NCBI GenBank assembly: GCA_027622715.1
Contig: JAQBYN010000007.1
Coordinates: forward strand, 1 to 64,000
DNA: 64,000 bases
Origin: Pseudomonadota bacterium
Lineage (GTDB): Bacteria; Pseudomonadota; Alphaproteobacteria; SHVP01
Direction of reading: 5' to 3'
The notes beneath the pieces were generated by a model. It made no database searches. It saw only the letters and a program-made list of their open reading frames with translations, and was not told the origin of the DNA. Position 1 is the stretch's first letter, and the number at the start of each line of letters is the position of its first letter. A program made the translations under genes and the position numbers. Positions 1-64,000 of this stretch are shown here, piece after piece.

Positions 1-21
1 CTCGCGTGGCGGACCCCCTCC

Positions 22-64
22 CGCGTCGCTTCGCGACGCGACCTCCCCCTCGGCGAGGGGGAGG
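22..64. repeat. two adjacent GC-rich hairpins beyond the fadN stop
   Basis: Two perfect inverted repeats lie side by side: a 7-bp stem (22-28 with 34-40, 5-nt loop) and a 10-bp stem (42-51 with 55-64, loop GGC). They sit about 55 bp past the stop of the minus-strand fadN operon. No T-run follows on the minus strand, so a classical intrinsic terminator is not supported. A dispersed extragenic palindromic element or mRNA 3' stabiliser is equally possible. I did not find a second copy in this window. Confidence 0.5.
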
Positions 65-118
65 GGAGAGGGAGACGGTTCACTGTGGGAACGGCGCGAG
101 TCATGTCAGGAAACACGC

Positions 119-2458
119 CTAGTTACGCAGCGGTTTGCCGGTCGCGAGCATGTGCTCGATCCGGTCGAGGGTTGGCGGCATACGGAATAGCCGCGCCATC
201 GCCTGGCGCTCCAGGGCAAGCAGGTCTTTTTCCGTCACGACGTCGGTGACATCGGTATCGCCGCCCGACAGCACTATTGCCAATTCGCGCGACACGGTGA
301 CGTCATGCGGTGTGGCCTTGCCTGACTTGGCGAGATCGGACACCGCCATGCCCAGCGCAACCTGCGCGGTTGGGCCGGGCAGGTTGAGTTCGATGTCTTT
401 TTCCGGTGGCGCGTAATCCTTGGCCAGTTCCAGCGCTTTGGTTTTAGCGTCGGCCAACACGCGGCGGCGGTTCATGGTGACGCCGTCGACGTCGCGCAGG
501 AACAACAGATCGCGCGCCTCGGCGGCCGATTTCGATACTTTGGCGAGCGCGATGGTCTGGAAGGCTTCGCCGACCGGGGGCATCGGTCCGCCCGGACGTT
601 TTTTCTTCGCGAAATTGCGCAGCACCATTTCTTTGGAGCCGCCCCAGCCCGGGATCAAGCCGACGCCGACCTCGACCAACCCCATATACAGTTCGGCGTG
701 CGCTTGGATTGCATCCGAGTGGAGACAGATTTCGCAACCGCCGCCGAGCGCCATGCCGGCCGGCGCCGCAACCACGGGGAACGGCGCGTATTTGAGCGCC
801 ATGTAGGCGTCTTGGCCTTCTTTGATGCTCATTTCCAGCACCGGCCACATAGCTGTATTGGCGGCAAACAGGCCGAGGCCGACGTTGGCGCCGACAGAGA
901 AGTTGTCGGCGTCGGTGTTGATGACCAGCGCCTTAAACCCTTTCTTGTCGATCTTGGCGGCCTTCTTGACCATGTCGATGGTGCCAGAATCGATCGAATT
1001 CATTTTGCTGTGGAACTCAAGGCAGGCGACGCCGTCGCCGAGATCCCACAAGCTGGCCGAGCCGTTGCCGTCAACGCGTTCCTTGCCGCGTTTGACGTCG
1101 GCCAGCATCCAGGCGCCTTCAGGAATCTCGACGTCGTGGTAGTCGCCGTCGAGCCCCATGAATTGGCGCTTGGTCCCTTCTTCGCGGTAGAGCGGACGAC
1201 CGTTGGCGGTCTTGAGCAACGCGGGAACGGCCATGCCTTCTTTTTCAAGCCGCGCGACGAAGTAGCCGGTGCCGAGCTGGTCGATCTGTTCGAACGGGCC
1301 GTATTTCCACGCGTAGCCCGCCTTCATTGCGTTATCGACCGCGACGATGTCGTCGGCGATTTCCGGAATCAGATCGGCTGCGTATTTGAGGACGTTCGAG
1401 AGCACCGCCCAGGCATAGGCACCGCCGCGGTCGTCAAATTCGACCAAGGCCTGCAAGCCCTTGCGGCCGGCGTCGATGCTGCCGAGGCGCGGTTTGACGC
1501 TGGTGCGATATTCGCCGGTCTTAAAGTCGATGCCCTCCTTGGTCTTTTGCGCGCCGTCTCGCACCATGCGGTAGAACCCGCCCTTGCCTTTGCGCCCGGT
1601 GTACCCATCGGCAATCATCTTGTCGGTGATCGCGTTGAGCGGATGGGCTTGATCGAATTGCGCGTGAAAGGCATCGCTTTGCGGCAACAGTGACGCCATG
1701 GATCCCAGCACATGATCTTTCAGATCGATGCCGGTGAGATCCATCAGACCGAAAATGCCGGTCTTCGGAATGCCCATCGGGCGACCGACGATCGCGTCGG
1801 CCTCTTCCACGGTGAGACCAAGGTCGTAGGCCTGCTGGGTCGCCACCATGCTCCAGAAAATGCCGAGCCGGTTGGCGATGAAGCCGGGCGTGTCGTTGCA
1901 ATCGATGACTTCTTTACCCAAGCGCACGTCGCCGAATGCGCGCAAGGTGTCGATCACCGCGGCCTTCGTCTTCGGACCCGCCACGATTTCGAGCAACCGC
2001 ATATAGCGCGGCGGATTGAAAAAGTGGGTGACCGCAAAATCGGCGGCGAAACTGTCGGGCAAAGTTTCCAACAGATTGGCGAGCGGAATGGTCGAGGTGT
2101 TCGAGGTGACGATCGCGCCTTTCTTGCGGTTGGCATCGACCTTCTTGTAGACGTCGTGCTTGACCGCCACGTTCTCGAGCACGGCTTCGCAGATCCAGTC
2201 GCAATCGGCCAGCAGGCCGAGGTCGTCTTCGAGATTCCCCGGCGTGATCAGCTTGGCGTTACGCCGGTGCATCAGCGGCGCCGGGTTGGTCTTGAGCATT
2301 TTCTCGATCGCCCCTTTGGCGATCACACTGCGATCGTTGGCGCCGTCGGGCACGATGTCGAGGAGCACCACCGGCACACCGGCATTTGCTACTTGGGCGG
2401 CGATCCCGGCCCCCATGACACCCGCGCCAAGCACCGCCACTTTTTTTATGTCGCTCAT
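119..2458 (-). CDS. fadN: 3-hydroxyacyl-CoA dehydrogenase / enoyl-CoA hydratase, FadN-type
   Basis: Bifunctional beta-oxidation enzyme of 779 aa that hydrates enoyl-CoA and oxidises 3-hydroxyacyl-CoA with NAD. The Rossmann motif GAGVMG is at residues 11-16, the dehydrogenase catalytic His lies in VTHFFNPP, and the substrate-binding DTPGFIANR follows. The crotonase domain is C-terminal, with both catalytic Glu positions visible (ALGGGCE and LVEVGVGLIPGWGG). This order (dehydrogenase first, hydratase second) is that of Bacillus FadN and opposite to E. coli FadB/FadJ. The ATG at 2458 is preceded by AGGA and starts directly before the Rossmann fold; an upstream in-frame extension has no homologous look. 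It is the last gene of the MerR-dehydrogenase-thiolase-fadN operon, 44 bp after the thiolase. Confidence 0.93.
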   Translation of the reverse strand: MSDIKKVAVLGAGVMGAGIAAQVANAGVPVVLLDIVPDGANDRSVIAKGAIEKMLKTNPAPLMHRRNAKLITPGNLEDDLGLLADCDWICEAVLENVAVKHDVYKKVDANRKKGAIVTSNTSTIPLANLLETLPDSFAADFAVTHFFNPPRYMRLLEIVAGPKTKAAVIDTLRAFGDVRLGKEVIDCNDTPGFIANRLGIFWSMVATQQAYDLGLTVEEADAIVGRPMGIPKTGIFGLMDLTGIDLKDHVLGSMASLLPQSDAFHAQFDQAHPLNAITDKMIADGYTGRKGKGGFYRMVRDGAQKTKEGIDFKTGEYRTSVKPRLGSIDAGRKGLQALVEFDDRGGAYAWAVLSNVLKYAADLIPEIADDIVAVDNAMKAGYAWKYGPFEQIDQLGTGYFVARLEKEGMAVPALLKTANGRPLYREEGTKRQFMGLDGDYHDVEIPEGAWMLADVKRGKERVDGNGSASLWDLGDGVACLEFHSKMNSIDSGTIDMVKKAAKIDKKGFKALVINTDADNFSVGANVGLGLFAANTAMWPVLEMSIKEGQDAYMALKYAPFPVVAAPAGMALGGGCEICLHSDAIQAHAELYMGLVEVGVGLIPGWGGSKEMVLRNFAKKKRPGGPMPPVGEAFQTIALAKVSKSAAEARDLLFLRDVDGVTMNRRRVLADAKTKALELAKDYAPPEKDIELNLPGPTAQVALGMAVSDLAKSGKATPHDVTVSRELAIVLSGGDTDVTDVVTEKDLLALERQAMARLFRMPPTLDRIEHMLATGKPLRN

Positions 2459-2502
2459 ATTTCCATCCTGCCGCTGCGCGGCGATCCGATCGGTGATCGG
2501 AA

Positions 2503-3639
2503 CTAGGCTGCTTCGAGAACGGTGGCGATGCCCTGCCCGCCGCCAATGCACTGCGTGGCGAGCGCGAGGGTCTTGCCCTCTCGCTTCAACAAGCTCGCGG
2601 CTTTGCCGGTAATCCGCGCGCCGGTTGCCCCTAACGGGTGACCGAGCGCGATTGCGCCACCGTCAAGGTTGACCTTTTCGACATCCATTTTGGCCTCATC
2701 GATCACCGCCAACGCTTGCGATGCAAAAGCCTCGTTGAGTTCGACAATGTCGATGTCCTTGATCGTCACGCCGGCGCGCGCGAGCGCCTTCTTGGCCGCG
2801 CCCACCGGGCCCATCCCCATTGTTTCCGGCGCGCACCCGTAGACCGCAATGCTGCGGATGCGGGCGATCATGTCGAGCCCGTTGGCTTTGGCATAATCTT
2901 CGCTGCACACCAGCACGGCGGAGGCGCCGTCGGTCAGCGGTGACGACGTGCCTGCTGTCACCGTGCCCTTTTCGTCGAACGCCGGTTTGAGACCGGCCAG
3001 CACTTCGGCGGTGGTTTCGGGACGGATCGCGCCGTCCTGCTCGACCCGCAGGTTGCCCTGTTCGATCGGGATAATTTCATCTGTGAATTTGCCCGATTCG
3101 CGTGCCGCAGCCGCTTTCTTATGACTGAGAACGGCGAATTCTTCTTGTCGGGCACGGTCGATCTTGTATTTGCGCGCGACGTTTTCGGCGGTCTCGCCCA
3201 TCGACATGTAGACCTCTGGGTGGTCCTGAAAGAGCTTCGGGCTGGGTGACGGGTTGAACCCGGCCATCGGCACCCGGGTCATCGACTCGATCCCAGCGCA
3301 GATGAAGGCTTCGCCGGCGTTCATCTGGATCGCGCCCGCCGCCATGTGGATCGACTGCATGGATGAGCCACAGAACCGATTGACTGTCGTGCCTGCCACC
3401 GTGATCGGCAGATCGGCCAGGAAGTCGACGATGCGCGCGACATTGAACCCTTGTTCGCCCTCAGGAAAGGCACAGCCCATGATCAGGTCTTCGATATCGG
3501 CCGGGTTGATGCCGGTGCGCTCAATCAAGGCTTTGACCACCTGACCTGCCATTTCGTCCGGCCGCACTTTGGCGAGATCGCCCTTGCGCGCGAGATGAAA
3601 CGGCGAACGCGCGTAGCCGACAATCACAACATTCTTCAT
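2503..3639 (-). CDS. fadA: acetyl-CoA acyltransferase (3-ketoacyl-CoA thiolase)
   Basis: Thiolytic cleavage of 3-ketoacyl-CoA, the last step of a beta-oxidation turn; 378 aa, slightly shorter than the usual 390. All three catalytic stations are present: nucleophile Cys90 in NRFCGSSMQ, the His in GGAIALGHPLGATGAR, and the C-terminal Cys in TQCIGGGQG. The ATG at 3639 has a good AGGAG box 7-10 nt upstream and starts MKNVVIVGYARSPF, the normal thiolase beginning. It sits 28 bp after the acyl-CoA dehydrogenase gene and 44 bp before fadN, so one transcript probably carries all enzymes of the cycle. Chain-length preference cannot be read from sequence; the LiuR-like regulator suggests branched or short-chain acyl-CoAs as well as fatty acids. 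Confidence 0.93.
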   Translation of the reverse strand: MKNVVIVGYARSPFHLARKGDLAKVRPDEMAGQVVKALIERTGINPADIEDLIMGCAFPEGEQGFNVARIVDFLADLPITVAGTTVNRFCGSSMQSIHMAAGAIQMNAGEAFICAGIESMTRVPMAGFNPSPSPKLFQDHPEVYMSMGETAENVARKYKIDRARQEEFAVLSHKKAAAARESGKFTDEIIPIEQGNLRVEQDGAIRPETTAEVLAGLKPAFDEKGTVTAGTSSPLTDGASAVLVCSEDYAKANGLDMIARIRSIAVYGCAPETMGMGPVGAAKKALARAGVTIKDIDIVELNEAFASQALAVIDEAKMDVEKVNLDGGAIALGHPLGATGARITGKAASLLKREGKTLALATQCIGGGQGIATVLEAA

Positions 3640-3667
3640 CGATCTTCTCCTCTTGGTCCTGCCGCGG

Positions 3668-5386
3668 TCACCCGACCGCGCGCAGTAGATGGCTGTCCGC
3701 CTCGATCGGTTCATACCCGATCAACGCGTCAAAATGATGCTGCGCCCAATCTCCACCCGGGCCGATACCGCGGGCGATCGTCTCAGGAAAGCGCTTATCC
3801 ATGTATAGGCGCAAGACCAATGCCTTGCGGGCATCGCCCGCCGCCAAATCATGGGTTGCTTCGTCGAGTAACAACGCCGCGCCCAATGTGTCGGCGAGTA
3901 AGACCATCAGGCGACGGGCATGTCGCTGCGCTTCGGCCGCATCGCTGCGGACATGGGCGACCGCGTCACGGCAATCTTGCATGGCGCGTCCCAACCGTTG
4001 CGTGATATTGCCGAGCGCTTCGGGCGCGACGGACCGGATCGCCTCGACCCGCTCAGTCATTGCCTCGAAGCCGGGCGCCCGGTTGCCGATCATGCGCAAC
4101 ACTTCCAGCGCCTGAATGTTCGCCGGCCCTTCCCAGACGGTTAGGACCTGGGCGTCGCGGAGCAAGCGGGGGGTCACGTAGTCATAGGTGTAGGCGTTGC
4201 CGCCAATTAGTTCGATCGCCGCACGCGCCAGCACGTTGGCATCGTCCGCGGTCTGGTATTTGGCCAACGCGGTGGTTAGCCGCAGCCAAGCGCGCGCCGA
4301 GCTGTCGTCGTCGAGGTCGGTAACGTGCGCCTCGTCAAAGGCGCTCGCCGCGGCAAAAGCCATCGCAGTCCCGGATTCGAGGCGCACCAACATGCCCAGG
4401 AGTTCGTCCTGCATCATCGGATAGCGCAGGACGTTGTGGCCGAACGCCTCGCGGTGGCTGAGGTAGGACACGGCTTCGAGGAAGGCGCGGCGCGCTAGAC
4501 CCGCGGCGCCCACCGCATTGTGGATGCGGCTGAATCCGAGCGCCTCCATCATCAATTTGAAGCCGACGGGCGGCGGTGCGATTTCGAGCGCCCAGGAGTC
4601 GAGCAAATCGACCTCGCCGGTCGGCACGCCGGTTGTCCCCAGTTTTTCTTTGAGCCGCCGGATGCGGAACGAATTGGGCGCGCCGTCGATATGCGTCGGT
4701 ACGAGGTACAGGCCAAGACCTTTGGAACCCTCCGGCGCGCCGGGTGGGCGGGCGGTCGCGACGGCGAGACCACCATTGGTATTGCTGACGAACCATTTGA
4801 GACCAGTGAGGCGGACGTGATCGCCTTCGGCGCGCGCCACCGTGGTCGTCGCGCCGACGTCGCTGCCACCGTGCAATTCGGTGGCCCACGTGCCACCCGT
4901 CAGCGCAGCGCCGTCCATTCGGACGAGTTCGGGTAGGTAGCGGTCGCGGATTTCCGCGGGGGCGAAGCGGTCGAGCACATAGGCCACCGCACCGGTCATG
5001 GTGACCGGGCAATGCAACGACACATCGGCCTGCGACAACAGATAGCCGATTGCGAAGGTGACCGTGTAGGGCGCCGGCGAGGTGCCGTAGTTGAGGCCGA
5101 TGGCGCCGCGTTCGTAGACCTCGCGCGCCACCTGGTCCCACAACGGGTTGTGCCGAATATGATTGGTCAGCCGTCCCTGACGGTCGTAAGGCTCCAAAAC
5201 CGGTGGCGCCGCACGGTGGGTGTGCTCGGCTTGGACATCGACGGTGTCGCCGACCCAGTCGCCAAACGCATCGAGCGTGGGCACCCAACGATCGAGGTCG
5301 TCTCCCAGGCCGCGCCGCAACAAGCGCTGAAGGTTGCTGTCGAGCGCGTACAGATTTTGGCCGCGCACGGTTTGCTCGTAGGTCAC
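3668..5386 (-). CDS. acyl-CoA dehydrogenase, AidB-like subfamily
   Basis: FAD-dependent acyl-CoA dehydrogenase fold of 572 aa, long for the family (about 380-400) and close to AidB (about 540). The flavin/substrate segment GGTWATELHGGSDVG corresponds to the family's MTE-x-x-GGSD signature. A hydrophobic C-terminal acyl-CoA dehydrogenase domain is followed by an extra helical region, as in AidB. The ATG overlaps the stop of the upstream MerR gene (ATGA), so the two are translationally coupled. Next to a thiolase and FadN, it most likely supplies the first dehydrogenation of beta-oxidation. Some AidB-type proteins instead bind DNA or act in alkylation response, so the substrate is open. Confidence 0.85.
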   Translation of the reverse strand: MTYEQTVRGQNLYALDSNLQRLLRRGLGDDLDRWVPTLDAFGDWVGDTVDVQAEHTHRAAPPVLEPYDRQGRLTNHIRHNPLWDQVAREVYERGAIGLNYGTSPAPYTVTFAIGYLLSQADVSLHCPVTMTGAVAYVLDRFAPAEIRDRYLPELVRMDGAALTGGTWATELHGGSDVGATTTVARAEGDHVRLTGLKWFVSNTNGGLAVATARPPGAPEGSKGLGLYLVPTHIDGAPNSFRIRRLKEKLGTTGVPTGEVDLLDSWALEIAPPPVGFKLMMEALGFSRIHNAVGAAGLARRAFLEAVSYLSHREAFGHNVLRYPMMQDELLGMLVRLESGTAMAFAAASAFDEAHVTDLDDDSSARAWLRLTTALAKYQTADDANVLARAAIELIGGNAYTYDYVTPRLLRDAQVLTVWEGPANIQALEVLRMIGNRAPGFEAMTERVEAIRSVAPEALGNITQRLGRAMQDCRDAVAHVRSDAAEAQRHARRLMVLLADTLGAALLLDEATHDLAAGDARKALVLRLYMDKRFPETIARGIGPGGDWAQHHFDALIGYEPIEADSHLLRAVG

Positions 5387-5784
5387 TCAGCCGCCTCTTT
5401 CGCGCCGACGCCTTTGCCTCGCAGGATGTTCTCGATCTGGCTGCACCCCTCATGGAGCTCGATGATTGCGGCGTCGACGTCCTCGCGCCGGGACTCGAGT
5501 TCGGCAATCCGGCGCCGCGATTTTTCTAGAGTTACCCGCAGCTGCGCGACCTGCCCGTCGCCGAGATCATAGAGATCGAGCATCTCCTTGATCTCCGCCA
5601 AGCTGAATCCGAGCCGTTTGCCACGCAATATGAGCTTGAGCCGGCCCCGGTCGCGGTGGCCGAAAACGCGATTCATACCGCGGCGGGTCGGATGAAGAAG
5701 ATCTTTCGCTTCGTAAAATCGAAGCGTTCGGGACGTGACCCTGAATTCCTTGGCGAGTTGCTGGATCGTGTAGGATTCTTCCAT
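5383..5784 (-). CDS. MerR-family transcriptional regulator, LiuR-like
   Basis: 133-aa regulator with an N-terminal winged HTH of the MerR type (YTIQQLAKEFRVTSRTLRFYE), followed by LKLILRGKRLGFSLAEIKEMLDLYD, a segment typical of the LiuR subfamily controlling branched-chain acyl-CoA and fatty acid catabolism. A long C-terminal coiled coil follows. No metal-binding cysteine array is seen apart from one Cys, which argues against a metal sensor. It is first in its operon and overlaps the acyl-CoA dehydrogenase by 4 nt. A near-perfect palindrome sits over its predicted promoter, so autoregulation with an acyl-CoA-type effector is likely. Confidence 0.88.
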   Translation of the reverse strand: MEESYTIQQLAKEFRVTSRTLRFYEAKDLLHPTRRGMNRVFGHRDRGRLKLILRGKRLGFSLAEIKEMLDLYDLGDGQVAQLRVTLEKSRRRIAELESRREDVDAAIIELHEGCSQIENILRGKGVGAKEAAE

Positions 5785-5790
5785 CGTCGA

Positions 5791-5819
5791 AATCTAGGTA
5801 CAGTTGACGTAAACGTCAA
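5791..5819 (-). promoter_or_regulatory. predicted sigma70 promoter of the merR-fadN operon
   Basis: On the minus strand TTGACG (5819-5814) and TAGATT (5796-5791) are separated by exactly 17 bp, close to the sigma70 consensus, with the start codon 7 bp further on. Leadering is therefore very short. The -35 box is inside the palindrome at 5804-5819, so a bound regulator would cover the promoter. Confidence 0.6.
5804..5819. promoter_or_regulatory. palindromic operator, LiuR/MerR type
   Basis: The 16-bp site reads TTGACGTAAACGTCAA: two perfect 7-bp arms around a central AA. It lies between the divergent merR operon and the Mpo1-like gene and overlaps the predicted -35 of the merR promoter. From memory, LiuR-type regulators bind palindromes of this ACGT-N2-ACGT shape; assignment to the adjacent MerR protein is inferred from position. 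Confidence 0.75.
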
Positions 5820-5837
5820 TATAGATCGAGGTGCGCC

Positions 5838-6167
5838 GTGGCTGAAAAACTAAAGAAATATGCCGATTTTTGGCCGTTTTACCTGCGCCAACACGCCCAC
5901 CCAGCCTCCCGTGGGTTGCACTACATTGGGTCCAGCCTGGCGATTATCTGTTTGGTCGGGTTGGCCGCGACGGGCAACCCGTGGTTCCTCCTGGGGGCGG
6001 TGATTGGCGGTTACGGGTTCGCGTGGATCGGGCATGCGATGATCGAGCACAACCGGCCAGCCACCTTTACCTACCCGCTGTGGTCGTTATGGAGTGATTT
6101 CAGGATGTATTTTCTCTGGCTCACCGGCCGCTTGCACAGCCATCTGGCTAATATCGGGTCAGGCTGA
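5838..6167 (+). CDS. Mpo1/DUF962-family membrane protein
   Basis: 109-aa protein of the Mpo1 (YGL010w/DUF962) family. Yeast Mpo1 is an Fe(II)-dependent dioxygenase in alpha-oxidation of 2-hydroxy fatty acids. Conserved His residues are visible at 19, 21 and 28 (QHAHPASRGLHY) and at 66 and 71 (GHAMIEHNRP), on both sides of two hydrophobic segments. The start is GTG, with GAGG 6 nt upstream. It is divergent from the LiuR-like operon and shares its operator region, which fits a role in handling odd or hydroxylated fatty acids. The enzymatic activity is inferred from the family, not shown. Confidence 0.8.
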   Translation: MAEKLKKYADFWPFYLRQHAHPASRGLHYIGSSLAIICLVGLAATGNPWFLLGAVIGGYGFAWIGHAMIEHNRPATFTYPLWSLWSDFRMYFLWLTGRLHSHLANIGSG

Positions 6168-6280
6168 GGACTTAGTGACTATTGTTTCGCGTGGAAGATC
6201 AAAGTCGCCTATAAATATATCGCTAGTCGACCGGGCGTCTTCGGACGTTTACTTCAGGGTTGCCGGGGGGCGGATTTTCA

Positions 6281-7642
6281 GTGCGATTTATCTCCAAACA
6301 CGCTTTTGAGAGGGCAGCCCGGCTGTCTGCCGCATTGCTCTTCGGACTCAGCCTTTCGTGGGGCGCAATCGCCCAGCAAGCGGGCGATTCGGCTGAACTC
6401 GACAAAGCCTACGATGCAGCGTTTCAAGAGTTGTTCCAGGATCCGGGTAATCTCGACAAGTCGTTCCGGTTCGCCGAGCTAGCCGTCCAAAAAGGCAATT
6501 TCGAAGCCGCCATTAGCGCGCTCGAACGCATGCTTCTGATCAATCCCGATCTGCCGCGGGTGCGCCTCGAACTGGGCGTGCTGTATTTCCGCATCGGCTC
6601 GTATGCGATCGCCCGAACCTATCTGACACGCGTCGCCCAGACCGAGGACGCACCGCAAGAGGTCAAAGACCGCGTGCAGGTGTTCCTGGCTGAGATCGAC
6701 AGCCGCCTTACTCGCGGGAGCCTGAGTGGCTCGGTCTTTATTGGCGCGCGGTACTCCGATAACGCGAACTCCGGACCGAACAGCCCGAATGTTTTGGCGA
6801 ACGGCGTGGCTGCGACGCTCGGCGATCAATTTACCAACAAGTCCGACCGCAACTACTTCATCTCCGCGCAGGTTAATCACAGCTACGATTTACTGACCCA
6901 GCGCAACGAGATCATCGAGAGTTCGGGCTCGCTTTACGCGTCCGAGCAGGACAAGCAGAAGCAGCTCGATATCGTCTTTTTCGAGGGCCAAACCGGTATC
7001 CGTGGCCCGTTCGTTCAAAAGCTCGTGCCGGGCGGCTCGTTCAAGCCCTACGTGCTGGGCAACATGGTCTACCTGCAGGACACTTGGTATCAGTTTTCGG
7101 TTGGTTTCGGCGCCAATGTCGTGCTGCCGTTTACCCAGCGTCTGAGGGCGACGATCAACCTCGAGAGCAAATCCGAGCACTTCCGGAACGATTCGGAGCG
7201 ACCCAATGCCTCGCAGCAAAGCGGCGTCGAAGGATCGCTGCGAGCCGACGCAACCTACGCGCTGACGGACACGCAGCAGGTTGGGCTGCGGGCCTCAGCG
7301 ACCAGCCAGGAAGCCAAAGAAAAATTCAATGCGTTTCGCCAATTTCAAATCGGTGGAAGCTTTACCCAGCTGGTTGCGATCAAGGCGCTGGAGTCGGGAC
7401 CGGCAAGCGTTAGCGCGAATATCTCGCGCAGTATGAGCCACTACAACGCGCCGAATCCGACGGTCGACGCAAACCGCAAACGGCAGGATCAAGAATGGCG
7501 CTGGTCGGTCACCAGCGCGGTGCCGGTGACGCCGGATTGGACCATCGTCACGACGTTCCAGCGCTCGACGATCGATAGCAGCTTGCCGAATTTCGAAAAC
7601 CACTCGGCCGCGATCACCTTTGGTGCGTCGCGCCGTTTCTAA
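6281..7642 (+). CDS. TPR plus outer-membrane beta-barrel protein, Slam/DUF560-like
   Basis: About 453 aa. A signal peptide (ending near AIAQ) is followed by an N-terminal helical region with TPR-like repeats (SFRFAELAVQKGNFEAAISA, then LELGVLYFRIGSYAIARTYL). After SLSGSVFIGARYSDN comes a long C-terminal stretch of alternating strands ending in Phe (FGASRRF), the signature of an outer-membrane beta-barrel. TPR plus C-terminal barrel of roughly this length is the architecture of surface lipoprotein assembly modulators (Slam, type XI secretion). Only 19 bp separate it from the FecR/TbpB-like gene, its probable cargo. The GTG at 6281 places the signal peptide at the N-terminus; a TTG seven codons upstream is possible. 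Slam identity is by architecture only. Confidence 0.7.
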   Translation: MRFISKHAFERAARLSAALLFGLSLSWGAIAQQAGDSAELDKAYDAAFQELFQDPGNLDKSFRFAELAVQKGNFEAAISALERMLLINPDLPRVRLELGVLYFRIGSYAIARTYLTRVAQTEDAPQEVKDRVQVFLAEIDSRLTRGSLSGSVFIGARYSDNANSGPNSPNVLANGVAATLGDQFTNKSDRNYFISAQVNHSYDLLTQRNEIIESSGSLYASEQDKQKQLDIVFFEGQTGIRGPFVQKLVPGGSFKPYVLGNMVYLQDTWYQFSVGFGANVVLPFTQRLRATINLESKSEHFRNDSERPNASQQSGVEGSLRADATYALTDTQQVGLRASATSQEAKEKFNAFRQFQIGGSFTQLVAIKALESGPASVSANISRSMSHYNAPNPTVDANRKRQDQEWRWSVTSAVPVTPDWTIVTTFQRSTIDSSLPNFENHSAAITFGASRRF

Positions 7643-7661
7643 TAACCGATGGGAGTTCACC

Positions 7662-10466
7662 GTGGGTAGCAACGCGAAACTTGGCTTGGCGGCACTTTCA
7701 GTATTCCTGCTGGCGCACACCGCAGGCGCACTGGCCCAAACGCGTAGCGACATCGGGGTCGCCGCGGCGGTGAACCCGCAGGCGGAGGGTACCCCTGCGG
7801 ACGGTGAGACCCGCACGCTTCGCGTCGGCGTCAATGTCCAATCGAATGAACGCATCGTCACCGCTGAAGGCGGCCAAGCGCAGATGCTGTTCATCGACGA
7901 GAGCACGTTTACCATCGGCCCCAACTCCGATGTGGTGCTGGACGAATTTGTGTTTGACCCCGACACCGGCACCGGGCGGATCGCGCTGACAGCGACCAAG
8001 GGCGTGTTTCGCATGGTCGGCGGCAAAATCAGCAAGCGGACGCCCGTGACGTTGAAAACACCCACTGCCGTGATCGGTATTCGTGGCGGTATTGCGCTGG
8101 TCAACGTCGCAGCCAACGGCTCGACCCAGGCAACATTTTTGTTCGGCGACGCGATGACGGTCGGCACAGCCGGCGGCAACCTGTCGGTCACGCGGCCGGG
8201 CTTTTCGGTAACGGCAGCAAGCGCCAGCGCACCGCCGTCCAATCCCGTGCAGGCAACCGGCGATCAGTTAAGTGCGTCGTTGGGCACGCTGGAAGGCAGC
8301 GCGCCACCGGCAGACGAAGGTGGCGGTGAGTCGGCTGGCGGTGGGCAAGTACCGACCAACCAGAATGTCGCGGCGTCAAATATCGGTGCTCTGGGATCGA
8401 ATAGCGCCCCGAACGCGCTTGGCGCGGCGGCGCCGCCGCCGCCGCCGGTAGGGGGCGGTCAAACCGGCGAACAGACTGGTCAAGCAGCGGGCAGACAGGC
8501 GCAGCAAAACAACACGCTGCAGAGTAGCGACAATCTCGGGTTTAGCATTTCCCGCAACTTCGTCGGACGCATCACGCATGCGACGCGGCTCGCCGGATCG
8601 ACCTCATCGACTTTGACCTTCGGTCTCGACCGGCCGCAGGGCAGTCTGGATAAACCGTTCCAAACGTCTTCGGTGTCGGGTATTGTCCGACGAAAGGACG
8701 CTGGTGCCCGTCAAGGTGCCGGGGTGTTTTCCGCGAATTTGGGCTCGTCCGGCTTCTTTAGGGCGCCGTTGGCCGCAGGGACCAAAACCGGCATCAGCGC
8801 GACGAGCCAACCGTTTGGCAGTGGCACCTTGACGGGCACCAGCGTCCTTTCGTCGGACAATCAATTCATTCTCTACGAACTCACCGATCAGGCCGACAAT
8901 CATAGGGTCTTGGCGTTCGCCGGGATCCCGACGACGACATTTCCGACCACCGGTGCGACCTTCTATAAAGCCCGCGACGACTTCATCTTGGGGTCGAGGG
9001 TGGTGGGCCTGCCGGCCGCTGACGGTGGTAACCTCGCTGTTACGTCATCCGATACAAACGCGGCAATCTACTGGAATACATCGTTGTCGACGACAGCACA
9101 GCGGCCCTTCGCAGCTATCTTGGGCGGCGTGGTGGGCACCGGCGCATCGCAACAAATGGCTTTTTCGTTGTTTGTCGGGCAGGTCAAAACGGACACGACC
9201 GGGACGGTGATCGAGGGCAATTTCGGTGGCTTTTCGTATCTCACCGGGGACGGCGCCTCGCCAAGGCTGTTTGACGGCCGATTCGAGAGCGCTTGCAACT
9301 GCGACAACACCATCGCGACCGAGACGGAGTACGATTTCTATGGCACCAACGCTGCCCACTTCATCATATCGAGCGGCGATCTTCCCAACACCAGCACGCT
9401 GTCCCCGTTCGAGCGTTTCCGCGGAGTCGAAACGGTCCAAAAGTACAACCCGGCGATCAACTTCAACGCCGCGACGGACACCCTGACGACGCGTAGCGCG
9501 CACCTGGCGTCGAACACCGGGGTCACCTTCAACCGACAGCTCACCGGTTTCGTTGCCGGTGTCGGCGCCTCCATCGTCCAGTCCGGCGGCGCCGTGACGC
9601 CCTTCACGTTCAATAGCCGTCTCGTCGACCCCAACGGGGTCAAGATTCAAACCGACCCCAATACCAACAAGATCACCTCGACGTTCGATATGGTCAAATC
9701 GAACGGCGGCAGCGATGTGCTTTTTGTCACGATGGGCGACAAGGACACCCGGTTCGGCACTTCGCCCGCGACCAGCGGCAAAAGCGCTTTCTTCGATGAT
9801 GAAACATTTGCTTCGACAGTGGACTGTGATGGCACGACCGCCTGTACGGGCGTTGCAACCTTTAACGGTGGTCCCGCGCAAGACGGCATTGTCACGATGG
9901 TCACCACCGACGACATTAGGGGACTGACCGGTACGTATGCCAATTGCACCTATTGCAGCTGGGGCCTGATCCGCGGCGAAATCGCGCCCTCATCGCCGCT
10001 GACGTTCGAACGGTTCACCGGTTTCTGGACCGCCGGGGCGGTGCAGGACCTAGCGCAGATTCCCGCGACCGGCACGGCAACCTACGGCGGGCATATGGTG
10101 GCGTTCGTCAACAATAACGGCGCACAGTATATCGAACATGGCAACACGTCGGTCAGCGTGAACTTTGCGGGCTCGGGCACCAACGGCACGATGACCGTCA
10201 GCAATTTCGACGGCGGCGGGTTCACGAGTACATTCAGCGCGGTCACGGCGACGTCGCCAGGCCACGTGTTTACTGGGTCGATGACCGGCACGGGTGCATT
10301 GTCCTCAGTGACGGGCTCTATGGCCGGATCCTTCTTCACCAACGCTGCGGGTCAAGCGGTCGCGGGCATGGGCGGCAAGGTCTTCGGCTATGGCACCGTG
10401 GGCGGCAACGCCTACCGCTTTGGCGGCATTCATTTGGAAACCTGCACCACCGGCGCCTGCCAATAG
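7662..10466 (+). CDS. secreted FecR-domain protein with TbpB-like C-terminal barrel
   Basis: 934 aa. A cleavable signal peptide without lipobox (about residues 1-26) precedes a FecR domain at about 48-155, with IALTATKGVFRMVGGKI and TPTAVIGIRGG. A Gly/Ala/Pro-rich linker follows, including a run of five Pro encoded by a GCC-type repeat. A long Ser/Thr/Gly-rich middle leads to a C-terminal region resembling the TbpB beta-barrel (TATYGGHMVAF, then GSMAGSFFTNAAGQAVAGMG and GGKVFGYG). There are no sigma/anti-sigma partners, so FecR here is probably a ligand or surface domain. GTG start with GGGAG box, 19 bp after the Slam-like gene. Absence of a lipobox fits an unlipidated secreted cargo. Codons 341-353 and 388-400 form a perfect inverted repeat. 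Confidence 0.75.
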   Translation: MGSNAKLGLAALSVFLLAHTAGALAQTRSDIGVAAAVNPQAEGTPADGETRTLRVGVNVQSNERIVTAEGGQAQMLFIDESTFTIGPNSDVVLDEFVFDPDTGTGRIALTATKGVFRMVGGKISKRTPVTLKTPTAVIGIRGGIALVNVAANGSTQATFLFGDAMTVGTAGGNLSVTRPGFSVTAASASAPPSNPVQATGDQLSASLGTLEGSAPPADEGGGESAGGGQVPTNQNVAASNIGALGSNSAPNALGAAAPPPPPVGGGQTGEQTGQAAGRQAQQNNTLQSSDNLGFSISRNFVGRITHATRLAGSTSSTLTFGLDRPQGSLDKPFQTSSVSGIVRRKDAGARQGAGVFSANLGSSGFFRAPLAAGTKTGISATSQPFGSGTLTGTSVLSSDNQFILYELTDQADNHRVLAFAGIPTTTFPTTGATFYKARDDFILGSRVVGLPAADGGNLAVTSSDTNAAIYWNTSLSTTAQRPFAAILGGVVGTGASQQMAFSLFVGQVKTDTTGTVIEGNFGGFSYLTGDGASPRLFDGRFESACNCDNTIATETEYDFYGTNAAHFIISSGDLPNTSTLSPFERFRGVETVQKYNPAINFNAATDTLTTRSAHLASNTGVTFNRQLTGFVAGVGASIVQSGGAVTPFTFNSRLVDPNGVKIQTDPNTNKITSTFDMVKSNGGSDVLFVTMGDKDTRFGTSPATSGKSAFFDDETFASTVDCDGTTACTGVATFNGGPAQDGIVTMVTTDDIRGLTGTYANCTYCSWGLIRGEIAPSSPLTFERFTGFWTAGAVQDLAQIPATGTATYGGHMVAFVNNNGAQYIEHGNTSVSVNFAGSGTNGTMTVSNFDGGGFTSTFSAVTATSPGHVFTGSMTGTGALSSVTGSMAGSFFTNAAGQAVAGMGGKVFGYGTVGGNAYRFGGIHLETCTTGACQ
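8682..8861. repeat. perfect 39-bp inverted repeat within the FecR-domain gene
   Basis: Arm 1 (8682-8720) and arm 2 (8823-8861) are exact reverse complements over all 39 bases; the bases on either side do not match. The interior is 102 bp. Both arms are 13 whole codons in the gene's phase and the interior is 34 whole codons, so inversion between the arms would keep the gene open. The alternative interior contains no stop. Such perfection implies recent origin, gene conversion or active inversion. Confidence 0.95.
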
Positions 10467-10609
10467 CTGCACGCGCTGGCCAACCGACCGCCGCGGGGAC
10501 TTTCCATCGGCAACGGATTGGTGCGCCGCTAATCCGACTGCCCGCCGCTAGCTTCCTGGGAACTGGGCCCGTGGCCGACAATTAAACGCAGCAACTTGGT
10601 CGGCCCGGC
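10467..10609. other. 143-bp convergent intergenic region, no recognised element
   Basis: Lies between the end of the FecR-domain gene and the end of the phosphodiesterase gene on the other strand. I saw no clear intrinsic terminator with a T-run and no coding potential. A weak GGCCGAC...GTCGGCC pairing around 10572-10605 has too long a loop to be convincing. Confidence 0.4.
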
Positions 10610-11371
10610 CTAGTCCGCGACAACCCTCATCGCTTGGCTGGCGACACCGGCGCCCTCTGAGACTCGGTGCAGCATGTACAGGGGATCGTCATGCGCCTCG
10701 GTGCCGCCGCCACTCCGGCGGACGTCAACAGCAATGCTCGGCATGACGCTGGCTTTGGTGCCGGCCCAATCGCGTTCAACGAGGCAATGGACGTGACCAC
10801 AGAGCAAGCGCGCGACTTGGGCGTGGCGGCTGACCACGTCGGTAAGCGCCGCGGCATCCGCGGACTCGCCGTAGCCGCCGATGTAGTGGTCGTCGATGTC
10901 GAATGGTGGGTGGTGGATGAATAGCAGCGTCGGCCTGTTCGGCTGCGCGCTCAGGACCGCGTCAAGCCAGGCGATGCGCGCAGGGCAAAACACGCCTTGG
11001 CGTTCGCCGCTCAAGGTCGAGTCGAGGGCGACTAAGCGCACGTCATGACCCTCAACCGTGTAGTGAAGAAAGTCGCCGGCCCCCGGCAAATATGATTTGT
11101 CGGCAAAGGCGGTTCGCAGCACCGCTTTGTCATCCCGGTTGCCGGGGATCAGGTAGAGCGGCGCCTCGAGCGGCGCTAGCAACGCGCGCAGCCGCGCATA
11201 TTCATCTGGGTCGCCGTGCTGGACGGTATCGCCGGTGAATATCACCGCATCGGGGTGCTGACGGTTTATGTCCGCGACGCAGCGCCGTAGGCCGTCGGCC
11301 CGACTTTGCGCCGCGGCATGATCCGAGTCCGGCGCGAGAATGTGCGTATCGCTGATTTGGGCAATGAGCAT
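10610..11371 (-). CDS. metallophosphoesterase, CpdA-like (cAMP phosphodiesterase family)
   Basis: 253-aa class III cyclic nucleotide phosphodiesterase-type calcineurin fold. All metal-binding motifs are visible: D8-x-H10 in ISDTH, the GDTVQHGD block, GNRD, HHPP and GHVH. Family members hydrolyse cAMP or other phosphodiesters in the cytoplasm, and no signal peptide is present. It stands alone on the minus strand, 69 bp downstream of aprA's stop, with no sign that it shares a function with the sulfur genes. ATG start at 11371 begins MLIAQISDTH, the usual start of CpdA-like proteins. Substrate could be cAMP or a lipid/nucleotide diester. Confidence 0.85.
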   Translation of the reverse strand: MLIAQISDTHILAPDSDHAAAQSRADGLRRCVADINRQHPDAVIFTGDTVQHGDPDEYARLRALLAPLEAPLYLIPGNRDDKAVLRTAFADKSYLPGAGDFLHYTVEGHDVRLVALDSTLSGERQGVFCPARIAWLDAVLSAQPNRPTLLFIHHPPFDIDDHYIGGYGESADAAALTDVVSRHAQVARLLCGHVHCLVERDWAGTKASVMPSIAVDVRRSGGGTEAHDDPLYMLHRVSEGAGVASQAMRVVAD

Positions 11372-11440
11372 TGAAACTGACTATCGCGGCGACGCCGGTC
11401 GGGTCAACGCGACCGGCACCCGCCCTTCAGCAACCGGCGA

Positions 11441-13285
11441 TCAATCGACGATGTGATACACGGGAGCTTTTTCCATATCCCACGATCCGGATTCTTTGTC
11501 GTAGCGGGACAAGGTGAAGCAGTGCCAATCGGTGTCGTCCAGCTTCGGATGATCGGCGCGGTAGTAGTAGCCCGGCCAGCGCGTTTCCTTGCGGTACATC
11601 GTGTGATGAGTCACACACTCCGACGCCAAGACCCGGTGCTGCAATTCCCATGCGCGTTGGAGCTGGTGAAGGTCTTCCGCGCCAAGAAACGCGAGGTCTT
11701 CTTTCAGCATCGTCAGCAACTCAAGCCCACGGTCAAGAAGCGGCTGGTTGGTCGTGTAGTGGGCGCTGATCCCGCCAACGTATTCGTCCATGATCTTTTC
11801 GAGCCGCTGCAGACCATGAATTGGCAACAGGTAGCTCGGCGACACGGTGCCGCCGACGATTTCGTTGCGGCCCACCGCATAGGTATCCAAGGGCTGAAAG
11901 ATCACCTTCTTGAGGTCTTCGTACTCCGCTTCACTGACCTCAGGCTGCTCATTACCAAGATCGGTTATATATTTAACCGCTGCCTTGGCCGCGATGCGGC
12001 CTTCGGTAAACGACCCCGATGAAAACTTGTGCGCCGTGCCACCGATGGTGTCGCCCGCGCCGAAAAGCCCGTCGATCGTCATCATCCGGTTGTAACCCCA
12101 CTGGTACTCGTCGGGGGCGTAGTCTTCCGGCCCGCTCGCCCACGCGCCGGAGCAGGTGGCGTGTGAGCCCATGACGTAAGGCTCGGACGTGGTCAGCTCG
12201 GGATTGGTTTCTTTCGGATCAATATTCTGGGACGCCCAGACCACCGCTTGCCCGATCGTCATGCCGAGGAAGTTCTCCCAGCCAACAGTCTCTTTGTGTG
12301 GGTCCTGAAAGGCCTCCTTCGTCACCATGCGGATCGGGCCGCGGCCTGCCTTGACCTCCTCCAAGAGGGCATGGTTGCGCAGGCAAGTCGGCACCGGATG
12401 ACGATCGACATAATCACCCACGATTTCCTTGAGCGAATCGTACCATTTGGGCTCGTAGTCTTCGCCGTAAGCGTTTTGGGTGTAGGTCTTGAGATGTAGG
12501 AAGTAGGCACCGACCGGACCGTAGCCGTCCTTGAATCGGGTGAGGACGATCCGGTTTTCCATCTGCGTCATCTTGGCCCCGGCAAGGATCGGCAGCGCGT
12601 AGGCCGAGGCACTACTCCACGGCGCGTACCAGGTGCGTCCCATGCCTTCGCCGACGGCGCGCGGCTTGAAAATGTGCGAGGCGCCACCGGCGCATACGAT
12701 GACAGCCTTGGCGCGGAAGACGTAGAAATTGCCGTCCCGCACGTTGAATCCGACAGCACCGGCAACCCGGTTGGGCTTGGTTTTGTCCATCAGCAAATGG
12801 GTAATCATGATCCGGTTGTAGACTTCGGTCGCGGCTTTGCGCGCGGCTTCGGCGACGATCGGCTTGTAGCTCTCGCCGTGAATCATGATCTGCCACTTGC
12901 CTTCACGCACGTACCGCCCGGTCTCCGGGTCCTTCATGATCGGAAGGCCCCACTCCTCGAACTTATGCACCGACGAGTCGACATGACGGGCGATGTCGTA
13001 ACCCAGATCCTCGCGCACCAGCCCCATGAGGTCGTTTCGCGCGTAGCGGACGTGGTCCTCGGGCTGGTTCTCGTCCCACTGCATACCCATGTAGCAGTTG
13101 ATCGCGTACAGGCCCTGCGCGACAGCGCCGCTGCGCTCGATGTTTGCTTTCTCGACGCAAACGATCTTCAGGTCGCGCCCCCAATACCGTGATTCGTAGG
13201 TCGCGCCGCAACCCGCCATCCCGCCACCAATGACGAGGATGTCCGAATCGACAAAAATCGTTTTTCTGCGTGAGAATAGGCCCAT
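11441..13285 (-). CDS. aprA: adenylylsulfate (APS) reductase alpha subunit
   Basis: 614-aa FAD-containing catalytic subunit interconverting APS and sulfite plus AMP in the cytoplasm. The FAD dinucleotide-binding motif VIGGGMAGCGATYES is near residue 18-32, and NIERSGAVAQGLYAINCYMG matches the AprA active-site region. Length agrees with AprA (about 620). Its ATG overlaps the aprB stop (TAATG), giving strict coupling of the heterodimer. It is the last gene of sat-aprM-aprB-aprA. With AprM rather than QmoABC beside it and no dsrAB, the oxidative direction (sulfite to APS) is most likely. The operon order apart from the small interval after sat is compact. Confidence 0.97.
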   Translation of the reverse strand: MGLFSRRKTIFVDSDILVIGGGMAGCGATYESRYWGRDLKIVCVEKANIERSGAVAQGLYAINCYMGMQWDENQPEDHVRYARNDLMGLVREDLGYDIARHVDSSVHKFEEWGLPIMKDPETGRYVREGKWQIMIHGESYKPIVAEAARKAATEVYNRIMITHLLMDKTKPNRVAGAVGFNVRDGNFYVFRAKAVIVCAGGASHIFKPRAVGEGMGRTWYAPWSSASAYALPILAGAKMTQMENRIVLTRFKDGYGPVGAYFLHLKTYTQNAYGEDYEPKWYDSLKEIVGDYVDRHPVPTCLRNHALLEEVKAGRGPIRMVTKEAFQDPHKETVGWENFLGMTIGQAVVWASQNIDPKETNPELTTSEPYVMGSHATCSGAWASGPEDYAPDEYQWGYNRMMTIDGLFGAGDTIGGTAHKFSSGSFTEGRIAAKAAVKYITDLGNEQPEVSEAEYEDLKKVIFQPLDTYAVGRNEIVGGTVSPSYLLPIHGLQRLEKIMDEYVGGISAHYTTNQPLLDRGLELLTMLKEDLAFLGAEDLHQLQRAWELQHRVLASECVTHHTMYRKETRWPGYYYRADHPKLDDTDWHCFTLSRYDKESGSWDMEKAPVYHIVD

Positions 13286-13746
13286 TAGAGTATTCCCTGC
13301 ACGAGTTGGCTCCGCTTCAGCGCCGGCAAACGCTCGATATTGAGCGCTAGTGGTTCATGCGCGAGCTCTTGGCTCATCAATGCGTCCCTGCTGGGAACGT
13401 CGTAGTCTGATGCAGACTTAATCGATCCCCACGGCGTGGTGCGGATCGGCGAGACGAAATTCTTTTCGCGGCCATCGCGGAACTTGAGCCGCCACGAAAT
13501 TGTCCCCTTGGCCTCCTCGCGTAGCACCCGAACGCTGTGCCCTAGAGGCGCGAAGTCAGCATAGCCGCGCACGTCGATGGCGTTTTGCGGACATGCTTTC
13601 ACGCAGGAATAACATTCCCAGCACATATTGGGTTCGATGTTAACTGCCCGGCGATAGGTGGTATCGATGTGCATGATGTCGGATGGGCAAATATCGACGC
13701 AGTGGCCGCACCCATCGCAACTCGCCATATAAACAAATGTCGGCAT
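13285..13746 (-). CDS. aprB: APS reductase beta subunit, two [4Fe-4S] clusters
   Basis: 153-aa ferredoxin-like electron-transfer subunit. Cluster ligands are C10, C13, C16, C20 (CDGCGHCVDIC) and C42, C45, C48, C52 (CWECYSCVKAC). The long C-terminal tail after about residue 70 wraps the alpha subunit in known structures and is present here (GREKNFVSPIRTTPWGSIKS). It takes the two electrons from sulfite oxidation at AprA and hands them to the membrane, here presumably AprM. It overlaps aprA by one base and follows aprM by 43 bp. Confidence 0.96.
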   Translation of the reverse strand: MPTFVYMASCDGCGHCVDICPSDIMHIDTTYRRAVNIEPNMCWECYSCVKACPQNAIDVRGYADFAPLGHSVRVLREEAKGTISWRLKFRDGREKNFVSPIRTTPWGSIKSASDYDVPSRDALMSQELAHEPLALNIERLPALKRSQLVQGIL

Positions 13747-13789
13747 GCGACTCCGTTACCTCCTGAACCAAACGATGGGCTGATCGATA

Positions 13790-14575
13790 TTAATAATGTC
13801 GTGGCTGCTCGCGCGCGGTGCCAAAGATTTCCGGTTGGTCGGCAGGCGCCGGCAGGTTGCTCCGCGAGCCGTCTGCCTGCGCGATCCGCTTTTGGAAGGC
13901 CGCCGCGGGCTTGTAGAACATATGCGCGAACTTGGACCACGGAATGGAGCCAAAGAGTATTGTCGTGGCCAGAAGATACAGACCCAGGAACACGCTCGAC
14001 CAGCCGCTACCGGTCGATTGCACATACGCCCAAATCAAGCCCAACGTGGTGCTGGCGAGCAGCGACAGGATGAACAGGTCGGCGCGAATGAGGCGAAACC
14101 GAGAATGACCCTCGGCGACGACATCGACCCGGATAAAGAACCAGAACCAGTCCCCGCCAAGACAGACCAACAGGGCCCCGATGTACCACAGCAGCGGCAC
14201 GATCGCCGGCGTGGGGGTCGCGGTAGTCGGGTACCAAAACACCATAATGACCGTTGTGATCACGTAAGCGACGAAGCCATACATCGTCAGGAGATGAGCA
14301 ATTCTGCGCCGCGGGTTGCAAAATTCGCCCGACGTGAGGCCTTCGACAACGGCGGTTTGGATCGCCAGAGACGCGGTTGCCCCGGCGCTCACGGGCTTCG
14401 TCCCGCGCTTTTTTGCCGCCCGCCAATTGTTGAAGAAATACGTGGCGCTCTTCTTATGCACGACGTCGAACAGCGTCCCACCCACGACCAAAAGGATCAT
14501 GATGACGACGTAGGTCTGGATGACGATGGGCGCTATGGAGCCCGAAAGTTCGGCAAAGGGATTGCTGGACAGCAT
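13790..14575 (-). CDS. aprM: APS reductase membrane anchor subunit AprM
   Basis: 261-aa integral membrane protein with about five hydrophobic spans (near residues 14-36, 88-112, 120-145, 163-183 and 190-212), ending in a polar cytoplasmic tail. It lies directly before aprBA, as in aprMBA operons of sulfur oxidisers such as Allochromatium vinosum. There the protein is proposed to connect APS reductase to the quinone pool in place of QmoABC. His residues next to spans (RRRIAHLL, WSKFAHMFYKP) could bind heme or quinone; this is not established. Presence of AprM is the main sequence argument that the island works oxidatively. Confidence 0.85.
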   Translation of the reverse strand: MLSSNPFAELSGSIAPIVIQTYVVIMILLVVGGTLFDVVHKKSATYFFNNWRAAKKRGTKPVSAGATASLAIQTAVVEGLTSGEFCNPRRRIAHLLTMYGFVAYVITTVIMVFWYPTTATPTPAIVPLLWYIGALLVCLGGDWFWFFIRVDVVAEGHSRFRLIRADLFILSLLASTTLGLIWAYVQSTGSGWSSVFLGLYLLATTILFGSIPWSKFAHMFYKPAAAFQKRIAQADGSRSNLPAPADQPEIFGTAREQPRHY

Positions 14576-14784
14576 CTAATTACCCAAGAGTTGGCCGGTG
14601 ACGACGACGCGAGGACCGATGGTATGAGTGCCGCGAGAATACATACTTTTCCCGGTTGAGGTGCCTATACGATCGGCGACGAGATCGCCCTGCGGCGCGG
14701 GCGTGGACACTATCAGACAGCATGTTGCGTCGCCATAGGCGGAACCTCGCTTTAAGCGGCCACGGCCTGCATCTGCCCGCCGCC
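14576..14784. other. 209-bp interval between sat and aprM
   Basis: The operon is otherwise tight, but here 209 bp separate the sat stop from the aprM start. A minus-strand reading frame of 70 codons fills it exactly: its ATG overlaps the sat stop (ATGA at 14788) and its TAG abuts the aprM ATG. The translated product is Arg/Gly-rich with no recognisable motif and I cannot tell a real small gene from chance. The interval may instead carry an internal promoter or a processing site separating sat from aprMBA. Confidence 0.35.
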
Positions 14785-15957
14785 TCATTGCAGACCGTCG
14801 TAGTAATCTTTTAGCACCGCCACCACTTCGGGCCGGCTGTACTCCGCGGGAATCTGTTCACGGTTGGCGAACATCTCGCGCAATCTGGTGCCTGAGATCG
14901 CCAACCGGTCGCTATCATCGTGCGGGCAAGTCCGGCCGGTGGCCATGCTGCCGCATCTGTAGCAGTAAAACGTTACGTCGATCTTCAGCGCCTCGGTCTG
15001 CAGGCTGCCAGGGGGCAGGGTGTCGAAGATGTGGTGCGCGTCGAACGGCCCGTAGTAGCTACCAACACCGGCATGGTCGCGGCCGACCACGAGATGTGAA
15101 CAACCGAAGTTCTGGCGGAACACGGCGTGCAGCAGCGCCTCGCGCGGTCCCGCATAGCGCATCTCGATCGGATAACCGGCCTGGACGACGGTGCCGGGCA
15201 CAAAATAATTAGTGACCAGCGCGTTGATTGCACTAACCCGGACATCGGCTGGAATGTCACCTGGTTTGAGGGCGCCGAGCACCTGATGGACCAACAGCCC
15301 GTCGCAAATCTCGATGGCAATCTTGGCGAGGTATTCGTGGCTGCGGTGCATCGGGTTGCGGGTCTGGAAGGCCGCGACCTTGGACCACCCCTTTTCCAGG
15401 AACATCGCGCGCATTTCGGCTGGGCGGTAATAGAGCCCCGGGTAGGTTTCGGGAAAGTGACCTTCGGACAGCGTGCGTACCGCACCGCCCAGATTGACCG
15501 GACCCTGGTCGATCACCTTGGCGACGCCGGGATGGGCTGGATCGGTGGTGGCGAAGACCTGTGCGCATTCGAAGTCGCGGTCAATGGTGTATTTCTCCTC
15601 GACCGTTAGGATTCCGAGTAGCTCGCCGGTCTCCTGGCTGTGAAGCGCCACGTCCTCACCGATTTTGATCCCGTCCGCGAGCGCTTGGGCGCAAGACAAG
15701 GTGATCGGAATCGGCCAGAAAACGCCGTTCGCGAGCGTCATATGCGCGCAGCATCCGCGCCAATCCGCTTCACCCATGAACCCGTCGAGCGGCGTATAAG
15801 CGCCCATCCCCAGCATGAGAAGGTCCGACACCTCGCGGCTTGAAAGCGGTACGCTCTTTAGGTGTTGCGCCTGATCGGCCGCCGCCGCCCGATCACCCAC
15901 CGCCAAAAGCAACGGCTTCAGGGATCCCGCACCGTGCGGGGATACCAATGTCGACAC
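14785..15957 (-). CDS. sat: sulfate adenylyltransferase (ATP sulfurylase), dissimilatory type
   Basis: 390-aa homo-oligomeric ATP sulfurylase. The nucleotide-binding motif [11 protein letters not shown] stands for the family HxGH site, followed by [10 protein letters not shown] and [10 protein letters not shown]-terminal Cys/His set (CYRCG, TCPHD) matches the zinc site of bacterial dissimilatory Sat. It is not related to assimilatory CysDN. In sulfur oxidisers it runs APS plus pyrophosphate to sulfate plus ATP, conserving energy from the APS made by AprBA downstream. The start codon is GTG; the sequence upstream lacks a strong ribosome-binding site. It is first in the sat-aprMBA operon and divergent from the TauE gene. 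Confidence 0.96.
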
Positions 15958-16218
15958 CGCTAGGCCTGTTCGCCCTGTCGTGCTGGTACGATCGCGAAGA
16001 CGGCACGCCGGTCTGGCGCAGGTCGCCTTTTTGATGTCGTCCGGGATGTGTCGCTAAAGATGCACTGCACGGGGCGAGGACTATCGGAAAAGTTTCGAGC
16101 ACTGCCAACCAGCAGCGGGCCTTTCATTATGCTGGCCCAAAGCGCATAATCCAAGTCCTTACTGTAGTTTCTCGTTCACTTGCGTCCGGCCCGGACGCCC
16201 GGCAGGTTCTTGCCGACG
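15958..16218. promoter_or_regulatory. divergent regulatory region between sat and tauE-like gene
   Basis: 261 bp must hold promoters for both the sat-aprMBA operon and the TauE/Alph_Pro_TM pair. One dyad is clear: ATTATGC (16126-16132) pairs with GCATAAT (16144-16150) across 11 nt, placed about 70 bp before the TauE start. It could be an operator or a leader hairpin. I saw no recognisable riboswitch fold or small gene. Confidence 0.4.
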
Positions 16219-17136
16219 ATGCAAATCTATTTCCCAATCGCTGAGTTGTCGCTGAACGTATTTGTCGTTCTAGCGATGGGCGGTGGCGTGGGATTTCTCT
16301 CGGGTCTGTTCGGCGTCGGCGGCGGATTCTTGATGACGCCGTTGCTCATTTTCATCGGTGTGCCACCCGCTGTTGCGGTGGCGACAGAGGCCAATCAGAT
16401 CGTTGCGGCCTCGGCGTCGGGCGTGATCGCCCATTGGCGGCGTGGCAATGTCGACATCAAGATGGGGCTTGTACTCGTCGCCGGTGGTTTCGTTGGCTCG
16501 ACCGCCGGATCATTTCTGTTCAAGTTGCTCCGCGAAATCGGTCAGATCGATTTGGTTATTTCGCTGACCTTCGTCGTCTTCCTCGGCGTGATCGGCACCT
16601 TGATGCTGATCGAGAGCGTTCGGCTCATCTTGCGGTCGCGCAAAGGGACCTACCGCAAGAAGGCCCATCAGCACTACTGGGCCCACGGCCTGCCCTTCAA
16701 GATGCGGTTTCATAAATCGAAGCTGTATATCAGCGTCATCCCACCGATCCTCGTGGGATTTTTCGTCGGTCTACTCGCCGCGATCATGGGCGTGGGTGGG
16801 GGGTTCATCATGATCCCGGCCATGATCTATCTGCTGGGCATGCCGACCGCGGTGGTTGTCGGCACGTCGCTCTTTCAAATCATTTTCGTTACCGCCAACG
16901 TCACATTCTTTCATTCGATCAATACGCAAACGGTAGACGTCTTGCTCGCGATACTTCTGCTCGCCGGCGCGGTAATCGGCGCGCAGTTCGGTGCGCGCTT
17001 CAGCGGTAGACTTCGCGGCGAGCAACTGCGCGCGCTACTCGGCATCATCGTCCTGGCGGTATGCGCGAAGCTGATCGTCGACTTAGTGTTCGAGCCCAAC
17101 GATTTGTTCTCCATTGGCGAAACGATTTCCGAATGA
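16219..17136 (+). CDS. TauE/SafE-family permease, probable sulfite exporter
   Basis: 305-aa permease with about eight hydrophobic segments and two internally repeated glycine-rich motifs of the family: GLFGVGGGFLMTPLLIFIGVP near the N-terminus and AAIMGVGGGFIMIPAMIYLLGMP in the second half. TauE/SafE members move sulfite, sulfonates or related anions across the inner membrane. The position next to sat-aprMBA makes sulfite the best guess. ATG at 16219 (MQIYFPIAELS) is preferred over a TTG 13 codons upstream. Its stop overlaps the start of the Alph_Pro_TM gene (ATGA). Confidence 0.88.
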   Translation: MQIYFPIAELSLNVFVVLAMGGGVGFLSGLFGVGGGFLMTPLLIFIGVPPAVAVATEANQIVAASASGVIAHWRRGNVDIKMGLVLVAGGFVGSTAGSFLFKLLREIGQIDLVISLTFVVFLGVIGTLMLIESVRLILRSRKGTYRKKAHQHYWAHGLPFKMRFHKSKLYISVIPPILVGFFVGLLAAIMGVGGGFIMIPAMIYLLGMPTAVVVGTSLFQIIFVTANVTFFHSINTQTVDVLLAILLLAGAVIGAQFGARFSGRLRGEQLRALLGIIVLAVCAKLIVDLVFEPNDLFSIGETISE

Positions 17137-17873
17137 AGCAGTTCGTCGTCTCTTGTTTGCTGGTGACGCTCTATACCAGCACCGCTGCCGGGCAGGCTTT
17201 GGTCGCCGACATGTCGGAGAATTCGATTTCGATTACGTCGAATTTCACCGGGCAAGACATCCTTCTCTTTGGCGCGACCGACGGTCCCAGCGACGTCGTG
17301 GTGGTCGTCCGAGGACCGCGCGAAGATCTGGTCATCCGACGCAAATCCAGGGTTGGCGGTATTTGGATGAACCGGCGCTCGGTGACGTTTCATAGCGTGC
17401 CCGCCTATTACGCGGTGGCGTCCAATCGCCCGCTCGCGGACATAGCGTCGCAGGCGCTTCGGACCCAGCACCGCATGGGCGGTGCCTTTCTTGACTTCCC
17501 TCTCGCGGAGAATTCCCCGTCACTAACAGACGAGGAACTGATCGAGTTTCGCCGGGCCATCCTGCGCAACAAACGTCGCGATGACCTATATTTCGAGACC
17601 GAAAGAAGTGTGCGATTTCGCGAGCGGCTGTTTCGCACCTCGATCGTTTTCCCGGCCAATGCGCCCGAAGGCGACTACACGGTGCAGACCTATTTGCTGC
17701 GCGGCGGCGTCATTGTGGACCAAGAGTCCAGTCCGCTTACCATCCGAAAGGCAGGCCTGGAGCGCACAATTTTCGACCTCGCCCATGACCAGCCTGCGCT
17801 CTACGGCATCATTGCCATCGTGATCGCGCTTGCGAGCGGTTGGTTGGCGGCGGCCGCCTTCCGGCGAACTTAG
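17133..17873 (+). CDS. Alph_Pro_TM (TIGR02186) family periplasmic protein with C-terminal anchor
   Basis: 246 aa. N-terminal signal peptide (ending near AAGQA), a beta-rich periplasmic domain starting LVADMSENSISITSNFTGQ, the conserved VVVVVRGPREDLVIRRKSRV and GIWMN segments, and one C-terminal transmembrane helix (ALYGIIAIVIALASGWLAAA). This pattern matches the alphaproteobacterial family TIGR02186/PF09608, of unknown function. It overlaps the TauE gene by 4 nt, so both are made together and probably form a complex, with this protein as the periplasmic part of the exporter. It ends 1 bp from the convergent tusA stop. Confidence 0.85.
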   Translation: MKQFVVSCLLVTLYTSTAAGQALVADMSENSISITSNFTGQDILLFGATDGPSDVVVVVRGPREDLVIRRKSRVGGIWMNRRSVTFHSVPAYYAVASNRPLADIASQALRTQHRMGGAFLDFPLAENSPSLTDEELIEFRRAILRNKRRDDLYFETERSVRFRERLFRTSIVFPANAPEGDYTVQTYLLRGGVIVDQESSPLTIRKAGLERTIFDLAHDQPALYGIIAIVIALASGWLAAAAFRRT

Positions 17874-17874
17874 C

Positions 17875-18093
17875 TCACTTCTGCAATAGGAACGTGTAGA
17901 CCCCGTTTGCTTCGGACATCGCCAGGAGTGCCGTGCCGGTGGTTTCACAGAACGCTTGGAAATCCTTTGCCGCGCCCGGATCTGTTGCCAGCACCTCAAG
18001 GGTATCTCCTGGGTCGAGAGACTTTAGCGTCTTCTTCGCGCGCAACACCGGCAGCGGACACTTGAGGCCTTTGAGGTCGAGGCATTGGGTCAT
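17875..18093 (-). CDS. tusA: TusA/SirA-family sulfurtransferase
   Basis: 72-aa sulfur-carrier protein with the family CPxP box at the end of the first strand (LKGLKCPLPVLRAKK); Cys12 would carry the persulfide. In sulfur oxidisers TusA delivers sulfane sulfur within the cytoplasm, and elsewhere it serves tRNA thiolation and cofactor synthesis. No rhdA-dsrE or hdr genes are near, so a specific oxidative role is not proven. It is downstream of the TlpA gene by 38 bp and may be cotranscribed with tlpA and dsbD. Confidence 0.9.
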   Translation of the reverse strand: MTQCLDLKGLKCPLPVLRAKKTLKSLDPGDTLEVLATDPGAAKDFQAFCETTGTALLAMSEANGVYTFLLQK

Positions 18094-18131
18094 GCGTCGA
18101 TCCTAGCGGCGGGACGCGCCGATCGAAAGCG

Positions 18132-18707
18132 TCAGCTTTTATTGTCGATAAACCAGCGCAACAAGGCGACCGCTTCGGGCGAGTCCCACTCAGCGCCGCC
18201 TTCGAGGCGGCCGACTTCGTTGCCGGCGCGATCGAAAACGACCGTCGTTGGCATGACGTTGACGCCCATCGAGCGGCTGGTCGTGCCGCGCGGATCGAGA
18301 TAGAGCGCGAGATTGGCAATCTCCAATCGTTTGGCAAAGGGCGCCGCGACGGCTTCACCGCCAGTATCGATGTTGATCGCCACGACGGTGAAATCGTCAC
18401 CCGCCAGTTCCGCTTGAAGCCGGTTGATCGAGGGCAGTTCGCGAACGCACGGCGCGCACCACGTCGCCCAGAAGTTCACCATGACGACCTTACCGCTGAA
18501 GTCCGCAAGCGACACTTTGCCGCCTTGGCCGTCGCGCCACGCCGTCGCCTCGGTCGGACGATTGGCGACCGAGAAATTTTGGACCTGACCTTCGATGCGC
18601 GGTCCGCCACTATTTTCGGAACCGGGTTTCAGTCCGACGAACAGAACCACAGCCACCGCCGCAGCGAGAATCCCAGCAGCAGGCCACACGAGTTTTTTAA
18701 TCGCCAT
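18132..18707 (-). CDS. TlpA-family membrane-anchored thioredoxin
   Basis: 191 aa with an N-terminal signal anchor (about residues 7-26) and a periplasmic thioredoxin fold. The active site is WCAPC (C84 and C87), the family cis-Pro appears in NVMPTTVVFD, and the fold ends in the normal helix. TlpA proteins reduce periplasmic disulfides or bound copper/heme-maturation substrates, with electrons from DsbD or CcdA. It follows dsbD by 12 bp, so the pair forms a periplasmic reduction system, possibly keeping thiols of sulfur-oxidation proteins reduced. Confidence 0.9.
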   Translation of the reverse strand: MAIKKLVWPAAGILAAAVAVVLFVGLKPGSENSGGPRIEGQVQNFSVANRPTEATAWRDGQGGKVSLADFSGKVVMVNFWATWCAPCVRELPSINRLQAELAGDDFTVVAINIDTGGEAVAAPFAKRLEIANLALYLDPRGTTSRSMGVNVMPTTVVFDRAGNEVGRLEGGAEWDSPEAVALLRWFIDNKS

Positions 18708-18719
18708 CGCTTGGTCCTC

Positions 18720-20891
18720 CTAGGAGCCGCCCGCCAGTAAGTTGCGCCCCGACGCTTGCAGGAACGTCTCGACGACGACGCTTTCCTGCAAAAGCTCCGG
18801 CAATGTCAGACCGTTCGGCGCGACCGGGCCGTAGACTACATTGAACGGAATGCCGAAGCGACCAAAGCTCGCCAGGTATTGTCCAATGCGCTCGTCTGGG
18901 TTGGTCCAATCGGCGCGCATCGCGACGACATTGGGGTCGTGGAGAAGGTCGCGCGCGGTGCCCCGTGTCAGAACGAGTCGCTTATTCACCAAGCAGGTGA
19001 TGCACCACTCTGCCGTCACATCGACGAAAACAATTTTGCCGTCGGCAACGAGTTGCGGAATCGCGTCCGGGTCGAAGAGTTGCCAAATTTCATCGTCGTT
19101 CTCCGCCGCGCGCGTTACAGCGTTGCCGACTTGCGGGGTGGCAAATGACAGCACCGCCAGCAGGACAACCGCACCAGCCGCAAATGGGCGCAAGCCAACC
19201 GGCAGGCGTCGGCGCACAAACAACACGGCCACGGTAAGCGCCATCAACGCTGCCAGAAAATAGGCGCCCGTCGGGCTGACCTGGAATGCCAGAATAGAAA
19301 GCAGCCAAACCGCCGTCCCGATCAGCACCAACCCCAAGATATTTTTCACAACCACCATCCAGCGGCCCGGCCGCGGCAATTTGGTGGCGAGGCGCGGCAC
19401 GGCCGCGACCAATAAGAACGGCACCGACATGCCGAGGCCAAGTGCGAGGAAGATCGCGAGGATCTCAACCGGGCCGCGGGCCAGCGCGAAGCCCACCGCG
19501 GTGCCCAGAAACGGCGCGGAGCAAGGCGTTGCCAAAACGGTGGCAAACACACCGCTGGCGAACGAACTGCGCGTCCCGTGGGGTTCGGGCGCAACACGCC
19601 CGGCGCCGCCGGCAATCCAGGCCGGCAGGCGAATCTCGAAAAGACCCCACATGTTGGCGGCAAACAGCGTCACGATGACTGTCATGACCACGATGAACAG
19701 CGGTTGCTGAAACTGGATGCCCCAACCGATAGCGGCGCCGCTCGCCCGCAGCGCGATCAGGACGCCAGCAAGAACCATAAAGGCAAAAACGATCCCCGCC
19801 GCCGACGCGATGAAACTGCGCCGCACAGGCCCGGTCGCACCGCCGCCGTGACTGACAACGCCGAGCAGCTTGATTGACAACACCGGCAGTACACAAGGCA
19901 TGACATTGAGAATGAGTCCACCAAGCACCGCAAGAGCGAGAATCGCCACGAACGGCAGGAACGATCCTGCTTCCGCCTGCCCGAGTGTCGTCGCCAGGGT
20001 TTGTTCGACAGCGCGGGTGCCGTCAACAAGGGTCAATGTTAGGTCACCGCCCAGGAGTGGCGGCGCGTCCTTACTGGCGAGCACGGTTCGCGAGATACGG
20101 GTTTGCAGAACCGCGCGCTTGCCATCGTCGGTTAGACGAAAATTCGGTTTGGAAAAAACGAACGCCTCACCGCCCTCCACGTAAACGTCGGGCGCGACGA
20201 AGGGCGTTTGCGACCGCGCGACAATCTGCAGGAGCTGGCCATCGTCGGTGTTAACGACTTCGGCACGTTCGACGGTTAGACCCAGACCGCCGTCGCGCGA
20301 GGGCACCAACGACCGGTATTGGTTAATCAACGGCGCGTGCGCGGAAATGATCGGCCGACCACTGCCGGCGGCAGGTAAATCCAGCGACATGTTCAATGTG
20401 TGCGGTACGCAAATCTCTTCGCACGTGAGGAAATTGACCTCAGCGCGGATCGCGACGGCATCGGCCGAGCGCAGCTGACGCGCCGCGATGGGGAGCACCA
20501 CATCGTTCTTGTAGCCGTAGGTTTCTAATTCGAATATTTCGAAGCGGTCCGGTCGGGGCCATTGGAGCGCCGCATCAGCGATATTGTCCGATCCATCCCA
20601 GACGATTGTCGTCGGGAACCCAGCTTCTCCAGGTGAGCGCCAATAAATCTCCCAGCCCTGCGCGATTTGATATTGCAGACCGAGGACCAATTCGCCGGCG
20701 GCGTTCTCGGTCGCCGACACGAGGCGCGCTCGTCCCTGGTCATAGTCGACCCAAGGGGATGCCGCTGTTTGCGCGGCGGCCGGTGCGGACAGCAGCACGC
20801 CAATCACCGCACCTAAGCCAATCGCCCCCGGTCCAGCGAATGCCAGCCCGCGCCTGAAGTGGCGCCGGAGAGTGCAAAACAATGAGCCCAT
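18720..20891 (-). CDS. dsbD: DsbD-like thiol:disulfide interchange protein (ScsB type)
   Basis: About 723 aa in three parts. The N-terminal periplasmic domain after the signal peptide carries the Cys pair in LTCEEICVPH. A central eight-helix membrane domain has the redox Cys in NVMPCVLPVLS and ATPCSAPFLG. The C-terminal thioredoxin-like domain has EWCITC. The enlarged N-terminal domain is typical of alphaproteobacterial ScsB-type DsbD proteins. It transfers electrons from cytoplasmic thioredoxin to periplasmic partners, here most simply the TlpA protein encoded 12 bp downstream. I start at the ATG at 20891, just before the signal peptide; an in-frame start 17 codons upstream is also open. Confidence 0.92.
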   Translation of the reverse strand: MGSLFCTLRRHFRRGLAFAGPGAIGLGAVIGVLLSAPAAAQTAASPWVDYDQGRARLVSATENAAGELVLGLQYQIAQGWEIYWRSPGEAGFPTTIVWDGSDNIADAALQWPRPDRFEIFELETYGYKNDVVLPIAARQLRSADAVAIRAEVNFLTCEEICVPHTLNMSLDLPAAGSGRPIISAHAPLINQYRSLVPSRDGGLGLTVERAEVVNTDDGQLLQIVARSQTPFVAPDVYVEGGEAFVFSKPNFRLTDDGKRAVLQTRISRTVLASKDAPPLLGGDLTLTLVDGTRAVEQTLATTLGQAEAGSFLPFVAILALAVLGGLILNVMPCVLPVLSIKLLGVVSHGGGATGPVRRSFIASAAGIVFAFMVLAGVLIALRASGAAIGWGIQFQQPLFIVVMTVIVTLFAANMWGLFEIRLPAWIAGGAGRVAPEPHGTRSSFASGVFATVLATPCSAPFLGTAVGFALARGPVEILAIFLALGLGMSVPFLLVAAVPRLATKLPRPGRWMVVVKNILGLVLIGTAVWLLSILAFQVSPTGAYFLAALMALTVAVLFVRRRLPVGLRPFAAGAVVLLAVLSFATPQVGNAVTRAAENDDEIWQLFDPDAIPQLVADGKIVFVDVTAEWCITCLVNKRLVLTRGTARDLLHDPNVVAMRADWTNPDERIGQYLASFGRFGIPFNVVYGPVAPNGLTLPELLQESVVVETFLQASGRNLLAGGS

Positions 20892-21013
20892 GCCTTGTTT
20901 ATATGGGAATTCGCTGGCCTCGTCCCATTCCGCCCGCCTCACATCCCGTCACATTCTTGTGCCGGAAGTCTGGGCTTGGGTCCGAAATCCGGGCTTGTGG
21001 CGGAGGATCGGGT

Positions 21014-22651
21014 TCAGTCCCCGTCCCGCTGGGCCAGCACGGCGCCACCCGCATCGACATCGACCTGCCAGGATTCGAGAAATTTTTCGGCAAACCGCAG
21101 GTGAACGCCGGAATCAACAAAGAGGCTAAACAAATCCGGATCGATGTGATTGTTGCGCACCATCCCGGTCATGATCGCCATGGTTTCGCTAAGGTTTTTG
21201 GCCTGTTTGTAGGGCCGGTCCGGCGAGGTGAGCGCCTCGAAGATGTCCGCGATCGCCATCATCCGAGCCGGCACCGACATATCCTCGCGCTTCAAGCCGC
21301 GCGGATACCCCTTCCCGTCCATTCGTTCGTGATGACCGCCGGCATACTCGGGCACGCGCGCAAGCTCAGCCGGGAATGGAAGGTGCTGCAGCATATCGAT
21401 CGTTACGACGATGTGGTTGTTGATCATCTCGCGTTCTTCGGGGAGCAAGTTGCCTCGCCTCACGGTGAGGTTACGCAACTCGTTCTCCGTCAGAACGGAT
21501 CTTTCGGTACCGCTACCATCCGTCCAATGCCGATTCTCGGCGATCGACTCAATGCGCGCGACGTCCTCCTCCGGCATGTTTTCGACCGCGAGGTTCGACT
21601 GGAGGATGACGCGAAAGTCATCCTCTATGTCGGCGAGTTCCTTCTCGAAATTCTCGCGGAGGGCAGTCGCGTCGGCACCTGCATTGTTAGCACTTTGTAA
21701 ATACGCGATCTCGGCGTCGCGCTTCAGGATCTCGAAACGCAAGCGCACCGTCTCGATCCGGTCGTAAAGCGTGTGGAGCTTGGTCGCCTTGTCGACAACA
21801 TACTCAGGCACCGCGACTTTGCCGCAATCGTGGAGCCAGGACGCGATGCGTAGCTCGTAGCGTTCTTCATCGTCGAGGTTGAAATCCGCAAAAGGCCCAT
21901 CGGTCTTGTGGCAGGCAGCATCAGCAAACATGTCCATGATTGCCGGAACCCGCTGGCAATGCTCGCCGGTGAAGGGCGATTTCGCATCAATCGCGGCAGC
22001 GATAAGACGGATAAAGGAATCCAACAGCCGCCGCTGCGCTTCCAGCAGCAACCGGTTCTCAAGGGCGACCGATGCCTGTGACGCCAACGCCTCGGCCAAT
22101 GGCTCTATCTCGCTCGGGAAGGCCAAGACATTGCCGTCGCGGTCTTGCGCGTTAATCAGCTGTAGGACCCCGATTACCTCGGCACGGCTGTCCTTGAGCG
22201 GCAACGTGAGAAACGACGTCGAGCGATAGCCGTTTGCCGCATCGAAGGCGCGGGTGCCGGAGAAGTCGAACGCCGTCGCGTCCGTAACATCGGGAATATT
22301 CATGGTGCGGCCACTCAAGGCGACATGGCTCACCACTGTTGAGTGGTTCTCTTTGCCGCCCGCGTCGCGCAGGGGGATCGCGGCAAAGGGGGCCTTCACC
22401 CCGGTCGACCCACCGACCGCAGTCCCCAGCGATATGGTCCGCACAATGGCAAAATCGAGTTCGTTGGCGTCGTTGCGAAGATAGAGCGTGCCGCCGTCGG
22501 CGCCGCAAAAATGCATCGCCTCAAGCAAGATCCGCTCGAACAGCCGGTCGCGGTTGCGCTCCGATGAGAGCGCCCTCCCAATATCAATCAGCTTCTCAAG
22601 AAGTTCCGCCCGGCCAAGCTCGGCCGCCGACGGTTGGACCCGTTCGTCCAT
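21014..22651 (-). CDS. GAF plus HD-GYP domain c-di-GMP phosphodiesterase
   Basis: 545-aa signalling protein. An N-terminal GAF domain (about residues 20-200, containing FCGADGGTLYLRND and GVLQLINAQD) precedes an HD-GYP domain. The HD motif is in ASWLHDCGKVAVPEYVVDK and the GYP motif in GGHHERMDGKGYPRGLK. Between them lies an insertion of roughly 120 residues rich in Glu/Arg/Ala, predicted coiled coil, followed by the usual TxxE-type block; normal HD-GYP spacing is far shorter. No transmembrane segment, so it is cytoplasmic and responds to a soluble ligand. It probably degrades c-di-GMP and may influence motility with the small YjfB-like gene upstream. Confidence 0.9.
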   Translation of the reverse strand: MDERVQPSAAELGRAELLEKLIDIGRALSSERNRDRLFERILLEAMHFCGADGGTLYLRNDANELDFAIVRTISLGTAVGGSTGVKAPFAAIPLRDAGGKENHSTVVSHVALSGRTMNIPDVTDATAFDFSGTRAFDAANGYRSTSFLTLPLKDSRAEVIGVLQLINAQDRDGNVLAFPSEIEPLAEALASQASVALENRLLLEAQRRLLDSFIRLIAAAIDAKSPFTGEHCQRVPAIMDMFADAACHKTDGPFADFNLDDEERYELRIASWLHDCGKVAVPEYVVDKATKLHTLYDRIETVRLRFEILKRDAEIAYLQSANNAGADATALRENFEKELADIEDDFRVILQSNLAVENMPEEDVARIESIAENRHWTDGSGTERSVLTENELRNLTVRRGNLLPEEREMINNHIVVTIDMLQHLPFPAELARVPEYAGGHHERMDGKGYPRGLKREDMSVPARMMAIADIFEALTSPDRPYKQAKNLSETMAIMTGMVRNNHIDPDLFSLFVDSGVHLRFAEKFLESWQVDVDAGGAVLAQRDGD

Positions 22652-22732
22652 TTAGTAGATTCCCCTTACCGGATTGCCGCACAACCCGCTTGCCTAGTGA
22701 GAATCTACCCTCTCTGCGCGCGAAAGTTTAAG

Positions 22733-22766
22733 AAAAAAGGCGCCGCTCCGATTAAGGAGCGGCGCC
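22733..22766 (-). terminator. intrinsic terminator of the YjfB-like gene
   Basis: An 11-bp perfect stem (22739-22749 with 22756-22766, loop 6 nt, almost all G-C) is followed on the minus strand by six T. It lies 27 bp past the stop of the minus-strand small gene at 22793. This shows that the small gene is transcribed as a separate unit from the HD-GYP gene. Confidence 0.9.
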
Positions 22767-22792
22767 CGAGGAGGGGATGAGTCTTGAGAGAG

Positions 22793-23038
22793 TTACACGG
22801 TCAGGTCGACGTAATGGCCCAAACCTAGCGGCGCGTGACGATCGTCTCCGGATCGGTCGAAAGATCGCTCGGCATTTTGCTCAGCGGTCTCACCGGCCCG
22901 GTGAAGATTTTGCGACGCCAGAAGATCGGCAGTCTGACGAACTTGGGCACCCGCCTTGAGTGAGGCCTCAAGTCCGCCAGGTTGCGATGCCTGCTTCAGC
23001 ATCGCAGTGGCCAACTCAAGGGCGGGCAAGCTTTCCAT
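22793..23038 (-). CDS. small putative motility protein, YjfB-like
   Basis: 81-aa protein. The first half (ESLPALELATAMLKQASQPG, then ASLKAGAQVRQTADLL) is a helical segment similar in layout to YjfB-family putative motility proteins; the second half is polar and disordered-looking. No signal peptide or membrane span. The ATG at 23038 is better than a TTG three codons upstream. A strong terminator directly downstream supports a real transcription unit. The function is unknown, and the family name is suggested with moderate certainty. Confidence 0.6.
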   Translation of the reverse strand: MESLPALELATAMLKQASQPGGLEASLKAGAQVRQTADLLASQNLHRAGETAEQNAERSFDRSGDDRHAPLGLGHYVDLTV

Positions 23039-23147
23039 CGAAACCAACCTATTTGACGAGCAGATGCGGAAGAATTCCGCAAACCCGTTCTAGCGAGGCG
23101 GAGGATACGACCGGGCGCCTTAAGGAATGGTAAACAGGGAAAGCCCC

Positions 23148-24422
23148 TCAATCAGCGCGTTGGCGAGCCAGATCCTCGCTGGGTTTGGCGTCTTGGGCAC
23201 GGCTATAGAACACCAGGGCCGCGATCTGCAGGGCCGCGAGGAAGCCGAACATCACCCGGTAGGCCACTTCCGGGGTCTCACCGGCGTCCGTGACGAAAGC
23301 GCCAATGATCGCGCCGGTCGCCCACTGCACAATGGCAGCACCGAGAAATACCGAAGTGTTATTGGTGGTCATCCCGCGCCCCACCAACCGTTCAGGGAAA
23401 ATCGCCCGGCCATGGGTCGTAATGATGACGCTGTAGCCGCTGATGAACCCGAAGGCGACGAACATCGTTGTCACGCCCCACAGCGGTAGCGCCGGCGAAA
23501 GCGCAAGGATCAGCAGAATGGCTATAGAGGCCGTCGCGCCGAACACGATGAGGCCTTTGCGGGTGTCGAGAATCCGGTCGAGCCGACCATATGTCAGGTG
23601 ACCCAGCACCTGGCCGACCGTCATCAACAGCAACACATTGCCGCGCGCCACGGGTTCTAACCCGTAAACCTGGGCCAGATAGGGACCGCCCCACAGTGCC
23701 GTGATCGCCAAGACGGCGGCATAGGCGACCGAGTTGATGGACACGATGAACTTGAGCTGGGGGTTGCGCAGGACCTCGCCGAGCCCGCGCGCGACCTGCC
23801 GCAAGCTTTCGTGTTTGCGCGTGTAGTAGGCGTGCCCAGGCGGGGCATCGCGAACGACCAAAAAGGCCACGACACCAAACAGCAAGGTGACACCAGCCAT
23901 AATGAAGAAAGCGCCGCGCCAGCCGGCCGCTTCGGAGACCGCGGCAAGCGGTGTCGTCGCCATTAGCGCGCCCAGCGTCCCCATCGCGACAAAAAATGAG
24001 GCTACCGCGGCAAAGCGGTCCGGCGGAAACCAACGTGTGGCTACAACCAGCGATCCCATGAGGATGCTTGCCGTTCCCATCCCCATCAGGGCCCGGCCAA
24101 TCGTGAGCCCCAGCGCGCTATCCGACACCGCAAAGACTAGCGCACCGACCACCGCAAAAATGAGCAGGAGCGGAACGACTAAACGCGGACCAAAACGATC
24201 AAGCAGGATACCAACCGGAATTTGAAACAGCGCGAAGGCAAAAAAGAACGCGCCCGACAGGCCACCCATCGCCTCCGCGCCAATCCCGGTTTCGGCCATG
24301 ATGTCGGGCGCAATAACACCCGTCGAGACGCGATAGAAGTGCGCCAAGATGTAGACCGAACACAGCCCCGCGACAATCGGGGCCGCACGGCGCAGATTGG
24401 ACGGCGGCGGCGCTATCGTCAT
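23148..24422 (-). CDS. MFS transporter (12 TM)
   Basis: 424-aa major facilitator with about twelve hydrophobic spans. The loop motif between spans 2 and 3 reads GILLDRFGPRLVVP, the MFS GxLaDrxGrR signature, and YGRLDRILDTRKG is the corresponding motif in the second half. It is the last gene of the long minus-strand catabolic operon beginning at 31750, 80 bp after the FAD oxidase. It may import the compound degraded by that pathway. It resembles nitrate/sugar-acid type importers more than drug exporters, but substrate cannot be told from sequence. Confidence 0.88.
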   Translation of the reverse strand: MTIAPPPSNLRRAAPIVAGLCSVYILAHFYRVSTGVIAPDIMAETGIGAEAMGGLSGAFFFAFALFQIPVGILLDRFGPRLVVPLLLIFAVVGALVFAVSDSALGLTIGRALMGMGTASILMGSLVVATRWFPPDRFAAVASFFVAMGTLGALMATTPLAAVSEAAGWRGAFFIMAGVTLLFGVVAFLVVRDAPPGHAYYTRKHESLRQVARGLGEVLRNPQLKFIVSINSVAYAAVLAITALWGGPYLAQVYGLEPVARGNVLLLMTVGQVLGHLTYGRLDRILDTRKGLIVFGATASIAILLILALSPALPLWGVTTMFVAFGFISGYSVIITTHGRAIFPERLVGRGMTTNNTSVFLGAAIVQWATGAIIGAFVTDAGETPEVAYRVMFGFLAALQIAALVFYSRAQDAKPSEDLARQRAD

Positions 24423-24502
24423 AGCAGGATGCCTTTGGGCGCCGTCGCTACGCGGCGCGAATGTTGGTCTATCGCGGCGATAGTCGCAAGTTGGCGCGCG
24501 CC

Positions 24503-26101
24503 CTAATCAAGACCTAGCGACCCCGGATTCATTAGCCGCGCGGGATCGACGTAGTTCTTGATCGCCTCCAGGAGCGCGTAGGTATCGGGGTTACGCCCTT
24601 CTTTGTAGCGGTAGGCTTTACCAATCTGGAAATGCACGGCGCCCATTTCTTTGAATAGGTCGGCCAGACCGCCGCGCAACTGGACCACCGCCGCGCGCGC
24701 CGCTTCATCCTTGGGGAAAACTTTGAGTTTGGCGACGTAGTCGTCTTCCAAATAACGCTCGTGATAAAGGTGCCGCGAGTCCTCCCAGAAGAACACCGGC
24801 TCCATCAAGAACGTCTGCTGCGCGACCCCGCATAGCAGATAGCCCCATTCAATGCCGTGGCGGTCGACCAGTTCTTGGTGCGTATCGAAATAATCGTGCA
24901 CCGCCTTGAGCAGTTTGGGCGCCCGCGAATGCGGCACCAAGGCGTGAATCGGGACCCAACGCTGCCCCTCCGGGCCCAACATGCTGTTGGGCGGGGCGAA
25001 CGGGGTTGCCCGCATGATCTGCGGCAGACTGGCTTGGATCTCGCGCCCCTTCAGATTGCCGCAAAGTTGCTTGGCTTCGGCAACCATGGTGTCGACGGTC
25101 TTGGCGTCATACCCGTCGATCACCAGGTGCACGGAATACTCGACGCCTTCGAACATGCGCCGGCCGCCCGCCGCCACTTTGGCCGCGCCCTTGACGCCGT
25201 CTAGCAGCGACTTGCCGGAGCGCGCAACGTTGGCCAGACGCTTAATGTCCGTCAGCAAGCCTTCGCGCTTGAGGCGCTGCCCCTGGAGATAGGGGTCGAA
25301 CGCAAAACACTCGGCCGCCAGACTGCGCCGCGACACCTCGCCCATCGCCGCGGCGACATCGTTGTAGTCGTCGAAGGCAAACGACAAGAACCGGGTCTCG
25401 GTCGGAAACGGGATCAAACGCAACACGACTTTGGTTTTGAACCCAAGCGCGCCCGTATCGGCAAGGAAGATGCCGGTCAGATCGGGGCCGTAGCTGCGAA
25501 AGAAAGGTGTCGGGTTGAACGGCGTCGCCCACGAGCCGGTTTTGAGAATGCGGCCGTCGGCCAGAACCACTTCGAGACCCAAGCAGCTGTCCGCAGCCGT
25601 GCCATGCAGGCCGGAGCCGAAGAAAATACTGTTTTGCGACATCGCGCCGCCGACGGTCGAGTACATCCCTGACAGTGCGCCGAAATAGGGCGCCCGTAGG
25701 CCCTGTTCTTTGAGCGCGTCGTACACCTGCAACCAGGTGCAGCCGGCCTCGACCACCGCGTACATATCTTCGGCATTGATCTCGAGAATGCGGTTGAGGC
25801 GTTGCAAATCGATGACGACGGATTTGGGCGTGACCGGCAGGTAACCGTCGGTATAGGACAGCCCACCGCCGCGCGGGATCACCGCGTAGCCTTCACCGGT
25901 TGCGGCCTTTGCGGCCTCGGCTAACTCTTCGGGCGTACCCGGCTGGATGACAAAAGCCGCGGGTTCGGCCTCGCGAAAGACGTCGCTGGAGAAAAACCGA
26001 AGGTCGTCCGGATCGGTCAGGACGTGGTCGTTGCCCAGGACCTGGCGTAAGCGCGCCTCCAAGGCATCGGCGGGTGTATCGGCAGCGGCAGCGTTGCTCA
26101 T
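24503..26101 (-). CDS. FAD-linked oxidase (PCMH/GlcD-type)
   Basis: 532-aa flavoprotein. The N-terminal PCMH-type FAD-binding domain has AVIPRGGGLSYTDGYLPV (pyrophosphate-binding loop) and a second FAD segment GGAMSQNSIFFGSGLHG. The long C-terminal substrate cap ends in NYVDPARLMNPGSLG, typical of 4-cresol dehydrogenase/vanillyl-alcohol oxidase and glycolate oxidase relatives. It probably oxidises a hydroxy acid or phenolic alcohol. The gene lies in the middle of a minus-strand operon with an acyl-CoA synthetase and hydrolase. An N-terminal Ala-rich tail is not a signal peptide, so it is cytoplasmic. Confidence 0.88.
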   Translation of the reverse strand: MSNAAAADTPADALEARLRQVLGNDHVLTDPDDLRFFSSDVFREAEPAAFVIQPGTPEELAEAAKAATGEGYAVIPRGGGLSYTDGYLPVTPKSVVIDLQRLNRILEINAEDMYAVVEAGCTWLQVYDALKEQGLRAPYFGALSGMYSTVGGAMSQNSIFFGSGLHGTAADSCLGLEVVLADGRILKTGSWATPFNPTPFFRSYGPDLTGIFLADTGALGFKTKVVLRLIPFPTETRFLSFAFDDYNDVAAAMGEVSRRSLAAECFAFDPYLQGQRLKREGLLTDIKRLANVARSGKSLLDGVKGAAKVAAGGRRMFEGVEYSVHLVIDGYDAKTVDTMVAEAKQLCGNLKGREIQASLPQIMRATPFAPPNSMLGPEGQRWVPIHALVPHSRAPKLLKAVHDYFDTHQELVDRHGIEWGYLLCGVAQQTFLMEPVFFWEDSRHLYHERYLEDDYVAKLKVFPKDEAARAAVVQLRGGLADLFKEMGAVHFQIGKAYRYKEGRNPDTYALLEAIKNYVDPARLMNPGSLGLD

Positions 26102-26156
26102 GTCAGGTCTCCCCTATGCGGGCGCCTCGACCGCCCGTCTCATTGGCCCGATCATG

Positions 26157-27896
26157 TCACGCGCGTCGCGCGGGCGGCAAGGCAAGCGCCGTGAAGAACC
26201 GCTCAAGCAGTGCGGCCAAGGGTTGCGGGCCCTGCGCCACCTCGGCGACATCGCCGTGGCAGATCCTACCCACCTGTGCCGCCGTCGGTGCGAACACATC
26301 GCCGGTTTGCGCGACGACCAGTACCGGCATCGTCAACTTCGCCAAATCGGCTTCGGGCCGATATCGCAGCATGGCCTGGGTCGTCGCCCCGTAGGTCGCC
26401 CACGCCTTGAGCACTTCGAGGACGCGGTCCTGTAGCGCGGCCGGTGAAGCATCAAGATCGATGCGCCGAATCGCCGCGCGTTCACGGCGAAACCACGGCC
26501 AATAAATAGAGTCGTCGCGCAGCATCAACCAGGTTCGGTAGAGGTGCGCGCCGTCCCAGGTCGGCGCGATCGGCGGTGTTATGTCGCGCGCGATCGCGCG
26601 GCGCTCGGGCGCGGGCAGCAGCATCAGGTCATGGAGGACTAGCCGCCGCACCAGTTTCGGGTGACGCGCGGCCAGAGCCAGCGCGACCGCCGCACCGCTG
26701 CCCCGGCCGTAAAGATCGACTGGACCGGATTCAAGCCTGCGCAGAAGGCGCACCACTTCTGCGGCATAGTCGGCGATCGCGGGCGCCGCCACCGGTAAGG
26801 CTGACGAATCGCCATTACCTGGAAGGTCTGGGGCGACGACCGCGCGGCTTGGCGCGCAGGCCTCAATGAGCGGTGCGAGGCCCTGCGACGACCCCGGCCC
26901 GTCGTGCAGCATCACCAGCGGCACGCCGCCGGTGTCGCCGCGGCGGCGCACTAGGATTTGCCGACCCCCGGTGCGGTCGGCAAAGGATCGGGTTGTACGA
27001 CCAGGGATCGGCCCAGGTCGCAAGTCGGGCGGCGGCCCGCCCTTGGCATAGCCGCGCAGCGCCGCCGCAATGACCGTCCAATACTGCGGCATGTTGCGCC
27101 CCAAGCGCACGATCTTTTGGCGCCGGCGCAGCGGCGGCAGCATATCGAGACAGTGGAACAACATGCTGTCTTCGCGGGCCGTGAACGTCGCCGGCACCGC
27201 GAGCGCCCGCACCGCGGCACGCGACCCATAGCGGAACGCGGCCTCAACCACGATGCGCAAATCGTCGCCGGCGCGGAAGTTATCCATGATCCCCGTATGC
27301 ATGGTTTGCGGCGACGGCATGTCGATGTCGCGCCGGGCCGACCCGACACGGTTGTACCAGGGGAACCAGAAGATGTGATCGCGCACGTGCGACCACGTCG
27401 AGATCAAGTGACTACCATCCCACTTGGCGGCGAAGGGCATCAGGTAATAGGCCTCTTCACCGGTGTCGGTCCGCACAACGCGGGTCATGTCGGCGACTTC
27501 CGCACGCGTGAAAATCGGCAAGCTGTCGAGCACCAGGCCGCGAACCCGGTGCGGATGGCGGCGCGCCAGTTCCAGCGCGATGCAAGAGCCGGTCTTGGTC
27601 CCGAAGACGGCCGCCTTGGGAATTTTCATGGCGTCCATCGTCGCCGCCAGCGCATCGGCGAAATGGCGCATCCCGGGCTTTGATTGCGGGAGTGGATCGG
27701 AATCGCCGCAGCCCGGCGTGTCGAAAGCGAAAACTATGCAGCGGCGCGATAACGCCTCGATGAGGGGGATGAGGCCGGCCGAGGACTGCGGGGACTGGTG
27801 GATAAGGATCACCGGCGGCCCGTTCCCGGCGCGGCGATAGTGGACGACACGGTCGCCCACGTGAACGAAGCGGCGACGGATGGGTAGATGCGCCAT
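26157..27896 (-). CDS. tandem alpha/beta-hydrolase fold protein lacking the usual nucleophiles
   Basis: 579 aa built from two alpha/beta-hydrolase domains in one chain (about 1-285 and 300-575). Each has the oxyanion region (ILIHQSPQSS; VMLHDGPGSS), a PGxGDS-like turn and a shared WDGxHL-x-x-TW cap motif. The nucleophile elbow GxSxG reads GTKTG (99-103) in the first half and GRGSG (397-401) in the second, so Lys101 and Gly399 replace the catalytic Ser. Ser400 is next to the expected position. The halves look like an ancient duplication. It may be a non-hydrolytic binder, a lyase, or an enzyme with shifted chemistry. It follows the acyl-CoA synthetase by 50 bp. Confidence 0.85.
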   Translation of the reverse strand: MAHLPIRRRFVHVGDRVVHYRRAGNGPPVILIHQSPQSSAGLIPLIEALSRRCIVFAFDTPGCGDSDPLPQSKPGMRHFADALAATMDAMKIPKAAVFGTKTGSCIALELARRHPHRVRGLVLDSLPIFTRAEVADMTRVVRTDTGEEAYYLMPFAAKWDGSHLISTWSHVRDHIFWFPWYNRVGSARRDIDMPSPQTMHTGIMDNFRAGDDLRIVVEAAFRYGSRAAVRALAVPATFTAREDSMLFHCLDMLPPLRRRQKIVRLGRNMPQYWTVIAAALRGYAKGGPPPDLRPGPIPGRTTRSFADRTGGRQILVRRRGDTGGVPLVMLHDGPGSSQGLAPLIEACAPSRAVVAPDLPGNGDSSALPVAAPAIADYAAEVVRLLRRLESGPVDLYGRGSGAAVALALAARHPKLVRRLVLHDLMLLPAPERRAIARDITPPIAPTWDGAHLYRTWLMLRDDSIYWPWFRRERAAIRRIDLDASPAALQDRVLEVLKAWATYGATTQAMLRYRPEADLAKLTMPVLVVAQTGDVFAPTAAQVGRICHGDVAEVAQGPQPLAALLERFFTALALPPARRA

Positions 27897-27946
27897 GGTC
27901 GCTCTAGCGTCTTCGCGCCGGCGCCAACAGCTGGCTGGACGCCTCG

Positions 27947-29489
<1,543 letters not shown>

Positions 29490-29500
<11 letters not shown>

Positions 29501-30119
29501 TACTAAGGGGGACCTTCCAGGACTCGAAAACCTCGTCCGCCGTCAGCACGCGGGCAAAGAAGAATCCCATCGTCATCAACGCGACCTCAGCGCGATCGTC
29601 ATCGATCTCGCCCACCGCGTCGCTCACCACGAAACACCGGAAGTCGCGCTGACACGCATCGCGTACCGTCGTTTCAACACACATGTTGGTCGTGACACCG
29701 CAAAACACGAGGTTCTTGATCTTCATCGCAGCCAACACCGATTCGAGCTGGGTCGAATAGAAAGCGCTCGGCCGGTTTTTCTGGATGACCGCGTCGTTCG
29801 GTCCTGGCGCCAGCGTTTCGAGGATCTCGGCATCCCAGCTGCCCAACGCGCACAGACCGACGTCCTTCAACGCCGGCATGATCTCGTTGACGATAAAGCC
29901 ACCATCTTTGTAGTCCGGCTGATAGACATACTGGGTATAGATGACCGGCACGCCGGCCTTGCGCGCAGCCGCAACCAGCCGTATGCACCCCGGTTCGGCC
30001 GCCGCCAAACGCTCAAAGGGAAAGCCGAGTTTCTCTATGCGTCCGCCAGCGCGGCAATAGCTGTTTTGCATATCGACAACGACCAGTGCGGTCTTGTCGC
30101 GGCCAAATTCCATCGTCAT
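29490..30119 (-). CDS. isochorismatase-family cysteine hydrolase, paralogue B
   Basis: 209 aa. Catalytic triad by position is Asp16 (VVDMQ), Lys114 (QKNRPSAF) and Cys147 (GVTTNMCVET), with the cis-peptide segment typical of N-carbamoylsarcosine amidase, RutB and maleamate amidase relatives. It probably hydrolyses an amide or ureido bond. It is collinear residue by residue with the neighbouring paralogue. The ATG at 30119 has a GGGGGG tract upstream and gives the same length as the paralogue; longer starts would run into the paralogue's end. It overlaps the acyl-CoA synthetase by 11 nt. Confidence 0.9.
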
Positions 30120-30130
30120 TGCATGCCCCC

Positions 30131-30760
30131 CTAAGCCGCGTTGCTCAACTCGACGCCCCACTCATCGAGCACCTCGTTGACGTTCAGTACCCGCGCGAAC
30201 AGGTACTCCATCGCCTTCAAGGCCGTCTGACCGCGGAAGTCATCGACTTCGCCAACCGCGTCGCGGACGACAAAGGTGCGAAAATCGCGCTGCGAGGCGT
30301 CACGTACGGTCGTCTCGACGCAAATGTTGGTGGTCACACCGCACACGACCACGTTCTCAATTCCTTGGGCCCGCAAATAAGACTCAAGCCGGGTCGCGTA
30401 AAACGAGCTGGGCCGGTTTTTGTCGATGATCGTGTCGCCGTCTTCAGTCTTCATGTCGGGATGAATTTCGGCGTCCCATGTGCCAGCGACACACAATTTG
30501 ACGTCTTTCATCATCGGCATGATCTCTTCGATCTGGACACCACCGTCGCGAAAGTCCGGCTCGTAGACATAGCGCGTCCAGAATATCGGCACTTTGGCCT
30601 TGCGGGCGCCCGCGACCAAGCGCTGCACCCCGGGCGACGCCGCCGCGAGTTTCTCCCAGGCAAAGCCGAGTTGGGCCATTGAGCCCTTGCCGTCGAGAAA
30701 GCCGTTCTGCATGTCCACGACGATGAGCGCGCAGTTCTCTTTACCAAGTTTGATCGTCAT
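30131..30760 (-). CDS. isochorismatase-family cysteine hydrolase, paralogue A
   Basis: 209 aa, a tandem duplicate of the gene 11 bp downstream. The triad is Asp16, Lys114 (DKNRPSSF) and Cys147 (GVTTNICVET). The two copies share most of their core, while residues around 20-30 and 95-110 differ, suggesting different substrates or a heteromer. Family knowledge points to amidase chemistry releasing ammonia, for example maleamate, ureidoacrylate or carbamoylsarcosine. It follows the amidohydrolase by 24 bp. Confidence 0.9.
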   Translation of the reverse strand: MTIKLGKENCALIVVDMQNGFLDGKGSMAQLGFAWEKLAAASPGVQRLVAGARKAKVPIFWTRYVYEPDFRDGGVQIEEIMPMMKDVKLCVAGTWDAEIHPDMKTEDGDTIIDKNRPSSFYATRLESYLRAQGIENVVVCGVTTNICVETTVRDASQRDFRTFVVRDAVGEVDDFRGQTALKAMEYLFARVLNVNEVLDEWGVELSNAA

Positions 30761-30784
30761 CGGGTCCTCCCTGGAGAGTGTCGA

Positions 30785-31750
30785 TTAGCGTTTCTTTGCC
30801 GCCTTTTTCGCTGGTTTTTTCGCCGCAGGCTTCGCTTTCGCGCCACGACGAGCCACGGTCGCACTGAGACGCCGGAGCGATTTCATCTTCGAGCGCTCGT
30901 CGAGTTTGAAAATGCGAATCGCATTGTCGCGCATGATTTTTTGGTACGAGTCGGGCCGGAAGTTCAGATCGCCCACTTCTTTGACGGCACGGATCGGATC
31001 GATCACCGGCCAGTCGGTGCCGAACAGGAACTTGTGCGAGCCGTAGGAGTTGGCGTAATGCACCATCTGCTTGGGCCAATGCTTGGGCGCATAGGCGTCG
31101 CCGCCGATAAAGATGTTCTCATGCTTCCAGGCCATCGAGATCATCTCGTCAGTCCATGGCACGCCCAAATGAATGCCCAGCAGTTTTAGTTCCGGATAGA
31201 GGATCGAGACCCGGTCGAGCGTGATGGGGCGGCCGACCGACGGCAGACGGCGGTCGCGTTGATACACCAAGTTATGGCCGACCTGCATCATGATGGGGAT
31301 GTCGAGCTCGATGCACTTGGCATAAATCGGGAACACATAGGCGTGGTCGGGGGGGAGATCGAACCAGTGCGGGTAATAATGCGCGCCGACAAACCCGAGT
31401 TCGTTGACTGCGTATTCCAGCTCGGCGAGCTGCTTCATGCCCAGCGTCGGATCGACGCCCGCGAGACCAGAGAACCGGTCCGGGTGTTGCTGACAAACCT
31501 GATGCACGCGCTCGTATGAAATGTGGAACGAGCCTTTGACGTTCATGTCGCCGGCGCGGGTCGCGATCAGAAAGGCGTGTTCAATCTCCGCCTCGTCCAT
31601 CATGCGCAGGTATTCCGGAATGCCGATGCCCTTGCGCATCTTCGGGCTCATCCGAATCTGCTTCTTGAAGTTGTTGTCGATTCCGGTCTGGTCGTTACGC
31701 ACCTCTAACGGCGTGTACAGATTGCAGACAATATCGATGTGACCAGACAT
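30785..31750 (-). CDS. amidohydrolase 2 (ACMSD-like) with Lys/Ala-rich C-terminal tail
   Basis: 321-aa TIM-barrel metal enzyme of the ACMSD/gamma-resorcylate decarboxylase group. Candidate ligands are the His of the central HYYPHW strand, HLGVPW and the Asp in LFGTDWPVID; the usual N-terminal HxH has become HIDIVCNLYTP, so one metal ligand may be missing. The last 25 or so residues are a repetitive Lys/Ala/Pro tail (RRGAKAKPAAKKPAKKAAKK), reminiscent of histone H1-like proteins and unexpected on a metabolic enzyme. It is the first gene of the minus-strand catabolic operon and divergent from the UbiD-type gene. Confidence 0.85.
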   Translation of the reverse strand: MSGHIDIVCNLYTPLEVRNDQTGIDNNFKKQIRMSPKMRKGIGIPEYLRMMDEAEIEHAFLIATRAGDMNVKGSFHISYERVHQVCQQHPDRFSGLAGVDPTLGMKQLAELEYAVNELGFVGAHYYPHWFDLPPDHAYVFPIYAKCIELDIPIMMQVGHNLVYQRDRRLPSVGRPITLDRVSILYPELKLLGIHLGVPWTDEMISMAWKHENIFIGGDAYAPKHWPKQMVHYANSYGSHKFLFGTDWPVIDPIRAVKEVGDLNFRPDSYQKIMRDNAIRIFKLDERSKMKSLRRLSATVARRGAKAKPAAKKPAKKAAKKR

Positions 31751-31901
31751 GGGCTCCCCTTCCCTTAATGATGACGCCCAATTCTCGATCCGGACGCCTT
31801 GTTATTGTACGGACTAATCTACTGACTCATCGGGGGTCAGGCAACGCGCCCGGGCGCTTGCCCTGGCGGCCCCTTGTGACAGAATGCGGCCTCCCTGACC
31901 G
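31751..31901. promoter_or_regulatory. divergent control region of the catabolic locus
   Basis: 151 bp between the amidohydrolase and UbiD-type operons. A perfect 12-bp palindrome GCGCCCGGGCGC (31846-31857) is the core of a longer imperfect dyad (roughly 31836-31867, arms with CAGGCAA and TTGCCCTG). This is a candidate operator or attenuating hairpin shared by both operons. No regulator gene lies nearby and no clear -10/-35 pair could be chosen. Confidence 0.4.
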
Positions 31902-33329
31902 ATGGCCCGCTGGATGAGTGATTTAAGAACCTTTCTGAACGAAGAATCCGCCCATGTGTGGCGGCCCGAGGGGCCGGTAGCGCTGGTGCAGGAGATTACT
32001 GCGCTGCAACAGGCGTTGGACGCGCGTCAGCACTACCCGGTCATCGAAATTCGGCAACCCAAGGGCGCCGACGGAACGATCAATCCCATTTCGGTGGTCT
32101 GCAACCTCACCGCCAGCCGTGCCCTGACAGCCCGCGCGCTCGGCGTCCAGGACCACCGCGATTTCGCCGCGACCTATGCCCAGCGCACCGCCAACCCGAT
32201 CCCGCCCATCGTCGTCGGCCGCGACGCAGCACCAGTCCAGCAGGTCGTGATGCGCGGTGACCAGGCCAATCTCCTCGACCTGCCGGTGCTGACCCAGCAT
32301 GCCCTAGACCCCGGGCCGTATCTCACGGCAGCGCACGCGACGACCTACGATCCCGATACCGGCGTCGACAACACCGCGATCCAACGCTGCTGGGTTAAGG
32401 CACCGCGGCGGATGTCGTATTACCCCTACCCCGCGTCGCACAACACGCGGAACCTGCGGAAGTTTTGGGCTAAAGACGAGCCCTGCCCGGTGGCCTTTTG
32501 GATCGGCCATCATCCCAAGGTGCTGCTCGGCACCCAGGCCAAACTGTCGTATCCGGAGAGCCACTGGTCCGCTTGCGGCGGACTTTTGGGCGAGCCGTTG
32601 CGGCTGGTGCCCAGCATCACCCACGGCGACAAGATCATGGTGCCCGCAGACGCCGAAATCGTCATCGAAGGTTGGGCGCCTGCCAATGTGTGGGAGGCCG
32701 ACGGCCCGTTTGGCGAATACACCGGCTATATGGGCGCGCAAGTCGCCGCGCCGGTGTGCGAGGTGACCTGCATCACGCGACGCGAGAACGCGATCTATCA
32801 CGACTACGGGTCGGGCCACGCCGACATGTTGGTGCCCGACAACATGGTCATGGAGGGCAAGATCTACGGCATGATGAAACCGATCGCGCCGTCGGTGCGC
32901 CGCGTCCATGTGCCGGTCTCGGGCCGCCGCTTCCACGCCTATGTGTCGTTCGAAAATCCCGGCATCGGCGAAGTGCGCGACGCCCTGATGGCGGCGCTGG
33001 CCTATCGCCGCACCAAAGCGATCATTGCGGTCGACGACGACATCGATCTGTTTTCCGACAGCGACATCATGTTCGCGTTGGCCACGCGGGTGCAGTGGGA
33101 ACGCGATGTGATTACCGCCACCGGTTTGCAGGGCTCCTTAATGGACCCCTCATTGGCGCGTGGCGCCAAGACGGTGCAAAAGGCTGGGATCGACGCAACC
33201 CTGGCGCCGTCGGAAATACCCGGCGCGCCCCGGCCGGTGCCGCCGCGCAACAGCGTCGGCACTGCGGCGCTCGACGACGCCATCGCACGCCTAACCGGGA
33301 TCGACACCAAAAACTGGCCGGTGCTGTGA
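31902..33329 (+). CDS. UbiD-family (prenylated-FMN) decarboxylase
   Basis: 475-aa UbiD-fold protein. The prFMN/Mn-binding regions are recognisable, and EADGPFGEYTGYMG corresponds to the family EGPFGEWTGY block that carries the catalytic Glu. Such enzymes decarboxylate or carboxylate aromatic, heteroaromatic or alpha,beta-unsaturated acids and need prFMN made by a UbiX protein, which is not in this window. It is the first gene of the plus-strand operon, with the zinc-ribbon gene 2 bp downstream. The ATG at 31902 is used; a second in-frame ATG four codons later is equally possible. Confidence 0.92.
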   Translation: MARWMSDLRTFLNEESAHVWRPEGPVALVQEITALQQALDARQHYPVIEIRQPKGADGTINPISVVCNLTASRALTARALGVQDHRDFAATYAQRTANPIPPIVVGRDAAPVQQVVMRGDQANLLDLPVLTQHALDPGPYLTAAHATTYDPDTGVDNTAIQRCWVKAPRRMSYYPYPASHNTRNLRKFWAKDEPCPVAFWIGHHPKVLLGTQAKLSYPESHWSACGGLLGEPLRLVPSITHGDKIMVPADAEIVIEGWAPANVWEADGPFGEYTGYMGAQVAAPVCEVTCITRRENAIYHDYGSGHADMLVPDNMVMEGKIYGMMKPIAPSVRRVHVPVSGRRFHAYVSFENPGIGEVRDALMAALAYRRTKAIIAVDDDIDLFSDSDIMFALATRVQWERDVITATGLQGSLMDPSLARGAKTVQKAGIDATLAPSEIPGAPRPVPPRNSVGTAALDDAIARLTGIDTKNWPVL

Positions 33330-33331
33330 TC

Positions 33332-33538
33332 ATGCCCGAGGACCACATCATCCGTCTGCGCAACCATTCGCCTTCTGGCGAAAAGCGTGGCAACACGTCG
33401 TGGGTGCAATGCGGATCTTGCGACGGCTGGTTCCACGCCACCGAAGACATCGTCAGCCGCGGCACCGTGAAGCTGCACTGTAACCACTGCCACACCGAGT
33501 TTTTGCCAGGCCAGGCGAGGAAGATCGTGCTGGCGTAG
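33332..33538 (+). CDS. zinc-ribbon miniprotein downstream of ubiD-type gene
   Basis: 68 aa with two paired Cys knuckles: C27-x2-C30 (WVQCGSCDGWFH) and C50-x2-C53 (LHCNHCHTEF), separated by 19 residues, a zinc-ribbon arrangement. Its ATG begins 2 bp after the UbiD stop, the tightest link in the operon, so it may be a subunit or chaperone of the decarboxylase. Some UbiD-related enzymes such as phenol-degradation complexes have small accessory subunits, but I do not recognise this as one of them. The function is unknown. Confidence 0.75.
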   Translation: MPEDHIIRLRNHSPSGEKRGNTSWVQCGSCDGWFHATEDIVSRGTVKLHCNHCHTEFLPGQARKIVLA

Positions 33539-33559
33539 GGACCATTTGAGAACGCCGCC

Positions 33560-34180
33560 ATGAAAATCCTCTACACGCCGATGCCCGGGCTGGTCCACCG
33601 GGTGCAAATCGTGGCCCGCGAGCTGGGGCTGTATGACAAAATCACCTGGGAGCGGGCGCAGCCTTATGAGCGGCCGGCCCACCTGACCGACCAGAACCCG
33701 TTAAGCAAAGTACCAACGCTGATCACCGACGACGGGCTCGCGCTGTTCCCGGGCATGGTCATCTACGAATACCTGGAATCGCTGGCTGGCCCGACGCTTT
33801 ACCCGAGCGACCCGGCGGCACGCTGGCCGGCCATGCAGGTTCTTAGTCTGGGCGAAGGCCTGTGGGACATGACGGTGCAGTGGAACAACGAGCGCAAACG
33901 GCCGCCAGCGGAGCAATCACCCGAACAGCGCGCACGCTATCTCGCGGCCATTCACCGGGTGATAGAGCGCCTCGAGGCGCTGGCGCCGTCGTGGGACGAT
34001 TTTCACATCGGCCATATTGCGGTGGCCGGGTGTTTCAACTTTTTTGACTACCGCCGCGGCCGCGACCTCGCGACCAACGAGTTCGGCAGCGTGATGCCGG
34101 ACTTCTCCGACGGCCGCCCCAACCTCATCCGCTGGCTCGCCGATATGCGCCAGCGTCCCTCGTTCGCGCCGACCGACTAG
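33560..34180 (+). CDS. glutathione S-transferase family protein
   Basis: 206 aa with an N-terminal thioredoxin-like domain (MKILYTPMPGLVHRVQIVAREL; the glutathione-contacting NPLSKVPTLITDDG with the family cis-Pro) and an all-helical C-terminal half. Bacterial GSTs in catabolic operons isomerise, dehalogenate or conjugate electrophilic intermediates. It is placed third in the plus-strand operon, 21 bp after the zinc-ribbon gene. The active-site Ser/Tyr/Cys is not obvious; Tyr5-Thr6 is the most likely spot. Confidence 0.88.
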   Translation: MKILYTPMPGLVHRVQIVARELGLYDKITWERAQPYERPAHLTDQNPLSKVPTLITDDGLALFPGMVIYEYLESLAGPTLYPSDPAARWPAMQVLSLGEGLWDMTVQWNNERKRPPAEQSPEQRARYLAAIHRVIERLEALAPSWDDFHIGHIAVAGCFNFFDYRRGRDLATNEFGSVMPDFSDGRPNLIRWLADMRQRPSFAPTD

Positions 34181-34189
34181 GAGAACCGC

Positions 34190-34978
34190 ATGCGAAAAAT
34201 ACTTGTGCTCGTGCCCTTTCCGATGACCCCGGAAGAACTCGCCAACCGGCAGGCGCAATCCAAAGCGGTGCAGCTTGCCCCCGACATCGAGTTGCACTAC
34301 CGCCCGGTGAAGGCCGCGCCGCGCACCTATACGAGCCAGCAAGATTACGTGCTGGCCGATATGTCGCTGCTGGAAGCCGGGCGCTCGGCGCAGGAAGACG
34401 GCTATGGCGCGGTGTGCATCGACACGGTGAGCGATTCGGGCGTGTCGGCGTTGCGTTCGGTGCTCGACATTCCGGTGATCGGGCCGGGGCGCACGATGTA
34501 CACGACGGCACTGATGCTGGGCGACCGCTTTTCAATGCTGTCGATGTGGGAGGATTGGTTCGGACTGTACAAAAAGGTGCTCACTGAAATGAACCTGATG
34601 CACAAGGTGGCGTCGATGCGGGCCATCGGGATGACCCCCGACAACCGCAACCTGCTGGGCGGCAAGGAAGAGAAGATCTTCCCGCTGCTACTGGCGGCGG
34701 CCACGAAATGCATCGAGGAAGACGGCGCCGATGTCATCTGCCTGGGCTCCACGACCATGCACCAGTCGGCCAAGTTCCTGGCCGACAACCTGCCGGTGCC
34801 GGTGATCAACCCGGGGCCGCTGTCTTACAAGACCGCCGAAGCCATGATGGCGCTGGACCTCAGCCAAAGCCGCAAGACGTATCCGGCGCCCAAGGTCGAC
34901 AAGCGCAGCATGATCCACGCGATGCTAGACGCCGCGGCGGCCGAGCAAGAAGGCAAGACCGTCGAGAAACTGGATTAG
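34190..34978 (+). CDS. Asp/Glu racemase-fold protein lacking both catalytic cysteines, copy 1
   Basis: 262 aa with the two-domain racemase/hydantoin racemase fold. Family members use two Cys, in CxxDPG and LGCAG contexts. At these positions this protein has Thr79 (DTVSDSGVSALR) and Ser187 (CLGSTTMH). Cys76 and Cys184 are close in sequence but offset by three residues from the expected positions. A standard two-base racemase mechanism is therefore unlikely. Related cysteine enzymes include maleate isomerase and arylmalonate decarboxylase. It is 9 bp from a paralogue with the same changes, inside the UbiD operon. Confidence 0.82.
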   Translation: MRKILVLVPFPMTPEELANRQAQSKAVQLAPDIELHYRPVKAAPRTYTSQQDYVLADMSLLEAGRSAQEDGYGAVCIDTVSDSGVSALRSVLDIPVIGPGRTMYTTALMLGDRFSMLSMWEDWFGLYKKVLTEMNLMHKVASMRAIGMTPDNRNLLGGKEEKIFPLLLAAATKCIEEDGADVICLGSTTMHQSAKFLADNLPVPVINPGPLSYKTAEAMMALDLSQSRKTYPAPKVDKRSMIHAMLDAAAAEQEGKTVEKLD

Positions 34979-34987
34979 GAGAACGCC

Positions 34988-35752
34988 ATGCACAAAGCTT
35001 TGGTCATTGTCCCCTTCGCGCTAGACGCCGCAGGGGTCGCCAACCGCAAGCAGCAAACCAAGGCGGTTAAGCTGGGCCCTGATATCGAGTTCGACTTCAA
35101 GCCGGTCACTGCGGGGCCGACCAGTTTCATGAGCGCGCCCGACTGGGCGTTAATGGAAATGGCGATTTGGGAAGCCGGCATGAACGCGCAAGCCGAAGGC
35201 TACGACGCCGTGGTGATCGACACGATGAGCGATTCGGGCATGGCGCCATTGCGCGCCATGTTGGATATCCCAGTGGTCTCGCCGGGCCGGACCTCGATGC
35301 TGTTTGCGCTGATGTTGGGCAACCGTTTTGGTATTTTGGCGCAGTGGGACAAGGCGCTGGTGCGCTACCGCAAGGCCACCGCCGAATACGGGCTGGCCGC
35401 GCAATGCGCCGCGGTCGATCATTTTGACGAGCCGCCCGACTTCGCCAACCTGCTGGGCGGCAAAGAGGACAAAGTCTTCCCCAAGATGAAAGCCGCGTGC
35501 GAGCGGATGATGGACAAGGGCGCCGAGGTCATTTGCCTCGGCTCCACCACCATGCATCAGGCGGCCGAATATCTCGCCAAGGAACTGCCCATCCCGGTGA
35601 TCAACCCGGGGCCTCTGACCTACAAACTGGTGGAGACCATGATCGGTCTGAACCTGACCCACAGCAAAGCCGCCTTCCCCGCGCCACTGGTGCCCAAGCC
35701 GGAGATGGTCCACGCGATGCTGCAAGCGGCGCGCGCGAGCGAGAAGACCTAG
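34988..35752 (+). CDS. Asp/Glu racemase-fold protein lacking both catalytic cysteines, copy 2
   Basis: 254 aa, a paralogue of the gene 9 bp upstream, with the same start (VIVPF), the shared motif DTMSDSGMAPLR and CLGSTTMHQAA. Thr79 and Ser186 again stand where the catalytic Cys should be, and here even the nearby Cys76 is Val. The shared TSDSG and GSTTMH blocks, kept in both copies, suggest a conserved new active site rather than decay. A heterodimer of the two copies is plausible. Confidence 0.82.
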   Translation: MHKALVIVPFALDAAGVANRKQQTKAVKLGPDIEFDFKPVTAGPTSFMSAPDWALMEMAIWEAGMNAQAEGYDAVVIDTMSDSGMAPLRAMLDIPVVSPGRTSMLFALMLGNRFGILAQWDKALVRYRKATAEYGLAAQCAAVDHFDEPPDFANLLGGKEDKVFPKMKAACERMMDKGAEVICLGSTTMHQAAEYLAKELPIPVINPGPLTYKLVETMIGLNLTHSKAAFPAPLVPKPEMVHAMLQAARASEKT

Positions 35753-35784
35753 CCGACGCGGCAGCAAAGAGAGGCGTTTGCGTC

Positions 35785-36495
35785 ATGGCATCTGCTGTTC
35801 GGGCCGCGTTTGTCGGCATCGTCTATTACACGGCGGGATTTCTCGCCTTCTGGCTCGCCGCCGCGCCCTATGCCGACCGCCTCAATGCCGGTGCATCGAC
35901 GGACGGCATTTGGGCGGCGCTGTTCCCCTACTGGGTGATCGGGCAAATCGTGCTCACGGCGTGGGCCTGCTTCAACGCGCTGGCGTTGCCGGACGGCAAA
36001 CACCGGGCGCTGGCCGCCGGACTCGGCGCCGGGTTGCTTAACCTCGCCGGGCTCGTGTTCTTGGGGCTGGAGGACGGCGCGCGGGCCTGGCTCGACGTAA
36101 TCGGCATTGCCGCCGGTGTCGCGATCGGTTTTGGCTTCGACCGATTCGCGGCCGCACGGTCCCTGCGATTGCCCGCTGCCCGGCACCTCGTGTGGTTGTG
36201 GCTACCCGGTGCCGCGTTCATGGCAAGCGCGCTCCTCCTGGTGAACGGATTGGTCGATTCGGTCATCGTCGACAAATTGACGCCTGAATCTCTGTGGCTG
36301 CTCGTGCCGCTCGTCGGCGGATTGGTGATGGCCGCCGGGTGGCGACGGATGGCCGCGGCCCGCACCGCACGGGAAGCGCGTGCCGCCCGTGAGATGCTGG
36401 GCGCGTTGATGGTCATCGCTGGGGCATCGACACCTGCGCTCGTTACCGGCTTTGTCTTTCGCGCCCTGTTCCTGCAGCAAATCGTCGGGCTGTAG
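35785..36495 (+). CDS. hypothetical integral membrane protein
   Basis: 236 aa with about seven hydrophobic segments from the N-terminus on (AAFVGIVYYTAGFLAFWLAA first) and short loops; charged stretch near residue 190-207. I do not recognise a family. It follows the second racemase-fold gene by 32 bp and may be part of the same transcript. Position suggests a transporter or membrane accessory of the pathway, but no transport motif is seen. ATG at 35785 is chosen because the first membrane span begins just after it. Confidence 0.7.
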   Translation: MASAVRAAFVGIVYYTAGFLAFWLAAAPYADRLNAGASTDGIWAALFPYWVIGQIVLTAWACFNALALPDGKHRALAAGLGAGLLNLAGLVFLGLEDGARAWLDVIGIAAGVAIGFGFDRFAAARSLRLPAARHLVWLWLPGAAFMASALLLVNGLVDSVIVDKLTPESLWLLVPLVGGLVMAAGWRRMAAARTAREARAAREMLGALMVIAGASTPALVTGFVFRALFLQQIVGL

Positions 36496-36765
36496 CGAGG
36501 CCGGTACTCGCACCGGCGTATCCGGCAGTGCGACGACCGCGATCTGGGCACCCGCTGGTGGCCGCCGCAGCGAGTGAGAAGCAATAGCGCGGCGCGCGAC
36601 GGCCCAACGCCGTATGTGCGCGATCCGCGGGTGGATCTCGTCGCCGTAGGCGAGGCCAACCGCCGGATTTGCGCGCGGCCCTGGAAGGCGGGGCTGGATC
36701 GTGTCAAATTTGACCCTGGAATTTCATCCGGGCGCGCGACGACGCGCCCACCGCAGGAGACAGCC
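36496..36765. promoter_or_regulatory. 270-bp interval before the PqqC-like gene, with palindromes
   Basis: This is the largest gap in the plus-strand run and probably holds a second promoter. GTCAAATTTGAC (36703-36714) is a perfect 12-bp palindrome 52 bp before the start codon, followed by a GGGCGCG...CGCGCCC stem at 36730-36749. Either may be an operator or leader hairpin. No coding sequence is convincing in the rest. Confidence 0.45.
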
Positions 36766-37485
36766 ATGACCGACCAACTAATGCCCAAGCAAGAATTCTT
36801 CAAAGCATTGCAGGGCGCGCGCACCGCGGCGCACTCCAGCGGCCACCCGTTCAGCGCCGCATGGAAAGCCGGCGAGCTGACCAAGGACGACCTCGGGTTC
36901 TGGGCAATGCAGATGTACTATTACATTGAGGACGTGACGCGGATGTTCTCGGCGCTGTTCACCCGGCTGCCCGATCTTCAGGCCCGTCTTCTAATGCTGG
37001 AAAACCTCAACGGCGAGGAAATCCCGGACCGCCATCCAGACCTGTTGCTCGACTTCGCCGAGGCCTGCGGCTACAGCCGTGAACGCGTGAAGAACGCCTA
37101 TCTCAAAGGCGAGGTCCTGCCGTCGTCGATGGCGATGCGCTCGTGGATATTCGAACTAGCGATGGTGCGCGAGCTGTCCGACGCGGCCGCTGGCATCATG
37201 ATCGCGCTGGAGGGCCAGACCCCAACGGTTTACCCGCTTTACATCGAAGCCGGTCGCAAGATGGGCTTTACCGACGCACAGATGAAATTCTTCCACGTCC
37301 ACATCGAGGCCGACGAGGGCCACGAAGAGGGCGGGCTGGAGATTTGCGCGCGTTACGCCCACACCCGCGAAATGCAGGACCGGGCGATCGCCACCGTCAG
37401 CAACGCCACGCGCATGCGCTATCAGATGTTGACGGCGATCTACGACGCCACGGTCGGCGCCCGCCAAAGCCAGGCCGCGGAGTAG
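36766..37485 (+). CDS. PqqC/TenA/CADD-like heme-oxygenase-fold protein, likely metal oxygenase
   Basis: 239-aa all-helical protein of the PqqC-CADD type. Potential metal ligands are well spaced: Glu84/85 and His90 (GEEIPDRH), Glu149 (ALEG), and His179, Asp183, His186 (HVHIEADEGH). The H-x3-D-x2-H ending is that of the heme-oxygenase-like diiron oxidase (HDO) group, including CADD. It is not PqqC itself, because no other pqq genes are near. Likely reaction: O2-dependent oxidation or fragmentation of a carboxylate or amine substrate. ATG at 36766 has GCAGGAG upstream. The SDR begins 2 bp after its stop. Confidence 0.8.
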   Translation: MTDQLMPKQEFFKALQGARTAAHSSGHPFSAAWKAGELTKDDLGFWAMQMYYYIEDVTRMFSALFTRLPDLQARLLMLENLNGEEIPDRHPDLLLDFAEACGYSRERVKNAYLKGEVLPSSMAMRSWIFELAMVRELSDAAAGIMIALEGQTPTVYPLYIEAGRKMGFTDAQMKFFHVHIEADEGHEEGGLEICARYAHTREMQDRAIATVSNATRMRYQMLTAIYDATVGARQSQAAE

Positions 37486-37487
37486 CG

Positions 37488-38231
37488 TTGCCCGGCTATA
37501 ACGGCAAAGACAAGGTCGCGCTGGTTACCGGCGCGACTGGCGGTATCGGCGGCGCCGCGGTCAAGCTGTTCCGCGCGGCCGGCACAACCGTCATCGCAAC
37601 CGGGCGCGATCAGCACAAAGTTGAAGGACTGTTCCGCAACGACGCCCAGGTCCTGGCGATCGAGGGCGACTTTTCCAGCGAACAAAGCGCCCGGCGTGCG
37701 GTGGCAACCGCGATGGGGCGTTATGGCCGGATCGATCACGTGATCCATTGTGCCGGCGCTGTTAGCAAAGGGCGTATCGAAGAGACCAGCCTGGAAGAAT
37801 GGCACCGCCAGTTGGATGTCAATCTGACCTCTGCGTTTCTTCTTTGTCGGGAAACCTACGACGCGCTGAAGGCCAGCAAGGGGTGCGTTGTCTTGCTGTC
37901 TTCGACCAACGGCATCCATGGCGGAACGGCGGTCTCCGGTCTGCCCTACGCCGTAGCCAAGGCCGGCGTTATCAACCTAACCCGCTATCTCGCCAAAGAA
38001 TGGGCACCTGACGGCATCCGGGTGAACTGTGTCATGCCCGGCCCCGTCGATACCCCCATGCTGGATCGGCTGACGCCGGAGCAACATGAACGCACGAGGG
38101 CCGCGACATTACTCGGTCGTTACTCGACCGCGGAGGAATGCGCGGGCATGATCGTGCACCTGTGTTCGGACTATGCCGCGTCGATGACGGGAACCGTCAG
38201 CAACGTTTCGGCCGGCAACGTCCTCGACTAG
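37488..38231 (+). CDS. short-chain dehydrogenase/reductase
   Basis: 247-aa classical SDR: cofactor loop TGATGGIGGA, CAGA (NNAG equivalent), Ser in VVLLSSTNG and catalytic YAVAK. The Arg after the second strand (ATGRDQ) suggests NADP preference. A TTG at 37488 with GGAG upstream is the most likely start, since it begins just before the Rossmann strand and no ATG or GTG fits. It is sandwiched between the HDO candidate (2 bp) and the dioxygenase-like gene (8 bp), implying joint function on an alcohol or ketone intermediate. Confidence 0.85.
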   Translation: MPGYNGKDKVALVTGATGGIGGAAVKLFRAAGTTVIATGRDQHKVEGLFRNDAQVLAIEGDFSSEQSARRAVATAMGRYGRIDHVIHCAGAVSKGRIEETSLEEWHRQLDVNLTSAFLLCRETYDALKASKGCVVLLSSTNGIHGGTAVSGLPYAVAKAGVINLTRYLAKEWAPDGIRVNCVMPGPVDTPMLDRLTPEQHERTRAATLLGRYSTAEECAGMIVHLCSDYAASMTGTVSNVSAGNVLD

Positions 38232-38239
38232 GAGCCACC

Positions 38240-38629
38240 ATGCCGCTGTCACATCACGAAGCCGGCGAGATCACCGGCTACCACGCCCATATCTATTACG
38301 ATGCCGAAAGCCGCGAGGCCGCCCGCGCCGTGCGTCTTGGCGTCGAAGGGCGGTTCCGTTGCGTCTTGGGCCGCTGGCACGACCAGCCGGTCGGGCCCCA
38401 CCCCAAAGCGATGTATCAAGTTGCCTTTGAGGTCGACGAGTTTGCCAAGATCGTGCCTTGGCTGATGCTGAATCGGCGCGGGCTCGACATCCTCATCCAT
38501 CCCAACACTGAGGACACGATCAAAGACCACGACGCCAATCCGATATGGCTGGGCACCAAACTCGCCCTCGACATCGACACGTTGCGGCGTTTTTCGGTGG
38601 AGCAAGCCAAGAAGATCGCGGCGGGCTAA
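38240..38629 (+). CDS. DOPA 4,5-dioxygenase family protein
   Basis: 129 aa, matching the small DOPA 4,5-dioxygenase-like family. The conserved His appear in YHAHIYYD (His15, His17), in GPHPKAMYQ and in ILIHPNTEDTIKDH. In fungi the family opens catecholic rings extradiolly; most bacterial members are uncharacterised. It ends the plus-strand operon and overlaps the convergent DHA2 exporter gene by 4 nt. A ring-cleavage role would fit with a UbiD-type decarboxylase at the head of the same operon. Confidence 0.85.
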   Translation: MPLSHHEAGEITGYHAHIYYDAESREAARAVRLGVEGRFRCVLGRWHDQPVGPHPKAMYQVAFEVDEFAKIVPWLMLNRRGLDILIHPNTEDTIKDHDANPIWLGTKLALDIDTLRRFSVEQAKKIAAG

Positions 38630-40209
38630 CGCTCAAGGGACGCCGGGCGCCCCCCGATCATCACGGCGGCAGCAGCGGCACTAAAGGCCGCAAGCAGTGC
38701 CGCGACGATGGCGACGGCGCGAAATCCATCAACCAGCGCGGCACTGATCGCCAAACGCACTGCACCTTGGGCGTCGGCATTGCCAACCCCGGTGAGATCG
38801 ACCGCGGCGAGACGGCCCAGCTGATTGAGAATGGCGATCTGCGCGTCGGGCTGCAGCGACAACGCCTCAACGCCTCGGGTTAAGCCTGCGTCAAACGTCG
38901 CAGTGAAGAGAACGCCAAACCCAGCAATAGCGAGGAGCGCGGCGATACGCGCTGCGGCGTTGTTGACGCCGGATGCGAGCCCGGCCTGATCCTCATTGAG
39001 CGATGTCATGACGACTGTCGTCAAGGGCGCGACCACGATGGCCATGCCGATTCCGAGCACCACAATCGCCGGAAAAAATGACTGCCAGTAGACGCCATCA
39101 TTGGGTAGCGCGAACAAGCCAAAACCAATGGCCGCGATTAGCGGCCCGATGACAAGGGGCAATCGACCACCAACACGGACGACCAACCCGCCCGACCAGC
39201 GCGACAGCACGACGATCAGGACGATGAGCGGGAGGAACGCCGCGCCGGCCCCGGTGGCGCTGTACCCATGTGCCTGGATCAGCACAAAGGGGAAGAAAAA
39301 GATCAACCCGCCGAGCGACGCGTAGAGCAAAAGGGTGAGAAGGTTCGCGCCGGCGAAATCGCCCGACCGAAACAGCCCCAGCGGCAGCATCGGCGTGCGC
39401 AGCCATGCCTCAACCGCGACGAATCCGACCAGTGCCACAACACCGACCGCCAGCGCCGGCCAACTCGACGGTGCAGCAAAACCGAGACGGCTTCCCTCGA
39501 TCAGACCCAATACGATGCCGCCCAATCCAACGACGGCAAGCACCGAGCCCCACCAGTCGGTCCGCCCAACGCCGCGATCCCGGCTTTCGGGAACGTATAC
39601 ACGCAAGACCCAAAGCACGACGCCAGCCAACGGCAGATTGATAAAGAATATCCATCGCCACGACGCATTGTCGATCAACCAGCCGCCAAGCAACGGCCCC
39701 AGCGCCATGGCAAGCGCCGTAAAGGCCGACCACGTGCCGATCGCACGGCCACGCTCGGCCTTCGGAAAAGCGGCGCTAATGATTGAGAGGCTGCCCGGCA
39801 CGAGTAGCGCCGCGCCAATCCCCTGAAAACCGCGGGCAATGATGAGTTGAGTCATATCGGGTGCAAGACCGCACCACAGCGACGCCAACGCGAAGATCAG
39901 CGTGCCTGCGCCGAAAATACGGCGGCGCCCGAACCGGTCGCCAGCCGCGCCGCCGGTTAGAATCAGCGCCCCGAGCAGCAACGCATAGGCCTCGACCACC
40001 CACTGCAACTGAACCAGGGTCGCGCCAAGATCCTGCTGGAGGACCGGCAGCGCGATGTTGACGACGGTGCCGTCAACCGCCGCCATCGTTGAGCCCAGAA
40101 CCGCTGCGGCCAGCACCCATGGACGGCGGCGTGGCGGGCACGGTTCGTCGGCGTCCGCGCCGAGGACGCCGCTATCGCCAGCGCGCGGCGGCACAGGGGA
40201 ATCGGACAT
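38626..40209 (-). CDS. DHA2-family MFS exporter (14 TM)
   Basis: 527 aa with about fourteen hydrophobic spans and the DHA2 features: STMAAVDGTVVNIALPVLQQ (motif D1) in span 1, GAAGDRFGRRRIFGAG (motif A) and the span-5 GPLLGG (motif C) of drug:proton antiporters. EmrB/QacA type. It probably exports a toxic compound or a product of the neighbouring catabolic operon. It is convergent to that operon and 36 bp downstream of the first SDR in the minus-strand group, with which it may be cotranscribed. Confidence 0.88.
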   Translation of the reverse strand: MSDSPVPPRAGDSGVLGADADEPCPPRRRPWVLAAAVLGSTMAAVDGTVVNIALPVLQQDLGATLVQLQWVVEAYALLLGALILTGGAAGDRFGRRRIFGAGTLIFALASLWCGLAPDMTQLIIARGFQGIGAALLVPGSLSIISAAFPKAERGRAIGTWSAFTALAMALGPLLGGWLIDNASWRWIFFINLPLAGVVLWVLRVYVPESRDRGVGRTDWWGSVLAVVGLGGIVLGLIEGSRLGFAAPSSWPALAVGVVALVGFVAVEAWLRTPMLPLGLFRSGDFAGANLLTLLLYASLGGLIFFFPFVLIQAHGYSATGAGAAFLPLIVLIVVLSRWSGGLVVRVGGRLPLVIGPLIAAIGFGLFALPNDGVYWQSFFPAIVVLGIGMAIVVAPLTTVVMTSLNEDQAGLASGVNNAAARIAALLAIAGFGVLFTATFDAGLTRGVEALSLQPDAQIAILNQLGRLAAVDLTGVGNADAQGAVRLAISAALVDGFRAVAIVAALLAAFSAAAAAVMIGGRPASLER

Positions 40210-40245
40210 TGCTCTGGAATCGGTCGTCGCGATTTCCGCGACGGG

Positions 40246-41001
40246 CTAAATCGCGATGGTGAAGCCGCCGTCGACCGTAATGACCTGCCCGGTGATGTAG
40301 CGCGCTTTGTCCGAGACCAGGAACGCCACGACATCGGCAATCTCTTCGGCCGTGCCGATGCGTTTGAGCGGGATGCCCTTCGCCGCGGCTTTTAGACCCT
40401 TGGCGCCCATCGAATGGACCGGGTCGAGCGCTTGTGCCGTCCAGATTAGACCCGGGGCAATCCCGTTGACCCGAATTTGATGCGGCGCCAACTCGACTGC
40501 CATGGCACGCACCAGTCCGGCGATGCCAGCTTTGGCCGCGGAATAGGGAATGTGATCGCCCCAACCGACGACATGGCCGGCGATCGAGGACAGGCAGACG
40601 ACGTTGCCCTTTTTGGCTTTGCGCATTTTCGGCGCGGCGGCGCGGACCACCCGCATCATGCCTTTGAGGTCGATTTCGTGGGTGATGTCCCAGTCTTCGT
40701 CCTTGAGCGTCTTCAACGGCATGTGCTTGGCAATACCGGCGTTGTTGACGATCACGTCCAACGCACCGCGGTACTTCTTTTCGACGGCGGCAACCACATC
40801 GTTCACGCACTTGGTGTCCGACACGTCCATATAGTGAAACTCGGCATCGCCGGCGCGGTCGATCTTGCGGGCGATGGCGCGACCTTCTTTTTCCAACACG
40901 TCGGTGACGATGACGCGGTAGCCTTCCTTGCCGAGCGCGACCGCGGTCGCAGCGCCGATGCCGATACCGGCCCCGGTTACCAGGGCGATGGGTTTGGCCA
41001 T
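40246..41001 (-). CDS. SDR family oxidoreductase (third of the SDR row)
   Basis: 251 aa: cofactor loop TGAGIGIGAA, NNAG in VIVNNAGIAKH, Ser in CLSSIAG and YSAAK. It differs most from the other two in the row, which lack this short Thr-Gly-Ala-Gly start. Asp after strand 2 (VIVTDVLEKEG) favours NAD. Located 20 bp after the middle SDR on the same strand. Function likely as a hydroxyacyl or sugar-alcohol dehydrogenase; substrate unknown. Confidence 0.87.
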   Translation of the reverse strand: MAKPIALVTGAGIGIGAATAVALGKEGYRVIVTDVLEKEGRAIARKIDRAGDAEFHYMDVSDTKCVNDVVAAVEKKYRGALDVIVNNAGIAKHMPLKTLKDEDWDITHEIDLKGMMRVVRAAAPKMRKAKKGNVVCLSSIAGHVVGWGDHIPYSAAKAGIAGLVRAMAVELAPHQIRVNGIAPGLIWTAQALDPVHSMGAKGLKAAAKGIPLKRIGTAEEIADVVAFLVSDKARYITGQVITVDGGFTIAI

Positions 41002-41021
41002 GAATTCCTCCTCAAGTCGGG

Positions 41022-41786
41022 TTAACTAAAGACGTCGCCGCCATTGGGCCCCAGCGTCTGGCCCACGAAGAAACGCGACTCCTCGGACGCCAAGAAAACG
41101 AACGCCGGCACGATATCCTTGTCGACATCGCCGAAGCGATGCTTGGTCTGCCGGGCGAGCACGCTCTTGGGCTTTTCCGGCGGGACCTGGTCGACCATCG
41201 GTGTCCGTGTCGCACCCATGGCCACACAATTGACATTGATATTCCGCTCGCCGACCTCGATCGCCAACGTGTGCGTCATCGCGATCACGCCGGCCTTGGC
41301 GGCATTGTAGTGCGTGAAAAGCGGTGTCCCGCCGAAAGCGAACTGGGTCGAAACGTTAATGATCTTGCCGTAGTCGTTTTTGTACATGTGCGGCAGAACA
41401 TATTTGGTGCACAGGAACGTCCCCCGGAGATGCACCGCAATCATCCGGTCGAACATCTCGACGCTCATATCCTGCAACGGCGCGCCGCGGTCGGCGTGGC
41501 CCGCGTTGTTCACCAGAATGTCGACCTTGCCAAAGGTTTTCAGCGCCTGGGAGACCATGCGCTTGACCTGGCCTTCGTCGGACACGTCGGCCTTCACGAC
41601 CAGCGCCTTGCGGCCCATCTTTTCGATGGCCTTCTGGATCTCCCAGATGTCTCGTTCACCCGCCTTGTCAGGATAGTTGAGCACAATATCGGCACCCTCG
41701 CGGGCATAGGCTTTGGCCACGCCGGCCCCGATCCCGCTTGACGACCCGGTGATCAGCGCCACTTTTCCCTTGAGACGTTTAGCCAT
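41022..41786 (-). CDS. SDR family oxidoreductase (middle of the SDR row)
   Basis: 254 aa: TGSSSGIGAGVA loop, NNAGHADRG, Ser in NVSTQFAFGG and YNAAK. It shares its N-terminal KGKVALITGSSSGIGAGVAK and C-terminal FFVGQTLGPNGGD with the upstream gene, so the two look like a local duplication. FabG/glucose-1-dehydrogenase-like. Spacing to the gene before it is 12 bp and after it 20 bp, an operon. Confidence 0.88.
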   Translation of the reverse strand: MAKRLKGKVALITGSSSGIGAGVAKAYAREGADIVLNYPDKAGERDIWEIQKAIEKMGRKALVVKADVSDEGQVKRMVSQALKTFGKVDILVNNAGHADRGAPLQDMSVEMFDRMIAVHLRGTFLCTKYVLPHMYKNDYGKIINVSTQFAFGGTPLFTHYNAAKAGVIAMTHTLAIEVGERNINVNCVAMGATRTPMVDQVPPEKPKSVLARQTKHRFGDVDKDIVPAFVFLASEESRFFVGQTLGPNGGDVFS

Positions 41787-41798
41787 AGTTGTGCTCCT

Positions 41799-42557
41799 TT
41801 AGAGCATCATGTCGCCGCCGTTGGGGCTGATCGTCTGCCCGACCATGTGGCTCGCCTCCTCGGACGCGAGATAGACGAAAGCGGGCACGATCTGATCGAC
41901 ACGGGCGAGTTCGCCCTTAGGGATCATCGCTTTGATCGCCTTGAGGTGATCTTCTTCAACGGCCTCAAGGATCGGCGTGTAGGTCGCCCCCGGCGCCACG
42001 CAATTGGCATTGATGTTGCGATCGCCGATCTCGCGCGACAGCGAGCGCGTGAACCCGATGATTCCTGCTTTGGCTGCGCAGTAGTGGCTCAACCCTGCCG
42101 AACCCAGATAGGCAAGTTGCGAGGCGTTGTTGACGATCTTGCCCGATCCTTGCTTGTACATGTGCGGCAGGACGAAGTGGGTGACAAGAAAGACGCTGCG
42201 TAAATTCACCCCGATCATCTCGTCCCACATGGCGATGGGCATCTTTTCCACCGGAGCGCCCGAGGCGATGCCCGCGTTGTTGATCAAGATATCGATTCGA
42301 CCCAAACGCTTGAGCGACTCTTTCACAAGGCGGCGCACAGGCCCTTCCTTGGAAACGTCGGCTTGCACGAGGTAGGCCTTGCCGCCGGCTTTTCGTACAG
42401 CCGCGGCGACCTTCTTGGCATTGGCCTCTTGTTGTTTGTTGGGAAAATTGATCACCACGTCGGCGCCTTCTTTCGCGAACGCTACCGCGACGCCTGCCCC
42501 GATGCCGCTCGACGCGCCGGTGATCAGCGCCTTTTTGCCCTTTAGTCTCCCGGCCAT
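41799..42557 (-). CDS. SDR family oxidoreductase (first of the SDR row)
   Basis: 252 aa, closely similar to the downstream gene: TGASSGIGAGVAVA loop, NNAGIASG, Ser in NNASQLAYLG and YCAAK, ending MVGQTISPNGGDM. The PNGGD ending is shared with the next gene and unusual compared with PDGG of FabG-like enzymes. Transcription probably starts in the 119-bp gap upstream, which holds the terminator of the binding-protein gene. Confidence 0.88.
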   Translation of the reverse strand: MAGRLKGKKALITGASSGIGAGVAVAFAKEGADVVINFPNKQQEANAKKVAAAVRKAGGKAYLVQADVSKEGPVRRLVKESLKRLGRIDILINNAGIASGAPVEKMPIAMWDEMIGVNLRSVFLVTHFVLPHMYKQGSGKIVNNASQLAYLGSAGLSHYCAAKAGIIGFTRSLSREIGDRNINANCVAPGATYTPILEAVEEDHLKAIKAMIPKGELARVDQIVPAFVYLASEEASHMVGQTISPNGGDMML

Positions 42558-42599
42558 GCGTGCCTCCCGCTATTCGTTTTTCGATTTCGTTGTGCCGAC

Positions 42600-42668
42600 A
42601 AAAATAGGCCCCGCCGAGGCGGGGCACAAATAGAAGAGCGGGCACCGGCGGCCGAAGCCGCCGGTGCC
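42600..42668 (-). terminator. tandem intrinsic terminator after the binding-protein gene
   Basis: On the minus strand two hairpins follow the stop at 42677. The first is a 12-bp stem (42657-42668 with 42641-42652) closed by a TTCG tetraloop. The second is an 8-bp stem (42618-42625 with 42608-42615), followed by CTATTTTT. Both are almost purely G-C. This separates the two binding-protein genes from the SDR row downstream. Confidence 0.85.
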
Positions 42669-42676
42669 AACCAACC

Positions 42677-44356
42677 CTATTCGCTCAAGTCGTACCAGCG
42701 GATCGAGTTGTCCGCGTGCCACTTGATCCCTTTGATCTTGTCGCTGAAGGCCCACTGGGTCTTCCACTCCAAAACCGGCAGCCAGGCAACTTCCTTGGCC
42801 AGGATCTCCTGAGCCTCGGCGAGCTGCGCGGTCCGCTTCGCCGGAACGCCTTCGTTCAACGCCGCGGCATACAACGCATCGACGCGTGCGTTCGAGTAGT
42901 TGACCATCGTGTTGAGACCACCCTTCTCGGCCGAAACGAAGAACAGGAACAGGCCGTACGCCGCATCAGGCGCAATCGGCTTTTCCTGGTCGTTCAAGGC
43001 AAACGGCAGATCCTTCTTGACCAACTGCCGATCGCCGTAAGTCGTTTGCGGCAGCGGATCGAGCTGCACGTCGATCCCGATTTTAGCCAGGTTGGTTCTG
43101 ATCAGGTTGGCAACGGGACCCAACGCAGACTCTTTCTCGGTCACGTAGGCCATATTGAATGCACCAGCAAACTTCTCCAGCCCTTTGCCCTCCGGATAAC
43201 CCGCTTCGGCCAGTAACGCCCGGGCCTTGTCCAAGTTTTCGTCATAGGTGGTCGAAGGTTCGTGATAGTCGGTGTAAGAGGTCGGGATCGAGCCGACCCA
43301 CTTCTTGGCGCCGCCGAAATAGGCGTCCCGAATGATTGCGTCATAGGGAATCGCGTGGGCAATCGCCTGGCGCACCTTCGGGTTGTCGAAGGGCGGTGTC
43401 TTAAAGTTCATGTGGACGAACAGGTTCTCGTTGCCGAGCACGCCGGCAACCTTCACCCCACGCACGCCGCGCAGGCTGTTGAACTCTTTCGGCGTGACGC
43501 GCTCGATCAGGCCTGCTTGGCCCGAGCGCAAGATCACCACACGGTTCGAGCTTTGCGGCACTTTGCGCAAGATCACCCGGTCGAAATGGGGCTTGCCCCG
43601 GTAGTAGTCCGGGTTGGCGACAACGGCGAACTCTTTGTCTTTTTCCCAGTTGCTCAGGCAATAGGCGCCAAAGCCCGGGGCGTTGACGTTGTCGGTGTAC
43701 TGGTGGCTCCATGGATCAGCGGTGGTGGAGTTCGCCTCCATCGTCTCCTTGTCGAAAATGTACAGACCGAAAATCGTCAACACGTGCTGGAACAACGCGT
43801 TCGGCGCCGACTGACGAATTTTGACCGTGTAGTTATCGACCTTCTGGACTTCGTCGCCCAGTTTTTGAGCGGCTTTGGCTTCCGGCGAATCGCCGAAGAC
43901 CGTCGGCGTGAAGTTATCGACCGATCCGACACTGGAGAGGAACCAGCCGATCGGCGCCGCGCCGGAAACGGTTTTGGCGCGGGCGAACGTGTACATCACG
44001 TCGTCGGCGTCGAAGGTCGCCCCGTTGCAGCCCTTCACATCCTGACGCAGCTTAAACGTCCAGGTCAGCGTGGCCGCATCAAATGTCCATGACTCGGCGA
44101 GCCGGCCTTCGAACTTCGTGAAATCGTGCGTCATCACGCCTTCATCGTTCAGGCCTTTTTCTTGGTAATAGATCAACGGCTCGAGCAGGTTGTCGACGCC
44201 GGTCTGCGTCGCCGGAATGGCGATCGACGCACCGTCGTAATCCAGCCCGGCCGGCACGTCCTCGGCCAAAACTAATAGGTCGGCGGCAAGCGCCGATCCT
44301 GCAGACAGGCTGAACGCCAGCGCCGCCGAACTCAGAACTGCAGTAACTCGATTCAT
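42677..44356 (-). CDS. family 5 (DppA/OppA-type) ABC substrate-binding protein, copy 1
   Basis: 559-aa periplasmic solute-binding protein with a signal peptide (AGSALAADLLVL). The SBP_bac_5 layout is seen: GLAESWTFD-type segment, GLTWTFKLRQDVKGCNGATF, AIAHAIPYDAIIRDAY and a conserved end with WKTQWAFSDKIKGIKWH. It binds a peptide, opine or other amine-containing solute. No ABC permease or ATPase gene lies nearby, so it uses permeases encoded elsewhere. It is a paralogue of the gene 68 bp upstream. Confidence 0.9.
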   Translation of the reverse strand: MNRVTAVLSSAALAFSLSAGSALAADLLVLAEDVPAGLDYDGASIAIPATQTGVDNLLEPLIYYQEKGLNDEGVMTHDFTKFEGRLAESWTFDAATLTWTFKLRQDVKGCNGATFDADDVMYTFARAKTVSGAAPIGWFLSSVGSVDNFTPTVFGDSPEAKAAQKLGDEVQKVDNYTVKIRQSAPNALFQHVLTIFGLYIFDKETMEANSTTADPWSHQYTDNVNAPGFGAYCLSNWEKDKEFAVVANPDYYRGKPHFDRVILRKVPQSSNRVVILRSGQAGLIERVTPKEFNSLRGVRGVKVAGVLGNENLFVHMNFKTPPFDNPKVRQAIAHAIPYDAIIRDAYFGGAKKWVGSIPTSYTDYHEPSTTYDENLDKARALLAEAGYPEGKGLEKFAGAFNMAYVTEKESALGPVANLIRTNLAKIGIDVQLDPLPQTTYGDRQLVKKDLPFALNDQEKPIAPDAAYGLFLFFVSAEKGGLNTMVNYSNARVDALYAAALNEGVPAKRTAQLAEAQEILAKEVAWLPVLEWKTQWAFSDKIKGIKWHADNSIRWYDLSE

Positions 44357-44424
44357 TGAAGATTCTCCCTGGAGTTTATTGTGGCCCGCGACCCGAACTG
44401 GCCGCGAGCCGTTTTTCGATTCGG

Positions 44425-46098
44425 CTAGTTTGCCGGCGAATAGTCATACCAATGCAAAGAATTATCCGGGTGCCACGTGACGCCCTTGATCTTGTCGCTG
44501 ATCGCCCAGATGGTCTTGAATTCGACGATCGGGGCCACCGCGACATCGATCATCAGCTGGTCTTGGATTTCGACCAACAACCCGTTTCGCTTGGCGACGT
44601 CGCCCTCGACAAGCATTTCGAAGAACTTGGCGTCAACAGTGTCGTTGACGTAGTTCATCGAATTCAGAATGCCGCCTTTTGCGGTCGACACATATGAAAG
44701 CTGGACGCCGTACCCGGCATCGACGCCGATTGGCTTGACGTGGTCAGTCAGGCCGAGCGGCAAATCTTTCTTCACCAATTCGCGGTCGCCGTATTGGCTG
44801 GCTGGGATGGGATCGAGCAGGACCGGGATGCCAACCTCGGCCAACGCCGAGCGCAGCACCGTCGCGACCGGACCCAGAACCGATTCACGCTCGGACTGGT
44901 ACGTGATTTTGAAGGAATCGGAAAACTGCTCAAGCCCGCGTCCGCCCGGGAAACCTGCCTCGGCTAGAAGCGCTTTGGCTTTGTCGGGGCTGTATTCGTA
45001 CTGCGTCGATGATTTGTGAAAGCCCGGATAACTTGACGGAATTGCGCCGTCCCATTTTCGCGCCAGGCCGAAATATCCAGTCTGGATAATCCGGTCATAC
45101 GGAATGGCATGGGCAATCGCCCGCCGAATCCGAACGTCATCAAAGGGTTTGACGTTATAGTTGAGGTGCAAGAACAGATTCTCGTTGCCGAACGTTCCCA
45201 TCACCTTCACGCCGCTGGCGCGTGACAAGTTGTCGTACTCCTTGGGCGTCAGACGCTCGACAATGTGCGCTTGACCAGAACGCAAGATCACCGTGCGATT
45301 TGAGCTCTGCGGTACTTTACGCAAGATGACGCGGTCAAACGCCGCTTTACCGCGATAGTAATCTGGGTTGGCACGAAGGCGCATTTCCTCGCCCTTGCGC
45401 CATTCGGTCAAACACCATGGCCCGAACCCTGGCGCGTTCACATTGTTGTTGTAGGTGTGACTCCACTTATCCTCGGCCGTCGCGTTGTCCTCCATCGTTT
45501 CTTTGTCGAGGAGGTTGGCCGCGAAAATCGTCAGGACCGGCAGGAACAGCTGATTGGGTGCGGACTGACGAATGGTGACCGTGTAGTCGTCAATCTTTTT
45601 CACCTCGTCGCCGAGGTTTTGCGCATCGCCGCCGCCGAACACCGCCGGGGTAAACCCATCGATCGACGAAACGCTCGCTAGGAACCACCCGATCGGCGCC
45701 GCACCGGATACCGACTTGGCCCGCGCATAGGTGTAGATCACGTCGTCGGCGTCGAAGGTCTGCCCGTCGCACCCTTTGACGTCCCGGCGCAACTTCATCG
45801 TCCAGGTCAGGGTGCTCTTGTCGAACGACCATGATTCGGCGAGACGGCCCTCGAACTTCTGAAAATCAAGAAGCTGCACGCCCTCGCTATTGACCGCGCC
45901 GTTTTGAAAATAGACGAGCGGTTCAAGCAGATTGACGATGCCGGAGTAGGACTGAATGGTCGACGACGTCGGGCCGTCAAAATCGAGACCGGCCGGCACG
46001 TCATCAGTCAGAACAAGCAGGTCCGCAGAATAAGCAGGCGCAGCGAGACCAAACGCGAGACCAAACGCAGCAATTGAACGCAACAGTGCCGATTTCAT
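44425..46098 (-). CDS. family 5 (DppA/OppA-type) ABC substrate-binding protein, copy 2
   Basis: 557 aa, a paralogue of the following gene with matching motifs (ADLLVLTDDVPAGLDF, LTWTMKLRRDVKGCDGQTF, AIAHAIPYDRI, FKTIWAISDKIKGVTWH). A signal peptide ends at PAYSA. The ATG at 46098 with GGGGAGG 9 nt upstream is preferred over an earlier in-frame ATG. The two binding proteins probably recognise related but different ligands. Confidence 0.9.
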   Translation of the reverse strand: MKSALLRSIAAFGLAFGLAAPAYSADLLVLTDDVPAGLDFDGPTSSTIQSYSGIVNLLEPLVYFQNGAVNSEGVQLLDFQKFEGRLAESWSFDKSTLTWTMKLRRDVKGCDGQTFDADDVIYTYARAKSVSGAAPIGWFLASVSSIDGFTPAVFGGGDAQNLGDEVKKIDDYTVTIRQSAPNQLFLPVLTIFAANLLDKETMEDNATAEDKWSHTYNNNVNAPGFGPWCLTEWRKGEEMRLRANPDYYRGKAAFDRVILRKVPQSSNRTVILRSGQAHIVERLTPKEYDNLSRASGVKVMGTFGNENLFLHLNYNVKPFDDVRIRRAIAHAIPYDRIIQTGYFGLARKWDGAIPSSYPGFHKSSTQYEYSPDKAKALLAEAGFPGGRGLEQFSDSFKITYQSERESVLGPVATVLRSALAEVGIPVLLDPIPASQYGDRELVKKDLPLGLTDHVKPIGVDAGYGVQLSYVSTAKGGILNSMNYVNDTVDAKFFEMLVEGDVAKRNGLLVEIQDQLMIDVAVAPIVEFKTIWAISDKIKGVTWHPDNSLHWYDYSPAN

Positions 46099-46278
46099 GA
46101 CCGAGCCTCCCCTATATTGTCCGTTCATTATCGTTTTGAGGACTCTCGCCGTCGTCGGTCATCGCGTCAAGGAAAGCCTGAAGTCTTACGCTTAGCCTCG
46201 ACCTAGAACCGCAATTGGGTATCTAGAAAGCAACCCGACGACCATCGGGGCCCCTTTTCACCCGGGCGCGGGCGCGCC
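46099..46278. other. 180-bp intergenic region between methyltransferase and binding-protein genes
   Basis: Both flanking genes are on the minus strand, so this interval should carry the promoter for the binding-protein pair and the end of the methyltransferase transcript. GC-rich repeats near 46250-46277 could form a hairpin, but without a clear T-run. No coding potential is seen. Confidence 0.35.
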
Positions 46279-47448
46279 TTATTTCTCGGCGCCGAACAGG
46301 AACCAGGCGCCGGCGCCGCCGAAGTCCCCCGCCTGAAACAGGCTGGTGCGGCCCTTGGCGTAGGCTTCGCCAACAGCGCTGGGCTGCACTTTGGCAAAAC
46401 ACTTTTTTTGGTCGAAGCCGCATTTGGCGGCAAGCTGCGCCAAATCAAGGTCTTTGAGCGGCCCCCAAAACGGTTCGTTATTGTTGTAGGTGTCCCAATC
46501 AAGAATGAACTGATCGTAGGGGTCCATGCCGGCGAAGATCGGAGTCTCGACGTGGACCATTAGGCCGCCCGGTCGCAGGACCCGTTGGCATTCGCGGAAA
46601 ATGTTGGCGAGCGCTTTGTGCGACGTCTCGTGCATCAAGATATGCGAGACCACGAGGTCGAAATGCCCGTCGGGATAATCCGTCGCCTCGGCATTCTGTT
46701 GCGAAAAATGGACAACTTTGCCCATCGATTCGGCGCGCGCATGCCCGTAACGCACGAAGGGACCGGAAAGGTCGAGCGCGTGCACCTCGGCCTTGGGAAA
46801 CGCTTCGACATAGGGGATCGTGCTATGGCCGACCGAGCAGCCCATATCCAAAATACGCTTGGGCGATAATCCTGGGTGGTTCTGTCGCAAATACGACAGC
46901 ACCGTGGCCCCCATATCTTCGTTGAAGGCGCCCATGCGCCCCATCGAATAAAGAAACACACCGGGGTCATAGACCGCACCCGGCAGCACATCGTCTTCAA
47001 TCAGTTCGTTGTGATAGCCGCCCGGAATACAGTGAATATTCAGCGCCGACATGTAGCGCGGGATTTTGATGTCGGGGTTGGTGCGCAACGTGCCCTTTTG
47101 GGCTGCCGCGTGAACTCGTTTCGCGCGCGCGGCCAGGGCGTCGATTTGGCGAACCGCGATCTCGCTTTGCGTGTCTTGCTTCATTTCTTGGCTGGTGCGC
47201 TGAAGCGAACTCCAGGCCTGATAGACCGTGTCGTGCGTCATCGCGCGGCGAACCTCATGCCGACTGACCGGTTCGTGGCCCAGGTCGCGGCGGATGCCCG
47301 GCCTCACGCGGGCGTCATAGACCTTGCGCAAATTGGGCGAAACCGCGTTGGCCAAGTGCAACTTGAGGCCAGAGACGAAGGTCTGACGGGCCGAGTCGTC
47401 GTGGGTGTTGTCGGGCAACATTGCGTGTTTGCCCTGGCGCTCCATCAT
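46279..47448 (-). CDS. SAM-dependent methyltransferase with long N-terminal extension
   Basis: 389 aa. The Rossmann methyltransferase core begins only at about residue 195: motif I ILDMGCSVGHSTIPY, acidic residue after strand 2 (HALDLSGPF), motif with DGHFDLVVSHILMHE. The N-terminal 190 residues are helical and polar and not recognised (ending with a DPGVFLYSMGRMGAFNEDMG segment). It may act on a small molecule, as do Methyltransf_11/UbiE-like proteins. It is divergent from the TRAP operon. Two consecutive ATG codons make the exact start uncertain. Confidence 0.85.
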   Translation of the reverse strand: MMERQGKHAMLPDNTHDDSARQTFVSGLKLHLANAVSPNLRKVYDARVRPGIRRDLGHEPVSRHEVRRAMTHDTVYQAWSSLQRTSQEMKQDTQSEIAVRQIDALAARAKRVHAAAQKGTLRTNPDIKIPRYMSALNIHCIPGGYHNELIEDDVLPGAVYDPGVFLYSMGRMGAFNEDMGATVLSYLRQNHPGLSPKRILDMGCSVGHSTIPYVEAFPKAEVHALDLSGPFVRYGHARAESMGKVVHFSQQNAEATDYPDGHFDLVVSHILMHETSHKALANIFRECQRVLRPGGLMVHVETPIFAGMDPYDQFILDWDTYNNNEPFWGPLKDLDLAQLAAKCGFDQKKCFAKVQPSAVGEAYAKGRTSLFQAGDFGGAGAWFLFGAEK

Positions 47449-47610
47449 TGGCTCTCTCCCCGCCCAATCCTTAGTGATGGGCCTAGTTTATTATAGGCCA
47501 GGCCGTCCGCCAAGCGTAAGCCTCCCGGTTCCGTTGCCTGCCCGGCGGCGTCTGTGTATATGTTGCGCAACAAGACGCCGCATTAGACGGCGACGACGAC
47601 GGGGAGAAGA
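47449..47610. promoter_or_regulatory. control region of the TRAP operon with 12-bp operator palindrome
   Basis: TGTTGCGCAACA (47561-47572) is a perfect palindrome, preceded by the AT-rich TGTATA that may be a -10 box, and lies 39 bp before the dctQ start. A LacI- or GntR-type repressor would bind such a site. A second dyad, GGCCTA-N8-TAGGCC (47480-47499), is closer to the divergent methyltransferase. No regulator gene is adjacent. Confidence 0.55.
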
Positions 47611-48159
47611 ATGGACGAAAGCCCGGCATCGGACAGCCTTTTGGCGCGGGCGGACATCATGCTGGACCGCGCGCTGTATTACACGTCAGCGCTGTTGTTG
47701 ATCATGATCGCCGCAACGGTCATGTATACAGTGGTTGCGCGCTATGTCTTCAACTCGGCGCCGCTCTGGGCCGAAGACGCGCCGCGGGTGTTTTTTCTGT
47801 GGATGACTTATCTCGGGATTGCGGTGGCGACGCGCCGCGGCCAGAACATCCGGGTCACGTTCTTCGTTGAAAAGATGGCGCCGAAACCGCGCTTCTATCT
47901 CGACATGTTTATGCATTTTTGCGTGCTGGCGATGATGGTCACGATCTTGTGGAACGTGTGGCCACTGATCCGCATCAACCTGGCCGGCACGATGTTGTCC
48001 ACCGGGTGGTCCAATGCAGTGAGCTGGTTCCCGCTCCCGGTTGGGGTCGCACTGATGTTGATTTACCAGTCGCGCCAGGCGATCCAAAGCTACCGTGACT
48101 ATCGCGCGGGCCGCTTCCACGGTGAATCCTCGGGCCTGAACGAAGCGGGTGGCGACTGA
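47611..48159 (+). CDS. dctQ: TRAP transporter small permease (DctQ)
   Basis: 182 aa with four hydrophobic spans and the family block WAEDAPRVFFLWMTYLGIAVATRRG. It forms the small membrane subunit of a tripartite ATP-independent periplasmic transporter, which takes up carboxylates or sulfonates using an ion gradient. Its stop overlaps the dctM start (TGATG). The start has GGGGAGAAG before the ATG. Confidence 0.93.
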   Translation: MDESPASDSLLARADIMLDRALYYTSALLLIMIAATVMYTVVARYVFNSAPLWAEDAPRVFFLWMTYLGIAVATRRGQNIRVTFFVEKMAPKPRFYLDMFMHFCVLAMMVTILWNVWPLIRINLAGTMLSTGWSNAVSWFPLPVGVALMLIYQSRQAIQSYRDYRAGRFHGESSGLNEAGGD

Positions 48160-49457
48160 TGCTTCTGGTCAGCATGTTGGCGCTGCTCTTCATCTTCTCG
48201 CTGATTGGGATGGAGATTGGCTGGGCCATCGGCTTCGCCGCTTTTGGCTATCTGGTGCTGGCCCAGTTCGAGCCGTTCGGCACCCCGATGATCTTGTTCT
48301 CGCAGATGATGGTTGCGGGACTCGACAGCTTCATCCTTGTCGCGATCCCACTGTTCATCTTCATGGGCGAGTTGATGAACAAGTCCGGTGTCACCCACCG
48401 CATCATCGACTTCGCGGGCGCTTTGGTCGGACATATCCGCGGCGGTCTGGCCAATGTGGGCGTGGTCGCGAACTTCATCATGTCGGGGATTTCAGGTTCA
48501 GCGCTGGCTGACGCCGCTGCTACCGGCACCGTCTTGGTGCCGGCGATGGAGAAACGCGGCTTTCCGCCGGCTTTCTCTAGCGCGGTGATCGCGTCCGCCG
48601 CGACGGTCGGGCCGATCATCCCGCCCTCGATCTCGTTCGTCTTGTTGGGTGCGATCGTCGAAGTCTCAGTGGGCCGCCTGTTCATGGGCGGCGTGGTGCC
48701 CGGCTTCATTATGTTCGTCGCGATGTTCACGCTGACCTATTGGATCAGCAAAAAGAACAACTACCCCGTTGAAGAGAAGGCGACGGTCCGCCAGCAGGGC
48801 AACGCGTTTGCCCGAGGGTTCCTACCGCTCCTAGCGCCCATCTTTGTCGTCGGTAGTATCGTCGGCGGCATTGCGACGCCGACGGAGGCCGCCGCCATCG
48901 CCGTGTTCTATACGCTCTTCCTGGGCGTGATCGTGTACCGCAACCTGTCGCTGCCGCGCATCCTAGAGGCTGCCGGGCTCGCGGCGATTTCCTCGTCGGT
49001 CATCATGCTGACCGTCGCGACGTCGCAGATATTTGCTTTCTTGGCGGTGCGCGAAAAACTGGGCGAAATCCTGACCAGCGCGATGTTGGGCGTATCGGAC
49101 AACGTCTACGTCCTACTGCTGATGGCGAACATCCTGATGCTCTTCCTCGGGATGTTCATGGAAATACTGCCCATCATGCTGATCCTGGCGCCGATCCTGT
49201 TCCCGCTGTTCATGAAACTTGGGGTCAGCGACGTGCATCTCGGGGTGGTCATGGTGCTAAACCTCATGATCGGCATGATTACGCCGCCCATCGGGCTCAA
49301 CCTTTTCGTCCTTTCGGCCATCTCGAAAGTCGGGGTGATTGAAATATTTCGCTACGCGGTGCCCTATTTTATTACGCTTCTTGGGGTGCTGATGTTGATT
49401 ACCTACGTTCCCGAACTCACTCTGTACCTTGCGGACCTCGTAATTCCTGTAAAATAG
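48159..49457 (+). CDS. dctM: TRAP transporter large permease (DctM)
   Basis: 432 aa with about twelve spans. Family motifs are visible: GWAIGFAAFGYLV, PLFIFMGELMNKSGVTHRI, GGLANVGVVANFIMSGISGS and the helical hairpin GMITPPIGLNLFVLSAISK. It forms the transport channel and overlaps dctQ by one base. Codons and spacing are like those of dctQ, so the operon is intact. dctP follows after 47 bp. Confidence 0.95.
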   Translation: MLLVSMLALLFIFSLIGMEIGWAIGFAAFGYLVLAQFEPFGTPMILFSQMMVAGLDSFILVAIPLFIFMGELMNKSGVTHRIIDFAGALVGHIRGGLANVGVVANFIMSGISGSALADAAATGTVLVPAMEKRGFPPAFSSAVIASAATVGPIIPPSISFVLLGAIVEVSVGRLFMGGVVPGFIMFVAMFTLTYWISKKNNYPVEEKATVRQQGNAFARGFLPLLAPIFVVGSIVGGIATPTEAAAIAVFYTLFLGVIVYRNLSLPRILEAAGLAAISSSVIMLTVATSQIFAFLAVREKLGEILTSAMLGVSDNVYVLLLMANILMLFLGMFMEILPIMLILAPILFPLFMKLGVSDVHLGVVMVLNLMIGMITPPIGLNLFVLSAISKVGVIEIFRYAVPYFITLLGVLMLITYVPELTLYLADLVIPVK

Positions 49458-49504
49458 CTAGCTCAGGCCGGATAACCGGCGAAACCTTGGGAGGAAGAAA
49501 CTTA

Positions 49505-50500
49505 ATGACCGATTTTATGATCAGCCGCCGCACCGCCATAAAGGGCGCCGCCGGCGTTGTCGCCGCAGGCACAATCGCTGGCGTTCCCAGCATCGTGCAT
49601 GCCGCTAAATTCAAATACGGTACAGCCGCCGCGCCGTCGTCGATCTCTGCGCGCGCTGCAACGGACCTATTTAAGGCCGTCGCCGAACGGACCAACGGCG
49701 ATGTCGACTTCGAAGTTTTCGCCGGCAACCTCGGCGTTGGCGAGAAAGAATTGATCGAAGGCGCCTCAATCGGCACCGTCGACGGCTCCGGCACCGCCTA
49801 TACCGGCACCCGCGAATTCGACATTTTCTATTCGCCTTATTTCTTCCGCGACAGCGAGCATGCTTTCAATGTCGCCAACGGTTTCCTCCGCGAGAAGACC
49901 ACCAAAGTTCTGCTCGACCGCTATAGCGTGCACTTCCTCGGCGTCGGCCGGGCCGGCCCTTGGAACCTCTACCTGCGCGATAAGGTCGAAGGCTTCGACG
50001 ACCTTAAAGGCAAGAAGATCCGTGCCTCGCCGATCGAAGGCCAGGTCAAAGGCCTCGAACATCTTGGCGCCGAGCCCACCGTCATCGCCTTCAACGAACT
50101 CTACGGTGCCTTGCAGCAAGGGATCGTCGACGGCGCAGCGACGTTGGCCGCTCTCGCCATCCCGCAGAAGTTCTATGAAGTGACCAAGTACATCGCGCGT
50201 AACGATTTCGGCTTGGGCCTCGACAAGTTCTTCATCAGCTCACGGGTCTGGGACCAACTCAGCAAAAAGAACCAGGACATCGTCCAGGGAACTTTTGACG
50301 AGTTGGAGCCCGAACTCTACGCCAAGCGCGTCGATGCGGAGCTCGGACCGAGCTACGCAAAGTGGGAAGAACTCAACGGCGCAGGCACCGTCCTGACCCT
50401 CGACTCGACGGCAGCGCAGAAGAAGATGGCGCCGCTGAACAAGCAGCTGGCCGATGAAGTCTTCGGCGCCGGCACTTGGGCCAAGATCGAAGCGGCGTAA
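49505..50500 (+). CDS. dctP: TRAP substrate-binding protein (DctP) with Tat-type signal
   Basis: 331 aa. The N-terminus has a twin-arginine signal (ISRRTAIKGAAGVVAAG), so the protein is exported folded. The DctP fold contains the ligand-clamping Arg in GKKIRASPIEGQVKGLE and the GALQQGIVDGAATLAAL segment. It binds the organic anion in the periplasm and delivers it to DctQM. The ATG at 49505 has a GGGAGG box 9 nt upstream. A strong terminator 25 bp after the stop closes the operon. Confidence 0.93.
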   Translation: MTDFMISRRTAIKGAAGVVAAGTIAGVPSIVHAAKFKYGTAAAPSSISARAATDLFKAVAERTNGDVDFEVFAGNLGVGEKELIEGASIGTVDGSGTAYTGTREFDIFYSPYFFRDSEHAFNVANGFLREKTTKVLLDRYSVHFLGVGRAGPWNLYLRDKVEGFDDLKGKKIRASPIEGQVKGLEHLGAEPTVIAFNELYGALQQGIVDGAATLAALAIPQKFYEVTKYIARNDFGLGLDKFFISSRVWDQLSKKNQDIVQGTFDELEPELYAKRVDAELGPSYAKWEELNGAGTVLTLDSTAAQKKMAPLNKQLADEVFGAGTWAKIEAA

Positions 50501-50512
50501 GACCGCTTCCGG

Positions 50513-50983
50513 TTACGACTTGGATGGGGCGTCCTTCGGGGCGCCCCTTTTTTTTGCGCTATCCGCGACGCTCGGCGCCGGTCCGCTGGGATAGCCGGGA
50601 TTAGGCGAGCAAATGCACAGGTGGCGGAACGGCTCGTCGCCCAACACCCGCCAGACGACCCGGCATCCGCGTGGCAGCAAATAAACCGACCCGGTCTCAG
50701 CAATCACGGTCCCGGTCTCCTTCATCAGCGGCGGCAAATGATAGGTAATCTCAGCGCGCCCCTTCGTAACGTAGTGCACCTCATCGTGGCTCAAGGTCCA
50801 CACGATGTCCGGACCGGGATAGAAGTCCTCAAAATTGATCTGGGTGGCGGGTTCGCTAATCCCGGTGTTGACCGCCCGGTACCGCGATCCCTCGATGAAC
50901 GGGAAGGTTTTGTCGGGCGCCGTATCGAGATCCGAATCCGCAACATTGTATAAACCGAAGCCTGACCATTTAATGGCGTCCAC
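50513..50983 (-). CDS. cupin-fold protein
   Basis: 156 aa with a single cupin barrel in the middle. The motif GPDIVWTLSHDEVHYVTKGRAEI carries His residues and an acidic residue in the order expected for metal binding, and LPRGCRVVWRV is the second cupin motif. EutQ-like and ethanolamine/aldose-type cupins are similar. Its C-terminal tail (AKKRGAPKDAPSK) is encoded by the same DNA as the dctP terminator on the other strand. A convergent stop near 50513 lies 12 bp from dctP's end. The function is unknown. Confidence 0.78.
   Translation of the reverse strand: MDAIKWSGFGLYNVADSDLDTAPDKTFPFIEGSRYRAVNTGISEPATQINFEDFYPGPDIVWTLSHDEVHYVTKGRAEITYHLPPLMKETGTVIAETGSVYLLPRGCRVVWRVLGDEPFRHLCICSPNPGYPSGPAPSVADSAKKRGAPKDAPSKS
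50526..50555 (+). terminator. intrinsic terminator of the dctQMP operon
   Basis: A 9-bp stem (50526-50534 with 50539-50547, one T-G pair) is closed by a TTCG tetraloop and followed by eight T. It lies 25 bp past the dctP stop. The element is inside the C-terminal coding part of the convergent cupin gene. Confidence 0.93.
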
Positions 50984-51018
50984 GACCCATCCTCCCCTTC
51001 AAAATTGGAACCGACGGT

Positions 51019-51576
51019 ATGCCAGCAACGCCAGACTTCACCGCCATGATCTTGTTATCGTACTCGTTGCGTGCCGGCACCGACACGGCCGAGTATGAGG
51101 CTTGGCTCCGCTCGGACGACAATCCGTTCTTCAACGGCGTGCCCGGCATCGCGCGCTACACCAATTGGAAGATCACCGAATTCGCGTCGCCGATGCCGTT
51201 CACCCATTTCGATTTCATGGGGTTGGACAGCGTCGCCGCCGCGACCGATGTCTGGCAGCGCCAGGACGTCAAAGACTTCACCGCCAAATGGCGGCGGCTA
51301 TGGGGCCAAGGCCCGGAAGCCCCCGACCTGTCGGTCAACGCCCATGTCTACCTGTTCGAGAACGAAGCCGGCGTGGGGATTGCGCGCACCAACAATGTCG
51401 TTGTGACCACCGCGAACAATCCTGTCGCAGACGCCCCGGCTGAGGAGCGCTGGCGCCTTGTCCGACCGGTGCGCGGCGAACCGCGGTTCAACCACCTGCG
51501 CGTCCAACCCGGCGGATCGGTCGAGACTCTGCCTGCTGGGGCGGTGTCGGCAGTGCTGATCGCCGGGCCGGCGTGA
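51019..51576 (+). CDS. EthD-like dimeric alpha/beta-barrel protein
   Basis: 185 aa. The N-terminal 100 residues (MILLSYSLRAGTDTAEYEAW through DVKDFTAKWRRLW) have the ferredoxin-like layout of EthD/DUF4286-type dimeric barrels; the rest is a beta-rich tail. No catalytic residues stand out. It is divergent from the cupin gene, 35 bp away, and followed by the GNAT gene after 13 bp. It may act on or bind a small ligand in the same context as the TRAP system. Confidence 0.65.
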   Translation: MPATPDFTAMILLSYSLRAGTDTAEYEAWLRSDDNPFFNGVPGIARYTNWKITEFASPMPFTHFDFMGLDSVAAATDVWQRQDVKDFTAKWRRLWGQGPEAPDLSVNAHVYLFENEAGVGIARTNNVVVTTANNPVADAPAEERWRLVRPVRGEPRFNHLRVQPGGSVETLPAGAVSAVLIAGPA

Positions 51577-51589
51577 CGCGCGATCGTTG

Positions 51590-52366
51590 ATGAACGACGC
51601 CGACACGCTGCTATGGCGAGTCGAGGCGGCGTGCCGCCGGGGCTGGCCGACCCCGCACGAAACGGTTTGGCAAGGCTGGCTATTCCGCCACGGTGACGGC
51701 GAACGCCGGCGTGTGAACTCGGTCAACCCTTTGAACACGGCACGCGCCGAAGCCAACGCGACCATCGCCGCGGCAGAAGCCTTCTATCGACAACGCGGCG
51801 CCGACACCCTGTTCTGCGTCCCCTCAATGGCAAACGACCTCGATGCCTCGCTGGCGGCGCGCGGCTATGTTGCCATTGCAAGGACCACAACGCTGACCGC
51901 ACCGCTCGGCGCGGCAAACGCCGGTCACATTGACGGTGACGTGGAACTGGCGGGGACAGCGACCGACGACTGGGCGGCGGCCCACCGTGTCTTGGCCGGG
52001 ACATCGGCCGACGATCTTCCCGCTTTTCGCGAGACACTTGGCGCGATTGCCGATCCAGTGGCCTACGCCGCTCTTCGATCCGAGGGCCGCATCGCGGCAC
52101 AAGCTTACGGCGTGATTCATGATGGTTTATTAGTTATCGAGGCAGTCGCGACCGCGCCGGGTCATCGTCGCGGCGGTCTGGCGCACCGGGTCGTTGGGAC
52201 GCTGCTCGCTTGGGCGCGCGACCAGGGTGCGCGGGCAGCCTGTCTACAGGTACTAAGCGACAATCTTCCCGCGCAGGCGTTGTACCGGCGGCTGGGCTTC
52301 GATCGCGAACTCTACAACTACCATTACCGCGCCCCACCCGGGTCGCGCTGGGGTGTCGGCACGTAA
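51590..52366 (+). CDS. GNAT-family N-acetyltransferase
   Basis: 258 aa with a C-terminal GNAT domain. The acetyl-CoA pyrophosphate loop APGHRRGGLAHRVVGTLLAW corresponds to the family V-x-P-x-x-R-x-x-G-x-G/A motif, and the following YRRLGF is the usual motif B. The N-terminal half is a degenerate GNAT-like domain, an arrangement seen in double GNAT proteins. The acceptor is unknown. It begins with ATG at 51590; the upstream TTG is less likely. Confidence 0.85.
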   Translation: MNDADTLLWRVEAACRRGWPTPHETVWQGWLFRHGDGERRRVNSVNPLNTARAEANATIAAAEAFYRQRGADTLFCVPSMANDLDASLAARGYVAIARTTTLTAPLGAANAGHIDGDVELAGTATDDWAAAHRVLAGTSADDLPAFRETLGAIADPVAYAALRSEGRIAAQAYGVIHDGLLVIEAVATAPGHRRGGLAHRVVGTLLAWARDQGARAACLQVLSDNLPAQALYRRLGFDRELYNYHYRAPPGSRWGVGT

Positions 52367-52416
52367 ATTAGCGGTCGCGCTGAGCGTTGATGCCTGGCAA
52401 TGAACTTGGAAAGCTC

Positions 52417-52447
52417 TTGACGTTCCAGTGGGGGTAGGTCGCAGACT
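52417..52447 (+). promoter_or_regulatory. MerR/CueR-type metal operator-promoter before the HMA gene
   Basis: TTGACG (52417-52422) and CAGACT (52442-52447) are spaced by 19 bp, the elongated spacing of MerR-activated metal promoters. Between them an imperfect dyad runs ACGTTCC-AGTGGGG-GTAGGT. The same sequence pattern recurs at 53517-53544. The regulator is not encoded in the window. Confidence 0.6.
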
Positions 52448-52476
52448 TCAAACGTTGACTACCCATGGAGGGATTC

Positions 52477-52680
52477 GTGACCAAAACCTATCTCATTGGC
52501 GGAATGAGTTGCAGCGGATGCGTCAAATCCGTCACCAACGCAATCAAGGCTCATTATCCGGACGCACAAGTGCAGGTCGAACTTGAGGCGGGAACCGTCG
52601 AAGTCGTCGGGGATATTGAGGACGGCCGGGTATCCAGCTTGATTGAAGATGCGGGATTCGATTTTCGCGGCCAGGCATGA
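52477..52680 (+). CDS. heavy-metal-associated (HMA) domain protein, CopZ-like
   Basis: 67-71 aa. The metal-binding loop GMSCSGC carries the paired Cys of copper chaperones, followed by the standard ferredoxin-like fold ending GFDFRG. It would bind Cu(I) or a similar soft metal in the cytoplasm and pass it to an exporter. GTG at 52477 has GGAGGG upstream; the ATG at 52465 lies within that ribosome-binding region. Directly downstream of a metal-type MerR operator, so probably copper-induced. There is no copper ATPase nearby. Confidence 0.9.
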   Translation: MTKTYLIGGMSCSGCVKSVTNAIKAHYPDAQVQVELEAGTVEVVGDIEDGRVSSLIEDAGFDFRGQA

Positions 52681-52754
52681 ATTGACCGACCGCGACGCGA
52701 ACGTTGGTTGGGTACTCTAGATATCTAACCAGCCACGGCGTTCGCAAGCACCCA

Positions 52755-53480
52755 TCACTCGGCGGCGGCGGCCCGCGGTGGTACGGCTACGCCGCCCCCA
52801 GCGACCCGCAGTGCGATCATCGTCTTTTTGAACTCGTCCCTCGAATGTACCGGCTTGTCGAAGGCGATGCGCTGCGTGTAGGCCTCGCGCGCGACATCGA
52901 TACCTTCCGGATCAGCGCCGGTCATTACCCAGTCGTCCGCCCCTACCCCCCGATGTGACAGAATCGCGTGGATCGTGTCGGGATGGCCACCATTGACGTG
53001 TTCGACAATGCCGGCTTCGGCTTCCTCAAGATCGCCATCATTCGATCGAGCCAGCAGATAGGCCCCGTTGTCGATCCAACGCACCGTGCCATTGTCGGAC
53101 TCGACGTAAACGGCAGCGGGATCAAGTCGGTAGACCGCAACGCTGGCGTCGGTTGCCTCGGCTTCGGTATGACGTCGGAAGAACCGCTCAACTTCGTATT
53201 TGTTTGCACGTGCAAGCACGCCCTGAACGCCGACGGACACCGCGGCCACGGTGTTCGTGGCTAAGACTGTCACGTGTCGACCATCGCCATCCATGGCGGT
53301 CTGCAATAGCGGTGCGCCGTCATGACAACATGCGGCGCGCACCCTAGTCGCGAGCAGAGCTTTCTGCGGATCGGCCTGGATCAAAAGGGCCCCAGCGGCA
53401 CCCCGCACGGTCATGCGCGCCAGGCGCGCCAGCTGCCCCGCCTCTAGTTTCACCGCGGTCGGGTTGGCGAGCATATGCAT
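52755..53480 (-). CDS. HugZ-like PNPOx-fold protein with DUF2470 domain
   Basis: 241 aa. The N-terminal half has the split-barrel fold of pyridoxamine-phosphate-oxidase-like heme-binding proteins, and the C-terminal IVEHVNGGHPDTIHAILSHR, then GADPEGIDVAREAYTQRI, matches DUF2470. HugZ proteins bind heme and some degrade it. The first part lacks the customary HxRNL segment, so enzymatic activity is doubtful. It is divergent from the metal operator at 53517 and convergent with the HMA gene. Confidence 0.75.
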   Translation of the reverse strand: MHMLANPTAVKLEAGQLARLARMTVRGAAGALLIQADPQKALLATRVRAACCHDGAPLLQTAMDGDGRHVTVLATNTVAAVSVGVQGVLARANKYEVERFFRRHTEAEATDASVAVYRLDPAAVYVESDNGTVRWIDNGAYLLARSNDGDLEEAEAGIVEHVNGGHPDTIHAILSHRGVGADDWVMTGADPEGIDVAREAYTQRIAFDKPVHSRDEFKKTMIALRVAGGGVAVPPRAAAAE

Positions 53481-53516
53481 GGCAAGGCCTCTAAGAGCAA
53501 TTTCGTCACTCTAACC

Positions 53517-53548
53517 GTTGACCTTCCTGTGGGGGAAGGTCAACAATA
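53517..53548. promoter_or_regulatory. MerR/CueR-type operator, perfect 11-bp dyad
   Basis: GTTGACCTTCC (53517-53527) and GGAAGGTCAAC (53534-53544) are exact reverse complements around a 6-bp centre. On the plus strand TTGACC (53518-53523) and ACAATA (53543-53548) are 19 bp apart, as in copper-responsive CueR promoters. It would drive the substrate-binding protein gene starting at 53591; reading toward the HugZ-like gene is less favourable. The centre GTGGGG is shared with the 52417 site. Confidence 0.82.
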
Positions 53549-53590
53549 GATTTCGAAAAAGCGAACAACAAACCATACGGGGAGGCCGCG

Positions 53591-55123
53591 ATGATTGTTA
53601 ATCGAGCGTTGGTCGGCGTTTTCGCATTTAGTTCTCTAGTCTTCAGCGCCCCGGCGGCACTCGCCGATGGCGATACGCTCAGAATCGCGCACTACGATCT
53701 GCCCGCCCAGCTCGGCATGCCGTACGGCACGTTCGGATCGAACGGCGCATTGCCGCTTCACGCGGTATACGACGCCATGGTGTACGTCGACAATCAAGGG
53801 GCGCCGCACCCCGGTCTGGCGCTTTCATGGGAAGCCCAAGGAATCGACACCTGGGTGCTCAAACTTCGCGACGGCGTGACGTTCCATAATGGCAAGAGCT
53901 TCGATGCGACGGTCGTCGCCGCCAACATCGCGGCGCTTACTAAAGACGATGTGATCAGAACTCAGCAGGTAACACGGCAGCTCGCGGGCATCGTCGGCGC
54001 GCGGGTCGTTGATCGCCTCACCGTCGAAATCAAGACGGCGTTTCCCGATCCCATTTTGCCGCTGCGCATCGCGATCATGCGCCCGCACGAACCGGCCGCG
54101 TGGCGCGATATGGGAGCCGAAGGTTATGGCACCCACCCAATCGGCACTGGCGCGTACAAGATCGAAAAGTGGACCAAGGAATCGGTCACCGGTGTCGCCT
54201 TTAGCGAAGGGTGGCGGAAGACCAAGATTCCCAGGCTCGAAATCCTTGCGCTGCCGGAAACAGCGGCCCGGGTGCAGGCATTGAACTCCGGCCAGGTGGA
54301 CATCGCTTGGTCGCTGCAGCCCGATTCAATCGCGCCGGTAGAGGGCGCGGGCAACAAGATCGTCAGTTCGCCCAGCAACAACACGTTGAACCTTATGTTG
54401 CTGCACGCCAAGGACGGCAGTCCGGTTACCGATGTCCGGGTGCGCCGCGCCCTCAATTACGCGTTCAACAAAGAATCGTTCATCAAGAACGTGCTGCTGG
54501 GACGGACCGTCGCCGCGAGCCAGCCATCATCGCCGGGAATGACCGGTCATTTTGCCGACATAGCGCCCTATCCCTACGACCCAGACAAGGCCAAGCAGCT
54601 TCTCGCCGAAGCGGGTTATCCCGACGGCTTCAATATGGCGGCCGAAATCGTCGTCGCGGTCGGGGAGTTCAAAGACACGATGGAGGCTATGGCCAACGAC
54701 TTTAAGAAAGTTGGCGTCAATCTGGAGTTGCGCGTTGTTACGATTCCGGACTTTGTGAAGCGAGTCATTGGTATTGTGCCGTGGCAAGGCGACGCCTTCA
54801 GCATGATGTACGAAGGGTATCCGTCATCCGACATGGCGCGCGTGATGAACACACACTCATGCCTTGTCATGAACCCGCGCCGCAAGGCGCCCGCCCATAC
54901 GTGCTTCAATGAGATCATGCCGGCGATCAAGTCGATGAACACGACCTTCGACATGGTCGAACGCAACAGGTTTGCCCGTCAGATCGCGGCGTTCTATCAC
55001 GACCAAGCCACAGCTGTGTTCAGCCATGTCCGCGTCGATATCGATGGCCTCTCGCCCAAAGTGCAGAACTATAGTCTCGTCAACCGGGTGATCCCGTTCC
55101 ACGCGCTGACGTTCGCGCAGTAG
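53591..55123 (+). CDS. family 5 ABC substrate-binding protein under a metal-type operator
   Basis: 510 aa with signal peptide (ending AALA) and SBP_bac_5 layout (GLALSWEAQGIDTWVLKLRD, ALNYAFNKESFIKNVLLG, DPDKAKQLLAEAGYPDG). More distant from the two paralogues at 42.7-46.1 kb. Its promoter has a CueR-like operator, so its cargo may be a metal chelate or metallophore, as for NikA-type proteins. No permease genes follow. It is 11 bp upstream of an NAD(P)-binding protein gene. Confidence 0.88.
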   Translation: MIVNRALVGVFAFSSLVFSAPAALADGDTLRIAHYDLPAQLGMPYGTFGSNGALPLHAVYDAMVYVDNQGAPHPGLALSWEAQGIDTWVLKLRDGVTFHNGKSFDATVVAANIAALTKDDVIRTQQVTRQLAGIVGARVVDRLTVEIKTAFPDPILPLRIAIMRPHEPAAWRDMGAEGYGTHPIGTGAYKIEKWTKESVTGVAFSEGWRKTKIPRLEILALPETAARVQALNSGQVDIAWSLQPDSIAPVEGAGNKIVSSPSNNTLNLMLLHAKDGSPVTDVRVRRALNYAFNKESFIKNVLLGRTVAASQPSSPGMTGHFADIAPYPYDPDKAKQLLAEAGYPDGFNMAAEIVVAVGEFKDTMEAMANDFKKVGVNLELRVVTIPDFVKRVIGIVPWQGDAFSMMYEGYPSSDMARVMNTHSCLVMNPRRKAPAHTCFNEIMPAIKSMNTTFDMVERNRFARQIAAFYHDQATAVFSHVRVDIDGLSPKVQNYSLVNRVIPFHALTFAQ

Positions 55124-55134
55124 AGGGATCGAGT

Positions 55135-55806
55135 ATGGTTGCGGCTTTGCCGGTGCTGGTCGCCGGCGCCGGGAGCGGCGTCGGTCTGGAAGTTGTGAAG
55201 ATTCTTTGCGCGTCTGCGGTTCCCGTATGCGCACTCATTCGCAACAAGGCGTACGAGGCGGGGCTTCAGGCGCTCGGCGCCGAGGTACTCTACTGCGACG
55301 TGTCGGACAGCACTGCGACCAGTGCGGCGCTCAAGGGATCCGGGGCGGGCGCCATCGTTTGTACAATAGGCAGCAAACCGGGAGAGACGCGCCGGATTGA
55401 CTTCGTCGGTGTGCAAAATCTGGTCGATGGCGCAAAGCAAACAGGCATCAAACGGTTTATCCTTGTGACGTCGTTCGGTTGTGGCGAGACCCGAAAGGCG
55501 GTGCCGCCGCCGCTTCTAGAGAAAATCGGTGCGGCGCTGGCGGAAAAGGACAAGGCCGAGGCGCTCCTACGCGCCAGCGGTCTGGAGTACACGATCTTGC
55601 GTCCGGGTGGACTGAACACCGATTCCCCAACCGGGCGGGGCGTTTTTACCGAATCGTCGGATGTGCTCGGTGGTATTTCGCGAGCCGATGTCGCCGATGC
55701 CATCGTTCGGTGCCTTGGCGCTCCTGCGTCCCAGAACCGAACGTTGGGCCTGTTTGATCGGGAGCTAGTTCGTGCCGGGACATTGAGTGCAGTTACGATT
55801 GAGTAG
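55135..55806 (+). CDS. NAD(P)-binding atypical SDR (NmrA/BVR-B-like)
   Basis: 223 aa. The nucleotide loop reads VAGAGSGVGLEVV, followed by the Arg of IRNKAYE, an NADP-type pattern. The typical SDR Tyr-Lys pair is absent. The family includes biliverdin reductase B/flavin reductase, NAD-dependent epimerase-like proteins and ubiquinone-associated subunits. It follows the SBP gene by 11 bp and ends in a 14-bp overlap with the convergent Crp/Fnr gene. A role in flavin or tetrapyrrole reduction near the HugZ-like gene is an inference. Confidence 0.8.
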   Translation: MVAALPVLVAGAGSGVGLEVVKILCASAVPVCALIRNKAYEAGLQALGAEVLYCDVSDSTATSAALKGSGAGAIVCTIGSKPGETRRIDFVGVQNLVDGAKQTGIKRFILVTSFGCGETRKAVPPPLLEKIGAALAEKDKAEALLRASGLEYTILRPGGLNTDSPTGRGVFTESSDVLGGISRADVADAIVRCLGAPASQNRTLGLFDRELVRAGTLSAVTIE

Positions 55807-56356
55807 GGCGACTTACACCTGCCCGCTTCGCCAACTCCCGGTAGAGCGCTTCGGGACTGACCCCAAGTTGATGTGCGAGTTGTTTCCATTCGCCCTTAGG
55901 CGGCATTTCCCCGTACCACTCGGACCAAGCACTCAGGCGGGCGGCGACGGTTCTGAGCGACAGGACTTCGCAGTGGAATCGTAGACCCTGTATTTCCCGA
56001 GCCAGGTAACGCGCCCACATTTCGCCGAAATCCGGGTCGTTCCGCAACCGCTCTCGAAAGCTGTCGCGGGGAATGACGGCGAGCGATGCACCGGTATCGC
56101 TCCGCCCATCGCAATGGTACGCGTCGGAGAATAGCGACGCTTCGGCCACGACTTCGCCGACGCCGGCACGCTGCAAAACGATGGGCACACCGTCCGCAGA
56201 ATGTCTGATCAAATCAACCCGCCCCTGCAAGGGGACGAATAAGTTGCCAACCTTATCGCCACGGCGAAATAGGTACTGACCGGCCGGAACGGCGCGGGAC
56301 CGCGCCGCCATCCCACACAGAGTTTCGATCAATGAGGCCGACATGATTTGTATCAT
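55793..56356 (-). CDS. Crp/Fnr-family transcriptional regulator
   Basis: About 187 aa, shorter than usual Crp (about 210). The N-terminal cyclic-nucleotide-binding-fold barrel contains GQYLFRRGDKVGNLFVPLQGRV and GEVVAEASLFSDAYHCDG. The C-terminal HTH (WKQLAHQLGVSPEALYRELA) is intact, and there is no FNR-type N-terminal Cys cluster. It may respond to nitric oxide, redox or heme rather than cAMP. The start is uncertain among ATG 56356, ATG 56344 and an upstream TTG. The two ATG codons lie within the palindrome, so a product starting there would have its operator over the start. Confidence 0.85.
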   Translation of the reverse strand: MIQIMSASLIETLCGMAARSRAVPAGQYLFRRGDKVGNLFVPLQGRVDLIRHSADGVPIVLQRAGVGEVVAEASLFSDAYHCDGRSDTGASLAVIPRDSFRERLRNDPDFGEMWARYLAREIQGLRFHCEVLSLRTVAARLSAWSEWYGEMPPKGEWKQLAHQLGVSPEALYRELAKRAGVSRPTQS

Positions 56357-56360
56357 GTCG
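56339..56360. promoter_or_regulatory. FNR-box-like palindrome at the crp/fnr-type gene start
   Basis: CGACATGAT-TTGT-ATCATGTCG has perfect 9-bp arms and a 4-nt centre. Its core TGAT-N4-ATCA is the half-site pattern of FNR/DNR-type regulators. It overlaps the probable start codons of the regulator gene and is centred about 64 bp before the start of the divergent His-rich gene, a place suited to activate that gene and repress its own. Confidence 0.7.
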
Positions 56361-56413
56361 CCTGAAACACCAATCAAGCAAACTCGTGCTCCGAACTGAC
56401 CCGGAGGATTCGA

Positions 56414-56983
56414 ATGTACCGACTAGTGTTTGCCTTGATCTTGGCGATGCCATCCATCGCTCTGGCTCAGGTAGCCGCCCATGAACACCGGCCGGGCATG
56501 AACCATGCTGGGCCTGCCAACGCGACCGGTTCACTCGCACCGACGGAACCCGGTCAGGCAACGTTCGCCGCAATCCAGGAAATTGTTTCGCTGCTAGAGG
56601 CCGACCCCAACACCGATTGGTCCACCGTGAACATCGACGCCCTGCGCCGCCATCTCGTCGACATGGACAACGTGACGCTGAGGGCCGAGGTCGAAACCAC
56701 TCGAGTAGACAGCGGATTCCGCTACGTCGTGACGGGCGCCGGCGCGGTTCGCGACTCGATCGCCCGCATGGTGAAGGGGCATGCCACGACGGCCAACGGC
56801 GCAAACGGTATGACGATGGTCGCCGAGGACCATCCGGGCGGCGCCGTCATGATCGTCACTGCGCCGCGTCCCGAAGATCGGATCAAACTCGCGGGTCTCG
56901 GCTTTTTTGGATTAATGACCCTGGGCGCGCACCACCAGGCCCATCACTTGATGATCGCCTCGGGTCAGGGCATGCACCACTAG
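56414..56983 (+). CDS. His-rich periplasmic protein of unknown function
   Basis: 189 aa with a signal peptide (ending IALAQ). A mature N-terminus rich in His and Met (AAHEHRPGMNHAGP) and a His-rich tail (GAHHQAHHLMIASGQGMHH) flank a middle of about 100 residues without recognised motif (RDSIARMVKGHATTANG). Metal binding, probably copper, is suggested by the residues and by the neighbouring metal operators. It is divergent from the Crp/Fnr gene and ends with a 4-nt overlap with the convergent methyltransferase-family gene. Confidence 0.7.
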   Translation: MYRLVFALILAMPSIALAQVAAHEHRPGMNHAGPANATGSLAPTEPGQATFAAIQEIVSLLEADPNTDWSTVNIDALRRHLVDMDNVTLRAEVETTRVDSGFRYVVTGAGAVRDSIARMVKGHATTANGANGMTMVAEDHPGGAVMIVTAPRPEDRIKLAGLGFFGLMTLGAHHQAHHLMIASGQGMHH

Positions 56984-57450
56984 ATCCAGCGTCTGACCCG
57001 TGCCTTGTACTGGCGGTATGGGTCGCCAAACCGCGCTGCCAAGTGACGCTCCTCGGCGGCGATGACGACGCGATCGAGGTATACAGTCGCCAAGGCAATC
57101 GTCGCCAACATCCAAACGCTGTCCATGATCACCGCGACACCGAGACATAGCCCGATCAACGCGAGATAGCCCGGGTTACGCGAAAAGCGGAATACCCCGT
57201 GGGTGATCAACGTCGTGGCTGCGCGCCGGGTATCGAACGGGGTTTTCGCCCGTTTGAAGCCGCGCAACACCCACGGCATCACCGCGATGCTCGCTACAAC
57301 GAGGATTGGGCCGAGGGTGATCCGCATGCGCCCTGGAATCAGGTCGATCGGTAGGACCGAGTCCAATGCCGCGCCGGCAAAAATGGCGGCAAGAAAAATA
57401 ACCGGCGGAATGACTCGAATGCCAGGGGTTTCATTCGATGACGACTGCAT
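56980..57450 (-). CDS. isoprenylcysteine carboxyl methyltransferase (ICMT) family membrane protein
   Basis: 156 aa with about four transmembrane segments and the family signature GVFRFSRNPGYLALIGLCLG, then EERHLAARFGDPYRQYKARV. Bacterial members of this family are methyltransferase-like proteins of unknown substrate and are often near metal resistance genes. ATG at 57450 is chosen because upstream in-frame sequence is Arg-rich and unlike the family. Confidence 0.85.
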   Translation of the reverse strand: MQSSSNETPGIRVIPPVIFLAAIFAGAALDSVLPIDLIPGRMRITLGPILVVASIAVMPWVLRGFKRAKTPFDTRRAATTLITHGVFRFSRNPGYLALIGLCLGVAVIMDSVWMLATIALATVYLDRVVIAAEERHLAARFGDPYRQYKARVRRWI

Positions 57451-57497
57451 GCGGTTGGTTGGTCTTGCCAAAAGTTGGAGCGGCTCGCTCGCGAAAA

Positions 57498-58193
57498 CTA
57501 ACCCGTCACCGGATCGCGTTGGAGCCCGGCGAGGACGTAGCCGGTGTTGTAGACCGGGTAGTGCATCTTCAGCATCACCCGATCGGCATCGTTGGTGCAC
57601 CACATTTCAAGCCACAACGATCCGTCCATCTCAACATAGCGCACGTGCTCGGCTTCGAACGTGCCGGCCGGCACCTCGATGGTTTCAACGCCGATGTACT
57701 CGGCGGTCATCGGCCATAGGCCCAGCATCGGGCCTGAGGCGCCGTTGGCGAGCGGCGAGCAACACGGGATCGGGTCGATCAACTGGCGCCCCAGGCTTGG
57801 GTCTTTCTTGATATTCGCGCAGTGCCAAACATCGGTGGCCACAGCATGGGTGATAAACGACTGCGCCGGACCCGACAGATCGAACGACTGCGAAATCCGC
57901 CCTTCGTTGGTCGTAAACCCCTCGCATTCCGCGCGGTCGCCATCGAACCGGAACCAGGTCGAGCCGATTACTTTGTCGTATTGGCGAACCCGAATGAAAC
58001 AATCGACCGGCCGGAACGCGGCATCGACGGTATAGACAACGTCGCGCACGATTTCGGTGTCAAAAATTTCCGAGCGCGCGCGAATCGTCCGTTGACCGTC
58101 CTCGTGCACTGTCACCGTGCAAGGTTCCTGGCCGCGCTTCGCGCCGTCGGCGGTGAGATAATCAATGTCGTAGCGCAGTTCGCGGTGCTTCAT
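57498..58193 (-). CDS. hypothetical protein, DUF3108-like beta-rich
   Basis: 231 aa without signal peptide or membrane span. Predicted mostly beta: RELRYDIDYLTADGAKRG, then long strands, and VPAGTFEAEHVRYVEMDGSLWLEMWCTNDADRVMLKMHYP near the end (separate strands). This resembles the DUF3108/LolA-like fold. A conserved CC pair (IPCCSPLANG) is present. It lies 14 bp after the class II aldolase-family gene and may act in the same pathway. The function is unknown. Confidence 0.6.
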   Translation of the reverse strand: MKHRELRYDIDYLTADGAKRGQEPCTVTVHEDGQRTIRARSEIFDTEIVRDVVYTVDAAFRPVDCFIRVRQYDKVIGSTWFRFDGDRAECEGFTTNEGRISQSFDLSGPAQSFITHAVATDVWHCANIKKDPSLGRQLIDPIPCCSPLANGASGPMLGLWPMTAEYIGVETIEVPAGTFEAEHVRYVEMDGSLWLEMWCTNDADRVMLKMHYPVYNTGYVLAGLQRDPVTG

Positions 58194-58207
58194 CGGCGGC
58201 TCCTTAA

Positions 58208-58990
58208 TCAGACGGCGTAGATCATGCCCTGACGATCAAGCAAGCGCTTCATCGCCGGCCATTCGGTCTCACCGCGCGGGCGGCCGATGTTTTCGAATTG
58301 CTGCGCGGTCCGTTCGCACATCTCAGGTGACGGCAGGTGCAGCTCGCGGCCGGTCGCCTGCATCATCAGTTGAGCCTCGCACGCCTTCTCCAAATCATCC
58401 ATCACGCAAAACGCCTCGCCGACCGACCTGCCGCCGACGACCACGCCATGATTGCGCAGGAACATGGTGCGATGGTTGCCCAAGTTGCGCGCCATGCGCG
58501 CACATTCCTCGTTGTCTTGGGTCGGGAACCCCTCGTAGTCGTGATAGGCGATGCGGTCATAGAACTGCAGCGCGTGCTGGCTAACCGGCAACAGACCTTC
58601 CTTGAGACCAGCCACGGCAATACCCGCGAGCGAATGGTGGTGGATCACGCACATAATATCCGAGCGCACGTTGAGCACCGCCGAATGAATCACGTAGCCA
58701 GCCGGGTTCACATCGTAGGGATGATCGGGGTCTGTCTTGTTGCCGTCGCGATCAATGCGCACGAGGCTCGACGCCGTCACTTCGTCGAACAGCAGCCCGA
58801 CCGGGTTCAATAGGAAATCGCCACCGCTATCGGGCACCCGCGCCGAGATGTGGGTATTGATGCGATCGACGATGCCGAATTCATCGCACAGCCGGTAGCA
58901 GGCCGCGAGATCGCAGCGAACCTGCCACTCTGCATCGCTGACCTTTCCTCTGAGGTCAACATCGTGAACGTCGAAATCGGCATCTGTCAT
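58208..58990 (-). CDS. class II aldolase/adducin-family protein
   Basis: 260 aa with the fuculose-1-phosphate aldolase fold. Zn ligands are seen in VIHHHSLAGIAV and FLRNHGVVVGG, and the N-terminal INTHISARVP motif binds phosphate. Many members in such contexts are aldolases or decarboxylases of sugar-acid or hydroxyaromatic degradation. It is the first gene of a two-gene minus-strand unit with the DUF3108-like gene. Confidence 0.88.
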   Translation of the reverse strand: MTDADFDVHDVDLRGKVSDAEWQVRCDLAACYRLCDEFGIVDRINTHISARVPDSGGDFLLNPVGLLFDEVTASSLVRIDRDGNKTDPDHPYDVNPAGYVIHSAVLNVRSDIMCVIHHHSLAGIAVAGLKEGLLPVSQHALQFYDRIAYHDYEGFPTQDNEECARMARNLGNHRTMFLRNHGVVVGGRSVGEAFCVMDDLEKACEAQLMMQATGRELHLPSPEMCERTAQQFENIGRPRGETEWPAMKRLLDRQGMIYAV

Positions 58991-59117
58991 GGCGTTCTCC
59001 CCTCAGCCACGATAGGCCGCAGCCGACGGCGAACTCAAGGGGCGCGAACTAGCGCCGTTTGCCAGCCCGGTCACCCCTCACCTAAAGTGCGTTACGGCTT
59101 AAGCAGGGGGATTCTCC

Positions 59118-60026
59118 ATGGCAAACGACAAGGCAGTACTTGGCCCGATCGCGGGTGCGACAGTTCTGGCGCCGGACCTCGAAGCGGCCACGGCGCCGTA
59201 CATCGATTATCTGGGCTACCGCGTGTTGAATTCAGGCACGGTCTCGGCCGATCAGGCCGCCGTGTGGAACGCCGAAGCGCATGCGGGCGCAGCCTATAAG
59301 GTCCTGGGCCCCGAAAGCGGCGAGCGCCAATGGATCCGCTTTGTCGAGGCGCCACCCGTGTCGGGGTATAAGGCGATGACGACTTTCGGGTGGCATTCAA
59401 TGGAGATCGTCGTCGCCGATGTCGATTCCATTCCGGCCAAGCTTAAGGGGTCTCCCTTCAAGCACCTTGCCGGGCCAAAGAATCTCGGCTCGACATCCTC
59501 GATCAGGGCAATGCAAGTTTTGGGGCGCGCCGAAGAAGTGCTCTATCTCACCCAAATTCCCGATGACGGCAGCCTGCCGCATTTGCCGATCGCGAAATCG
59601 TTCATCGACCGCATCTTCATTATGCCATTGGGCACGCCCGACATGATGAAGTCGCGCGACTGGTATATGGAGACCTTTGCCCAGGTCGAGGCCGGCATCG
59701 TGGCGCCTGACATCGAGTTGCGCCTCGTGACTGACGCGATGGGTCTGCCGGAGGGCACCAAGATGGGGATCTGCACCGTCAAGTTGGGTGGCCAAACGTT
59801 GATCGAGATCGATGACTATCCCGCGTCGGCCAAAGCGCGACCCCGCAATACCGGCAGCCTGCCGCCCGGCATTGCGACCGTCTCGTTCGTCACCGATTCG
59901 CTCGACAAATTCGGCTTGCCGTTCCGCGCCCCACCCCGCGCGCTTGCCGGTGCGCCGTATGACGGCAAGCGCGTCGGCGTGACGACGGGATTGGCGGGAG
60001 AGCTCATCGAACTCGTCGAGGAATAA
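59118..60026 (+). CDS. double VOC/glyoxalase-domain protein, copy 1
   Basis: 302 aa with two vicinal-oxygen-chelate half-units (residues about 8-130 and 140-300). The strands LGPIAGATVLAPDLEAATAPY and HSMEIVVADVDSIPAKLKGSPF, then RDWYMETFAQVEAG are typical. Metal ligands are not clearly the usual His/Glu pairs, so it may bind a ligand without metal. It is next to a paralogue with no gap. ATG with AGGGGGA box upstream. Confidence 0.82.
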   Translation: MANDKAVLGPIAGATVLAPDLEAATAPYIDYLGYRVLNSGTVSADQAAVWNAEAHAGAAYKVLGPESGERQWIRFVEAPPVSGYKAMTTFGWHSMEIVVADVDSIPAKLKGSPFKHLAGPKNLGSTSSIRAMQVLGRAEEVLYLTQIPDDGSLPHLPIAKSFIDRIFIMPLGTPDMMKSRDWYMETFAQVEAGIVAPDIELRLVTDAMGLPEGTKMGICTVKLGGQTLIEIDDYPASAKARPRNTGSLPPGIATVSFVTDSLDKFGLPFRAPPRALAGAPYDGKRVGVTTGLAGELIELVEE

Positions 60027-60959
60027 TTGAACGAAACAACGACTGGCGCGAATACCGGCGTGCACCCGCCGTTAGGCCGCCTACTGAGCGTGACCATCTC
60101 GGTCACCGACCTGCCGAGCGTGGTCGACGCCTACCGCACCCACTTGGGCTATCGCTTACTCGAAAGCGGCTACATCCCGGCGGCACTCGCCCAATCTTGG
60201 GCGGCACCACAAAATGCCGAGGCGCGTTATGGCCTGATGGCGCCCCCCAGCGACCCCTCGGTCTGCATACGCTTTGTCGAAGGACTAACACCGGAGAACT
60301 ACCGGCCACTACGCACCTTCGGCTGGGCCGCGGTGGAAATTGCGGTGATGGATGTCGATGCCCTCGCCGCAAGATTGGCGGGCACGCCATTTAAAACCAT
60401 CGGGCCGCCGGCCGACTTGGCTTTCGGTGGCGGCGCGTTGCGCGCGATGTCAGTGCGTGGTCCGGCGCGCGAAATCTTGATCTTCACCCAAATCCGGCGC
60501 GCCGTGCCAGGCTACGATTTACCCGCCGCGATCGATCCGGTTGACCGCGCGTTCATCGCGGTGGCCGCGGCCGACGACCTTCATAAGGTTCGCTTGTTCT
60601 ACCGCGACAAGTTCCTTGCGCCATCGGGGCCGGACATCGAAACACCGATCTACAGCGTCAACGACGCGTTCGACCTGCCGCGCGAAGACCGCCACTTGAT
60701 GACCACGATCGCGCTGCCCGGCCAGAGCTATGTCGAAATTGATCAATACCCTGAAATGGGGGCCAAGCGGGTTGGCGTGCGCGGCTATTTGGCGCCTGGC
60801 ATCGCGATGGTGACGTTCGAGATCGGCGGACTGGACGATCTACCGCTTTATTGGCTGGGTGAGCCGAGCCACTACGAGATCGGGCCCTATATGAGTCGCC
60901 GGCAAGTCACCTTCTACGGCGCCGCCGGCGAATTGATCGAGCTGATCGAATCCGTCTAA
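60027..60959 (+). CDS. double VOC/glyoxalase-domain protein, copy 2
   Basis: 310 aa, a paralogue of the preceding gene with the same two-part layout (LLSVTISVTDLPSVVDAYRT; KVRLFYRDKFLAPSG; YVEIDQYPEMG). It begins with TTG immediately after the upstream TAA, with GAGGAA before it, so it is translated by re-initiation. Both paralogues together could form a heteromer. It ends with a 4-nt overlap with the convergent E1 gene. Confidence 0.82.
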   Translation: MNETTTGANTGVHPPLGRLLSVTISVTDLPSVVDAYRTHLGYRLLESGYIPAALAQSWAAPQNAEARYGLMAPPSDPSVCIRFVEGLTPENYRPLRTFGWAAVEIAVMDVDALAARLAGTPFKTIGPPADLAFGGGALRAMSVRGPAREILIFTQIRRAVPGYDLPAAIDPVDRAFIAVAAADDLHKVRLFYRDKFLAPSGPDIETPIYSVNDAFDLPREDRHLMTTIALPGQSYVEIDQYPEMGAKRVGVRGYLAPGIAMVTFEIGGLDDLPLYWLGEPSHYEIGPYMSRRQVTFYGAAGELIELIESV

Positions 60960-63307
60960 GCGCCGATCTGGCTCAAGCACGCTTTGGCGCAAGCATCAAC
61001 AATCGCCTCGGCATCCAACCCATAAGTGCGGTAGAGATCCGGGATATCGCCGGACTGGCCAAAGCTGCTAACGCCAAGCGGATAGACCCGCTGACCACGG
61101 ACCGACCCGAGCCACGACAGCGTCGCCGGTGCGCCGTCAAGCACCGTGACCAGCGCCGCATCGGGCGCCAACCGGTCCAAGATTTGTTTGACGTGGGCCT
61201 GGCCGCTGCGCGCCGTGCTCCAGTCTTTGTGCAACAGATCGGGCGAGGTCACAGCCAGTAGGCCCGCGCCAGGGATGTCTTCAATAATCTCCGCATGGGC
61301 CGCCATCGCTTCGGGCGCAACCGCACCGGAATAGACGATGGCCAACGGCGCACCCTCGGACGGCGGCACCTGCCAATAGGCGCCACGGACGATGTCACCG
61401 GCGATGCCGGCGACGTCGCGGCTGGGCTGGTCGAGCGATCGGGTCGACAGCCGCAAATACACCGAGCCGCCGTCATCGGCCTGCATATGCTCGAAGCCCC
61501 AACGCATGATCACCGCGAGCTCATCGATAAATGCCGGGTCGAACGAGGCCAGCTTGTCCTGCGCCATGCCGATCAACGGTGTCGCAATCGACTGATGCGC
61601 GCCACCCTCAGGCGCCAAGGTGATGCCCGACGGTGTCGCCACCAACATAAAGCGCGCGTCTTGGTAGCACGCGTAATTCAACGCATCGAGACCACGCATG
61701 ATAAACGGATCGTACAGCGTGCCGACGGGTAGCAAGCGACGGCCAAAGATCGGCCCTGACAATCCAGCGGCAGCTAAAAACAAAAACAAATTGTTCTCGG
61801 CGATACCGAGTTCGATGTGCTGGCCGTTCTGCCCCATCGACCATTTCAGCGGCGACAGGACATTTTCGTCTTTGAACACGTCAGCCCGGCCCAAACGATC
61901 AAAGATGCCGCGCTGGTTGATCCACGCCCCAAGATTGGTCGACACCGACACGTCGGGCGACGCCGTGATGATGTGCTGGGCCAAATCCGAATCACCGCGG
62001 CCCAACTCGTTGAGAATCTTGCCGAAGGCTTCCTGGGTCGACGCCTTGCCGCCTTGCTGGGTGGGGAAGTCGGCGGGCACGGCGACCCGCGGTGCCTTGT
62101 GGTTGCGGTCGGCCAGGCCAAGAAACGGCGCGCGCCCGATGAACGATTGCAGCTTGTCCGGCTCGATATCAAGACCGGCAAAGGGTTCCCACTCGTCGCC
62201 GGTCGACACACCGAGACGCTCGCGAAACTGGGCCATCTGGTCGGGGGTCATCAAACCGGAGTGGTTGTCTTTGTGGCCGGCGAACGGCATCCCCTTGCCT
62301 TTGACCGTATAGGCGATAAAGCAATTCGGCCGCTCAGGGTCGGCCTTGGTGAATGCCTCCAGCACCGACTCCATGTCGTGCCCGGCCAAGTCGGTCATCA
62401 GTTCGCCCAACGACTCGTCGTCGTGGTCGTCGAGCAAACCCTTGATGCCGGCGACCTTGCCGATGTCTTTCAGCAAGTGCTCGCGAAACCCCTTGCCGCC
62501 CTTGTAGGTCAGCGCCGAATAGAGCGAGTTGGGACAATCGTCGATCCATTTTTCGAGCGCGTCGCCGCCCGGCTTGGTGTAGGCGGCTTCAAGTTTCTTG
62601 CCGTATTTGAGCGTGATGACGTTCCAGTTGGTGGTGCGGAAAATATCGTCGAAGCGCCCGAACAGCCGGTCCGACACGGTCGAATCGAGGCTTTGGCGGT
62701 TGTAGTCGATGATCCACCACAGGTTCCGGACATCGTGCTTCCAGCCTTCGAGCATGGCCTCCCAGACGTTGCCTTCGTCGAGTTCGGCATCGCCCATGAG
62801 TGCCACCATGCGTCCCGGCGTTTCGTCCTCGGGCCACATTTTGCGGGTCACCAGATAGTCCTGGATCATCGAGGCGAACAGCGTCACGGCAACGCCCAGC
62901 CCGACCGAGCCGGTCGAGAAATCGACCTGATCGACATCTTTGGTGCGCGATGGATACGACTGCGCGCCGCCGAGCGACCGGAAATTCTTCAAATTGTCGA
63001 CCGTCTGGCGGCCCATCAGGTACTGGATCGCGTGATAGACCGGGCTGGCATGCGGTTTGACCGCAACTCGGTCGGTCGGGCGCAGCTCGTTGAAATAGAG
63101 CGCCGTCAGCAACGTCACCAATGAGGCCGATGACGCCTGATGGCCGCCGACTTTCAGGCCGTCACGGTTGGGCCGAATGTGGTTGGCATGGTGGATCGTC
63201 CAGGAGGACAGCCAGAACGACTTTTTCTCCAGCGCCTTGAGGGACGCGAAATCGTCCGGGGAAAGGCCTGCGATGGTGTTCGGGCGTGGCGCGGCGGCAG
63301 TGGTCAT
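60956..63307 (-). CDS. homodimeric 2-oxoacid dehydrogenase E1, MdeB-like
   Basis: 783 aa thiamine-diphosphate enzyme. The ThDP motif GDAELDEGNVWEAMLEGWKH (GD plus downstream N) and the transketolase-type second half (GIAENNLFLFLAAAGLSGP; GLDALNYACYQDARFML) are intact. It is shorter than AceE (about 890), similar in size to MdeB, the 2-oxobutyrate dehydrogenase of Pseudomonas methionine catabolism. The ATG at 63307 with AGGAGG box is preferred; an upstream extension is not coding. It is divergent from an Lrp/AsnC gene, as in mde loci. No E2/E3 or methionine gamma-lyase gene is in the window. Confidence 0.88.
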   Translation of the reverse strand: MTTAAAPRPNTIAGLSPDDFASLKALEKKSFWLSSWTIHHANHIRPNRDGLKVGGHQASSASLVTLLTALYFNELRPTDRVAVKPHASPVYHAIQYLMGRQTVDNLKNFRSLGGAQSYPSRTKDVDQVDFSTGSVGLGVAVTLFASMIQDYLVTRKMWPEDETPGRMVALMGDAELDEGNVWEAMLEGWKHDVRNLWWIIDYNRQSLDSTVSDRLFGRFDDIFRTTNWNVITLKYGKKLEAAYTKPGGDALEKWIDDCPNSLYSALTYKGGKGFREHLLKDIGKVAGIKGLLDDHDDESLGELMTDLAGHDMESVLEAFTKADPERPNCFIAYTVKGKGMPFAGHKDNHSGLMTPDQMAQFRERLGVSTGDEWEPFAGLDIEPDKLQSFIGRAPFLGLADRNHKAPRVAVPADFPTQQGGKASTQEAFGKILNELGRGDSDLAQHIITASPDVSVSTNLGAWINQRGIFDRLGRADVFKDENVLSPLKWSMGQNGQHIELGIAENNLFLFLAAAGLSGPIFGRRLLPVGTLYDPFIMRGLDALNYACYQDARFMLVATPSGITLAPEGGAHQSIATPLIGMAQDKLASFDPAFIDELAVIMRWGFEHMQADDGGSVYLRLSTRSLDQPSRDVAGIAGDIVRGAYWQVPPSEGAPLAIVYSGAVAPEAMAAHAEIIEDIPGAGLLAVTSPDLLHKDWSTARSGQAHVKQILDRLAPDAALVTVLDGAPATLSWLGSVRGQRVYPLGVSSFGQSGDIPDLYRTYGLDAEAIVDACAKACLSQIGA

Positions 63308-63402
63308 CGGTGTCCTCCTCGAGCGCGCAACAGTAGCCGAGCGCCACCGGACAAAGGTTGTGAAAGATGCGCAGAAACAGCTAATATTCGCAATGATGTA
63401 TG

Positions 63403-63408
63403 TATAAT
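63403..63408 (+). promoter_or_regulatory. predicted -10 box of the Lrp/AsnC gene
   Basis: A perfect TATAAT lies 20 bp before the start codon, in an AT-rich 50-bp stretch that contrasts with the GC-rich surroundings. No good -35 is seen at 17 bp, which fits an activator-dependent promoter. The region between the divergent E1 and Lrp genes (63308-63428) is the natural site for Lrp binding. Confidence 0.5.
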
Positions 63409-63428
63409 CCCAGACAGAACACAATTTT

Positions 63429-63923
63429 ATGCCAGAAATGACCCTGGATGCGATCGATCAGCGAATCCTGCAAGAACTCCAGGAGCGCGCCCGCCAAACC
63501 AACGTCGAATTGGCGGACGCCGTCGGGCTGTCGCCATCGGCCTGCCTGCGCCGGGTACGTGAGCTCGAAGACCGTGGCGTGATCGCGGGCTATGTCGCGT
63601 TAGTCGCACCGGCGGCGCTGGGCCTCGGCGTATCGGTGATGCTGAACGTCACCCTTGAACGACAGATCGAAACGGCGCTGGAGGAATTCGAGCGCCGCAT
63701 CAACGAATGGCCCGAAGTCATGGAGTGCTACCTGATGACCGGCGACGCCGACTACCTCTTGCGCGTTGTCGTTGCCGACCTGCCGGCCTACGAAAAGTTC
63801 CTGATGCAGCGGCTGACCCGCGTGCCCGGCATCGCCAGCATCAAGTCGTCCTTTTCGTTGAAACAGATTGTTCACCGCACCGCGCTGCCGATGACTCACC
63901 TCGCGACGGCTGGAACAGTCTGA
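63429..63923 (+). CDS. Lrp/AsnC-family transcriptional regulator
   Basis: 164 aa. N-terminal HTH (LDAIDQRILQELQERARQTN; VELADAVGLSPSACLRRV) and a C-terminal RAM effector-binding domain (VMECYLMTGDADYLLRVVV). It probably responds to an amino acid and controls the divergent E1 gene. The layout is the same as mdeR/mdeB, in which an Lrp-type protein activates methionine catabolism. Confidence 0.92.
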   Translation: MPEMTLDAIDQRILQELQERARQTNVELADAVGLSPSACLRRVRELEDRGVIAGYVALVAPAALGLGVSVMLNVTLERQIETALEEFERRINEWPEVMECYLMTGDADYLLRVVVADLPAYEKFLMQRLTRVPGIASIKSSFSLKQIVHRTALPMTHLATAGTV

Positions 63924-63934
63924 GGGTTTCGTTG

Positions 63935-64000
63935 ATGTCGTCCGCCACGAAAATTCTCGATGCGGTGCGCGCCGATCTCGATAGCGCAGTCGAGCCGGCC
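63935..64000 (+). CDS. partial CDS, 5' end only
   Basis: The first 22 codons of a gene cut by the window edge, beginning MSSATKILDAVRADLDSAVE. A GAGGG box 9 nt before the ATG supports the start. It lies 11 bp after the Lrp/AsnC stop and may be in the same operon. Too short for any family call. Confidence 0.5.
   Translation, partial: MSSATKILDAVRADLDSAVEPA

Follow-up and report, generated by a model that had tools for sequence, protein, structure and literature searches.

A gene in the window (the whole stretch of 64,000 nucleotides that was analysed) contains a long, perfect inverted repeat, both arms of which are protein-coding. This raises the question of whether the repeat frames a segment that can be flipped to vary a protein, or is the trace of a mutation. 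The initial annotation proposed a phase-variable segment in a secreted or surface protein, a single template-switch event in which arm 1 was copied from arm 2, or an assembly artefact.

The inverted repeat and its host gene

Arm 1 (8682–8720, + strand) and arm 2 (8823–8861, + strand) are complementary at 39/39 positions, with 102 bp between them. Both lie within the open reading frame at 7656–10466 (+), in codon phase 0. The sequence check thus confirmed the exact arms, the whole-codon phase and the 34-codon interior described in the initial annotation. A perfect 39-bp repeat within about 500 bp is expected about 2e-14 times by chance in the whole 3.15-Mb genome, which bears out the earlier view that a chance origin is negligible.

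The repeat is also exceptional within its own genome. Repeat scans covered 932 kb, sampled as stretches and amounting to about 30% of the genome, and found no other perfect inverted repeat longer than 15 bp with a span below 500 bp; the second-longest is 15 bp, and the maximum in a Markov control was 14. A scan for imperfect repeats in the same stretches found nothing comparable elsewhere. The next imperfect match is a G/C-rich repeat cluster on another contig (C38, L120:4334-4885), which combines a 45-bp direct repeat (98%) with a 37-nt inverted repeat that is 81% complementary. This cluster, with its direct 45-bp copies, is not a comparable repeat. A genome search with the arm's first 23 bases, allowing up to three mismatches, matched only the two arms, and the arm is therefore not a dispersed element.

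The host gene is intact and encodes a protein of 936 residues, identified from its reading frame, its Pfam match and its relatives as a probably secreted FecR-domain protein; a location on the cell surface is plausible. The FecR domain (PF04773, E 1.3e-8) occupies residues 66–164, and the protein also contains β domains. Arm 1 encodes IVRRKDAGARQGA (residues 343–355), the spacer (8721–8822, + strand) encodes residues 356–389, and arm 2 encodes GTLTGTSVLSSDN (residues 390–402). Structure prediction for the whole protein was poor (mean pLDDT 38.6), and the structural reading rests instead on a local domain model (AlphaFold, 14 sequences, mean pLDDT 76, pTM 0.72). In this model the insert is a loop, predicted with lower confidence, and a strand adjoins it on either side. 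The 13 residues of arm 1 are therefore predicted to extend the turn of a β-hairpin. The spacer, which belongs to a conserved domain, encodes three predicted β-strands.

It is worth adding some observations on the surroundings of the gene. It is directly preceded by a gene for a TPR protein (6260–7642), which has a TPR_Slam-like match below the cut-off (E 0.0015), and in four distant genomes (L067-L070, 34–38% identity) relatives of this TPR protein adjoin FecR homologues. The β domains of the FecR protein are weakly similar to the β-barrels of NHBA and TbpB (5o1r, Foldseek E 0.037; profile 6cuj, E 0.09). There are hints here, to be taken as a lead only, of a pair resembling the Slam/type 11 secretion system, with a FecR-containing cargo. 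The same genome also encodes at least two paralogues of the FecR/β protein, on contigs C51 and C64 (L095 and L091), which are 61–62% identical to it in their N-terminal parts. In the alignment, both paralogues lack the 13-residue insertion.

Homologues identify the derived arm

The relatives available for comparison are a sister species and more distant relatives, with no conspecific genome among the scanned contigs. The orthologue in the sister species (G002/L005) has 70–73% amino acid identity to the host protein, and approximates the state of the gene before the insertion event. The initial annotation had suggested comparing relatives for the presence of arm 1: an alignment of 18 homologues and paralogues, including the sister orthologue, was made, together with a cleaner subset of 14 sequences, and the 13 residues of arm 1 are absent from 18/18. 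The impression that the product of arm 1, with its RRKD, looks out of place agrees with this. In close homologues both arm 2 and the spacer are clearly represented, and in the orientation that they have here. In a few remote homologues the length at the insertion spot varies in other ways, by shorter stretches unrelated to arm 1.

In the alignment of the DNA, the sister gene reads TCGGTTTCGGG followed immediately by CGGCACG, and the window reads TCGGTGTCGGG, then 39 nt, then CGGGGTG. The insertion relative to the sister gene is clean: nothing is lost at its flanks, the flanks are colinear, and the spacer has the same length and orientation in both genes. Of the inserted block, 38 nt are an exact inverted copy of the sequence 102 bp downstream. 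The block may alternatively be placed at 8681–8719, as one extra T plus 38 copied nt, which leaves an ambiguity of 1 nt at the junction. When two syntenic blocks were scanned for indels, the window proved to have three insertions of at least 6 bp, and only that of arm 1 has a nearby inverted source. Taken together, the absence from homologues and the clean insertion with an inverted source mean that arm 1 is derived and that arm 2 is its source.

The arms also carry some information on timing. Arm 2 differs from its sister counterpart at 7/39 positions, whereas arms 1 and 2 are identical, so the two species had probably long separated when the copying took place, unless homogenisation has made the arms alike since. 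With a divergence of about 30% between the sister gene and this one at the DNA level, any small flanking changes made at the time of the event are beyond reconstruction.

Origin of arm 1

On the basis of these observations, we consider it very likely that arm 1 arose recently, as an inverted and lineage-specific duplication, through one short-range template switch during DNA replication. The insert is the reverse complement of a nearby tract, exact over 38–39 of its 39 nt; the outgroups (the 18 homologues, and the sister gene at the DNA level) lack the insert and have the source and the flanks; and a single local event with two switches, and no other rearrangement, accounts for the difference. 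The one-off template switch from arm 2 to arm 1 suggested earlier is therefore strongly supported by the 0/18 homologues with arm 1 and by the clean insertion relative to the sister gene.

The replication mechanism that we infer would run as follows. While the gene was being copied, the nascent strand would have detached near 8681/8720 and copied about 38–39 nt of the arm 2 sequence, either by folding back on itself across a loop of about 102 nt or by using the opposite parental strand as template. Both geometries fit, and the sequence does not discriminate between them. The strand would then have returned to its original template, leaving a 39-bp insertion. Because this insertion is a multiple of three and free of stop codons, the gene stayed open, gaining 13 residues that lie in the predicted β-hairpin turn and are probably tolerated there. 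An antisense 39-mer taken from the host gene would stay open at the insertion site 75% of the time. Two features count against a template switch. A 102-nt loop and a 38–39-nt tract are long for classical bacterial quasipalindrome events, and, unlike in those events, the junction shows at most 1 nt of microhomology and no trace of an earlier imperfect repeat, for the sister gene has nothing that matches arm 1 where the insertion lies. The second feature rules out classical quasipalindrome correction itself.

An intragenic inverton, in which the 34-codon core is turned round by recombination at the arms, from a Gly/Ser/Phe-rich to an Arg-rich form, and the protein thereby becomes phase-variable, would agree with the long perfect arms, with the whole-codon geometry and with a frame that is open both ways, and intragenic invertons are a known kind of element (Chanin et al. 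2024, cited in PMC11868660). We nevertheless regard it as very improbable. Arm 1 is a recent copy that is missing from every relative examined, and there is therefore no conserved inversion system; among the 18 aligned homologues, none has a flipped segment or shares the arms. The arm has no further copy in the genome. The spacer is in its ancestral orientation and, because it encodes three predicted strands, a flip would probably wreck the domain. The earlier description of an invertible in-frame core was correct in that the flipped spacer keeps the reading frame open, with an interior that would read TAKRLARRADAGFGPCGQRRPKEAGRAQIRGKHP, Arg-rich and with one Cys. The openness is unremarkable, since in this GC-rich gene the in-phase antisense frame is usually open: it is so in 74% of stretches of 34 codons and in 58% of stretches of 60 codons. 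Nor is there an obvious enzyme. No serine recombinase (PF00239) or IS110-type DEDD recombinase (PF01548) was detected in the genome, in searches whose positive controls worked, and the five tyrosine recombinase genes (PF00589) are all on contigs other than the host contig C43, which agrees with the earlier remark that no recombinase gene is nearby. Nothing therefore points to the arm pair acting as a genetic switch, and the proposal of a phase-variable segment finds no support in the ancestral orientation of the spacer, its predicted strands or the recombinases of the genome. A related and scarcely more probable idea is that the new perfect arms let the core flip at a low rate, which would make the locus an intragenic phase switch in the making; the flips may come from another template switch, from recombination that does not need recA, or from a tyrosine recombinase that acts in trans.

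The remaining alternatives deny that arm 1 exists in the cell, or give it another origin or role. Chimeric hairpin reads made during library preparation or amplification may have been built into the contig; strand-displacement amplification is described as yielding chimeric by-products (PMC9484634), and the assembly is a draft in 86 contigs. Such an artefact would have had to be exactly 39 bp long, in frame and free of stop codons, for which the chance is about 1/3 × 0.75, and to land at a predicted β-hairpin turn. Amplification chimeras would also be expected to recur, but there is no second such repeat in 932 kb of the assembly, and the locus lies 8.7 kb inside a 116-kb contig rather than at its end. 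The assembly artefact raised earlier is accordingly disfavoured, and we regard it as unlikely. Selection of a long mRNA hairpin, as a regulatory or RNase III site, would make arm 1 an adaptive RNA feature. The transcript is computed to form a perfect 39-bp stem with a 102-nt loop (8682–8861, + strand), and the 221-nt region around it folds very stably (−125.7 kcal/mol, z −9.85), but this stability follows automatically from an inverted copy. The hairpin is absent from all relatives, so that no compensatory changes are available, and an Rfam search of the window matched no family, which rules out a known RNA element; a selected hairpin is thus a very doubtful reading. The least credible proposal, and an extremely improbable one, is that a small mobile element of the Rickettsia palindromic-element type entered the gene. 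An alphaproteobacterial relative does have an in-frame insertion of a repeat unit in a protein gene, as the title of its record states (L001), but here the inserted piece copies adjacent gene sequence and has zero other genomic copies at up to three mismatches. A dispersed or mobile palindrome should occur in multiple copies, and the genome-wide search gave the two arms only.

Comparison with known systems and significance

A template-switch origin for arm 1 has clear precedents. In the four-point model of template switching (PMC7954356, PMC8794818), as here, a nearby tract is inserted as its reverse complement, and the result is a perfect repeat and a longer sequence. In great-ape genomes a single switch usually lengthens the sequence and leaves one inverted repeat behind (65% of events); the copied tract has a median length of 12 nt and is at most 128 nt long (PMC7954356). 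Perfect stems that were formed when template switching inserted a long tract are also on record (PMC8794818). The present case differs from those of apes in that about 38–39 nt were copied, in frame, within a bacterial coding gene. Template switching is also the established bacterial mechanism at quasipalindromes, and in the thyA and lacZ quasipalindrome reporters of E. coli a local switch likewise leaves a perfect inverted repeat (PMC7202029); those events perfect an existing imperfect repeat, whereas here arm 1 is new over its full length and the loop spans 102 nt. Protein innovation by template switching in yeast similarly changes coding sequence in frame (PMC8604942), but there it involves homogenisation of arms or short spacer inversions affecting at most five residues, and here an insertion of 13.

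Two further systems resemble the locus in form. Intragenic invertons (Chanin et al. 2024, cited in PMC11868660) share the arrangement of inverted repeats flanking a segment within an open reading frame; in the present gene the arms are not conserved, no recombinase was found nearby and there is no evidence of inversion. The coding palindromes of Nematomorpha mitochondria (PMC6649704) are also long, perfect inverted repeats inside protein genes. They are numerous, and both of their arms encode conserved protein, whereas here there is one event and arm 1 is new sequence.

The insertion of arm 1 is most likely a further instance of a known mutational class, with an ordinary origin. If the core does prove to flip, a template-switch accident would just have created an intragenic phase switch. 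As it stands, the gene provides a clean bacterial case in which a template switch has apparently added protein sequence, in frame, from the antisense strand of the gene itself. It also illustrates that, in a gene rich in GC, a core that looks invertible without loss of frame can be a mere by-product of mutation, which calls for caution in screens for invertons that rest on inverted repeats alone.
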